From Myxococcota bacterium (GTDB taxonomy: Bacteria > Myxococcota > JAJVIH01), in the NCBI GenBank assembly GCA_022072125.1, contig JAJVIH010000070.1, forward strand, positions 1 to 41,780: a stretch of DNA of 41,780 nucleotides, read 5' to 3'. The stretch's first letter is position 1; each line of letters begins with the position of its first letter. Shown here in pieces: positions 1 to 41,780 of the stretch. The notes beneath the pieces were generated by a model. It was given only the letters and a program-made list of their open reading frames with translations. It was not told the DNA's origin and made no database searches. Both the position numbers and the translations under genes were made by a program.

Positions 1-977
1 GTGGGGCCATACCGCGCCTTGAACTCCTGAAAGCGGCTGCCATCCACGATGCGGGCGATCACCTCGCGGACATCCCACGCCTTGCGTTTGTCCTGGGGAA
101 GGATTCCGTAGATTTCCCGCGGATCGTACGCAGGCGCCTCGGGCGGAGCCAAATCCATGGCCGCCCTTTTCACCCGGTTGAGGTTCTCGACGATATTGCG
201 GGCGATGGCGAGCGCGCGGGAATCATCTTCGGCGTAATGATCCGCCACGCCGCTGACACGGCAATGCACGTCGGCGCCGCCCAGTTCCTCCGCCGAAACC
301 TCTTCCCCGGTGGCGGCCTTCACCAGCGGCGGCCCGCCCAGGAAAATGCTGCCGGTTCCCTTGACGATCACCGCCTCGTCGCTCATGGCGGGAACGTAGG
401 CGCCGCCCGCCGTACACAATCCCATCACCACCGCGATCTGGGGAACGCCGGCGGCGCTCATGCGCGCCTGATTGTAGAAGATGCGCCCGAAATGCTCCTT
501 GTCGGGAAATACTTCGTCCTGCATGGGCAGAAAAGCGCCGCCGGAATCCACCAGGTACACGCAGGGCAGGCGATTCTCCAGCGCGATTTCCTGGGCGCGG
601 ACGTGTTTTTTCACGGTGACGGGATAATACGTGCCGCCCTTCACCGTGGCGTCATTGGCGATGATCAGGCATTCCACGCCGCAAACGCGCCCCACTCCGG
701 TGATGATCCCCGCGGAGGCGGCCTGTTTGTCGTACAAATCCCACGCCGCGAGCGGAGAGAACTCCAGAAAGGGTGTGTTGCGATCCAGCAGCTTTTCAAT
801 ACGGTCGCGGGCGAAGAGCTTGCCCTGCTCCGCATGCCGCTGGCGCGCCTTGGCGCCGCCGCCCTGTTTGACCTGGCCCAGGCGCTCGCGCAGCGTGGCC
901 GCCAGCGCGCGGTTATGGGCGTCGTTGGCCTTGAAATCGGCGCTCGATGGGGTAATGCGTGAAACCAGCCGTTCCAT
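1..977 (-). CDS. mccB: Acyl-CoA carboxylase beta (carboxyltransferase) subunit, methylcrotonyl-CoA type, partial
   Basis: The reading frame opens with ATG at 977 and runs off the left edge, so about 325 residues are present and the C-terminal half of the second carboxyltransferase domain is missing. Visible motifs include [66 protein letters not shown] and [15 protein letters not shown]. By recall these match the beta chain of methylcrotonyl-CoA carboxylase closely, more so than propionyl-CoA carboxylase. The subunit transfers carboxyl from biotin to the acyl-CoA in leucine degradation; the biotin-bearing alpha subunit is expected outside the window. The start is preceded by no strong ribosome site, but the N-terminus lines up with the family. 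Geranyl-CoA or another branched acyl-CoA cannot be excluded as substrate. Confidence 0.9.
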
Positions 978-1108
978 GAAATATCCGCGTGGTTGCGGGG
1001 ATCGAATGCTCCAGAAGAGCGCACATCCGCTTTTGGATGCATTCCCCGCCCGGCCTGTCCGGAATTCCGGCGATGGCTTAACACGGCGAAAACCAATCCG
1101 CCAGTGCG

Positions 1109-1136
1109 AAAAAAGGGGCGGCCCGGAGGCCGCCCC
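1109..1136 (-). terminator. Strong intrinsic terminator of the Fur-box operon
   Basis: A perfect 9-bp stem (GGGGCGGCC / GGCCGCCCC, 1115-1136) closes a UCCG loop of the stable UNCG tetraloop class on the minus strand and is followed by six U residues (A-run 1109-1114 on the plus strand). It lies 40 nt past the stop codon of the lipoprotein gene at 1176, so it ends that operon before the carboxylase gene. Confidence 0.9.
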
Positions 1137-1175
1137 GCCCTGATCGCGCGGCAAGGGCCCGCGCCCGGAGAACAG

Positions 1176-2255
1176 CTATTTGCCTTCGATCTTCTTCACC
1201 AGTTCGTTGGTGAGTTTCGCTGCTTCATCAAAGGCGATGAGCTTTTCGCCCTTCTTCACGGCGTCCAGGTCCTTCAGGAAATAGTCGGCGGCGTTGCGGT
1301 CCGGAGCGCCCGACGGATACAGGTGGGCGATGATCTTTGCAGCCAGGTCCGGGGCGTTGGCCTTGGCCCACGGCTCCACGGACTCCCAAAAGAGACGTGC
1401 TTCGATCAGGTACACATCGAGCTTCTGGTTCTTGCTCATGTCCTCGAATTCATACTGCACGCCATAGGCGAAGGCGCGCACCATCTCCTTTTCGATCATC
1501 TCCATAACGCCGTTGTATTCGGCGTGATCGGCGGGAACCTTCTTGTCAGCTGCTCCGCCGGTTTCCTTCTGGATGATGTCGCGGAGCCGGCGCATGCCGT
1601 CGAAAACCGTCTTGTTGATAATGACCTTGAAACGATCCTCGCGGGCGGCGGACATCTTGGCCAGACCCTTGGGATTGGCGCCGTTGAAATCCAGACCCCA
1701 CGTGCCAAAGGCTTCATCCAGCTTCGGCCCCGCGCGGGAGAAAAGCTCGTGATACACATAGTAGTAGAAGAAGGTCAGCAACAGTTTGTCGGCGGTCTGA
1801 CCCGCATAGGCGATTTCGGAATCCGACTTCGCCGCCATGCCCATCTGAATGGCGCTGCTGATGTGCTTGTCCAGGAAGGCCCCCACGTCAGCGGGGGCGT
1901 ATTTCTGATCGCCCTTGCGCGCGGCGACCTTGTTCTGCAGATCATTGGCCTGATAGGCGGCGAGAATCTGCTTGAAGATCTCCGCCGCGTTCTCGACCTT
2001 GGCTTCCTTGCGGATCTTGTTGATCTTCTCGTATTCGTCCACGCGCGCCTTCTGGACCGCCATATTGGATTCCGAGAAGGGCTGGTAGGCTTGGCCCGCG
2101 GCGCCGCCGGTTCCGGCGTCCGCAGTAGCTCCGCCGTCGCCCGCGCTGGCGTCGCTGGACGTTCCCGCATCGCTGGATCCGCTGTCCCCGCATGCGGACA
2201 GGGCCAGGATACTGGCGATCATCAGGGTCATTGAAATTATTCCGCGAAGTTTCAT
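1176..2255 (-). CDS. Helical lipoprotein of unknown function, last gene of the Fur-box operon
   Basis: The 359-residue protein begins at ATG 2255, which has AAGGAG nine bases upstream; the frame is open further upstream but without such a site. A signal peptide ends in a lipobox LSAC with Cys22, followed by a Gly/Ser/Asp/Ala linker to about residue 55. The rest is predicted mainly alpha-helical and rich in Lys, Glu and Ala. Conspicuous is an aromatic helix FFYYYVYHELF (residues 162-172) with His169-Glu170, and Glu-rich helices around 250-272 and 279-293 that could supply metal ligands. I do not recognise the family. It follows the gamma-carboxylase-like gene by 46 nt and shares its promoter with an imelysin, so a periplasmic or outer-membrane role in iron or metal handling is inferred from context only. 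Confidence 0.85.
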   Translation of the reverse strand: MKLRGIISMTLMIASILALSACGDSGSSDAGTSSDASAGDGGATADAGTGGAAGQAYQPFSESNMAVQKARVDEYEKINKIRKEAKVENAAEIFKQILAAYQANDLQNKVAARKGDQKYAPADVGAFLDKHISSAIQMGMAAKSDSEIAYAGQTADKLLLTFFYYYVYHELFSRAGPKLDEAFGTWGLDFNGANPKGLAKMSAAREDRFKVIINKTVFDGMRRLRDIIQKETGGAADKKVPADHAEYNGVMEMIEKEMVRAFAYGVQYEFEDMSKNQKLDVYLIEARLFWESVEPWAKANAPDLAAKIIAHLYPSGAPDRNAADYFLKDLDAVKKGEKLIAFDEAAKLTNELVKKIEGK

Positions 2256-2301
2256 GGGCTTTGTCTCCTTGGTGATGGAATGAGGGTGAAACTCGAATCT
2301 T

Positions 2302-3693
2302 TCAGCGATGGGCCAGGCGATCGTCCGGCCGTTCATGCATGGGTAAAATCCAGCGCGAAGGCGCCAGCGAAAATGGTTGCGCGGCCAAGTCCACGGATGA
2401 ATCCACCAGCGGCTGGCTGACGCGCCCGTTGAGCGAGACGCGCACCTGCGCGAATACCCTTGGGCGCACGCCAGCGGCCTGTTTTTCCCGTTCGGCCAGC
2501 CAGTGAGCGAAGCGGTGAATCATCGGCGGCGACGAGGACATCACGCGCGCTTGCATCGGCGTCAGGACCTCTTCGGGACTGACCCAGCGCTGGCGGCCGG
2601 TGACGGGATTGCGCACCACGAAATCCGCCTGCCCGGACTTCTCCATGATCATCACGTGCCACGCGAAGTTGAAGCCTTCCTCGGTCCACAGCAGATTGCC
2701 CGGATAGAGGTGATGGCGCAGCGGAATCAGCGCCTGCGCGGACAGGAAAACCGCCGCGGCGATGAATCCCCAGTGCGGCAGCGCCAGCGCGGACGCGGAG
2801 GGCGAGGCGGCGGCCTGTCCATGCGCTGTAACGGCGGCGGCGCGCGGCCCGCGGATGAAATTCCACACCCGCAATGGCCAGTCCGGCTCGAAGAACACCA
2901 GCACCAGCACCGTCATGATCCATGGAAACAATCCGATATTGAACAAGCCGCCGGTTATCAGGTGGAAAAGAATCACGGCTCCGTACGCGGGCAGGCGCGT
3001 GCGGCGGTTGAGCAGCCAGAAGGCGATGGTCAGGTCAAACAACATGCCCGCCCAACTCATCGCGAAGGCGGCGGCGGGCCAGGAAAACAGCTCGCCGATC
3101 AGCGGAAAATCCGTGCGCGCCTGCAACCAGGTCTGCAACGGCTCGGCGCGGAACAGCCAGTCTGACTTGATCTTGGCCGCTCCGGCGAAAAAGTAGACCA
3201 GGCCGAGTTGCGCGCGCAGCAGCGCCAGCGGCCAGAAGGGCATTTCCGGCGATTGTTCCCGGCGCTTGCGCCAGTTGTCGAGGGACCACACCCAATCGGC
3301 TGGCAGAAAGATCATCACGAACGCCGCCAGGCTCATGAAGTAATAGTGATTCAGGTAGTAGGTCTGATCGATCAGTTCAGCGTAGGTGAACAGCAGGAAA
3401 TACGCGGCCGCCGCGAGCCGGTAGAAAAGCCCCAGCGCGATGCAGGCCGCCGCCAACCCCATCACCGCGAAGTGGACGTACATGCCGATCCCGGGCCATA
3501 CCTTCACCCATTCGAATCCCGGGTAGGAAAAATGCATGGGCGGAGCGATGAACAACTCCTGAATCCACCCATTGGCGGCGAAACGGATGGCGGAAGCCAG
3601 CCCGATCAGCCCGAAGATGATCCGGAACGCCGCCAGCGACGCGCCGCTGACGGAGCGGTTCAACCACCGCATCACGCCATCATAATCAGTCAT
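2302..3693 (-). CDS. Vitamin K-dependent gamma-carboxylase-like HTTM membrane protein
   Basis: This is a 463-residue polytopic membrane protein. The N-terminal HTTM part (about residues 15-280) has several transmembrane helices. Recalled alignment with human gamma-glutamyl carboxylase (GGCX) is good at key places: YYLNHYYF around His116 corresponds to the NNHSYLYG region with GGCX His160, and FFAGAAKIKSDWL around Lys174 corresponds to the region with catalytic GGCX Lys218. A C-terminal part (about 325-450) includes WTEEGFNFAWHVMIM, RQRWVSP and the luminal-domain-like stretch seen in full-length carboxylases, so it is not just a minimal HTTM protein. GGCX converts protein Glu to gamma-carboxyglutamate, a metal ligand; bacterial homologues have no firmly known substrate. 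The gene overlaps the imelysin gene by 8 nt, indicating translational coupling. Confidence 0.82.
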   Translation of the reverse strand: MTDYDGVMRWLNRSVSGASLAAFRIIFGLIGLASAIRFAANGWIQELFIAPPMHFSYPGFEWVKVWPGIGMYVHFAVMGLAAACIALGLFYRLAAAAYFLLFTYAELIDQTYYLNHYYFMSLAAFVMIFLPADWVWSLDNWRKRREQSPEMPFWPLALLRAQLGLVYFFAGAAKIKSDWLFRAEPLQTWLQARTDFPLIGELFSWPAAAFAMSWAGMLFDLTIAFWLLNRRTRLPAYGAVILFHLITGGLFNIGLFPWIMTVLVLVFFEPDWPLRVWNFIRGPRAAAVTAHGQAAASPSASALALPHWGFIAAAVFLSAQALIPLRHHLYPGNLLWTEEGFNFAWHVMIMEKSGQADFVVRNPVTGRQRWVSPEEVLTPMQARVMSSSPPMIHRFAHWLAEREKQAAGVRPRVFAQVRVSLNGRVSQPLVDSSVDLAAQPFSLAPSRWILPMHERPDDRLAHR

Positions 3694-4819
3694 TGTCCTT
3701 CTCCAACACCGACACCGTGATTCCCAACAGCGAGGCCAGATCGGCCTGGAAGCGCGTATAAACCGCCTTCAGCGCGGCATAGAGCGTCTTGACTTTCTCC
3801 TTGTCCTCGGTCACCGCATCGTGCAGCGGCGTCTTGAGATCATCCATCGCGCGGAAAGCGGCGGCGAAATCCTGGGTCACCAGTTTGTCCACTTCCGGAT
3901 TGCGCTCGGCGATCAAATCCCGCAGTGATGGGGCTCCGGAGGACGGCGCTCCGCCATAAAGCAACTGCAATCCCTTGAGTCCGTATCGCAGGTCATCCAG
4001 CCCCGTGCCGCTGCGCCAGACATCCACGAGTTTGGGGTTGGGCTCCACACCGTCCCGAAGGCCGGAGGGGCGCCCCAGCATGGTGTTCGACAGCTTCTGC
4101 GCCACCATGATGTTGTGGTTCATCAGGTCGTCGTAGGCGTTCTGGATCAGTTTGTAGCGCGCGCTGCCATTGCCCGCCGCGGCCAGTTCGTTGGCGAAAT
4201 TTCCGCCCCCGGGAGCCCACTTCGCGGCGATGGACGCGGCGGTGGTCCGGTTGAATTTGGCGAGGGCGGTCAGATACTGGCAGCGGCGCGCCCCCGCGGT
4301 TCCGGTGAATTTTTCGAGCACGTTGGCGGGCTGCCCCGAATCGTAGAGAACATACTCGACCGCCAGAAACCCCTTTTTGAGCGCGGTCAGCGTTTCCATG
4401 TAGGTATCGCTGAACTCATGGGTCCCGCCGATTTCATCCTTCTCGATGCGCTCCGGATCGATGGGCGAACGGTCCAGCCTCGTCTTGGCGTCCATATCCA
4501 TCGCGGGGCCAAAGTGGAAGGCCCAGCCCTCGAACCAGGCGTTGCGCGATTGCCGCCAGGCCGCCCGGGCGGACTGGAGCGCAGCATCGGTGGGACCGGC
4601 GCACAACTTGCCTGAAGCGTCCTCCAGCACCTGGGCGCTGCTTTCCAGGTTCTTCCAGGAGGGCACAATCACGTCGTCCGCGAGACCGCGCAGCACGGCG
4701 TTGCGATCAATCACCGGTTTTTCGCTGCCGCACGCAGTGGTCCAGATGACCGCGGCGCTGGCGGCGGCGGCCGCGGCGACGCCAGCGGAAAGAAAACGCA
4801 GGGAAATGGTTGAAGGCAT
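3686..4819 (-). CDS. Imelysin-like (M75/IrpA family) exported protein, first gene of the Fur-box operon
   Basis: The 377-residue product starts at ATG 4819; an ATG further upstream would place the promoter inside the gene. The N-terminus is a hydrophobic Ala-rich signal with Cys30 in WTTAC, a weak lipobox. Imelysin features are present: RNAWFEGWAFHFGP (92-105), GFLAVEYVLY (150-159) and helical pairs along the length. Imelysin proteins such as IrpA and the M75 domain of EfeO are periplasmic iron-uptake components. The signature GxHxxE reads G150-F-L-A-V-E155 here, so the His is replaced by Leu, and iron binding through that motif is doubtful; HEF at 134-136 supplies a nearby His/Glu. Transcription is likely iron-repressed because the promoter contains a Fur box 60 bp upstream of the start. 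Confidence 0.85.
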   Translation of the reverse strand: MPSTISLRFLSAGVAAAAAASAAVIWTTACGSEKPVIDRNAVLRGLADDVIVPSWKNLESSAQVLEDASGKLCAGPTDAALQSARAAWRQSRNAWFEGWAFHFGPAMDMDAKTRLDRSPIDPERIEKDEIGGTHEFSDTYMETLTALKKGFLAVEYVLYDSGQPANVLEKFTGTAGARRCQYLTALAKFNRTTAASIAAKWAPGGGNFANELAAAGNGSARYKLIQNAYDDLMNHNIMVAQKLSNTMLGRPSGLRDGVEPNPKLVDVWRSGTGLDDLRYGLKGLQLLYGGAPSSGAPSLRDLIAERNPEVDKLVTQDFAAAFRAMDDLKTPLHDAVTEDKEKVKTLYAALKAVYTRFQADLASLLGITVSVLEKDND

Positions 4820-4870
4820 GGGTGCTAGGTTTTTCAAGTTAAATGGGGGAATTCCCCCTAGGCGGGGTGC

Positions 4871-4899
4871 AAGATATTGAAAATGATTTTCATTGTCAA
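4871..4899 (-). promoter_or_regulatory. Sigma70-type promoter of the imelysin-carboxylase-lipoprotein operon
   Basis: On the minus strand a perfect -35 element TTGACA (4899-4894) is followed by exactly 17 bp and a -10 element TATCTT (4876-4871, four of six consensus bases). Transcription would begin near 4864, giving a leader of about 45 nt before ATG 4819. The spacer is the Fur box. Confidence 0.8.
4879..4897. promoter_or_regulatory. Fur box (ferric uptake regulator operator)
   Basis: The sequence GAAAATGATTTTCATTGTC matches the 19-bp Fur consensus GATAATGATWATCATTATC at 16 positions and keeps the central inverted repeat. It overlaps the -35 element and spans the spacer of the promoter, the classical position for iron-dependent repression. 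Confidence 0.88.
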
Positions 4900-5238
4900 C
4901 AGAAAAATGCAGGGATTCTTTTCCGTTGATATTCAGACCTTCAGACACGTATCCGCCAAAGATAATTCGCGGCGATGCGATTTTTCTCCCGTTTTACCTA
5001 GCGCCGGACGCGATCGGATTGCCGCCGCCGGCGGTATGGGCGGAAGGCTGTTCAATCCCCGCCTGGACTTTTTCACTGGCGCCCAGGAATTAAACGAAGA
5101 CGGTGCGCGGCGATCCAACGCCATGATAAAATATTTTTTGCAGCCGGATTTCCCGGCATGCCATTCGGGGGGCTGGATTTCATGACTGGAATATCCGCGC
5201 CGGCAGGTCCAGGTTTTGATCCACAAGGAGCTTCGCAT

Positions 5239-5592
5239 ATGAGCAAGACATTACTCATTCTCAATGATCCGCCTTATGGCACGGAGCGCAGCTACAACGC
5301 CCTGCGGCTCGCGGGCGCCCTGGCGAAGCAGGACGGAGGGCAGGTCCGTGTATTCCTCATGGGCGACGCCGCGAGTTGCGCCAAGGCCGGCCAACAAACC
5401 CCCAATGGTTACTACAACATCGAGCGCATGCTGCGCGCCGTCGCCAACAGGAATGGCGATATCGGCGTGTGCGGAACCTGCATGGATGCGCGCGGCATCA
5501 CCGCCGGCGAACTCGCCGAAGGAACGCGGCGCAGCACCCTCGACGAACTGACGGAGTGGACGTTGTGGGCCGACCGGGTCCTGGTGTTTTGA
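5239..5592 (+). CDS. DsrE/DsrF-like family small protein
   Basis: The 117-residue cytoplasmic protein starts at ATG 5239 with AAGGAG ten bases upstream. The fold family is indicated by the opening strand TLLILNDPPYGTERSYNALR, the VRVFLMGDAASCA segment and the GYYNIERML helix. Three cysteines are placed as in sulfur-relay members: Cys47 in ASCAKAG, and Cys78 and Cys81 in GVCGTCMDARG. DsrE-like proteins relay persulfide sulfur or act in thiol chemistry. No sulfur-oxidation or tRNA-thiolation partner is adjacent, so the specific role is open. It is monocistronic and divergent from the iron operon. Confidence 0.85.
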   Translation: MSKTLLILNDPPYGTERSYNALRLAGALAKQDGGQVRVFLMGDAASCAKAGQQTPNGYYNIERMLRAVANRNGDIGVCGTCMDARGITAGELAEGTRRSTLDELTEWTLWADRVLVF

Positions 5593-5773
5593 ACAGAGAC
5601 CCCCTGAAAGGACGGCAAGCCGGCGGCATCCACGCCGGGATATTCTTCATCCGGGAAGACCATGGGCGGAGAGGCGCCGTCACGCGAGGAGACCGCCGGA
5701 CAAATCACCGGCGAACTCAAGGACGGCCTTCGCAACAATCCTCCGCCCGGCATCCCTTCCATGATCGTATTTT

Positions 5774-5805
5774 GATCCCTGATGGGATCGCCGCCCCGGG
5801 CGGCG
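5774..5805. repeat. Tandem inverted repeats between convergent genes
   Basis: Two back-to-back hairpins, GATCCC-TGAT-GGGATC (5774-5789) and CGCCGCC-CCG-GGCGGCG (5789-5805), lie just beyond the stop of the leftward barrel gene and facing the rightward DsrE-like gene. Neither is followed by a clear U-run, so they may be a bidirectional, imperfect transcription stop. Confidence 0.45.
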
Positions 5806-5820
5806 CAACCAAACTTCCAA

Positions 5821-6810
5821 TCAATCCCAGGGAGGGAACCAGCCGAAGGTTGGCCCCACCAGGAAGCCGAATCCCGACAGGTTGATGGAGTCCGGGGCAG
5901 GCGGCGGATTGCCCGAAAAGCCCTCGATATCCCATTCGTTCGCGTTGTTGATCAGGTAGGCCGCCGTAGCGTCAATGGACAGCCAGCGCAGCAGCTTGAG
6001 CTTCACCCCCACGCGCGGCTGCACGTGAAAGGTTTGCGATGCATAGGTGACCACCACGTTCTCCACCGCTCCGGTCACTGGAGAAACCGGCGCCGCGATA
6101 TTGGCCGCCTTCGGAGTTTCGGTGCGGTTGTAGCGCAGGGTCACCCCGCCGCCGCCCAGCAACGCGCCCGCGGAAAACTCCCAGCGGCGATGCGGAAACA
6201 CCCCTTCCATCAGCACGCCGCCCGCTCCCATGTTGAGTTTGACGGTGCGGCGATCAGTACCCACGGTCTGCGACGTGCTCATGGACACGCTCGTGCCCGC
6301 TCCGCCCAGACGGAAATACTGCGTCAGGTAGGCGTAGCCCTGCCCGCCAAACGACGGATATCCCGCGCCGGTGAACCGGTTGCGGATCCCCAGCACATCC
6401 ACCACGTAACGGTTCAGATCGGTGACATCGGGGAAGGCGGTGATGACAAAAAATCCGCCCGCGCCGCCAAAGAACAACCCATGTCCCCGTTCGCGGCCGT
6501 AATCCCCATCGGACCGGCTCTTTTTCCAGGAACTGGCGTCTTCCGTCTGATCCAGTTCTTCCTTCTGCTCCTGCTGCCATGGCGCCTTGCGGCGATAGGA
6601 ATGTTTCCACCAGACGGATTCTTGTTTGTCATCCGTTGCGGATGGCGCCGCCGCCCCATCGTTGAGGTAAGAGGAGGGATCATCCTCCGGCGCAGGAGTT
6701 GAATCCGCATCCGCCGGGGAGGCTTGCGAACCGGACGAGGCCGCGTCCTGAGCCAGGGCGGGAACGCCGGATATCAGGACCAGCAATAAACAGACAAACG
6801 GGGTTTTCAT
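5821..6810 (-). CDS. Probable outer-membrane beta-barrel protein
   Basis: The 329-residue product begins at ATG 6810 with GGAG/GGAG-like bases just upstream; the frame extends 12 codons further but lacks a better site. A signal peptide (MKTPFVCLLLVLISGVPALAQD, cleaved near residue 20) is followed by a Ser/Asp/Pro-rich linker to about residue 95. After this come alternating amphipathic strands rich in Gly, aromatic and Thr/Val residues, for example GLFFGGAGGFFVI, TVKLNMGAGGVLM, RRWEFSAGALLGGGGV and FHVQPRVGVKLKLL. No family name is recognised and the terminal residue is Asp rather than Phe, so insertion by BAM is probable but not certain. It stands alone, convergent with the DsrE-like gene. 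Confidence 0.72.
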   Translation of the reverse strand: MKTPFVCLLLVLISGVPALAQDAASSGSQASPADADSTPAPEDDPSSYLNDGAAAPSATDDKQESVWWKHSYRRKAPWQQEQKEELDQTEDASSWKKSRSDGDYGRERGHGLFFGGAGGFFVITAFPDVTDLNRYVVDVLGIRNRFTGAGYPSFGGQGYAYLTQYFRLGGAGTSVSMSTSQTVGTDRRTVKLNMGAGGVLMEGVFPHRRWEFSAGALLGGGGVTLRYNRTETPKAANIAAPVSPVTGAVENVVVTYASQTFHVQPRVGVKLKLLRWLSIDATAAYLINNANEWDIEGFSGNPPPAPDSINLSGFGFLVGPTFGWFPPWD

Positions 6811-7064
6811 TTTCTCCGCTCCAGGACCACCTTGCGGCGGACGCATGCCTGTATATACCGGATTCCGGACAATTCAAGCATATGAGTACGCGCACCTGTC
6901 ATGATTGTCCCGGCGGTTTTTCCACCTAGTGGAAACCCAAAGTATGCGCATTCTCGCCCCCCGTCAGGGAAGCAGGCCGGCGTCCTGCGGCCTGTCCTGA
7001 ATGTCCCGCCGCCCTGAATATGAAGTTCCTGAATCCGTGACGCTTCGCGGAAGCGGATCCGGTC

Positions 7065-8780
7065 TCACCCGCCGGCGCCCTGGGGAGCGGGAGCGCCTTC
7101 ATAGGCTTCATCGGGCTCGCTCTGTTTGCGGGCCTGCGCGCGATCCCGCGCCTCTTTCACCTTGCGCACGAACTGCTCGGCGGCCACCACATGGGCCCCT
7201 TCCACGTGAAGCGTATAACCATTGCGGAACTCGAAGGTCACCACCGAGGTCGCCCCGCCGCGCAAATAGAAGAAATAACACAACGTATCCCAGGCGAACC
7301 CCAGGATGGCGAAGAGCAACCCGAGCCCCACCAAACCGATGTCGCTGTTGCGGATGCCATCCATCGCCATCAGCGTGCCCAGCAGCACGCCCGCAAACAA
7401 ACCAATCCAGCCCAGAATCAGAAAGGCGCCCCGGTGGCTGCGCCCCTCCCCCGTCGCCACCAGATCGCGCAGCGGATACCAGGTGCTCTGTTCGCTGATG
7501 GTCTTGCCCATGAACTGGTTGCTGGAAACGGCCACCAATTCGCCGGAAGTCAGGTGCAACTCGCGGTGGCGGCGCAGTTTCAAGGGCCAGGCCAACAGCG
7601 ACAACAGCGGCGAGACGATCCTCCAGCCGGAAAGAATTTTCAGGATTTCCCAGAAAGCCGAGCGGCGGCCGCTGATGCCCGATCCCGCAAGGGCGGCGCG
7701 CGATCCCTCCACATCCAGACGAGGCGCCGGAATGGGGATATCGCTGAAGTCCTCCCACAGGTTGGATGATGGAGATGATTCCCGCTGGGCGGATACCGGC
7801 GCAACGGATTGAAGCACGCGTTCCGGCGGCGGAGCGGTTGTTTTCACCGGCCCGGGCGGCGGTTGAGACGCCACGGATGGGACGCGCCGGACCTTCGGTT
7901 CCGATGCGTCGAGGGCGTCATCGAGACGGATGGCCGGCGTGGTGACGCGGGATTCCATCCGTCCAATCACCACCGCGGCGGGTTTGTCCGGCTTTGCGGG
8001 AGACGGCGGGGCCGTGCTCGCAATGGCGTCAGGAACCTCCGCGAACCGGGACGCCGCGGGCTCTGGCGTGGGCAAGGTCTGGGCGGGTTTTTGCCCGGTC
8101 ACGGACACGGCATTGGGGTGAAAAACCTCCTGGGCCGCTGCTTCGTTCAACACGGGAAGATCGGCCATCGAGCGGTGGAAACGGGTTAGACCATCCATCT
8201 GTTGCAGGCGGCGGGCCGCCTCGGCCAGTTCGCGGTTATAAGCGTCGCGCGCGGCTTCCTTGGACTTCGCGGCGCTGGCCGCTGCCACCAGGGCGTCGGA
8301 CGCCAGTTCCAGTTCGACCCGCACGGCGTTGCTGGGAATCACCTCGCGCAGGGATTGTCCAAATACGGCGTTCAACTGCACCAGCAGGCGGTAGTGAAAC
8401 AGGCTTTCGCTCTCGCGGGATTGAGCCCGGCAGGCGCGGGCGAAGAACAGATTCAGTCCGGCGAAGCCAGCCAGCACCGCGCCAAAGCCTTCCGGATTGC
8501 GGTCGCGCAGCCCCTTGAGCTGGTTCAGAAAACGCACGCTCGCCTGGATGAGTTCCACGTGCCAGGCGGCGGGCAGACGCGCCATGGCCTGCGCGATCAA
8601 CTCCGATTGGGCCTCGCTGGGGTCATTCCCCTGTTCCAGCAGCGCGAACATCGCCTGCACGGCTTCCCGGAAACGGGTTTCCGCGCGCAGGGGTTCAGCC
8701 CCGGACTGCTGGGCGGCGGCGTCCAGAGCCGCCAGCACCACCGGCCAATTGTGATCCTGCTGGCCTGACGCCGCGTTCAT
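7065..8780 (-). CDS. Large hypothetical protein with helical N-domain, Pro-rich linker and C-terminal two-TM module
   Basis: The 571-residue product starts at ATG 8780, four bases after the sulfatase-fold gene's stop, with AAGG in the overlap region, so the pair is co-transcribed. Residues 1 to about 215 are Ala/Leu/Glu-rich helices that could form a repeat-like or coiled-coil domain. Residues about 220-370 are a Pro/Ala/Ser/Val-rich linker. The C-terminus has a short beta-rich segment (HRELHLTSGELVAVSSNQF), two transmembrane helices (AFLILGWIGLFAGVLLG and LVGLGLLFAILGFAWDTLCY), then VVTFEFRNGYTLHVEG and a basic helix. This resembles PH-like or DUF6232-type layouts, but I would not assign it. 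The N-domain and linker are likely cytoplasmic. Function unknown. Confidence 0.75.
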   Translation of the reverse strand: MNAASGQQDHNWPVVLAALDAAAQQSGAEPLRAETRFREAVQAMFALLEQGNDPSEAQSELIAQAMARLPAAWHVELIQASVRFLNQLKGLRDRNPEGFGAVLAGFAGLNLFFARACRAQSRESESLFHYRLLVQLNAVFGQSLREVIPSNAVRVELELASDALVAAASAAKSKEAARDAYNRELAEAARRLQQMDGLTRFHRSMADLPVLNEAAAQEVFHPNAVSVTGQKPAQTLPTPEPAASRFAEVPDAIASTAPPSPAKPDKPAAVVIGRMESRVTTPAIRLDDALDASEPKVRRVPSVASQPPPGPVKTTAPPPERVLQSVAPVSAQRESSPSSNLWEDFSDIPIPAPRLDVEGSRAALAGSGISGRRSAFWEILKILSGWRIVSPLLSLLAWPLKLRRHRELHLTSGELVAVSSNQFMGKTISEQSTWYPLRDLVATGEGRSHRGAFLILGWIGLFAGVLLGTLMAMDGIRNSDIGLVGLGLLFAILGFAWDTLCYFFYLRGGATSVVTFEFRNGYTLHVEGAHVVAAEQFVRKVKEARDRAQARKQSEPDEAYEGAPAPQGAGG

Positions 8781-8784
8781 TCCC

Positions 8785-11115
8785 TTACTTCTTCCTCGCC
8801 ACGGGCGGCGTGGTGGTTTTGCGGCGGGACGCCATCATCGCCGCGAGCTTCATTTTCATCTGATCGGCGATGTCCTTCTGCTGCGCAAGGATATCCTTCT
8901 TTTCGACGGGGTCGCTCACGAAGTTGTACAGGTTGTAATAATTGTACGACTCGCTCCATAACAGCTTGTAATCCCCCTCGATGATGGCCTTGCGGGATGA
9001 CCGCTTGGCGTCGGGCAACATCTCCGCGACGATGGGCGGATGCGGCTGTGCTTCCCCTCCGGAAAGATACGGCATCAGACTGACGCCGCGAAATTTTTCC
9101 TGAACTGGAACACCCAGAAACTCCAGGATCGTTGGAACAAGGTCCAGATTTGAGACATTGACCCCGCTGATGCGTCCCGGTTTCACTCCTGGCCCCCACA
9201 CCACCAGCGGCACGCGAATCTGATCATCGTACAACTGGTTGCCGTGCCACAGGTAGCCATGCTCGCCAAAGGCCTCGCCGTGGTCGGCGGAAAAAACAAT
9301 CAGGGTGTTTTTCGCCAGTTCGCCGCCCCGCACCTTGTCGAAAATTTCCCCCCAGTAGCGATCGGTGAAAAGGATTTCGTGATCGTAAATATCCACCCGT
9401 CCGGAACCAAATTTCTCGACGCCCTTGTGCTCCAGGAAGGTGTGATGGGGATCAAAATAATGGACGATGTAAAAGAAGCGCTTTTGATCCTGCATCCGGG
9501 CGTCCAGATAGCGCAGCGCCACCTTGTTGATATCCGGCGAGGTCACCTTGTTGAGCATGACCTTGTCGTCGGGATGGGTGACCGAGGTATCCCAGTCGTC
9601 GAATCCCTGGTTCATTCCGTACTGCGGCAGGAAATACCAGTGCGCAGCCACCAGGCCGGTACGCCACCCAGCGGATTGCAGCCATTCGGAAATGAACTGG
9701 TTGGCGGGCTGCACCACCGGCCACAGCGGCGCATCGCTCAGATCAATTTCGGACGGCCAGAGTCCGGACAGCATGGAGGGCACGCTCATCTTGGTCATTG
9801 GCGCGTTGGCGAAGGCGCGATCGAACACCACGCCTTCCGCCGCCAGTTCATCGAGTTTGGGAGAGGTTTTCCGCTTCGCCCCATAGGTGGACATGCGGTC
9901 GGCGCGCAGGGTGTCCACGATGATCCACACCACGTTGCGCGGCGGAACCGCCACGGCGGATTGCGTCGCGGGAGCAGACGCGGGCGCCGCCGTCAACACA
10001 GCGGGTTCGGGCGCTTCGAGGGTGACGGATGGCTCTTCGTCGCCGCCCAGGCAGTCATCATCGAGGCCGTTGCCAGCCACTTCCACCGCGCCGGGATAGA
10101 CCGCGCTGTTGTGGTCGTCGCAATCCCCGCCGGCAAAATAGCCCGAAAAACCGTCCTTGTCGGAGTCCGCGGCGCGCTGCAAGCCCATCAACACCCGGCT
10201 GGTGACGGCGGTATTCTCCAGCAACGCAGCGCGGACAGCCGCGTGGCCGCCCTCCTGATCCAGCCAGGTGGCGGCGCCATGCAGGGAGAACATCAGAACA
10301 ATGGCGGCGGCGGACAATGAACGCCCCAGGGTATGGGTCATCCAGTTGCGGTGCTGGCGCATCCGCTCAATCAATGCCCACGCCACCACCTGCGAGGTGA
10401 AAAACACCACCGCGTATACCAGCAGGGTCTGGTGGGCCTCATAGACAATCGCGAACTCATCCCAATAGCGCCCGACCACGAGGCCGATGCCCAGCGCCAC
10501 CAGACAAACCGCGTAGCCACACCATACGAACAGATTGGCCGGGGACATATACCGGGGAAGCCAGTCATCCAGCAGGCGCAGCCATCCGGCGAACAGGCGG
10601 CGCAGCGGCAGCCACAACCCGGCGGCGGCGGCAACCAGCGCCAACACCAACAATGCCAGCACGAAAGCGGCGAAATCCTTGTTCTTGAAGGATGTAATGA
10701 ACACCCGGTTGGCGGCGAAAACCGCCACGAAAAAACCGCCCGCGGCGGCGATCATGGCGCTGCCGCTGGCCGCCGCCTGCAATTGCACCTCTTTCGGACG
10801 GCGAAACAGACCGAATAACCAGGCGGCGCCAAAACCCTGGCGATCCAACTGCCGCAGGGCGACGCCCGCCAGCGCCTCCAGGGCGACAATGGGCGCCATG
10901 ACCACCGACGCGGCGCAAATCAGGTGAACGGCGATACGCGCCCAATCCCAGGGGTTGGTCAGGGACTCCGCCTGATCGCGCCACAGCAGCAGAAACTCGA
11001 CACCGGCCAGCATCCCGGCGGCGGCCAGCGCGGAGATTAGCAGCGAACGCAGGGGCCCGAACGCCGGACGGCTTTCCTGCCGGATATGAACGTGAGTCAA
11101 ACTGAGGGAGGACAT
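8785..11115 (-). CDS. Membrane-anchored sulfatase/phosphoethanolamine-transferase-fold protein with MopE-like insert
   Basis: This 776-residue protein has about seven transmembrane helices in residues 20-285. A Ca/Cu-binding MopE-like segment follows (317-360: DSDKDG, GGDCDDHN, YPGA, GNGLDDDCLGGDE). Its periplasmic alkaline-phosphatase/sulfatase catalytic domain spans about 393-740. Metal ligands are visible at NVVWIIVDTLRADR (Asp401) and VFSADHGEAFGEHG. The nucleophile region reads N-A-P-M-T441-K-M-S-V-P-S-M-L-S-G, so the CxPxR/SxPxR formylglycine signature of true sulfatases is absent; Thr441 fits the Thr nucleophile of LTA-synthase and phosphoethanolamine transferases. Modification of an envelope glycan or lipid is inferred. 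The ribosome site before ATG 11115 is poor, so the start could be slightly downstream. It leads a two-gene operon. Confidence 0.82.
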   Translation of the reverse strand: MSSLSLTHVHIRQESRPAFGPLRSLLISALAAAGMLAGVEFLLLWRDQAESLTNPWDWARIAVHLICAASVVMAPIVALEALAGVALRQLDRQGFGAAWLFGLFRRPKEVQLQAAASGSAMIAAAGGFFVAVFAANRVFITSFKNKDFAAFVLALLVLALVAAAAGLWLPLRRLFAGWLRLLDDWLPRYMSPANLFVWCGYAVCLVALGIGLVVGRYWDEFAIVYEAHQTLLVYAVVFFTSQVVAWALIERMRQHRNWMTHTLGRSLSAAAIVLMFSLHGAATWLDQEGGHAAVRAALLENTAVTSRVLMGLQRAADSDKDGFSGYFAGGDCDDHNSAVYPGAVEVAGNGLDDDCLGGDEEPSVTLEAPEPAVLTAAPASAPATQSAVAVPPRNVVWIIVDTLRADRMSTYGAKRKTSPKLDELAAEGVVFDRAFANAPMTKMSVPSMLSGLWPSEIDLSDAPLWPVVQPANQFISEWLQSAGWRTGLVAAHWYFLPQYGMNQGFDDWDTSVTHPDDKVMLNKVTSPDINKVALRYLDARMQDQKRFFYIVHYFDPHHTFLEHKGVEKFGSGRVDIYDHEILFTDRYWGEIFDKVRGGELAKNTLIVFSADHGEAFGEHGYLWHGNQLYDDQIRVPLVVWGPGVKPGRISGVNVSNLDLVPTILEFLGVPVQEKFRGVSLMPYLSGGEAQPHPPIVAEMLPDAKRSSRKAIIEGDYKLLWSESYNYYNLYNFVSDPVEKKDILAQQKDIADQMKMKLAAMMASRRKTTTPPVARKK

Positions 11116-11240
11116 GACAAAAACATCAACCCATGGGCTCCAACCGGCTGATTGTAGATTCAGCCCCCGGACGGGTCAATTAAAGATTCTCATGCGTATG
11201 AGGGAGAAAACACCGCTCCCGCCGCATGAAATGATCCCCC

Positions 11241-11269
11241 AAAAAAACTGGTCCCCGGATGGGGACCAG
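11241..11269 (-). terminator. Strong intrinsic terminator after the Asp/Ala-rich lipoprotein gene
   Basis: A perfect 9-bp stem CTGGTCCCC / GGGGACCAG (11248-11269) with a 4-nt loop is followed on the minus strand by seven U residues (A-run 11241-11247). It lies 38 nt past the stop codon at 11307. Confidence 0.9.
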
Positions 11270-11306
11270 CAAACGCGGGGTGGAATCTTGCGATTGGATC
11301 GCCTGA

Positions 11307-12365
11307 TTATCTGTCTGGCGTCGCCGCGTCGGACGCTGTGGCGGGGCCGCCGTCTCCGCTATCGGGGAGAGCCGCGTCCGTACCGGTGGCGCTACCGTCA
11401 TCCAAAGCGGTGTCTGACGCCGCCGCGTCAGACGCATCGGGGACAGCCGCATCGGTGGAAGCATCCGCTGCGTCCGGAGTCGCATCGGATCCGCCGGCAT
11501 CCGCGGCAGCGTCATCGGCTGGGCCCGAATCTCCCGGTCCGGTATCGGCCCCGGAGTCCGGCGTGGCGTCTGGTCCGCTGTCCGCGCCGGTATCCTCGAT
11601 GGCGGCGTCCAGAGCGTCGGGGGTATCCGCGTCGGGCGGTGGCGGCAGCACATCGTCAGGACCGGCTTCCGCCGCTGCGTCGGGGGTTCCGCCGCCGGGC
11701 TGGGGGGGAGCATCCGGATCCTTGCGGCAGAAGGTCAACAGCACGTTAGGCGGCTCGGTGGGGCATTTGCCCACGCAGAAGGCGCGCGCCTCCGATGACT
11801 TCACCACATTCAAGGATTTGTTCCGCGACCACACCACCAGGTAATAGAATTTGCCCGGTTCAAGCGGCGGGGCCTTCTTCGAGGTGTCGGCCTTGCCCTC
11901 GGGAGTAAAAACGGGATTGCCCGTGCTGTCCGGCGCGACGCCATCCGAATAGGTGATGATGCCATCCTTGCCGGTCAGTCCGAAGCTGTTCGACCAAACC
12001 CAGACAATCTGATCCACATTGGCGATGCGCGAGCCGCGGATGGACGGCTGATCCTTCATAATGGCGGCGTACACCAGCGGATCGCCCGCCGGCTGCCATT
12101 CGAACAGGGTTTTCTCCGCCTCGAAGACGCCGCCGGGCGGATTGCTGGCGCAACGCAACGGGGCCGTCATTTTGATGAGGGTTGTGCCGGCGAAGACCGG
12201 CGTTTGCGGAAGCGGCTGTTCCTGCGTGCCTGAGGCGCTGATATTCTTCGCGGCTTCCTTGTCCAGCCGCGCGAGGATGCTGTCGCATGAGGCGATGGCG
12301 GCGGAAACGGCCAGCAGAATAACGGCCCGGGACACAAAACCGGCAATACGGAAATTGGTGTTCAT
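11307..12365 (-). CDS. Lipoprotein with Asp/Ala/Pro-rich C-terminal tail
   Basis: The start is ATG 12365, with GAGGAG eight bases upstream. The 352-residue product has a signal peptide with lipobox IASC and Cys27. Residues about 28-250 form a folded domain: motifs such as FEWQPAGDPLVYAAIM, VWVWSNSFGLTG and FYYLVVWSRN suggest a fibronectin/Ig-like beta fold, as in proteins that read out substrate through paired strands. There are two Cys in FCVGKCPTEPPNVLLTFC. Residues about 260-352 are a low-complexity tail of Asp, Ala, Gly, Pro, Ser and Thr with repeated DSG/DAG/DAS units, which will be highly acidic and disordered. It follows the TolB-like/barrel gene by 10 nt, so the two products probably act together at the outer membrane. 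No family recognised. Confidence 0.82.
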   Translation of the reverse strand: MNTNFRIAGFVSRAVILLAVSAAIASCDSILARLDKEAAKNISASGTQEQPLPQTPVFAGTTLIKMTAPLRCASNPPGGVFEAEKTLFEWQPAGDPLVYAAIMKDQPSIRGSRIANVDQIVWVWSNSFGLTGKDGIITYSDGVAPDSTGNPVFTPEGKADTSKKAPPLEPGKFYYLVVWSRNKSLNVVKSSEARAFCVGKCPTEPPNVLLTFCRKDPDAPPQPGGGTPDAAAEAGPDDVLPPPPDADTPDALDAAIEDTGADSGPDATPDSGADTGPGDSGPADDAAADAGGSDATPDAADASTDAAVPDASDAAASDTALDDGSATGTDAALPDSGDGGPATASDAATPDR

Positions 12366-12375
12366 GGCCATCTCC

Positions 12376-13647
12376 TCAAAACGCCAGGTTGACGCCCAGC
12401 CCCAGTTGCAATCCGGTGGGAGAAACATCCACCAGTTCGACGCCGACGCCCCGGTGCATGTCAAAGCGGTAGTTGCGCACCTGGTATGACGCGCCCATCA
12501 CCATGCGCGCCTCGGTGTAGAAACTGAACACCGTGGTGGGAAAGAAGATCGCCCCCACCACCGGCTGCACATTCCACCCAACCTGCGCCTCGGTCTCGCG
12601 CGTGGCCTTGAGCGGCGCGATATCGCGCAAAATTTCCTCATTGTCCTTGGACCCGCCGGGGGCGTTCAACACCAATTGCACGCCTCCCGCCAGACCCACA
12701 TACGGCGAAATATATTCCGTATCGAGCAGAAAATTGTATGTGACGCGCGCATTGAGATGCGTCACGAAAAAATGATCTTCCAGCGGCGTATTCTCCACGT
12801 CTGTTCCGGTCAGCGACAGCATGGTTTCGCGGCGCGTCCAGAAGAAATTGATCTCGGGCCCCATCAGGAAATCATTGGCCCGGAAATACGCGGCCAACTT
12901 GCCGCCCATGCCCGCGCTCACCGCGCCGTCAAAGGGGATATGACCCAATCCGCCGAACTGGATGAACACGAACTTCTTCTGAACAATGAAGCTCTCCGAT
13001 TCGCGGGTATATTCCTTGCGGAACAACTGCGCCGCCGCCCGGCGCACAAATTCCACCAGTTTGGACTTTTCCTCCACCACCACCTGCACGCGATTGACCG
13101 CCGTCGCCTCCACCGCATCCACCAGGTTCAAGTTGATGAGGTATTTGCCGCCCACCTCTCCCACTGTTCCGTAGACCATGAAGCGGGCGCCCAACCGGTC
13201 GCCAAATTCCGCGTAGCAGGAGGCCTTGTCGCATCCCAGCAGTTGCTCCTTCGCGCGGGTGTCCAGGATTTCGTTAACATCGGCCATCGAGATCATGGCG
13301 TAGTCGGAAAAATCGCCCACCGACACCACCAGCAGACCGCTGATATTCTTCGCCACATTGGCGGCCACGCCTTGCGGTTTCAAATCGAGAACCAGCACAT
13401 GGTCGCGGCCCTGGCTGTCCTTCATGGGCCGTTTCGACACCACCGTCTGGGGAATCGAGGACGGCTTGATTTTCTCCGGAGCCTTGGGCGCGGCTTTTTT
13501 GCCCGCGGCAGCCGGTGCATCGCTGTCATCGTCCAGCGGCGGCGGCGCATCCTGGGCCATGGCCGTACCGGCCATCAGGACGGCCAGCAACCACGCCGCC
13601 CACCGCGCCGCACACGGCCTGCCAATTGAGGTGACACTCAAAACCAT
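12376..13647 (-). CDS. Fusion of a TolB/CsgG-like N-domain with an outer-membrane beta-barrel
   Basis: The 423-residue product starts at ATG 13647 with GGGGAGG seven bases upstream. A signal peptide is cleaved near residue 31 (AMA-QD) and a Pro/Asp/Lys linker follows to about 70. Residues about 80-215 resemble the nucleotide-free TolB/CsgG-like domain found in many delta-proteobacterial proteins: VLVLDLKPQGV, ISMADVNEIL, a Cys pair in LGCDKASCYAEFGDRLGARFM, and YGTVGEVGGKYLINLNLVDA. The C-terminal 200 residues are alternating strands of an eight-stranded-type barrel ending in GLGVNLAF, with a C-terminal Phe expected for BAM recognition. It is the first gene of a two-gene operon. The role is unassigned; a sensor or anchor linking periplasm and outer membrane is speculation. 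Confidence 0.8.
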   Translation of the reverse strand: MVLSVTSIGRPCAARWAAWLLAVLMAGTAMAQDAPPPLDDDSDAPAAAGKKAAPKAPEKIKPSSIPQTVVSKRPMKDSQGRDHVLVLDLKPQGVAANVAKNISGLLVVSVGDFSDYAMISMADVNEILDTRAKEQLLGCDKASCYAEFGDRLGARFMVYGTVGEVGGKYLINLNLVDAVEATAVNRVQVVVEEKSKLVEFVRRAAAQLFRKEYTRESESFIVQKKFVFIQFGGLGHIPFDGAVSAGMGGKLAAYFRANDFLMGPEINFFWTRRETMLSLTGTDVENTPLEDHFFVTHLNARVTYNFLLDTEYISPYVGLAGGVQLVLNAPGGSKDNEEILRDIAPLKATRETEAQVGWNVQPVVGAIFFPTTVFSFYTEARMVMGASYQVRNYRFDMHRGVGVELVDVSPTGLQLGLGVNLAF

Positions 13648-13811
13648 ACAATAGCCTCCCCATGCGAGATGATTTCAACTTAGCCCAGCCATTCATTCCT
13701 GGCAAAGGTCCATGAGTCTGCATGGGTTGTCTCATTTCCTGTGGACAACCTGTACACCGATCCGCGTTCCGCAGCCGTTCCCTCCGCCTCCGTGCGAGTC
13801 ACCGGAGGCCC

Positions 13812-13840
13812 GCCGTTCCCCGGCGAAGCCGGGGAACGGC
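13812..13840. repeat. Perfect 13-bp inverted repeat with GAA loop
   Basis: GCCGTTCCCCGGC, loop GAA, GCCGGGGAACGGC. It has no adjacent U-run on either strand, so it is not a typical terminator for a neighbouring gene; a structured RNA element or a dispersed palindromic repeat are the alternatives. Confidence 0.75.
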
Positions 13841-14040
13841 CAAGCCCCGCGCGCGGGCGCGCAGCGCCGGGAACGCGCGCGTCCATGCGGAATGGAGCGG
13901 CAGACCGGATCACCTGCCGGAGACCGGCGTGACCTGGGTGGCGGGGACAAAACGAAACGGGTCACAAACGCCAGCGTCCGCTCGAAGCGGGGAAGTCTCA
14001 TCCGGAAAGCGCGCATCCCCGGCGCTGGCGCGGGGCTTGG

Positions 14041-14080
14041 GCCGCCGCTGCCTTTGGCAGCGGCGGCGGGCCTTTGCCCG
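14041..14080. repeat. Perfect 12-bp inverted repeat followed by a small hairpin
   Basis: GCCGCCGCTGCC-TTT-GGCAGCGGCGGC (14041-14067) is directly followed by CGGGC-CTTT-GCCCG (14067-14080). Both are about 190-230 bp before the ilvE start. No U-run follows. Confidence 0.7.
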
Positions 14081-14266
14081 GTACAAGCATCGCCCCGATC
14101 AACCGATGCACGGCGCCGGAGCCTGGACTGGGAACGTCCCGGACACGCGAAACCACATACCAAACACACATCCGGCGACGAAGAGATGAACAACGCTCCG
14201 CCGCGTTGACCACCGGCGGGGGCGCGGATATGTACTGCGCCTTCAGTTTCCAGCAGGAGAACCACC

Positions 14267-15199
14267 ATGCTCAAGGGCGAAAAAATCTGGCTCGATGGCG
14301 AATTCGTCAATTGGGACGAAGCGACGGTTCACGTCATGACACACACCCTGCATTACGGGCTGGGCGCTTTCGAGGGAATTCGCGCCTATGAAACCCACGA
14401 TGGGCGAACGGCGATTTTCCGCCTGCATGAACACGTCCGGCGGCTGCGCGACAGCGCCCATATCGCGCTGATGGACAATCCCTACAGCCACGACCAGGTC
14501 GCCAACGCAATCATCGAAACGGTGCGCATCAACCATTTCAAGTCCTGCTACATCCGTCCCCTGCTGTTCCTGGGTCATGGCGCCATGGGGTTGGGTGCGG
14601 TGAATCCAACCCGGCTGGCCATCGCGGCGTTTCCATGGGGCGCCTACCTGGGCGAGGAAGGAATACAGAATGGCATTCGCGCCAAGGTCAGTTCGTTCGC
14701 GCGCACCCACGTCAACACCAATATGTCCAAGGGGAAAATCTGCGGGCATTACGTGACCAGCATCCTCGCCAAGCGGGAAGTGCAAAAGGCCGGATATGAG
14801 GAAGCCATCATGCTCGACACCCACGGCTTCGTGGCGGAAGGCACCGGCGAAAACATCTTCATGGTGCGGGATGGCATGATCAAGACGCCGCCGCTGGGCG
14901 CTTCGATTCTTGCGGGCGTGACCCGGGAAGTGGTGGTGCGGATCGTCCGCGACATCATCATGGCGGAAAATCCCGGCGTGAGTTTTTCAGAGGAATTGTT
15001 TTCGCGCGATCAACTCTATACCGCCGATGAAGTGCTGGTGTGCGGCACCGCGGCTGAGATCACGCCCATCCGCGAAGTGGATGATCGCCGCATCGGCCTG
15101 GGCAAGCCGGGGCCGATCACCCGCCGCGTCCAGGAAATCTTCTTCCGCATCGTGCGCGGCCAGGAGCCCCGGTATCAGGACTGGCTGACCTTCGTTTGA
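14267..15199 (+). CDS. ilvE: Branched-chain amino acid aminotransferase
   Basis: The 310-residue PLP enzyme of fold type IV starts at ATG 14267, with AGGAGA ten bases upstream. Family motifs include HYGLGAFEGIRAY (29-41), YIRPLLFLG, the PLP-binding Lys157 in MSKGKICGHYV, GYEEAIMLDTHGFVAEGTGENIF (Glu191 region) and VLVCGTAAEITPIREVD near the end. Length matches the usual 300-310. It transaminates valine, leucine and isoleucine with 2-oxoglutarate, the final biosynthetic and first degradative step, and so may feed the leucine-degradation carboxylase encoded at the left end. It is monocistronic and convergent with nth. Confidence 0.95.
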   Translation: MLKGEKIWLDGEFVNWDEATVHVMTHTLHYGLGAFEGIRAYETHDGRTAIFRLHEHVRRLRDSAHIALMDNPYSHDQVANAIIETVRINHFKSCYIRPLLFLGHGAMGLGAVNPTRLAIAAFPWGAYLGEEGIQNGIRAKVSSFARTHVNTNMSKGKICGHYVTSILAKREVQKAGYEEAIMLDTHGFVAEGTGENIFMVRDGMIKTPPLGASILAGVTREVVVRIVRDIIMAENPGVSFSEELFSRDQLYTADEVLVCGTAAEITPIREVDDRRIGLGKPGPITRRVQEIFFRIVRGQEPRYQDWLTFV

Positions 15200-15274
15200 A
15201 AACAGCCCGCTTGTCTCCGCCCGCGGCCGCGGAAAGCGAATGCCTGGAGACCGCACGGCTGGACGCGACCGGAT

Positions 15275-15934
15275 TCACACCCCGGATTTTTTGCACCAGT
15301 CCGCCACCGGGCAGGCTCCACAGGCCGGAATCCGCGCGTGACAGGTCTTGCGTCCATGCCAGATGAGCAAATGGTGGGTCGCGCTCCGCCGCTCCACCGG
15401 GATGACTTTGTATAGATCGAGTTCGATCTTGTCCGGATCGCCGTGGGTGGTGAATCCAAGCCTCCGGGCGACCCGCCCCACGTGGGTGTCCACGGCCAGG
15501 CGCGGCTGGCCAAAGGCGTTGGCGAGCACCACGTTCGCGGTCTTGCGCCCCACTCCCGGCAAGGCGGAAAGCTCCTCCATGGTTCCAGGGATTTCTCCGC
15601 CATGCTCCGCCACAATCCGGCGGCAGGCGGCGATGATATTCCGGGCTTTCGAGCGGTAGAGCCCGCAGGTGCGGATGTACCCCTCCAGTTCGGCTTCGCT
15701 GGCCGACGCATAATCCGCGGCGCCGCGATAGCGGGCGAAGAGCGCCGGCGTCACCATATTGACCCGCTTGTCGGTGCATTGCGCCGAGAGGATGGTGGCG
15801 ATCAACAATTCCAGCGGCGTTCCGAAGTCGAGGGCGATGCGCGCGCCGGGCAGATCGGCTTCCAACGCATCGAGGATTTTTCCCATGCGCTCCTTCGATT
15901 TGGGATGTCCGTTATAAGCCCCGGTGGACGCCAT
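15275..15934 (-). CDS. nth: Endonuclease III (DNA glycosylase/AP lyase)
   Basis: The 219-residue base-excision-repair enzyme removes oxidised pyrimidines and cleaves abasic sites. The helix-hairpin-helix is LPGVGRKTANVVL with catalytic Lys131, catalytic Asp149 lies in VDTHVGRV, and the iron-sulfur cluster ligands are Cys198, Cys205, Cys208 and Cys214 in the C-x6-C-x2-C-x5-C spacing. LLIATILSAQCTDKRVN at 43-59 is also typical. Its start is 9 bp downstream of the MFS gene's stop, so the two are probably co-transcribed. Confidence 0.95.
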   Translation of the reverse strand: MASTGAYNGHPKSKERMGKILDALEADLPGARIALDFGTPLELLIATILSAQCTDKRVNMVTPALFARYRGAADYASASEAELEGYIRTCGLYRSKARNIIAACRRIVAEHGGEIPGTMEELSALPGVGRKTANVVLANAFGQPRLAVDTHVGRVARRLGFTTHGDPDKIELDLYKVIPVERRSATHHLLIWHGRKTCHARIPACGACPVADWCKKSGV

Positions 15935-15943
15935 GCCGCGTGA

Positions 15944-17185
15944 TTACACCGCGCGCACCCGCCGGAGCAACCACATCCCCGCCGCAAAAAACACCACCAG
16001 GGAGAGGATGGCGTAACGCTGGCCGAAAACCCAACTCAATCCGCCGAAGGTCAACGGTCCAAACATCGAGGAGAACCGTCCGCAGATCGCGCGCAAGCCG
16101 AAAAACTCCGCCGTGCGCCCTGCCGGAATCAGGCGGCTGAGGTAAGTCCGCGACAACGCCTGCACGCTGCCCAATCCCAGCGCCGCGAGAACGGCCACGC
16201 CCCAGAAGGTCGCGCGGCTTTCCGTCAGGAATGACATCACGCAAACCACCACCCAGAGGCCCAGCACGCCAAACAGCACCCGGCGCACGCCGAAGCTGTC
16301 CGCCCAGCGGCCCGTCACAAAGGCCCCTGGGGCGGCGATGGTATTCACCACCACCAACAGGACCATGGATTCGCCCACCGAAAACCTCAGCGTGGACACC
16401 GAATAGGCGCCCGCGAACGCAATGACGGTGTCCACCGCATCCATGTACAGAAAATAGGCGAGAAAGAAATAGAGGAGAGGCCGCATTTCCGGCTCCCGCA
16501 GCGCGCGCAACGTGGACATCAATTCATGATATCCGGCTTTCCATTGAATCGGCCGGCCCGCGCCCGCCCCCGGCTCCCGCAGCAGAAAAAAAGTGGGCAG
16601 GGACATCAGAAAATAGAAAAGCGCCACCACCAGCGGAACCAGAAAAGGGGCGATGCTGGTCTCCGCTTCCGGCAGCTTCTTCGCCAGCGGCATCACCGAG
16701 GCCAGACAGATCACGCCGCCGAAATACCCCAGGGCCCAGGCCATGCCGGAAACCCTGCCAATGCGATCAGCAGGGACAATCTCCGGCAAGAATGCATCGT
16801 AGAAAACGATCGAGGCTTCAAAACTGGCGTTGGCGATGATGAACAACAGCATGGCCAGCGCAATCATGCCGTTCCCCGCGAAGAACAGAAGGCCGCAGGC
16901 CAGGCAACTCAGCGTGGCGAAGAAAATCAGAAAGCGTTTCCTGGCGCGGGACTGATCGGCCACCGCCCCCAGCAACGGCGAAATCAGCGCCGTCACCAGC
17001 GCGGAAGCCGCCACCGCGGCGCCCCAGAAAAAATCCTGGCGCCCGACATCTCCGCCCACCACCACCCGGCGAAAGAACAACGGATAAAACGCGGTGACCA
17101 TCACCAATGGGAAAGCGGAATTGGCGAAATCGTACCATGCCCATGACCACAACTGGCGGCGGTTGACCGAGGTGATTTCGCTCAT
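15944..17185 (-). CDS. MFS transporter, UMF1/Atg22-like family
   Basis: A protein of about 413 residues with 11-12 predicted transmembrane helices. The N-terminal signature RRQLWSWAWYDFANSAF is characteristic of the UMF1 (Atg22-like) branch of major facilitators, and GAVADQSRARKRFL is the loop 2-3 motif. The second half contains RWADSFGVRRVLFG and ALSRTYLSRLIPAGRTAEFFGL. ATG 17185 is preferred; an in-frame GTG two codons earlier (17191) is possible. Substrates of bacterial UMF1 proteins are mostly unknown; amino-acid efflux is known for the fungal vacuolar member. It precedes nth in the same transcript. Confidence 0.9.
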   Translation of the reverse strand: MSEITSVNRRQLWSWAWYDFANSAFPLVMVTAFYPLFFRRVVVGGDVGRQDFFWGAAVAASALVTALISPLLGAVADQSRARKRFLIFFATLSCLACGLLFFAGNGMIALAMLLFIIANASFEASIVFYDAFLPEIVPADRIGRVSGMAWALGYFGGVICLASVMPLAKKLPEAETSIAPFLVPLVVALFYFLMSLPTFFLLREPGAGAGRPIQWKAGYHELMSTLRALREPEMRPLLYFFLAYFLYMDAVDTVIAFAGAYSVSTLRFSVGESMVLLVVVNTIAAPGAFVTGRWADSFGVRRVLFGVLGLWVVVCVMSFLTESRATFWGVAVLAALGLGSVQALSRTYLSRLIPAGRTAEFFGLRAICGRFSSMFGPLTFGGLSWVFGQRYAILSLVVFFAAGMWLLRRVRAV

Positions 17186-17395
17186 GCGCACCCGCTGATT
17201 CCGGAATGAAAAGAAGCCGCACGGCCGCCTGTTCCCGCATCATGCCCGGACCGGTGAAAGGACTGCCGCCCCTTCGCCCCCGCGCGGCGCATGACCGGCT
17301 GTCATCCCCGCCATTCATGGCGTTCCGCCGCCGTGAGACTGGCGGAAATTCCACATCCGGCGGGGGGGGCACTTCACCCCCGCTCCTGAACCGGA

Positions 17396-18535
17396 CTACT
17401 TTTTGCAGACCGTGACGTTGGCGTTTTTCGAACAGTCGAAGTCATCGCAGTCCACGAACTTGTCATTGTCGTTGTCCTTGCCATCGCTGCAGAGGGCGTT
17501 GCTGTTTTCGCGCGGACAAACGGTGACCGCCTCGTTCCTGGAGCAATCGAAGTCATCGCAGTCAATGAACTTATCTCCATCGTTGTCCTTGCCGTCAGAA
17601 CAATTCGCATCGTTGCTTTCCACGCTCGGCGGACGATCAGTGCTTCCGGCGTCCTGCGAACCACATACCGTGACGTTCTGATTCTTCGAACAATCGAAGT
17701 CATCGCAGTCAATGAACTTGTCCCCATCGTTGTCGCGTCCATCCGAACAGGCCTGGTTGTCGCTTTCGGCGCTGGCTGGACGATCCGCGCTTCCTCCATC
17801 GGCGGCGCCGCCGCAAATGGTCACGCTGGGATTCTTCGAGCAAGAGAAGTCCACGCAGTCCAGGAAGCCGTCGCAATCGTTATCCTTTCCATCGCCGCAC
17901 TGTTCGTCGTTGTCCTCGTTGCCGGATTTCTGGCAGTTGGGATCCACGTCGCGGGAAGATCCGCCATCCCTGGAGCCGCAAACCGTCACGCTGGAATTTT
18001 TGGAGCAGTCAAAGTCGTCGCAATCCACGAACTTGTCGCCATCGTTGTCCTGGCCGTCCGAACAGGCCTGATCATTGCTCTCGGCGCTGGACCCCGCACC
18101 GGCGTCCGCGCAAACGGTCACCCCGGGGTTCTTCGAACAGGAGAAGTCCACGCAGTCCAGGAAGCCGTCGCAATCGTTATCCTTGCCGTCGCCGCACTGT
18201 TCGTCGTTGTCCTCGTTGCCGGATTTCTGGCAGTTGGGATCAATCACCCGTCCGCCATCCCGCGCCCCACACACCGTGACGGCGGCGTTCTTCGAGCAGT
18301 CGAAATCATCGCAATCCACATACTTATCGCCATCGTTGTCCGCGCCATCGGAACAGCGTTCATTGGTGTTCTCCGCTCCCGAAGCGCCGCCCCCATCGCT
18401 GGCGCCGCCGCTTCCATCGCCGCCCGCACCTGTCAGGCCGCCATCCCGGGCGGTTTCGCGAACCGTGCCGCAGGCCATGGCCAATGCCGTTGAAACCAGA
18501 AGAATGGCGAATAACAAATGAGTGGATGCCTTCAT
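17396..18535 (-). CDS. Asp/Cys-rich repeat lipoprotein (thrombospondin-3/MopE-like repeats)
   Basis: The 379-residue product starts at ATG 18535 with AAGGAAAG ten bases upstream. The signal peptide ends at Cys22 in LAMAC, an atypical lipobox, followed by a Gly/Ala/Ser linker. From Cys61 to the end there are seven repeats of about 36-50 residues with the core CSDGxDNDGDKFVDCDDFDC then SKNxxVTVC. DxDxDG loops should bind Ca2+ and four Cys per repeat could pair. Two repeats (second and fourth) are a variant, CGDGKDNDCDGFLDCVDFSC, preceded by IDPNCQKSGNEDNDE-type linkers; the order is A-B-A-B-A-A-A. A surface-exposed Ca-stabilised stalk is the likely structure. No enzymatic domain. It is monocistronic. 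Confidence 0.88.
   Translation of the reverse strand: MKASTHLLFAILLVSTALAMACGTVRETARDGGLTGAGGDGSGGASDGGGASGAENTNERCSDGADNDGDKYVDCDDFDCSKNAAVTVCGARDGGRVIDPNCQKSGNEDNDEQCGDGKDNDCDGFLDCVDFSCSKNPGVTVCADAGAGSSAESNDQACSDGQDNDGDKFVDCDDFDCSKNSSVTVCGSRDGGSSRDVDPNCQKSGNEDNDEQCGDGKDNDCDGFLDCVDFSCSKNPSVTICGGAADGGSADRPASAESDNQACSDGRDNDGDKFIDCDDFDCSKNQNVTVCGSQDAGSTDRPPSVESNDANCSDGKDNDGDKFIDCDDFDCSRNEAVTVCPRENSNALCSDGKDNDNDKFVDCDDFDCSKNANVTVCKK
17399..18355 (-). repeat. Tandem in-gene repeat array, with a recently duplicated 297-bp unit
   Basis: Seven coding repeats fill this stretch. The segments 17844-17945 and 18141-18242 are almost identical at the DNA level (only a few mismatches in about 100 bp) and are exactly 297 bp (99 codons) apart, indicating duplication of an A-B repeat pair in frame. 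Confidence 0.85.
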
Positions 18536-18742
18536 GGAGCTTTCCTTTTCTAGCCGTTTGACGTGCGTGGGATATCACCCCGTCCCGCGCGATGTCCAAC
18601 CGGATTGCCGCACCGTGTCAAACCCCATTCTCGCGGAAGATTGCGCCGGCCCAACGCCAAGCCGGTGACAACCGTGAATCAACCTCGCATCAGACCAGGC
18701 CGGATGCGCCACATCCAGCGGCGCCGGAACCTGGGCTCCTGA

Positions 18743-20302
18743 TCAGGCTTCCTGGAACGGCGCCATCCCCATCGCCAGCCGCGGCAGTTCGATGCGAAAA
18801 CATGCGCCGCCGTCCGGCAGGTTATTGGCGCTGATGGTTCCGTTCATGGAACTGATGATGCTCTGGCAAATCCACAATCCCAGGCCGGTCCCCGCGCCAG
18901 CTTCCTTGGTGCTGAAAAAGGGCTCGAAAATCGAGTGAATGGCGTGCTCCGGAATGCCCGGGCCCGTATCGCTTACCTCAATCACCACGAAGGCGTCGCG
19001 GGCGTTCACCCGGATCGCAGCCTCGCCCTGATCGCCCATGGAGTCGGCGGCGTTGATCAACAGATTGAACAATACCTGCATCAACCGGGCCTGATCTCCC
19101 TGCACATACAGTTCGCCGTCCGGATTCTCCACGGAAAAGCGGATGTGCTTATACCGCGCCTGGGGACGCAACAAATCAATCGCCTTCCTGGCCGAGGCGG
19201 CGACCGGAACCGGCTCCAGCACGGTCTCGCGCGGGCGCGAGTACTGCAGCAGGTCACGGAGAATTTTTTCGATGCGCTTCAACTCGCCTTCAATCCGTGC
19301 GAGAAAATCCTTGCGGGTTTCCTCGTCGAGCTGGCTGGCGCGCAGCATCTGCACGTAACCCAGCACCGCCGCCAGCGGATTGCCGATCTCGTGCGCCACG
19401 CCTGCCCCCATACGCCCCACCAGCGCCAGTTTTTCGGAGCGGATCAGCTCGTCCTGGGTGCGCTTGAGGCTGTCGTTCAGTTCCTCCAGTTTGCGCACCT
19501 GCTCGTGGATGCGCGCGCGATCATGGCCAATGCTCTCCGCCATCGAGTTGAACGCTTCGCCCAGGCGGCTGAACTCATGTTGTCCGGCGATGCGCACGCG
19601 CGCGCGGTAATCGCCGCCTGACACCTGCCGCACCGCCTCGTCCAGCGAGCGCACCGAACTCACAATCAGGCGTCCAAACAAAAACCACGCCATCACCATC
19701 AGACCGCCGACCATCGTCAGCACGGAATAAATGAGGTAGCGCTGGGTTTCCGCCACCTGCCGCGTGATGGTGTCGAGGGGATAATCCACACGCAGCCAGG
19801 CGCCCTGGGCGACCCGCGATTCCAGCGGAATCCATACCCGCAGGATGCGGCCGGCGCGATCCTCCAGGGGGAACACCATGGCGTCGGTCTGCGCCCGGTT
19901 GCGAATGGCCACCGAATCTTCCGTCAGCAGTTCGCGCGCTCCCGCCTGATCCGGAAACGCCGGAATCACATACGCGCCGCCCGGCCCCAGAATCGCCATG
20001 TTGCGCACCTGCAGCGAATTCAACGCCTTCCCCGGGAAACGCTTGAAGACGTGAATATCCTCCGCCAAACCGCCCCATTCGCGGGATACCCCCGCCGCCA
20101 GCACGCGGGAGGTGTCGCGCGCCTTGTCGCGGAAACTTTTCAGTTGGGATTGCTGGATCAGCGGCAATACAAGGACGCTGAAACCCACCAGGCTCGCCGA
20201 CATCACCAGCAGCAGGATCAGCAGGATGCGGGTCTGAACGCCGAACCGCACCTTCTTCCGCCTGGGCGGCAGCGTCAGGGTTGGTCCGGCGGAGTGGTCC
20301 AT
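18743..20302 (-). CDS. Membrane sensor histidine kinase downstream of pilD
   Basis: This 519-residue protein has a first transmembrane helix (about 25-48), a periplasmic sensor of about 140 residues, and a second helix (about 190-213). HAMP (213-265), a coiled coil, HisKA with the phospho-acceptor His304 in VAHEIGNPLAAVLGY, and an HATPase domain with NLLINAADSM, DTGPGIP and GTGLGLWI follow. It starts 30 nt after pilD in the same direction. No response regulator sits next to it, so its partner may be PilR from the same operon or an unlinked regulator. The architecture resembles PilS-like kinases of the NtrB type, but with a periplasmic domain instead of a multi-helix sensor. Confidence 0.9.
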   Translation of the reverse strand: MDHSAGPTLTLPPRRKKVRFGVQTRILLILLLVMSASLVGFSVLVLPLIQQSQLKSFRDKARDTSRVLAAGVSREWGGLAEDIHVFKRFPGKALNSLQVRNMAILGPGGAYVIPAFPDQAGARELLTEDSVAIRNRAQTDAMVFPLEDRAGRILRVWIPLESRVAQGAWLRVDYPLDTITRQVAETQRYLIYSVLTMVGGLMVMAWFLFGRLIVSSVRSLDEAVRQVSGGDYRARVRIAGQHEFSRLGEAFNSMAESIGHDRARIHEQVRKLEELNDSLKRTQDELIRSEKLALVGRMGAGVAHEIGNPLAAVLGYVQMLRASQLDEETRKDFLARIEGELKRIEKILRDLLQYSRPRETVLEPVPVAASARKAIDLLRPQARYKHIRFSVENPDGELYVQGDQARLMQVLFNLLINAADSMGDQGEAAIRVNARDAFVVIEVSDTGPGIPEHAIHSIFEPFFSTKEAGAGTGLGLWICQSIISSMNGTISANNLPDGGACFRIELPRLAMGMAPFQEA

Positions 20303-20332
20303 TGGTGGATTCCAGTCAGTTGAAAACAGGAG

Positions 20333-21262
20333 TCACAGGACCCGGTCAACCAGCCAGCGGCTGGCGTTCATGTACCAATCAATCAGGGTACGCCCAAAAA
20401 ACAAGTACTCCAGGGCGCCCAGCGCCAGGAATGGTCCGAAGGGAATCAACTGCCACTCCGGAACCTCGATCCATTCGCCGTCATCGTCTTCATCCGCTCC
20501 CTCCTTTTTGGGAGGCGGGGGCGGCGCGGCCGCCATTTGCCGTTCGTATTCGGCGATTTGCCCTGTTCCCCATGCCCAGAGGTAACGGGCGCCGCCAGCC
20601 ACGCTGCCCTGCAGCACGGCCAGCAGAATGATCGCGGGCAAAGCCGGGTAGGCGCCGAGAAACGAACCGATCATCCCGAACATGAAGAAGTCTCCGCCGC
20701 CCATTCCAACCTTGTTGGTGATGATTCCATAGAACCAGGTAAAACCAAACAACACCGCGAAACCGCCCAACGCTCCCGCCAGGGAAGACTGCCAGCTCAC
20801 CGTACCGGTGAAAAAGGATGAAGCAAATCCCACCACCGCTCCGCCAATGCTCAGTTGGGGCGGAATGATCATATGGTCAAAATCAATGAACGTGATCGCC
20901 ACCAGATTGAGCACGAAAATCCAGAGCGCCAGGCGATCCGCCAGTGGAATGGGCAACTGGTAAACAGCCAGGGAGAGCAGCCCGGTCAGCAACTCCACCA
21001 TGGGATAGCGCGGAGAAATCGGGGTTTTGCAGTTGGAGCATTTCCCGCGCAGCGCCACCCAGGAAATCAGCGGAATATTTTCATACCAGCGGATGCGGTG
21101 ACCGCACTTCGGACATGAACTGGGCGGCGAAACCACGGACTTCCCCAGCGGCAACCGGTGGATCACCACGTTGAGAAAACTGCCCACGATCGCCCCGAGA
21201 AGAAAGGCGTAGGTCTGGAATATCCACGCGGTGCGGGGGTCCGCCGCCATTTGCTGGAACAT
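20333..21262 (-). CDS. pilD: Type IV prepilin peptidase / N-methyltransferase
   Basis: The 309-residue inner-membrane aspartic protease cleaves and methylates prepilins. The cytoplasmic N-domain has the zinc cysteines Cys50, Cys53, Cys75 and Cys78 (CPKC, CSNC) around PPSSCPKCGHRIRWYENIP, and the methylase region. Catalytic aspartates are in FIDFDHMIIP (Asp127/129) and GMGGGDFFMFGMIG (Asp191; here GGGD rather than the common GxGD variant GYGD). Unusual is a Pro-rich then acidic insert (residues about 245-265: PPPPPKKEGADEDDDG) before the last transmembrane segment. It lies 6 nt after pilR. Confidence 0.93.
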   Translation of the reverse strand: MFQQMAADPRTAWIFQTYAFLLGAIVGSFLNVVIHRLPLGKSVVSPPSSCPKCGHRIRWYENIPLISWVALRGKCSNCKTPISPRYPMVELLTGLLSLAVYQLPIPLADRLALWIFVLNLVAITFIDFDHMIIPPQLSIGGAVVGFASSFFTGTVSWQSSLAGALGGFAVLFGFTWFYGIITNKVGMGGGDFFMFGMIGSFLGAYPALPAIILLAVLQGSVAGGARYLWAWGTGQIAEYERQMAAAPPPPPKKEGADEDDDGEWIEVPEWQLIPFGPFLALGALEYLFFGRTLIDWYMNASRWLVDRVL

Positions 21263-21268
21263 GGGGCT

Positions 21269-22675
21269 TCAGTCTCCCTCATCATCCGGACCGGACATGT
21301 TGTACTTTTTCAGCCGGTACCGGAACGAACGGAAACTCAGCCGGAGTAACTGGGCGGCCTCGGTTTTCCTGCCTCCGGTTTCTCTCAGGGCCCAGGTCAG
21401 CATGCGTTTTTCGAGATCCTCGACCACCCGCTCGAAATCCACCCCGGACCGGGGAAACTCCGTTGTATCCGGCATGCCCGAAAAACTGGCCGCGGGAGCG
21501 GGCCGGGCGGAGCGAACTTCCGCGGGCAGGCTGTCCACCGTGATGGTGTTGCCGCTTTCCAGGGTCACGCTGCGTTCGACAATATTCTCCAGTTGCCGGA
21601 CGTTGCCGCTGTAGTCGTAATTCATCAGACAGGCCATGGCCCCGGCGTCGAATCCGCGGATATCCTTGCCGGACTCTCGCGCGAATTTGCGCACGAATGC
21701 GTCCGCCAGCAGGGGAATATCATCCTTGCGCTCCCGCAACGGCGGCAACTGGATATGAATGACATTCAGCCGGTAAAAGAGATCCTCGCGGAACAGCTTG
21801 CGCTTGACCAGATCTTCCAGATCCACGTTGGTGGCGGCGATGAAACGCGCGTCCACGGCGCGCTCTTCCACATCGCCGACCCGCTTGAATTTCCGTTCCT
21901 GAAGCACCCGCAGCAGTTTGACCTGCAGGTTCAGCGGCAACTCGCCGATTTCATCCAGAAACAGCGTGCCGCCATCCGCCCCTTCCACCAGCCCCATTTT
22001 GTTGGAGATGGCGCCGGTGAAGGATCCTTTGACGTGGCCGAACAACTCCGACTCCATCAGGTTTTCGGGGATGGCTCCGCAATTGATGGGAATAAACGGT
22101 TTTTTCGCACGCGCGGAATTGAAATGGATGGCCTTGGCGACCATTTCCTTGCCGGTGCCGCTTTCGCCGGTCAGCAGGATATTGGCGCGGGTGTCCGCCA
22201 CCTTGGAAAGCAGCGCGCAGACCTGCCTCATGCGATCGCTGCGGCCAATCAGATTGCCGAAGGTGTATTTTTCGCTGAGTTGCTGGCGGAGCTGGACGTT
22301 CTCGCGGAGCAGACCGCGCTTGTCGAGCGCCAGCCGCACCTGCTGCCGCAGTTCGTCCACGTTGAACGGCTTGGTGATGTAATCGTAGGCGCCCAGCTTC
22401 ATCGCCTGGACGGCGTCATGGGCGGTGCCATGGGCGGTGATCATGATGACCTGGGTCTCGGGCCACAGATCGCGGATGGACCTCAACACCTCCAGTCCAT
22501 CTTTTCCCGGCATGCGCAGGTCGGTGAAGACGAGATCATATTCCGTCTCGTTGGACATTTTGATGGCCTCGTCTCCGCGGCTGGCCAGATGGACCTCGTG
22601 ATCATCCTGCTCCAGAAGGATTTGCAGGAACTCGCGAAGGCTGCGCTCGTCGTCCGCGACCAGTATCCGGGCCAT
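21269..22675 (-). CDS. pilR: Sigma54-dependent response regulator PilR
   Basis: The 468-residue NtrC-family regulator has a receiver domain with phospho-acceptor Asp52, an AAA+ domain and a Fis-type helix-turn-helix. The AAA+ domain has Walker A GESGTGKE at 170-177, a GSFTGA sigma54-contact loop at 217-222 and the Walker B LFLDEIGE around 238-245. The helix-turn-helix is the C-terminal GRKTEAAQLLRLSFRSFRYRLKKY. The last segment, with RSFRYRLKKYN, is the PilR signature and explains the name over generic NtrC. The kinase gene pilS overlaps its start by one base. It activates pilin transcription at -24/-12 promoters; no pilA is in this window. Confidence 0.93.
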   Translation of the reverse strand: MARILVADDERSLREFLQILLEQDDHEVHLASRGDEAIKMSNETEYDLVFTDLRMPGKDGLEVLRSIRDLWPETQVIMITAHGTAHDAVQAMKLGAYDYITKPFNVDELRQQVRLALDKRGLLRENVQLRQQLSEKYTFGNLIGRSDRMRQVCALLSKVADTRANILLTGESGTGKEMVAKAIHFNSARAKKPFIPINCGAIPENLMESELFGHVKGSFTGAISNKMGLVEGADGGTLFLDEIGELPLNLQVKLLRVLQERKFKRVGDVEERAVDARFIAATNVDLEDLVKRKLFREDLFYRLNVIHIQLPPLRERKDDIPLLADAFVRKFARESGKDIRGFDAGAMACLMNYDYSGNVRQLENIVERSVTLESGNTITVDSLPAEVRSARPAPAASFSGMPDTTEFPRSGVDFERVVEDLEKRMLTWALRETGGRKTEAAQLLRLSFRSFRYRLKKYNMSGPDDEGD

Positions 22676-24444
22676 TACTCCACCTGGGCTGAAACCCCGC
22701 GGCCCACGCCGGAGACGGGACGTTTCTGGCCTTCCTCCAGTTCGATGCGATCAATCCGGATGGTGAAGGACGCCCCCTCGCCCACCCGGGATTTGACCGA
22801 CAATTCTCCGCCGTGGCCGTCAATCACCCGGCGGACGACGGGCAATCCCAGTCCGGTGCCTTCCTCGCGGGTCGTGAAAAACGGTTCGAATATGCGCGTC
22901 ATGTCCTCGCTGGATATCCCGTGTCCGTTGTCCGTCACGTCCACCACCACCCATTCGCCGCCGCGCGGACGTTTTTCCGATCGCGTGGCCACCGTGATCC
23001 GTCCATCCCGGCCGGCGGGAATCGCATGAGCGGCGTTGGATAGCAAATTCCAGAGCACCTGGCGGAACTGCTCGGCGTCCACGTCCGCCCACAGCGCGTT
23101 GATGGACAGGTTTGTCTCGACCGCCACCCGCTCCTGAAAACGCGGATCGTTGCGGAAGAAGCTCACGGTTTCCTGAATCAGGGCGTTTAGTTCGCAAGGC
23201 TTTTTGTCGAGGGCGGGAGGGCGCGCATACCGGAGGAAGTCGGTGATGAGTTTGTTGAGCCGTTCGACCTCGCGCACCACGATGTCCATGAGGCGCCGCT
23301 GTTTTTCATCCGCGCCGGGATTTGATCGCAGCAACTGGATGGAGCCGCTCACCGAAGCCAGGGGGTTGCGGATTTCATGGGCGATGCCGGCCGCCAGCTT
23401 GCCGATGGCCGCCAGCCGCTGGGACTCCATCACCTGGGCCTGCATGGCGCGCAGGTCGGTTTCATCGGACATGACAACCAGATGCCCCGTGGATTTGGGG
23501 TCCGGCCCCGCGAGGGCGATGGCCTGCACCGCCAGAATGCGCTGCCCGCCATCCGGCCGGGTATAGGAAATCCCGTCCCCATCGTGAATGCGCTCGCCCC
23601 GCACCAGTTGGGTGATAATTCCGGCGGCCCTGGGGTCATGGGGGAACAGTTCATCCACGGATTTGTTCAGCAGACCCAGCGGGTGCATTCCCAGCATGGC
23701 GGAAACGGCGGGATTCACGTACTGAACCCGTCCGGCTGAATCGAGGGTGAGCAGTCCGGAAGGCAGGCTGGCGACGATGGTTTCATGCAGCGTGGTGAGT
23801 TTGGCCAGGTCCTTGCGGGTCTCCGTGAGTTGATCGCCCTTTTCCCGGAGCAATCCGGCCAGATAGGCGGCCAAGGCCGCCACGAAGAAAAACCCGCCGG
23901 CGTTCAGGGCGATGCGGAACATCAGCCGATCCACCGGCTGTTGATGGACGGCGAAATCCGCCGCGTCCAAATCAGGCAGGAACCGGTTGTATTGAAGCCA
24001 GGTCAGCAGGCACAACAGGACCATGGAGGCGATGGCGGTTGTATATGCCCCTCGCCGGTAAAAGATGATGGAGCCATTGATGATGCTGAGGGTGTACATG
24101 AACGAAAACAGGCTTTCGACGCCGCCTGTCAGGTACACCAGCCCGGTCGCCACCATCAGATCGAGGCCGATTTGCGTCCACGCCAGCAAACGCAGGTTGG
24201 ATACGCGCTGCAGAAAGGGCAGCGAGACCAGCGTGGCGCCGTAAGTGAAGATGATCACGATGAACAGAAAGTTCACCGCGGGGTGGAGCATGCGGCTGGG
24301 CGACCGGAAATTGACGATCAGGGTGACGGTCAGGAGGATGGACGCCACCACCGCCCTGAAAAACAGGAGCCACCAGATCTTGTTGTAAAGATCGAGGTGG
24401 ACTCCGGTAAGCGGATTCCGGCGGGAAACCGGGCTGTTCATCAA
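22675..24444 (-). CDS. pilS: Sensor histidine kinase PilS
   Basis: The 589-residue kinase has six hydrophobic segments (about 24-200) as PilS does, then a PAS domain (215-330), HisKA with His356 in AAGIAHEIRNPLASVSGSIQLL, and HATPase motifs NLLSNAAHAIP, DNGHGIS and GTGLGLPVV. It phosphorylates PilR. The start (ATG ATG at 24444/24441) overlaps the pilC stop by four bases, giving coupled translation pilC-pilS-pilR. Confidence 0.92.
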   Translation of the reverse strand: MMNSPVSRRNPLTGVHLDLYNKIWWLLFFRAVVASILLTVTLIVNFRSPSRMLHPAVNFLFIVIIFTYGATLVSLPFLQRVSNLRLLAWTQIGLDLMVATGLVYLTGGVESLFSFMYTLSIINGSIIFYRRGAYTTAIASMVLLCLLTWLQYNRFLPDLDAADFAVHQQPVDRLMFRIALNAGGFFFVAALAAYLAGLLREKGDQLTETRKDLAKLTTLHETIVASLPSGLLTLDSAGRVQYVNPAVSAMLGMHPLGLLNKSVDELFPHDPRAAGIITQLVRGERIHDGDGISYTRPDGGQRILAVQAIALAGPDPKSTGHLVVMSDETDLRAMQAQVMESQRLAAIGKLAAGIAHEIRNPLASVSGSIQLLRSNPGADEKQRRLMDIVVREVERLNKLITDFLRYARPPALDKKPCELNALIQETVSFFRNDPRFQERVAVETNLSINALWADVDAEQFRQVLWNLLSNAAHAIPAGRDGRITVATRSEKRPRGGEWVVVDVTDNGHGISSEDMTRIFEPFFTTREEGTGLGLPVVRRVIDGHGGELSVKSRVGEGASFTIRIDRIELEEGQKRPVSGVGRGVSAQVE

Positions 24445-25655
24445 CCTCCGCCGACGGCGCCGGCCATGGTGAAGATGGGCAGGTACATGGTGATGATCAA
24501 CCCGCCGATGCCGACGCCCAGAAAGCCCATGATGATAGGCTCCATGGCGGCTTTCATGCCCGCGATCGCGGCGTCCACTTCTTCTTCGTAAAAGTCGGCG
24601 ATCTTGTTGAGCATGGTGTCCATGGCGCCGGTGGCTTCGCCGACGGCGATCATCTGCACGACCATCGAGGGAAACACCTTGGTTTCCATCATCGGCTCGG
24701 CGATGTTTTTGCCTTCCGCGATCTTTTCGCGGGTGTACATGACGGCGGTTTCAATCACGTAGTTGCCAGCGGTTTTGGCCACGATCTGCAGGCCATCGAG
24801 GATCGGCACGCCCGAGGCGACCATGGTGCCCAGGGTACGGGTGAATTTCGCCACGGCGACCTTGCGGATGATCGGGCCCATGATCGGCAAGTGCAACACA
24901 ATCCGGTCCACAATCTGCCGGCCCTTGGCCGACCTATAGAAAGTGGTCAATCCCACCCCGGCGCCGACGATGCCGATAATCACGTAAATCAGGTTGGCGA
25001 CCAGCCAGTTGGACAGATCCACGACCATCTGCGTGGGCGCGGGAAGTTTGGCGCCCATGTCGGCGAACATGTCCGCGAAAGTGGGGATCACCTTCGTGAG
25101 CAGCACGCCCATGATTAAGGTAGCCATGACACACACGATGACCGGGTAGGTCATGGCGCCTTTCACGTCCTTGATGATCTTCTGGTTTTTTTCAATGTAT
25201 TGCGCCAAGCGGTTCATGATGGTGTCGAGAATACCGCCGATTTCTCCGGCGGCCACCAGGTTCACGAACAGCGGACTGAACACCTTGGGATGTTTCCCCA
25301 GCGCATCGGCGAAGGTGGAGCCTGACTCCACGTCTTCCTTCACCTTGGACAGAATCTTCCGGAAGTAGGCGTTTTCCGACTGCGTGGCGAGAATGTCGAG
25401 GCATTGCACCAGCGGAAGACCTGCGTCAATCATCGTGGCGAACTGGCGGGTGAACACCACGATGTCCTTCGCCGCCACGCCGGAACCAATCTGGATATTA
25501 TTCAGGTCATCCAGGAAGGACTTGGGCCGGACGGTCTTGGGGGTGATGCGCTGTTGCGCCAGCCGGTCCATGACAATCTGTTTGGACTCGGCCTCCATGG
25601 TGCCTTTCCGGACTTCTCCTGAAGGCAGCGTTCCCTCGTAAACAAATACGGGCAT
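24441..25655 (-). CDS. pilC: Type IV pilus inner-membrane platform protein PilC
   Basis: The 404-residue protein has the two T2SF domains (about 67-190 and 270-393) and three transmembrane segments of the GspF/PilC family. Typical motifs include VFTRQFATMIDAGLPLVQCLDIL, SGSTFADALGKHPKVFSPLFVNLVAAGE, FTRTLGTMVASGVPILDGL and MVVQMIAVGEATGAMDTMLNKIADFYEEEVD. It couples the cytoplasmic ATPases to pilus polymerisation; pilB and pilT are not in the window. It is the first gene of pilC-pilS-pilR-pilD. No clear sigma54 promoter was found upstream. Confidence 0.93.
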   Translation of the reverse strand: MPVFVYEGTLPSGEVRKGTMEAESKQIVMDRLAQQRITPKTVRPKSFLDDLNNIQIGSGVAAKDIVVFTRQFATMIDAGLPLVQCLDILATQSENAYFRKILSKVKEDVESGSTFADALGKHPKVFSPLFVNLVAAGEIGGILDTIMNRLAQYIEKNQKIIKDVKGAMTYPVIVCVMATLIMGVLLTKVIPTFADMFADMGAKLPAPTQMVVDLSNWLVANLIYVIIGIVGAGVGLTTFYRSAKGRQIVDRIVLHLPIMGPIIRKVAVAKFTRTLGTMVASGVPILDGLQIVAKTAGNYVIETAVMYTREKIAEGKNIAEPMMETKVFPSMVVQMIAVGEATGAMDTMLNKIADFYEEEVDAAIAGMKAAMEPIIMGFLGVGIGGLIITMYLPIFTMAGAVGGG

Positions 25656-25850
25656 GTGATCACCTCATCGTTGGCAACGAACCCATCTTCTAAAAAGAGT
25701 AACAACCTGCCTTATCGAATGCAAACAATTCCATCCGGGAATTCCCTGCGTGAACCACCCGCTCCCGCGGTGATTCGTGGCGGGTGGTGGCGATATCCAG
25801 CCCGCTTTCCGGACCGGACAGCCAGACCGGGAATGCACGACTCCTGTCTT

Positions 25851-25880
25851 TTGACCTGACGGCCCCGGACGCGATAAGAT
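25851..25880 (+). promoter_or_regulatory. Possible sigma70 promoter of the Pro/Ala/Tyr-rich protein gene
   Basis: TTGACC (25851-25856, five of six) and TAAGAT (25875-25880, four of six) are separated by 18 bp, about 45 bp before ATG 25926. A hairpin CTGGCC-CAAAC-GGCCAG at 25892-25908 would lie at the transcription start or in the leader and could act as an operator. Confidence 0.4.
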
Positions 25881-25925
25881 TTTGGCCTTGACTGGCCCAA
25901 ACGGCCAGAGAACCGGATATCCGCC

Positions 25926-26678
25926 ATGAAACGATTCATCCTGAAGGTTGGCGCCGCCGGCGCCGTGTCCCTGCTGCCAGTCATCGCCCTTGCGGCGGAC
26001 CCGCTGAACAACCTGTCTGGCACCCAGAACTGGAGCCGCGACGCCCTGGAAGGCAACGCCATTGGCCGCGCCCAGGACCAGATGCGCAAGGAAGCCACCG
26101 AATGGGAAGTCACCCACCGCGATTATACCGCCGACAGAAATGAATGGAGCCAGGCCCGCCAAAGCTCGCCCGGCGTGAACGTGACCTCTGGCCCCGGGTT
26201 GACCCCCGCTCCGGCCATGCCAGCCCCCGCGGCCGCCCCCCAATATGGAGCCCCAGGCGCTGGCGCGCCCTATGGCGCTCCTGCCTATGGGGCTCCCGCA
26301 CCAGCCTATGGCGCCCCTGCCCCGGCTTATGGCGCTCCGGCGTACGCCCCGCCTGCTCCCGCATACAACGCACCGGCCTATCCCGCCGCACCAGCCTATA
26401 CGGCTCCGGCCATGCCTGCCGCACCAGCCTATGCGCCGCCGCCCATGGCGCCGGCGGCTCCGGCGTATACGCCACCCCCGGCCCCCGCGTATACTCCCCC
26501 CCCTGCCGGACCAGCCTATCCCGCTGGCCCCGCGTATCCCGCGGGCGGTCCGGCGGCTCCGGCGTACACCGCCCCGGCGCCTTCTCCCGGATATGGCGCC
26601 CCGGCTCCATCCCCCGAGCCGGAACAGAAAAAACCGGATGTGAACAAGGAACTGGAAGACCTCGACAAGAAGGACTGA
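25926..26678 (+). CDS. Exported Pro/Ala/Tyr-rich repetitive protein
   Basis: The 250-residue product has a signal peptide (MKRFILKVGAAGAVSLLPVIALA, cut before residue 24), a short unique segment (residues 24-80, charged, with WEVTHRDYTADRNEWSQ), then about 130 residues of imperfect PAYxAP/PxYGAP repeats. The last stretch is a charged Lys/Glu/Asp tail (EQKKPDVNKELEDLDKKD). The repeat region should be a disordered or polyproline-II rod; there is no catalytic domain. It is divergent from pilC with a 270-bp gap, and the next gene begins 10 nt downstream. A periplasmic spacer or envelope cross-linker is one guess. The DNA here is repetitive, with recurring GCGCC-TATGG-like units. Confidence 0.8.
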   Translation: MKRFILKVGAAGAVSLLPVIALAADPLNNLSGTQNWSRDALEGNAIGRAQDQMRKEATEWEVTHRDYTADRNEWSQARQSSPGVNVTSGPGLTPAPAMPAPAAAPQYGAPGAGAPYGAPAYGAPAPAYGAPAPAYGAPAYAPPAPAYNAPAYPAAPAYTAPAMPAAPAYAPPPMAPAAPAYTPPPAPAYTPPPAGPAYPAGPAYPAGGPAAPAYTAPAPSPGYGAPAPSPEPEQKKPDVNKELEDLDKKD

Positions 26679-26688
26679 AGCGGAAAGT

Positions 26689-26943
26689 TTGCCACCTGCT
26701 CCGGTTCACGGATACAATCGGATTTCAGAATTGAGCCGATCTCTCTGGGTGGGGTGGGCCTTTGTCGTGCTCGCCTTGGTGATCATGGCGTGGGGCCGCT
26801 TGTTCAGCCCTTACCCTTTCATCATCCCGGAGACAAAAGGTTTCGCCGGTTGTCATTCCGGAATTGATATCGGCTGGATTCCGCTGGTTTGGGGTGTTTA
26901 TCGCCTGCTGAATTGGCGTTTGGCGAAACGGAGGTCTTCCTGA
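26689..26943 (+). CDS. Small membrane protein
   Basis: An 84-residue open frame with two predicted transmembrane helices (VGWAFVVLALVIMAWGRLF and DIGWIPLVWGVYRLLNW). Its stop overlaps the next gene's start as TGATG at 26941-26945, which supports translation. The first codon is uncertain: ATG 26689 or an in-frame TTG at 26731 are both weakly supported. Function unknown. Confidence 0.55.
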   Translation: MPPAPVHGYNRISELSRSLWVGWAFVVLALVIMAWGRLFSPYPFIIPETKGFAGCHSGIDIGWIPLVWGVYRLLNWRLAKRRSS

Positions 26944-27845
26944 TGGTTCGGTCGCGCAACTGGTTCCTGCTGGCTCTGGCGCTGATGATCTTCACGGGAT
27001 GCTCCAGCGGCATCGGCGCGTTGAAGAAAGGCGCCAACAAGGGCGACAAAAAATCCATTGACGGCCTGCTGGATATCGTCAGTGATCGCTCCGCCGATTC
27101 CGGTCTCCAGGCCGAGGCCGAACAGACGCTGACTTCGCTCAAGCCCGAAGCCGCGCCTGTGTTGCGCCAGGTGATCTGGGAGACCGATTCGGAAATACGG
27201 CAGGAAAAGGCGCTGGCCTATCTGACCCGCATGAAGCTGGACCAGGAGCCCCGCTTCCTGCTGGCGTACCTGTACAAACACCGCAATGGCGGCGGCAAGG
27301 ACATGGACAACTATATCGCGGTATGCAAAACGCTCCGCGACGCCGCCACGCCCATGAAGGTGCAGCGCCTGATTGACCTGATGGCCCATACGCCGGACAA
27401 AAACAGGCAGCTCTGGCTCATCCACGCCATGAAAGGGTGGAGCGCCGATCAAATCAAGCCAGCCAACGAGTTTCTGGTGCGGCTGCTGGACGGCAAAAAA
27501 ACCGATTTCCGGCTGGAAGCCGCCGCGGTCAAAACGCTGGACAAGGACCCCGCCGCCGCGAATGCGGTGGTGTTGCGCTTCGGCGCCTGGGTGGACAAAG
27601 TGGTCCATGAGGTCAAATTCGGCGATGGCTCTTTCATGGGCGCCGATGAGGCCATCAAGGGGGCTGCAAAATACCTGCAGACTTCCGCATCCGACAAGGC
27701 CCTCGCAAGCATCATTGGCAAAAACGCGGGGCAGCGTCTGTCGGATGAACTGGCGCGCATTCCCTCCGCCCTGCGCGAACGGCACCCGCCATTGAAGGAG
27801 GCGTCAGCGGCCATCGAGCAGTTCCGCAAGGCAACCGGAAGCTGA
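26943..27845 (+). CDS. Lipoprotein with predicted helical (HEAT-like) domain
   Basis: The 300-residue product begins at ATG 26943, with GGAGG nine bases upstream, overlapping the small membrane gene. The lipobox is FTGC with Cys20. The rest is charged amphipathic helices, with repeated ~35-residue units (EAAPVLRQVIWETDSEIRQEKALAYLTRM and following) like HEAT or armadillo helices. Such repeats usually bind another protein. Family not recognised. Confidence 0.75.
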   Translation: MVRSRNWFLLALALMIFTGCSSGIGALKKGANKGDKKSIDGLLDIVSDRSADSGLQAEAEQTLTSLKPEAAPVLRQVIWETDSEIRQEKALAYLTRMKLDQEPRFLLAYLYKHRNGGGKDMDNYIAVCKTLRDAATPMKVQRLIDLMAHTPDKNRQLWLIHAMKGWSADQIKPANEFLVRLLDGKKTDFRLEAAAVKTLDKDPAAANAVVLRFGAWVDKVVHEVKFGDGSFMGADEAIKGAAKYLQTSASDKALASIIGKNAGQRLSDELARIPSALRERHPPLKEASAAIEQFRKATGS

Positions 27846-27872
27846 TTTCATCACGCAATGGATACCCCCGGC

Positions 27873-28598
27873 ATGAAGTTGTTCAAATTTGCGACCGCAT
27901 TCGCCCTGATCCTGCCCGCGCTGGCGCTGAGCGCCTGCGAGGAAGAAACCGCCACCCTGGATGCGGGCGGCGGCGACGCCAGTTCCGGGCCCTCACGGCC
28001 GGACCTGCAGCGCATCATGGGGCTGGAGGCGGGCAAACGCTGGGTGTTCCAGAAGGTTGGAACGAACGAAATCTGGTCCATCGAAATTTCACCATCCTCG
28101 GACGCCAACCGTTTCCGCAAACAGGCGTTGTCGCTGGTGTGGCGCGGCGGGGTGGATGAAAGCAAGCCAGGCAGCGGCTTCCAGCGCAGAACAGACTATA
28201 TCCAGGCCAGCGCCGACGAGGTGCTCTTGCTAGGACAGGATTTGTTGATCAGCGGAGCCACCCAGGAGTTTATCAGTTACGACCCCCCGGTCGTGCTGGC
28301 GAAGGTGGAAACGATCAACAAGCTAGAGCGGATCGCCCCGAAAGTAACCACCATCACCAAGACCACCCGCACCAACACGCAGTCCTCCGATAAAACCACC
28401 CTGGAAGAGACCCACGAGGCGATCTCGCTGACCGAGGTCGTGAAACTCCCGTCGAAGGAACTGGTGGCCCGGATCTTTGACCGCAATATTCTCGCCACGG
28501 GCAAGGAATCCCAAAGGGAAATCATCTGGGCGTCTGAAGACGAAGGCGGCATCATCAAATTCCAGGATACGAAAAACGCCCAGTTCGAGCGCAAGTAG
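27873..28598 (+). CDS. Lipoprotein of unknown function
   Basis: A 241-residue product from ATG 27873; ATG 27858 is an alternative but would put residues before the signal peptide. Lipobox LSAC with Cys22, then EEETATLDAGGG linker. The mature part has many beta-rich segments (GKRWVFQKVGTNEIWSIEIS, KLERIAPKVTTITKTTRTN) but no recognised domain. It follows the previous lipoprotein closely and may be co-transcribed. Confidence 0.72.
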   Translation: MKLFKFATAFALILPALALSACEEETATLDAGGGDASSGPSRPDLQRIMGLEAGKRWVFQKVGTNEIWSIEISPSSDANRFRKQALSLVWRGGVDESKPGSGFQRRTDYIQASADEVLLLGQDLLISGATQEFISYDPPVVLAKVETINKLERIAPKVTTITKTTRTNTQSSDKTTLEETHEAISLTEVVKLPSKELVARIFDRNILATGKESQREIIWASEDEGGIIKFQDTKNAQFERK

Positions 28599-28619
28599 GC
28601 CTATCGCCAGGCCAGCGGT

Positions 28620-28640
28620 GCGGGAATACCCGCCCATTTT
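28620..28640 (+). terminator. Weak intrinsic terminator candidate
   Basis: GCGGG-AATA-CCCGC (28620-28633) is followed by CCATTTTACC, i.e. four U residues. It lies 22 nt after the lipoprotein stop. A preceding small hairpin GGCCT/AGGCC (28598-28613) adds to it. Confidence 0.4.
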
Positions 28641-28797
28641 ACCTTAATCATCGCCCTTTCGCGCATTCTCTCCGTTTTCCGTCAGCCATTTCCATGACGG
28701 TGCGCCCCCATCCCCGCCAGGATGGCGCCGGCTGAGAGGAAACGGGTCCCGCCGCCGCGTGGGATCAATTCCTCGCTGGAAAGAATCACCGGCGCGA

Positions 28798-29430
28798 TCA
28801 CAATCCATCTCCGGGATCGCTCTCTCCCGGCCCCGTGGGGCGCTCCAGGTAATGGGAGAGTTGCAGCCGCAGTTTGGCGCGCCCCAATTGCAGGTGGGTG
28901 CGCACCGACGATTCGGCGCATTCCAGCATTTCCGCCACCTCGTGTTTCTCGAATCCCTGAATGTCATGGAGAATCACCGCGGCGCGCTGTTTGGGCGGCA
29001 GTTTCTGCAAAGCCTGCTCAATCTTGCCGCGCAGTTCTTCATCCTCGGTGGCGGAATCCGGATGTTCCCCCCGGCGATCACTGGGAGACCGGCGCACCGC
29101 GCTGTTTTCATCGGGAACCAGCAGGGATCGCTGGCGGCGGCGCAGATGGTCCAGACACTGGTTGACGGTGACCCGTCCTATCCATCCGCTGAAATTCCCC
29201 TGGGGCTTGTACTTGGGCAGGATGGCGTAAATCTTCACCATGACATCCTGGAGAATGTCATCCGCCATCGCGGGGCTGGCGGTCATGCGCAGGGCGATGG
29301 CGTAAATATGCCGCCGGTATTGACGGTAGATGGTTTCAATCACCTTCTCCGGGTGATGTTCAAAACCGGCTGCGAGGGCGTCAATTTCCGGGTTATGGGC
29401 CGCCACGGGGTTCACACAGGCCCAACGCAT
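28798..29430 (-). CDS. ECF-type RNA polymerase sigma factor
   Basis: The ~210-residue product shows sigma region 2 (IYRQYRRHIYAIALRMTASPAMADDILQDVMVKIYAIL, then WIGRVTVNQCLDHLRRR) and region 4 (LPPKQRAAVILHDIQGFEKHEVAEMLECAESSVRTHLQLGRAKLR). ATG 29430 is the most plausible start, but the site before it is weak and codons further upstream (to 29526) are open. No anti-sigma factor, zinc-finger (ZAS) or membrane anti-sigma gene is adjacent, so its control is unknown. Confidence 0.88.
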   Translation of the reverse strand: MRWACVNPVAAHNPEIDALAAGFEHHPEKVIETIYRQYRRHIYAIALRMTASPAMADDILQDVMVKIYAILPKYKPQGNFSGWIGRVTVNQCLDHLRRRQRSLLVPDENSAVRRSPSDRRGEHPDSATEDEELRGKIEQALQKLPPKQRAAVILHDIQGFEKHEVAEMLECAESSVRTHLQLGRAKLRLQLSHYLERPTGPGESDPGDGL

Positions 29431-29544
29431 GTTGTGGTGTGGTTGTCTAAGGCCTGCAATGGGAGTCCACCGGTTGACCGATGGGAAGTCAAGTGATGGG
29501 GCGCTGGATGCCTGGCATCCCCCCACAACCCGTGGAGAGGCCGC

Positions 29545-30339
29545 TCACCCGGCGGATAGTTCTTCCACGCGGCGGCGGGCGCGCAGGGTGTATTCGGAGT
29601 CCTCCGGACCCGAGGAGGCTTCCCGGAAATCCAGCAGGGCCGCCTCGTGCTTCTTTTGCAATTCGCGGGCCATCCCCCGCACATACAACGCCTGAATGGC
29701 CAGCGGATGAAACGAGCGCGCCAGGTGCAGGACGGCGTTGATCTCCCCCTCCGCGGTATGGGGATCCGATTGTCCCAGGGCGATCTTGGCGCGAGCGATG
29801 CCAATCAGCGGCTCCAGGGTGGTTTCCCCCTCGCCCGATGGAACCCCGTTCATCAGGGCGGCCGCCTCGGTGATGCGATCCTTGTCAGCCAGCCAGTGGG
29901 CCCGGCCCGCAAGAAAATGCAGCCGCACCGCCGGACTGAATTCCTCCGGTTTGTGCGCTTCGTAGAAATCGCCCACCTGGTTGAGCTGACCGTGGATGAT
30001 CAGCAGTTCATTGCGGGCCAGGCTGGTCAGCAGCGGATAGCGTTTGCGCATGAATATCTTCACGAACAACCCCACCAGCCAGAACAACCGCTTGGGATCG
30101 CCGCGAATCGCCGATGAAAACGCCATCAGAAAATTGCCCGCCAGCCACAAACCAACGGCCAGCGCCGCCATGAGCAGGCTGAAGAAGATCAGGCCAAGGG
30201 TCGAGGTTTCCGGATGTTTGCGCAGCCAGAACAGGATCACCGCGACGGGGATCGCATACAGGCCGATCAGGCGCAAAATCAGGCCGGAGATACTTAGAAA
30301 GGACAACGAAACCGATATTTTGCCCTGATACCGGGCCAC
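29545..30339 (-). CDS. Membrane-anchored protein with TPR-like C-domain
   Basis: The 264-residue product has two or three N-terminal transmembrane helices (about 16-35, 50-75) and a C-terminal helical segment (about 110-264) with Ala-rich repeats such as FLAGRAHWLADKDRITEAAALM and LGQSDPHTAEGEINAVLHLARSF that resemble TPR units. It starts six bases after the PHP-domain lipoprotein gene's stop, so they form an operon. Function unknown. Confidence 0.7.
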   Translation of the reverse strand: MARYQGKISVSLSFLSISGLILRLIGLYAIPVAVILFWLRKHPETSTLGLIFFSLLMAALAVGLWLAGNFLMAFSSAIRGDPKRLFWLVGLFVKIFMRKRYPLLTSLARNELLIIHGQLNQVGDFYEAHKPEEFSPAVRLHFLAGRAHWLADKDRITEAAALMNGVPSGEGETTLEPLIGIARAKIALGQSDPHTAEGEINAVLHLARSFHPLAIQALYVRGMARELQKKHEAALLDFREASSGPEDSEYTLRARRRVEELSAG

Positions 30340-30345
30340 TTCAAC

Positions 30346-31875
30346 TTACCTGACATACACCGGATTGGAGTGAATCCACGTGTATTCCTTCATGAAGGTT
30401 TTCGGCCGGGGTCCCATGAAGGGCTCATAGTGCCGCGGCGTCATCATCACACGGACATAGTAAGCACCGGCTGACCGCACATCAAACGCAATTTCATCGC
30501 CGGACTGGGCGATCACTTCCGCCTTGCCGCCCTCCACCCGGATCAATTCCGCCCGGATTTCGGGTTCATTATCGCCCCCCGGGACATCATCGGCCAGCCG
30601 CGGGGCGGTGATATTCAACCGGATATTCCCCTCCTGAAGCTTCAGAACGGAGCCCATCTCCGCCACCTTCCCGCCCTGAATGGCATGGAAATCGAAGCGA
30701 TCAGGCGTGCCAAGCGCCTCGAAGGCGATGTACATGCGGCCGCCGCCGATGGCCGACTTGATGGCGTCCGGCTCCAGCGAATCCACCAGGGCGGTGTTGG
30801 AGAACCAGTGCAGCAACCGGCGGAAACTGTCGCCGCGCTCGCCATCGGACAATTTGCCCTGAAGCACATTCTCATGGGCGTCGGTGCCGGCGGTGGCGAC
30901 CATCTGCCGCTCGCCAATCAGCGTATGCCATTTGCCCAGCGCGTTGTCGTTGGGCAGCACAAAGGCCAGGAAAGCGAGATCCGGGTGGGCGGTTTTCTCC
31001 GGCTCCAGCAGGAAAGGCGTCATCGCCTTGATGCCGCCGGTGCTGTCCAGACCAAGATGTTCGGGCCGGATGCGCGGATCAATATTCGCATGCAGATTGT
31101 AGACCTCCATTCCGGTCAGCGGCAGGGCGCGGAACCATTCCAGCGGTTTGGATTCGCTATGGGCGCGGAACACCAAGGCGCCGTTCTTGATCATGACCTC
31201 GGCGGCCTCCTTGCTGGACCCGCCGAGAATTTTCCCGATCTCTTCCTTGCTGGATCCCACATGCCGGTGCAGACCGACCGGCATCAGATCATTTTCCGAT
31301 CCCACCATCAGGACCGGACCCGGACGATCCCCGCAGGTCATCTGGTTGGCGTATGGGGAGCCCTCCCGGGTGATGAGTTTGTCGCCCTCCCCGATCAACA
31401 GCAGTTGCTCGAAGGGATGGGAGTCCACATACGCCCGGTGATCCGTCAGCATGGCGTAATCCTGACGGGAGACGCACAGGGCGCGGCGCAGGTTGGCGAG
31501 GCAGGTGAGATCAATGCTGCCGTCTTCGCGGCGGCCCTGGCCATCGCAGGCGTCATGCGAGTAGGGGCTATGCAGATGGATGATGCCGCGCGCGCGCCGC
31601 AACCCGCGTGGAGAGGTCAGCTTGTCCGTGGGAACAAGGCCGGGATTCCATTCCCTGGATCGCTCCGGTTTGGGAGGCGCGGCGCTTCCGCCTCCCGTGG
31701 CGGACACATCGGGCGCGGGCATATCGCCGGTATCCGCGGGATCCAGCGCCGTCCCGGCGTCTGGAGCACCGCCCGCCGGCGCCGGCCCGGTTTTTTCACC
31801 GCCGCACGCGGCCAACCAGACCGCGGAGAACACACCCAATACCCAAACAGCCAGGAAAAATCGCCTGCAACACAT
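30346..31875 (-). CDS. Lipoprotein PHP-type metallohydrolase
   Basis: The 509-residue product uses ATG 31875, seven bases after GGGAG; ATG 31893 is the alternative. Signal with lipobox LAAC (Cys24), a Pro/Ala/Asp/Thr linker to about 85, then a PHP-like domain. Motif I is IIHLHSPYSHDACDG (His100, His102), motif II is MLTDHRAY (Asp145, His146), then GSEND (193-196), GLHRHV, VFRAHS, and motif IV TAGTDAHENV (Asp332, His334). These are the metal ligands of PHP phosphoesterases. The C-terminal ~110 residues are a beta domain (FDFHAIQGGKVAEMGSVLKLQ). Export as a lipoprotein is unusual for PHP enzymes. The substrate is unknown; a phosphate ester in the periplasm or on the outer membrane is inferred. 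Confidence 0.83.
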   Translation of the reverse strand: MCCRRFFLAVWVLGVFSAVWLAACGGEKTGPAPAGGAPDAGTALDPADTGDMPAPDVSATGGGSAAPPKPERSREWNPGLVPTDKLTSPRGLRRARGIIHLHSPYSHDACDGQGRREDGSIDLTCLANLRRALCVSRQDYAMLTDHRAYVDSHPFEQLLLIGEGDKLITREGSPYANQMTCGDRPGPVLMVGSENDLMPVGLHRHVGSSKEEIGKILGGSSKEAAEVMIKNGALVFRAHSESKPLEWFRALPLTGMEVYNLHANIDPRIRPEHLGLDSTGGIKAMTPFLLEPEKTAHPDLAFLAFVLPNDNALGKWHTLIGERQMVATAGTDAHENVLQGKLSDGERGDSFRRLLHWFSNTALVDSLEPDAIKSAIGGGRMYIAFEALGTPDRFDFHAIQGGKVAEMGSVLKLQEGNIRLNITAPRLADDVPGGDNEPEIRAELIRVEGGKAEVIAQSGDEIAFDVRSAGAYYVRVMMTPRHYEPFMGPRPKTFMKEYTWIHSNPVYVR

Positions 31876-31973
31876 GCCGTCTCTCCCAATCATCCGGTTG
31901 AACTGTCATCACGGAGCCAGTCAGGATAGTCTGAAATCCGCCTTCGCACCCAAAACACGAACTGACCAAGACT

Positions 31974-32873
31974 GTGGCAGAATCCCCAGGCAACATCAAG
32001 ACACCCGGCGATCCGGCGGTTACGCCGCGCGGACTTCTGATCAGCGCAACGGGAACCTTTTTCTTCGCCCTGTGTGGAATCATCGCCCGGCTGGGCTATT
32101 CCCATGGCGCCACGCCGGCGGGGGTGGCTGTCATCCAGGCCTTGCTGGCCTTCCCATTGGCTCTCATCGCCGCCGGCGGGTGGCGGAGCGTGCGCGGGAA
32201 GGAGTTGCGCAACTGCTTTGTCCTTGCGGTGATGGGTGGTCTGGGCGGCATGTTCCTCCTGGAGGGATATGGACGGCTGGGCGTCACCACCACCACGCTG
32301 ATTTTTTCCTGTTATCCCCTGCTGGTGGGGCTCTTCGAGTGGTTCTTCGCCGGGAGAAGGCCGCAGGCCCTGTGGTTCGTGTTTTTCGCCCTGGCGCTTG
32401 CGGGAGTGGCCATCGCCATCGAGGCATGGCGGGGGGTGGCGGCGCTATCCCTGCAGTACCTCTTTCCGGTGGCGGCGTGCCTTTCGGTGGCGGCGCTGGA
32501 TTTGCTGGGCCAGCGCATCGCCGGCGCGGTGGCGCCCAGGGTCTCGACCATTTACGTGACGCTGTTCAATATTCCCCTGATGGGCGCGCTCTACAACACC
32601 CGCGCCCTGCCCGAACTGACGCAACCGGCAAGCCTGATCACCGGCGCCGCGCTGGGGTTGTTCTCCATGCTGGCCATGCGCTTCAAGCTGACCGGCATCT
32701 CCATGGTGGGCGCCGTGGCGGGATCACTGGTGTCCACCAGTCAGCCGGCGTGGGCGCTGGGGTTGTCGGTGCTGGTGCTCAAGGAAAGCACGGGGTTGCC
32801 AGGAATCGCCGGGGTGCTGATCACCATGGGCTCCATCGCGGGGATGATCTGGACCAACCGCCGCGGGACATGA
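31974..32873 (+). CDS. DMT-superfamily (EamA) transporter
   Basis: The 299-residue product starts at GTG 31974 (no ATG in the vicinity). Ten transmembrane helices in two EamA halves are visible: the first has ISATGTFFFALCGIIARLGY and LEGYGRLGVTTTTLIFSCYPLLVGLFEW, the second has LLGQRIAGAVAPRVSTIYVTLFNIP, LTGISMVGAVAGSLVSTSQPAWALGLSVLVLKE and MGSIAGMIWTNRR. The family exports amino acids, nucleosides or other metabolites; the substrate is unclear. It is divergent from the PHP operon. Confidence 0.9.
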   Translation: MAESPGNIKTPGDPAVTPRGLLISATGTFFFALCGIIARLGYSHGATPAGVAVIQALLAFPLALIAAGGWRSVRGKELRNCFVLAVMGGLGGMFLLEGYGRLGVTTTTLIFSCYPLLVGLFEWFFAGRRPQALWFVFFALALAGVAIAIEAWRGVAALSLQYLFPVAACLSVAALDLLGQRIAGAVAPRVSTIYVTLFNIPLMGALYNTRALPELTQPASLITGAALGLFSMLAMRFKLTGISMVGAVAGSLVSTSQPAWALGLSVLVLKESTGLPGIAGVLITMGSIAGMIWTNRRGT

Positions 32874-32916
32874 TCCCGGACCCGGGTTTTGGAGCATCAA
32901 CCGCCTTCAACGGCTG

Positions 32917-32961
32917 CAATCGCGGCTTGGCGGACTCGCCCCGCCCGCCAGTCCGCGATTG
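32917..32961. repeat. Long imperfect hairpin between convergent genes
   Basis: CAATCGCGG (32917-32925) pairs with CCGCGATTG (32953-32961), and a further arm continues inward with one mismatch and a G-U pair (32926-32933 with 32945-32952), leaving an 11-nt loop. No U-run is attached, but it lies 44 nt past the DMT gene stop and may help end transcription from either side. Confidence 0.6.
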
Positions 32962-32970
32962 TCCACATCC

Positions 32971-33002
32971 ATATAAACAACAAGGGCCCCGATCAGGGGC
33001 CC
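32971..33002 (-). terminator. Intrinsic terminator of the pilP-to-efp operon
   Basis: On the minus strand GGGCCCC-TGATC-GGGGCCC (33002-32984) is followed by a U-rich tail TTGTTGTTTATAT. It lies 30 nt after the efp stop. Confidence 0.75.
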
Positions 33003-33031
33003 CTGGAAACCGGGAAGGTTCTTCTCCAGAA

Positions 33032-33592
33032 TTATTTCACACGCTCCACGTACTCCCAGGAACGGGTATCAATCTTGAGCACGTCGCCTTCGTTGACGAA
33101 GAGCGGCACGTTGATCTTGGCGCCCGTCTCCAGCGTCGCGGGCTTGGAGGCGTTGGTGGCCGTATCGCCCTTGAACCCCGGATCGGTCTGAACCACCTTG
33201 AGGATCACAAAGACCGGCAACTCCACCGCGATCGGCTTGCCGTTGTAAATAAGCACCTGAACCAGGATGTTCTCCTGCATGAAGTCCGCCGCTTCGCCCA
33301 GCACCTCGCGGGGGACGAAAATCTGCTCGTAATTCTCGTTGTCCATGAAATAGTAGTTGCCATCCTGGACATACAGGTACTGCATTTCGCGGTTGGCCAG
33401 GTCGGGCTTGCCGACCTTTTCGCCGGATTTGAAGGTCATTTCCAGCGTATTGCCGGTCAGCAGGTTCTTGATGCGCGTGCGGGTGAAGGCGTTGCCCTTT
33501 CCAGGCTTGACGTGCTGAAATTCCACGATGTCGTAAGGTTGGCCATTGATTTCGATCTTCAGGCCCTTGCGGAAATCACTGGTCTCGTACAT
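33032..33592 (-). CDS. efp: Elongation factor P
   Basis: The 186-residue translation factor rescues ribosomes stalled at polyproline. KOW-like N-domain, then [20 protein letters not shown] and the [21 protein letters not shown] segment typical of the family. The tip loop is VKPGKGNAF with Lys32 as the potential modification site, consistent with beta-lysylation by EpmA/EpmB, although those genes are not here. Starts at ATG 33592 with GAGAGGAG upstream, overlapping aroQ by 17 nt. The many polyproline stretches encoded in this window (pilP, pilD, several lipoproteins) make EF-P relevant to expressing them. Confidence 0.96.
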
Positions 33593-34049
33593 GGGTGGCG
33601 CACTCCTCTCGCCGCGAAATCAGTTGCTGAAGGGCGCGCAGGGCCAGTTCATATCCCGGCGGCCCAAGGCCGGAGATTGTGCCCGACACGACGGCTGAAA
33701 TCAAGCTGGTGTGGCGGAACTCCTCACGGGCGTGGATATTGGACAGATGAACCTCGATGCCCGGCAACCCGCACGCGGCAAGCGCATCGCGCAGGGCCAC
33801 GCTGGTATGGCCCAGGCCGCCGGGGTTGATGATCAGACCATCCGCGGTCTCCATGGCTTCGTGGATCTGATCAATCAGCGCGCCTTCGTGATTGGACTGG
33901 AAAAACCGGACCTCGACCCCCAGTTCTTTCGCCAGCGCGGTGAGATTGGCGTGGATTTCATCGAGGGATAGCCTGCCGTAAACCCGCGGCTCCCGGCGCC
34001 CCAGCAGGTTGAGGTTGGGCCCCTGAAGCACCAGCACCCGGGCTGTCAT
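33576..34049 (-). CDS. aroQ: Type II 3-dehydroquinate dehydratase
   Basis: The 157-residue enzyme shows [52 protein letters not shown] and [17 protein letters not shown] with the active-site Tyr24 and His residues in their expected positions. It converts 3-dehydroquinate to 3-dehydroshikimate, third step of the shikimate pathway. It follows the roadblock gene by five bases and overlaps efp. Confidence 0.95.
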
Positions 34050-34054
34050 CCGGA

Positions 34055-34411
34055 TTACAGATCCGCCGCGATGCGCGGCGCGGCGGCGCGCATGAGATAA
34101 CGCGCCTTGCCGGAGACTCCGCCCTTGCGCACCGCCGCCGCGAGAAAATATTCGGCGTTGATGGGCATGATGATGGTGGTTCGCGCCTGGCTGGCGAAGA
34201 CCATTTCCGTCAACGGCAGGTTCTCCGAACGCTCGATGGCGCTGCCCACTTCACGGACCGATGAGGTCAGTTCGATCAAATGGGTTTGAATATCAAATTC
34301 CCCGGACCGGCTGACGCTGTCCAGAAGAATGCCATCCGCCGCCATGATGGCGGCGGCCTCCATGGAATCCATGGAGGCCGCCAACTGTTCAAGAACTTCG
34401 TGGAAACCCAT
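34055..34411 (-). CDS. Roadblock/LC7-domain protein
   Basis: The ~118-residue product, with a start at ATG 34411 two bases after the lipoprotein gene's stop, has the roadblock fold: [33 protein letters not shown], a central helix [17 protein letters not shown] and the strand pair [29 protein letters not shown]. Roadblock proteins form homodimers that bind small Ras-like GTPases; the myxobacterial MglB is the GTPase-activating protein for MglA. The upstream open frame to 34525 is out of character and is not used. No GTPase gene is adjacent. Confidence 0.85.
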
Positions 34412-34413
34412 GA

Positions 34414-35232
34414 TTACTGAAGGGCGCGGCAAGTGCCGTCTTCGTTGGCGCCGCGGGGGCAGGTGCAATACACCGGCAGAGCGCCGTTGTCTCCCAGATC
34501 CTGACCCGCCAGCAACCCGTTGCACGGGTAAGCGATGAACGTTTGCGGATCAACGGAGAACCTGGAGCCCGCGGGGCAATTTTCCACCAGCCCGCCGGGC
34601 AGCCTGTTGATGCATCCGTTGCAGAGATCAATCGGGTATTCGATAAGCCCGGTCTCCATGCTGGTGCCGCCGACCGTTTCGCCGACTCCGCGCATGCGCA
34701 ACACGATTTCAGCGCGGGCGTCTGGATCCTGCATGAAGGGGTCATCACGGAAGGCCAAGATGACATCCCTGGGAATGAACTCGAACCCGAAAGTCACCGC
34801 CTGGGGAGCGATGGCGCCGACGAAGGGTATCGAGCCCACCGCCCGCACCTGGTAAGGCGCCACCGTGGTGGAGAGCGGCGAGCCTTCGGGCAACACCACT
34901 TCCACTTCGAACCGCTTCATCTTCACGTGACCGGACAGCGGATAGAAGGTACGGGTGTTGTTGGACTGCTGCTGGCGGAAACGGAAGGATGGATCATCCA
35001 TCGCGTTCACGACCATGGCGGCGCCGATGTAGTTGAAGTTGGGTCCGGAGACATCCACCAGCCCGCCCGTCTGGAGCCGGAGGGTGCCAAGGAATGGCTG
35101 AACCGGAAAGTTGCAGCCGGGGGTCAGCGGCACCATGCCCGCAATAAAGAAGCTCTGGTTGGCGTCGGTGCAACCAGACATTCCCAGCGCCGCCGCAATC
35201 AGGAGTGAACCGAGAGTCAGATTTCGTTTCAT
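34414..35232 (-). CDS. Cys-containing lipoprotein of unknown function
   Basis: The 272-residue product starts at ATG 35232 with GGAGG eight bases upstream. Lipobox MSGC with Cys21. The mature part is beta-rich (LGTLRLQTGGLVDVSGPNF, VEVVLPEGSPLSTTVAPYQV, AVTFGFEFIPRDVILAFRDD). The C-terminal third has several cysteines (LCNGC, ENCPAG, PCNGLL, YCTCPRG, TCRAL) that likely form disulfides. Family not recognised. It sits between aroB and the roadblock gene in the pil-aro operon. Confidence 0.8.
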   Translation of the reverse strand: MKRNLTLGSLLIAAALGMSGCTDANQSFFIAGMVPLTPGCNFPVQPFLGTLRLQTGGLVDVSGPNFNYIGAAMVVNAMDDPSFRFRQQQSNNTRTFYPLSGHVKMKRFEVEVVLPEGSPLSTTVAPYQVRAVGSIPFVGAIAPQAVTFGFEFIPRDVILAFRDDPFMQDPDARAEIVLRMRGVGETVGGTSMETGLIEYPIDLCNGCINRLPGGLVENCPAGSRFSVDPQTFIAYPCNGLLAGQDLGDNGALPVYCTCPRGANEDGTCRALQ

Positions 35233-35259
35233 TGGAATCCTCCAACACCTGACCTGTAC

Positions 35260-36345
35260 TCAACAGGTCGCATCAAGAATATCTTTGATATTAACCCGGC
35301 GCAAAAAAATCGCGCCTGCTTTTTTGAATCCCACCAGCGGAATGGCCTCCCGCAGCTTCTTCTTGTCCCCCGCCAGCCATGGGGCCGCCCGGTTTCGCCA
35401 CTCCATGGCGGATTTCACCGGCAGGCCGAATTCCTGCAGCAACGCCCCGGCGGCTTCCGCAAGGGATGCGTCGGCCATCCCCAGGTTTGACGCGGCCTTC
35501 AGTTCGAGAACCATCCCCATGGCGACCGCCTCGCCGTGGGTCAAGCGGCGGAAACCACCCGCCGCCTCGATTGCATGGCCCCACGTGTGCCCAAAGTTCA
35601 GGATGGCCCGCTTTCCGTGCTCCAGCGTGTCCATCCGCAGCACGCCCGCCTTGAGTTCCAGGCAGCGGCGAATCACCGGCAGCATCAGCCGTTCATCGCC
35701 CTCCCGGACTCCAACCGCGTTCCAGCGGATGAATTTGAACAACTGCCGGTCAAACACCACCGCGTATTTAACGACCTCGGCGAGACCGGAACGGTAATGC
35801 CGCGGCGGCAGGGTTTTCAGCAGATCCGCGGCCACCGCGGCCCCATACGGCTGATGGAATGTCCCGGCCAGATTTTTCCCGCCCGGCAGATTCACCCCCG
35901 TCTTTCCGCCAATGCACGCATCCACCATGGCGATCAGGGACGTGGGAACCTGCACCACCGGAATCCCGCGCATGTATACAGAGGCGGCGAATCCGGCGAC
36001 ATCGCCCGTGACTCCTCCACCGACCGCGACCACGCATCCGCCCCTGTCCAGACCGCCTTCGTGCATCCCGGAACACAACCCTTCAATCGTTGACATTTTT
36101 TTCGTTTTTTCACCTGGAGGAATAACGGAACACCCCGTTTGCCACCCAAGGCCGCGAAGGCCGCGCATCAACCGGTCGGCCACGGACTGGACGTTGCGAT
36201 CGGCGATGATCCAGGCGAATCCGGGCTTGCGGGGCATGACAGCCGGAACCAGGCTCTCAATCCGCCGCCCAAACACGACAGGCGTTTTTTCACCCGTGCT
36301 GGTCTGAACAACCAGCCGTGGCGTCCGCGCCAAACTGAATGGCAT
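35260..36345 (-). CDS. aroB: 3-dehydroquinate synthase
   Basis: The 361-residue enzyme, normal for the family, starts at ATG 36345 with GGAGGAAAA upstream; the frame is open further up but that would lengthen it without homology. It has the NAD-binding GGGVTGDVAGFAASVYMRGI, DACIGGKTGVNLPGGKN, the zinc-site NFGHTWGHAIE, and HGEAVAMGM. It cyclises DAHP to 3-dehydroquinate, step two of the shikimate pathway. It overlaps the end of aroK by 56 nt. Confidence 0.95.
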   Translation of the reverse strand: MPFSLARTPRLVVQTSTGEKTPVVFGRRIESLVPAVMPRKPGFAWIIADRNVQSVADRLMRGLRGLGWQTGCSVIPPGEKTKKMSTIEGLCSGMHEGGLDRGGCVVAVGGGVTGDVAGFAASVYMRGIPVVQVPTSLIAMVDACIGGKTGVNLPGGKNLAGTFHQPYGAAVAADLLKTLPPRHYRSGLAEVVKYAVVFDRQLFKFIRWNAVGVREGDERLMLPVIRRCLELKAGVLRMDTLEHGKRAILNFGHTWGHAIEAAGGFRRLTHGEAVAMGMVLELKAASNLGMADASLAEAAGALLQEFGLPVKSAMEWRNRAAPWLAGDKKKLREAIPLVGFKKAGAIFLRRVNIKDILDATC

Positions 36346-36853
36346 AGCCGTTTTCCTCCATCCAGCACAGAATGGCCGCCGCCGTTTGCTCCGGCGAGCC
36401 GTCCGCGTTGGGAACAATCCAATCCGCATCCCTGTATGCCGCTTCCCGATGATGAAGCAAACCGGCGAATTCTGGCAAGCCGCCGCCGGCCAGCGGACGA
36501 TTCCCCGGCAGCGAGGCGCGTTTCCACAGAACCTCCACGGGCGCCGTCAGCACGATCACCGGCCCATGAGAGCGCGCGCGCGCGCGCAACGCGGAATCCA
36601 GCAGGGCGCCGCCGCCAAGGGAAACGACAGATGGCTGGTCCATCAGGGAAACGGCGGCTTCCCTCTCAAGCCGGCGAAATTCCATTTCTCCCATGCGGGC
36701 GAAAATTTCTGGAATGGACATGCCGGCCAACCGCTCCACCATGGCGTCCGTATCGTGATGGGGAACCGCAAGGCGCCGGGCGAGAATACGGGCCACCGTG
36801 GTTTTTCCCGCGCCCATGAATCCCCACAGAAAGACCGGACAACGGAGAATCAT
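36290..36853 (-). CDS. aroK: Shikimate kinase
   Basis: The 187-residue kinase has Walker A GFMGAGKTT (11-19), Asp34/Asp36 in HHDTDAMVE, the shikimate-binding FRRLEREA and the SLGGGALLD motif, and GNRPL in the lid. It phosphorylates shikimate. It overlaps aroC by four bases (ATGA) and aroB by 56. Notable is the dinucleotide run (GC)8 at 36572-36587, encoding RARAR. Confidence 0.93.
   Translation of the reverse strand: MILRCPVFLWGFMGAGKTTVARILARRLAVPHHDTDAMVERLAGMSIPEIFARMGEMEFRRLEREAAVSLMDQPSVVSLGGGALLDSALRARARSHGPVIVLTAPVEVLWKRASLPGNRPLAGGGLPEFAGLLHHREAAYRDADWIVPNADGSPEQTAAAILCWMEENGYAIQFGADATAGCSDQHG
36572..36587. repeat. (GC)8 dinucleotide run in aroK
   Basis: Sixteen bases of alternating G and C inside the aroK reading frame. 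Slippage by one unit would shift the frame of aroK, and the run could adopt Z-DNA. Confidence 0.85.
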
Positions 36854-38025
36854 CGCGTCACCAGGTAACGGCGGTATTCATCCACGCGCGAGGCAAGCTG
36901 GGAAATCGTATCCCCGCCAAACCGCTCCACCAGGGTTTCGGCGACAACCCAGCATACCGCCGCCTCCGCGATCACCGACGCGGCGGGAACCACGCAGACA
37001 TCCGCGCGCTCGACATGAGCGGGCTCCGGCTGATGGGTATGGATATTCACGCTTGGCAGGGGATTCATCAGCGTTGGAATGGGTTTGACCCAACCCCGGA
37101 CAATCAGGTCTTCGCCGTTGCTCAGGCCGCCTTCGACGCCGCCTGCATGGTTGCTGGACCGGATGAAATGCCCGGCCCCGGTCACCTGCGCCGGATCATA
37201 CCCAATGGGGTCATGCGTCCGGGAGCCCGGGGATGAGGCGGATTCCACGCCATCGCCGATTTCAACCGCCTTGAAGGCCTGAATACTCATCACCGCCTGG
37301 GCGGTGCGGCCATCCAGACGGCTGGTCCAGTGGCCATTGGAGCCCATTCCGGCGGGTAAGCCGCGCACCCGCACCTCGACAACCCCTCCCAGCGAATCAC
37401 CAGCTTCCTTCGCATGGTCAATGGCCGCGATCATGCGCGCTTCCGGCTCCGGAGCGGCGCAGCGCACCGGGCTCGCGTTGATTTGATCCCGCATCACGAA
37501 CGGATCCGCCTGCGGTCCGGAGCTTTCCCGGCCAATCCGCAGCACATGGGACACGCTCTGGATGGCGCAGGCGTCCATCAGCGCCTGGGCGAGACAGCCA
37601 ATCGCCACCCGCATGGCGGTCAGACGCGCGCTGGCGTGCTCTAGGGCGTTCCGGATGTCGTTGTGATCCCATTTCAGCGCGCCCGCAAGGTCCACATGTC
37701 CGGGCCGCGGACGAGTGACTAGATTAGGAGACCCCCCCTCGACCGGCCAGGGCGCCATTTCCTCCCGCCAGCGTACATGGTCCTGGTTGGCGATCCACAA
37801 GGCGATGGGCGAACCCATCGTCACCCCATGCCGGAGACCCGCGGTAAACTCCACTTCGTCCTGTTCAATCTGCTGGCGGCGGCTGCGGCCATGACCGGCT
37901 TGGCGCGCCTTCATGACGCGGCGGATCCGCTCCTGATCCAACCGCACCCCGGCGGGGTATCCAACAACAATGCCGGTGAGCCCCTTTCCATGGGACTCAC
38001 CGGCAAGAAGGAATTGCAGCGGCAC
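36850..38025 (-). CDS. aroC: Chorismate synthase
   Basis: The 391-residue FMN-dependent enzyme has the three signatures GESHGKGLTGIVVGYPAG (near the N-terminus), TRPRPGHVDLAGALKWDHNDIRNALEHASARLTAMR, and the C-terminal ADVCVVPAASVIAEA. SNHAGGVEGGLSNGEDL is also typical. It makes chorismate from EPSP. It follows pilQ by three bases, and aroK by a four-base overlap, confirming co-transcription. Confidence 0.96.
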   Translation of the reverse strand: MPLQFLLAGESHGKGLTGIVVGYPAGVRLDQERIRRVMKARQAGHGRSRRQQIEQDEVEFTAGLRHGVTMGSPIALWIANQDHVRWREEMAPWPVEGGSPNLVTRPRPGHVDLAGALKWDHNDIRNALEHASARLTAMRVAIGCLAQALMDACAIQSVSHVLRIGRESSGPQADPFVMRDQINASPVRCAAPEPEARMIAAIDHAKEAGDSLGGVVEVRVRGLPAGMGSNGHWTSRLDGRTAQAVMSIQAFKAVEIGDGVESASSPGSRTHDPIGYDPAQVTGAGHFIRSSNHAGGVEGGLSNGEDLIVRGWVKPIPTLMNPLPSVNIHTHQPEPAHVERADVCVVPAASVIAEAAVCWVVAETLVERFGGDTISQLASRVDEYRRYLVTR

Positions 38026-38028
38026 GGG

Positions 38029-40872
38029 TTATCTGGCGGACGAACTGGAACTGGTTCCGCCCGTGGTGGTCGCCAGGGTGATGTCGCTGGAGGAAACGAT
38101 GCGCGGGGTGATGAAGATCAGCAGTTCGCTGCGTTCATCCGTGTTCTGGGAGTTCTGGAAGAGCCATCCCAGCACCGGAATTTTCGACAGGAACGGCACG
38201 CCGGCGCGGGAACTGGCGGACCGGCGCACGAAGATGCCGCCGATGACCGCGCTTTCGCCATCCTTGATCAGCATCTGGGTCTGGGCGTTCTGGCGGACAA
38301 TCGTCGGGTCGCCCGAGGCGCCGCGGCGGGAGAAATCCGGCTCCGCCTTGGTCACCACCAGTTTGAGCAGGATGCTGCGATCCGCCGTCACGTGCGGGGT
38401 GACGGTCAGCGACAGGTCGGCGTTGACGAAGCGGGTGTTCACGCCGGCCGCCGACACCACTGAGATGGGAATCGCCACGCCCTGGTTGATCTTGGCTTCC
38501 TTGTTGTCCATCGTGGTGATGCGGGGCGAGGACACGATCCGCACCTCGCCGCTGGCTTCCGCCGCGGACAGGCGCAGGTTCAACTGCTCGTTGCCCGAGG
38601 CGCTGCCGAAGATGAAGCCCAGCGCACCGCCTGATCCGGCGCCGACTGGCGCGGGCAGGTTGACCACGAAGTCGCCCGGGCTCGCGGTGCCGCTGTTGGG
38701 GTTCAGGGTCTGGGGGTCGTCCGCGCCGCCGAAGATGCCGACGGTGTTCGGGAACACCAGACCGGTGGAGTTGCCGGTACGCGGAGACATATGAACGCCG
38801 CCGCCCCACTGGATACCCAGCGACCGCGACTGGTTGGTGTTGGCTTCCACGATCCGCGACTCGATCAAAATCTGCGGGGTCTCCAGGTCCAGCTTGCGGA
38901 CCAGCTTTTCCGCCTTGATCAGGTTTTCCTTGAGGTCCTGGATAATCAGGACGTTGGTGCGCGGATCCACCGTGATGGTGCCCACCTGCGACTTCACCTG
39001 GGAGAGCAGCGGAGAGATTTCAGCCGCCAGCGCGTAGTTCACCGGGATCAGGTGAATCGAAAGCGGCTGCTTCAGCTTGGAGGTCAGCTCCTTCTGCTGC
39101 TTCAGTTCTTCTTCCTTGTTGAGCACGTCCAGCGGAGCGATGCGGATCAGGTTCGCTTCCGGGCGCTCCTGAATGCCATAGCCCTTGGCCGCCAGAATCT
39201 GTTTAAGGGCGATATTCCAGGGCACGTCGCGCAGCTTCACCGACACCACGCCGCGCACGTCATCGGCCGCGATGATATTGATGCCCACGCGGTCGGCGAT
39301 CAGGTTCAGGAAGGAGCGGATGTCCATATTCTTGGTGTCAATGGTGATCTTCTCTTCGGGTTTGCCCGCCTGGGCGACCGCCGAAGAGTGGGACACGCTC
39401 TCCACCGTGGTGGAATAGGCGGCAGTGCGTCCAGGCTCGCCTTTGCTGACCGAGGCCATCGGCGGCAATTCAGAGGCGCCGCGCTCTTCTTCCATCTCGA
39501 AGCGGACGCCCTTGTCGAAAGGAACCACCTGCGGAGTCACCTTGCCGTTCAGGGTGGCGGCGATGCGCACGGCGCCCGTGCCGGCGTAGGTGTAACTGGT
39601 CACCATCTGGACCGGGCCGCCAAACGCGCTGGTGTCCAGGGCCTGCTCCAGGCGGCCAGGCAGGGAGACGCCGGTCAGTTCCAGCACGAATTTCCGGTTG
39701 CCCTGCAGCACCCGGTATTCCGGCTTGCCGCCCGTCTCGATGATCACCGAGGATTTTCCATCCTTGCGCTGGAAGCGAATATTATCCACCTGCGCCATTT
39801 TGGCCGGAGCTTCGGCCGGGGCCGGTTTCGTCTCCACTGGTTTGGCGGCGGCTGGCGCGGTTTCGGCCTTGGATGCAGCCGGTTCCGCCCTGGGGGCCGC
39901 GGCGACCGCCGGGGGTTCCGGTTTCGCGGCCGGGGCGCGGGTCAGCACCACCGAGGTCTCACCTGGCTTGCCCGGTTTCGGCTCCGCCTTCAACGGCGTG
40001 TTGTCGGCCAAATCGAGCACCACGCGCACCTTGCTTTCATGGGCGCCAAAGCGGACCTGCTTGATCCAGCCGTTGTTGATCGGCATCTCCTTGAGGCCCT
40101 TGCCCTTGCGGGAATTGGGAACATCAATCACCAGGCGGGACGGATTCTCCACCTGCTGGGTCTCCGGGGCGGCCAGTTCTCCGGCTCCGTGGATGGTCAC
40201 CAGGCAGGAAGCGGGTTTGGTCTCCACCGTCACGCCTTCGACCACGGAAGGTTTCGCGGGGGCCGCGGGCGCGGAGGAAACCTTGGATGGAATCGAGGGC
40301 GGAGCAGTCTCTTTCTCCTCCCTGACGGCGGGAGCGGGAGCAGGGGCTTCCTTCTTCGCCACCGCGGCAGGAGGCGCGGCAAGGGAAGAACGGGTGGCGG
40401 GTGCGCTGCTGTTGTTGCTGACCAGTTCGCGCGCGGCCTTCAGGCGATCATCCACGCTGCTGAAGCCGGTGCTGAAAATCACGGAGAGAGTCTTGCCGTT
40501 GGCCTTCAGGCGGTAGGAAGCGCCGTTTTCCACCACAAAAATCAGGCGCATGATGTTCTTGTCGCCGTCGCGGTAGCGGATTGCGGTCATGTCCTTGACG
40601 ATGCCCGCGGGAAACGCCTGCGGCGCCTCAATTCCTGAAGCGAAGGCTCCATTGAGGTCCACGACGATGCGATCCGGATTGCTGAGCTTGAACACGGTGT
40701 ATACCGGCTCGGCGGATCCGTCCACCTGCACTATGGTTTCCGCGTCGTCACGGGATACCCTGACGGCGCCGGCGCCCGGGGCGTCCGCCGCGGCGCAGTA
40801 CGCCTGCTGCGGGACGGCGAGGGCCATCGCCATCATGAACTGGATGATCCTGCTGGGTTTGGTGCGCATCAT
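38029..40872 (-). CDS. pilQ: Type IV pilus secretin PilQ
   Basis: A protein of 947 residues (ATG ATG at 40872/40869, with GGAGAGAAGG upstream; the open frame continues to 41118 but that part overlaps pilP). Signal peptide to about residue 27. Three AMIN peptidoglycan-binding domains (about 40-135, 233-330, 405-510) are separated by Pro/Ala-rich linkers. STN (about 560-625), the N1/secretin N-domain (about 640-720) and the outer-membrane secretin beta-barrel domain (about 730-930) follow. It forms the outer-membrane pore through which the pilus passes. Longer than the common ~700 residues because of the extra AMIN domain and linkers. First of the aro genes follows after three bases. Confidence 0.94.
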   Translation of the reverse strand: MMRTKPSRIIQFMMAMALAVPQQAYCAAADAPGAGAVRVSRDDAETIVQVDGSAEPVYTVFKLSNPDRIVVDLNGAFASGIEAPQAFPAGIVKDMTAIRYRDGDKNIMRLIFVVENGASYRLKANGKTLSVIFSTGFSSVDDRLKAARELVSNNSSAPATRSSLAAPPAAVAKKEAPAPAPAVREEKETAPPSIPSKVSSAPAAPAKPSVVEGVTVETKPASCLVTIHGAGELAAPETQQVENPSRLVIDVPNSRKGKGLKEMPINNGWIKQVRFGAHESKVRVVLDLADNTPLKAEPKPGKPGETSVVLTRAPAAKPEPPAVAAAPRAEPAASKAETAPAAAKPVETKPAPAEAPAKMAQVDNIRFQRKDGKSSVIIETGGKPEYRVLQGNRKFVLELTGVSLPGRLEQALDTSAFGGPVQMVTSYTYAGTGAVRIAATLNGKVTPQVVPFDKGVRFEMEEERGASELPPMASVSKGEPGRTAAYSTTVESVSHSSAVAQAGKPEEKITIDTKNMDIRSFLNLIADRVGINIIAADDVRGVVSVKLRDVPWNIALKQILAAKGYGIQERPEANLIRIAPLDVLNKEEELKQQKELTSKLKQPLSIHLIPVNYALAAEISPLLSQVKSQVGTITVDPRTNVLIIQDLKENLIKAEKLVRKLDLETPQILIESRIVEANTNQSRSLGIQWGGGVHMSPRTGNSTGLVFPNTVGIFGGADDPQTLNPNSGTASPGDFVVNLPAPVGAGSGGALGFIFGSASGNEQLNLRLSAAEASGEVRIVSSPRITTMDNKEAKINQGVAIPISVVSAAGVNTRFVNADLSLTVTPHVTADRSILLKLVVTKAEPDFSRRGASGDPTIVRQNAQTQMLIKDGESAVIGGIFVRRSASSRAGVPFLSKIPVLGWLFQNSQNTDERSELLIFITPRIVSSSDITLATTTGGTSSSSSAR

Positions 40873-40924
40873 CGCCTTCTCTCCTGACTGAAACTGCTTC
40901 ACGCGACTTTCTTCTCCGCTCTGG

Positions 40925-41780
40925 TCAATCTGGCGTCGGGCTGCCGTAATCCTGCGCTCCGCCAGGGAATATTCCACTGGGCGGGGGCGGAGGAGGCGGG
41001 CTTGGCGCCGACGGGGGAGGAGGAGGCGCCGGCGCGTCAACACGCCGCTGCCACACTGGCCGCGCATCCTGCTGCTGGCCATCTCCCTGGCCCTGAGCAG
41101 GAGGCGGGGTTCCCCCAACCACGGTTTGCTTGATCACGTATTCCTTGCCGTCGGGACCGACGAAGCGGGACTCGCCTGCGGTTCCGCCGCCCGGAGAGCC
41201 GGGCCCTGGTCTTGTTCCGCGCTGACCGCCGCCAAGCCAGGCGCCGCGGTCGTCCACAAGCTGGGGAGGTCCTTCATCCTCGCCGGGCACGCCGGACATG
41301 GGCTCCTCTTCCTGGAGCTTCAGGACGTAGAGGTTCACGGGCACCGGCCCAGAACTGGGGCGTCCATACCGCTCGCGGATACGCACGCCCTTGCGGGTGA
41401 TCGCGATGACCTTGCCGCCGTGCTTGCCCACGTCGGTGCCAATCTTCATGTAACAGCCCAGACTGGCGTCCGGCAGTTCGGCGTAAGCGCGCGGGCTGGC
41501 CACGCCGGTGATGATGCCCACCAGGCGCATTTGCTCCACGTCGTACTTGGTGCAGGGCGTTTCGGGAACATTGGAGGTCACCGAGCACGCCGGATCACTG
41601 GGCGGGCATACGCTGAAGGTGTCGGCGGGCGCGGTCCACCTCTTGAAAGGATCTTTCTTGCCAATCGGCGTGTAGGGATAAATATCGAGGGCGTCTTCCT
41701 TTTTTTCCTCGGGCGCCGGAGCCGCCGCGGGGGCCGGCGCTGGAGCAGGCGCCGCGGGGGCGGCGGCCGCAGGCGCGGCG
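40925..41780 (-). CDS. pilP: Type IV pilus assembly lipoprotein PilP, partial
   Basis: The frame enters from beyond the right edge, so the N-terminus and signal are missing; about 284 residues are visible. A Pro/Ala-rich start is followed by YPYTPIGKKDPFKRW, a PilP-like DPF motif, a Cys-containing stretch (VCPPSDPACS) and the beta-rich MRLVGIITGVASPRAYAEL region. The C-terminal 110 residues are a Pro/Gly/Gln-rich tail, including PPPPPSAPSPPPPPPPSG. PilP links the inner-membrane platform to PilQ. It lies 52 nt before pilQ. pilM, pilN and pilO are expected outside the window. Confidence 0.85.
   Translation of the reverse strand, partial: AAPAAAAPAAPAPAPAPAAAPAPEEKKEDALDIYPYTPIGKKDPFKRWTAPADTFSVCPPSDPACSVTSNVPETPCTKYDVEQMRLVGIITGVASPRAYAELPDASLGCYMKIGTDVGKHGGKVIAITRKGVRIRERYGRPSSGPVPVNLYVLKLQEEEPMSGVPGEDEGPPQLVDDRGAWLGGGQRGTRPGPGSPGGGTAGESRFVGPDGKEYVIKQTVVGGTPPPAQGQGDGQQQDARPVWQRRVDAPAPPPPPSAPSPPPPPPPSGIFPGGAQDYGSPTPD

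What the first reader, a model, noticed from the sequence alone, without database searches (positions are those of the whole stretch)
2302..3693. Bacterial full-length gamma-carboxylase homologue keeps residues aligned with the catalytic Lys and His of human GGCX
The segment FFAGAAKIKSDWL places Lys174 where GGCX has Lys218, and YYLNHYYF places His116 where GGCX has His160; the protein also has the C-terminal luminal-like part, which many short HTTM proteins lack. Alignment is from memory, so the residue pairing is tentative.
Basis: partly seen in the sequence, partly recalled or inferred. Interest (0 to 1): 0.65.

Follow-up and report, generated by a model that had tools for sequence, protein, structure and literature searches.

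The report
Bacterial vitamin-K carboxylase homologue, iron operon
A bacterium carries a full-length relative of the human vitamin-K enzyme that activates clotting proteins, with the catalytic residues intact, inside a probably iron-controlled operon next to an iron-uptake lipoprotein (imelysin); this suggests what the bacterial versions of the enzyme may be for.

Summary
Window 2302-3693 (minus strand) encodes a 463-aa protein with an HTTM domain and the vitamin-K-dependent-carboxylase (VKGC) lumenal domain. The Lys alone is not diagnostic, because short HTTM proteins also keep it; N115-H116 and the quinone pocket distinguish the full-length type.

The larger finding is context. The gene overlaps an upstream imelysin gene by 8 bp, sits behind a perfect Fur-type box, and is followed by a DUF4856-like lipoprotein gene. 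In 195 genomes of the phylum, VKGC and IPPA-type imelysins co-occur in 68 and are discordant in 8; the four VKGC-only cases lie at contig ends or are broken genes. Imelysin-linked proteins form a group apart from the GGCX-like clade, marked by V at GGCX M401 (33/33) and T at N290 (30/33).

Most likely a periplasm-facing, menaquinol-dependent GGCX-type enzyme serving an imelysin/TonB iron-acquisition operon. The substrate is unproven; carboxylation is inferred, and most Glu- and propeptide-contact residues of GGCX are not kept.

The parts
2302..3693 (-). VKGC/GGCX-type membrane protein, 463 aa (HTTM + lumenal domain)
3346..3351 (-). codons of N115-H116, aligned with GGCX N159-H160
   Evidence: invariant 42/42
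3172..3174 (-). codon of K174, aligned with GGCX K218 (catalytic base)
   Evidence: invariant 42/42
2653..2655 (-). codon of V347, aligned with GGCX M401; V in 33/33 of the imelysin-linked group, M in 9/9 of the GGCX-like clade
2953..2955 (-). codon of T247, aligned with GGCX N290; T in 30/33 of the linked group, N in 9/9 of the GGCX-like clade
3686..4819 (-). IPPA-type (GxxxxE) imelysin lipoprotein, PF09375; its stop overlaps the VKGC start by 8 bp. The ORF can be read from 4948, but the lipoprotein start is at 4819
3689..3697 (-). C-terminal D-N-D of the imelysin, a near-invariant acidic C-terminus of this imelysin type
4878..4892 (.). perfect 7-1-7 Fur-type box TGAAAATGATTTTCA, about 60-75 bp upstream of the imelysin ATG
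   Evidence: 1 match, 0.03 expected
1176..2255 (-). helical lipoprotein (MKLRG...LSAC), divergent DUF4856-like, third gene of the operon. The listed ORF runs to 2336

Best explanation
The gene encodes a bacterial member of the vitamin-K-dependent carboxylase family, an inner-membrane protein whose active site and lumenal domain face the periplasm. It binds menaquinol in the conserved hydrophobic pocket, and K174 deprotonates the menaquinol to start GGCX-type chemistry (O2-driven quinol oxygenation producing a strong base); N115-H116 hold the substrate. It works as an accessory enzyme of a Fur-regulated iron(-type) acquisition operon made of an IPPA-type imelysin lipoprotein, a DUF4856-like lipoprotein and, in many genomes, a TonB-dependent receptor. 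Most likely it modifies an acidic residue of one of these exported partners, the imelysin first, to make or tune a metal site. Shown: homology, fold, catalytic and quinone-pocket residues, operon structure, co-inheritance with the imelysin, a Fur-type box, and menaquinone genes. Inferred: topology, catalysis, the iron role and the substrate.
For: Homology and fold to GGCX. K218, H160, N159, W223, F286 and F299 equivalents are invariant, and F294, A214 and G259 largely kept; the roles of these residues come from PMC12589487. An imelysin gene lies directly upstream on the same strand in 30 of 43 other fetched loci from several phyla. In the phylum, 69 of 88 VKGC places have an IPPA-type imelysin just upstream; 68 genomes have both, 4 each alone, 119 neither. 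The four VKGC-only genomes are two contig-end copies (G023, G039) and two broken genes (G099, G108). Recurrent partners are TonB receptor, DUF4856 and di-haem peroxidase. Fur-type box. In Riemerella, RAYM_09779-09794 (TonB receptor, 'vitamin K-dependent gamma-carboxylase', imelysin, hypothetical protein) stand together in the Fur/iron table of PMC5609570. The own genome has menB (462 bits) with a UbiA prenyltransferase gene next to it.
Against: No activity was tested. GGCX contacts to the substrate (N158, Y395, R436) and K217, H404 and the C99-C450 disulfide are not conserved, and M401 is V. No VKOR was found in the own genome, so recycling of a quinone epoxide is unexplained. No Gla domain was found, but that search had no positive control. 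Four genomes keep the imelysin without VKGC, three of them with DUF4856 and TonB receptor, so the enzyme is not essential to the system. From memory, a Leptospira relative showed epoxidase but no detectable carboxylase activity (Rishavy et al. 2005; paper not held).
Confidence: 0.5

Rival explanations
1. Uncoupled quinol oxygenase/epoxidase: the protein oxidises menaquinol with O2 through K174 but carboxylates nothing. Its role would be redox, for example handling O2 or Fe(III) chemistry near the imelysin, as in the imelysin operons that carry a di-haem peroxidase.
For: Quinone pocket and base are kept while most Glu-contact residues differ. Eight of the fetched loci carry a di-haem peroxidase gene. 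No VKOR in the own genome. From memory, Leptospira VKGC has epoxidase but no detectable carboxylase activity.
Against: The substrate-side N159-H160 pair is invariant in 42/42 and the lumenal domain is kept, which a pure quinol oxidase would not need.
Confidence: 0.27
2. Menaquinol-dependent electron donor: the deprotonated menaquinol reduces Fe(III) held by the imelysin, with no covalent modification.
For: Iron-type operon context and quinol site.
Against: No haem or metal ligands for electron transfer are apparent in the sequence; the GGCX-type substrate pair N-H would have no role.
Confidence: 0.1
3. Non-enzymatic membrane assembly factor or chaperone for the imelysin/DUF4856 lipoproteins, the catalytic residues being a relic.
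For: Tight co-inheritance with the imelysin.
Against: Catalytic and pocket residues are among only 13 invariant columns in 43 sequences; a relic would drift.
Confidence: 0.08

Closest known systems
Human GGCX (vitamin K-dependent gamma-glutamyl carboxylase; PDB 9bvk, 9l6r, 9wf2 and others)
   Same: Fold over residues 7-452, catalytic Lys and His, N159, quinone pocket Phe/Trp residues
   Different: 25% identity; ends near GGCX residue 505, so it has no Arch-like domain; no C99-C450 disulfide; K217, N158, Y395, R436, H404 not kept; M401 to V, N290 to T
Non-imelysin-linked bacterial VKGC (Planctomycetota and lone copies in the window's phylum)
   Same: Same domains and catalytic residues
   Different: They group with human GGCX (support 0.97) and carry M401 and N290
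Short HTTM proteins (PF05090 without PF22777)
   Same: HTTM domain and the conserved Lys
   Different: No lumenal domain match; N-H motif mostly absent
Imelysin operons (PA4370-4373, EfeUOB-like; PMC3143127)
   Same: IPPA-type imelysin, di-haem peroxidase, Fur control
   Different: The passages of that paper retrieved here do not mention a carboxylase partner ('carboxylase' occurs 0 times)

Membership tests
VKGC/GGCX protein family | HTTM domain PF05090 | tested here: met
   276.5 bits, cut-off 27.7
VKGC/GGCX protein family | Lumenal (propeptide-binding) domain PF22777 | tested here: met
   146 bits, cut-off 27.7
VKGC/GGCX protein family | Catalytic base K218 and H160 | tested here: met
   K174, H116, invariant 42/42
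VKGC/GGCX protein family | Vitamin K pocket (V210, A214, W223, G259, F286, F294, F299) | tested here: met
   V166, A170, W179, G216, F243, F251, F256
Protein gamma-glutamyl carboxylase (activity) | Glu-pocket residues N158, N159, H160, Y395, R436 | tested here: not met
   Only N159 and H160 kept; L114, F341, V384 at the others
Protein gamma-glutamyl carboxylase (activity) | Vitamin-K-dependent conversion of Glu to Gla | not testable with these tools
   No assay
Protein gamma-glutamyl carboxylase (activity) | Gla-domain substrates in the genome | tested here: inconclusive
   PF00594 gave no match, but no control genome rang
Vitamin K cycle | Naphthoquinone made by the organism | tested here: met
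   menB over cut-off, adjacent UbiA gene; other men genes not searched
Vitamin K cycle | VKOR to recycle the epoxide | tested here: not met
   No PF07884 match in the own genome, 95.8% complete
Imelysin iron operon | Imelysin gene in the operon and Fur-type box before it | tested here: met

The most novel reading that the evidence does not exclude
The imelysin-linked group performs a vitamin-K-dependent modification of its own partner: the enzyme acts on the disordered acidic C-terminus (D-x-D-COOH) of the IPPA-type imelysin, for example carboxylating Asp there, making a metal-binding tail for iron acquisition. That would be a bacterial vitamin-K-dependent protein and a new target motif.
Probability: 0.12. 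Interest if true: 0.9.

Novelty: new variant of a known kind. Interest (0 to 1): 0.58.

Why it matters
Bacterial GGCX homologues have been known for about twenty years (my own knowledge) without an agreed function. Strong co-inheritance with one imelysin type, a shared Fur-type operon and a two-residue signature at the quinone/substrate wall give a named partner, a growth condition (iron starvation) and a subfamily definition. The question 'what does the bacterial enzyme modify?' can then be put to a mass spectrometer. The tree also puts human GGCX inside a bacterial group.

Tried and rejected
(1) K218 equivalent as the mark of a true carboxylase: rejected, because HTTM-only proteins keep the Lys. 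(2) C-terminal DxD tail as proof that the imelysin is the substrate: not accepted. It is in all 31 VKGC-adjacent imelysins (window included) and absent from the 8 first (IrpA-type) imelysins of the two-imelysin operons, but the four genomes with the imelysin and no VKGC keep it too, as does 3pf0; it belongs to the imelysin type. (My notebook entry said 33/33; the recount is 31/31.) (3) Vitamin K cycle with VKOR: no VKOR in the own genome; other VKGC genomes vary. (4) Futalosine menaquinone route: no PF02621. (5) AlphaFold model of the third protein: too poor to use (pLDDT 49); profile comparison placed it near DUF4856 instead. (6) The paper on Leptospira VKGC: not held. (7) A phylum-wide test in Bacteroidota could not be run. 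(8) The + strand ORF at 993-2234 is taken as only the antisense of the DUF4856-like gene.

Full report
What is there. The finding lies on the minus strand: an ATG at 3693 opens a 463-codon ORF ending at 2302. Pfam finds HTTM (PF05090, 276.5 bits, residues 12-272) and the VKGC lumenal domain (PF22777, 146 bits, residues 310-454). Human GGCX is the best relative of known structure (E = 1.5e-41, residues 7-452 on GGCX 51-505). In an alignment with GGCX and 42 bacterial full-length relatives, H116 falls on H160 and K174 on K218, and both are invariant; overall identity to GGCX is 25%. An AlphaFold2 model built from the window protein and 42 relatives is confident (pLDDT 93.7, pTM 0.92). All 16 significant Foldseek hits in the PDB are GGCX (query TM up to 0.86).

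What the residues mean. The GGCX structure paper PMC12589487 assigns K218 as the base for vitamin K hydroquinone, N159/H160/Y395 to the Glu side chain, N158/R436 to the substrate backbone, F286/F294/F299/H160/V210/W223/M401 to the naphthoquinone, and K217 to coupling. The window protein keeps K218, N159, H160, W223, V210, A214, G259 and the three Phe. It does not keep N158, Y395, R436, K217, H404, or the C99-C450 disulfide, and M401 is V. It ends near GGCX residue 505, so the Arch-like part is absent. K218 alone is not telling: 11 of 11 alignable HTTM-only proteins carry that Lys, but only two have His at the H160 position. Among the 13 invariant columns of the 43 full-length sequences are N115, H116, K174, W179, F243 and F256.

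The operon. The imelysin gene upstream (PF09375) overlaps the VKGC start by 8 bp. It is an IPPA-type (GxxxxE) lipoprotein starting at 4819. A perfect Fur-type palindrome lies at 4878-4892, where 0.03 matches are expected in the window. One other locus (L048) holds the same box, about 520 bp before its first imelysin ORF, which is suggestive only. Downstream is a helical lipoprotein with one close relative in the phylum, in the same kind of locus (G001). Its family profile matches DUF4856 (hhalign probability 94-96%). In 43 other fetched loci from several phyla the imelysin precedes the VKGC gene directly on the same strand in 30; in one more (L016) two imelysin genes lie beside it on the other strand. 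Other recurrent neighbours are a TonB-dependent receptor, DUF4856, or a second imelysin plus a di-haem peroxidase. Some loci read imelysin-DUF4856-VKGC-TonB receptor.

Co-inheritance. In 195 genomes of the phylum, 72 have PF22777 and 72 have an IPPA-type imelysin (profile match to the C-terminus). Both occur in 68, each alone in 4, neither in 119 (Fisher p about 3e-42, not corrected for relatedness). 69 of 88 VKGC places have that imelysin just upstream. The four VKGC-only genomes are explained: G023 and G039 carry the gene at a contig end, G099 has it split between frames and G108 has lost the HTTM half. Within genera g21, g42 and g45, genomes lacking one generally lack the other (read). The reverse does not hold: four genomes keep the imelysin without VKGC, three of them with DUF4856 and TonB receptor. 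VKGC therefore looks like an accessory that depends on the imelysin system.

Subfamilies. A FastTree phylogeny puts human GGCX with bacterial copies not linked to imelysin (support 0.97), and the window among imelysin-linked copies. Two columns separate the groups: M401 is V in 33/33 of the linked group and M in 9/9 of the other group plus GGCX; N290 is T in 30/33 and N in 9/9. A few members of the linked group lie at contig ends, so their own link could not be seen. Six intact sequences fetched later fit: four linked are V/T, two lone are M/N. M401 lies at the wall between quinone and Glu pockets and N290 in the isoprenyl tunnel (PMC12589487), so the change is at the active site.

Physiology. 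The own genome has menB and an adjacent UbiA-type prenyltransferase gene, so it probably makes menaquinone. It lacks PF02621 and VKOR. In Riemerella anatipestifer a TonB receptor, a 'vitamin K-dependent gamma-carboxylase', an imelysin and a hypothetical gene (RAYM_09779-09794) stand together in the Fur/iron table of PMC5609570. That was the only paper found in the held library that names the pair, and DUF4856 appears in none. Subscription papers are mostly not held, so this is not proof that the link is unpublished.

Candidate substrate. All 31 VKGC-adjacent imelysins read, the window's included, end in or within three residues of an acidic D-x-D C-terminus. The 8 first (IrpA-type) imelysins of two-imelysin operons do not. 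The matching C-terminal residues of the IPPA crystal structure were disordered (PMC3143127), so the motif is probably not kept for folding. But imelysins of genomes without VKGC keep it as well, and so does the Psychrobacter protein 3pf0. The tail is thus a property of the imelysin type and only a candidate.

Mechanism and verdict. Best supported is a periplasm-facing, menaquinol-using GGCX-type enzyme serving an imelysin iron operon (confidence 0.5); uncoupled quinol oxygenation is the main rival (0.27). From memory, and not checkable here, the Leptospira relative was reported as an epoxidase without detectable carboxylation. By family the protein is a VKGC; by activity, gamma-carboxylation is untested and its Glu-contact set is incomplete.

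Noticed in passing
window 3689-3697 and alignment A4: Near-invariant acidic C-terminus (DND, DGD and similar) of IPPA-type imelysins, disordered in the 3pf0 crystal; function unknown.
   Followed up: partly
window 4878-4892: Perfect Fur-type palindrome TGAAAATGATTTTCA, the only one in the window.
   Followed up: yes
tree: Human GGCX nests among bacterial VKGC (nearest L022, Pirellulaceae, support 0.86), which suggests a bacterial source for the animal enzyme.
   Followed up: partly
L019 5953-9077: A Planctomycetaceae genome carries two VKGC genes in tandem.
   Followed up: no
L123, L124 (G099, G108): VKGC genes broken in genomes that have no IPPA-type imelysin, as expected if the enzyme is useless without it.
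   Followed up: partly
window 3-977, minus strand: ORF that reads like an acyl-CoA carboxylase carboxyltransferase subunit (from its sequence by eye, not searched).
   Followed up: no
window 8785-11115, minus strand: Sulfatase-family protein with a MopE-type metal-binding motif (Pfam).
   Followed up: no
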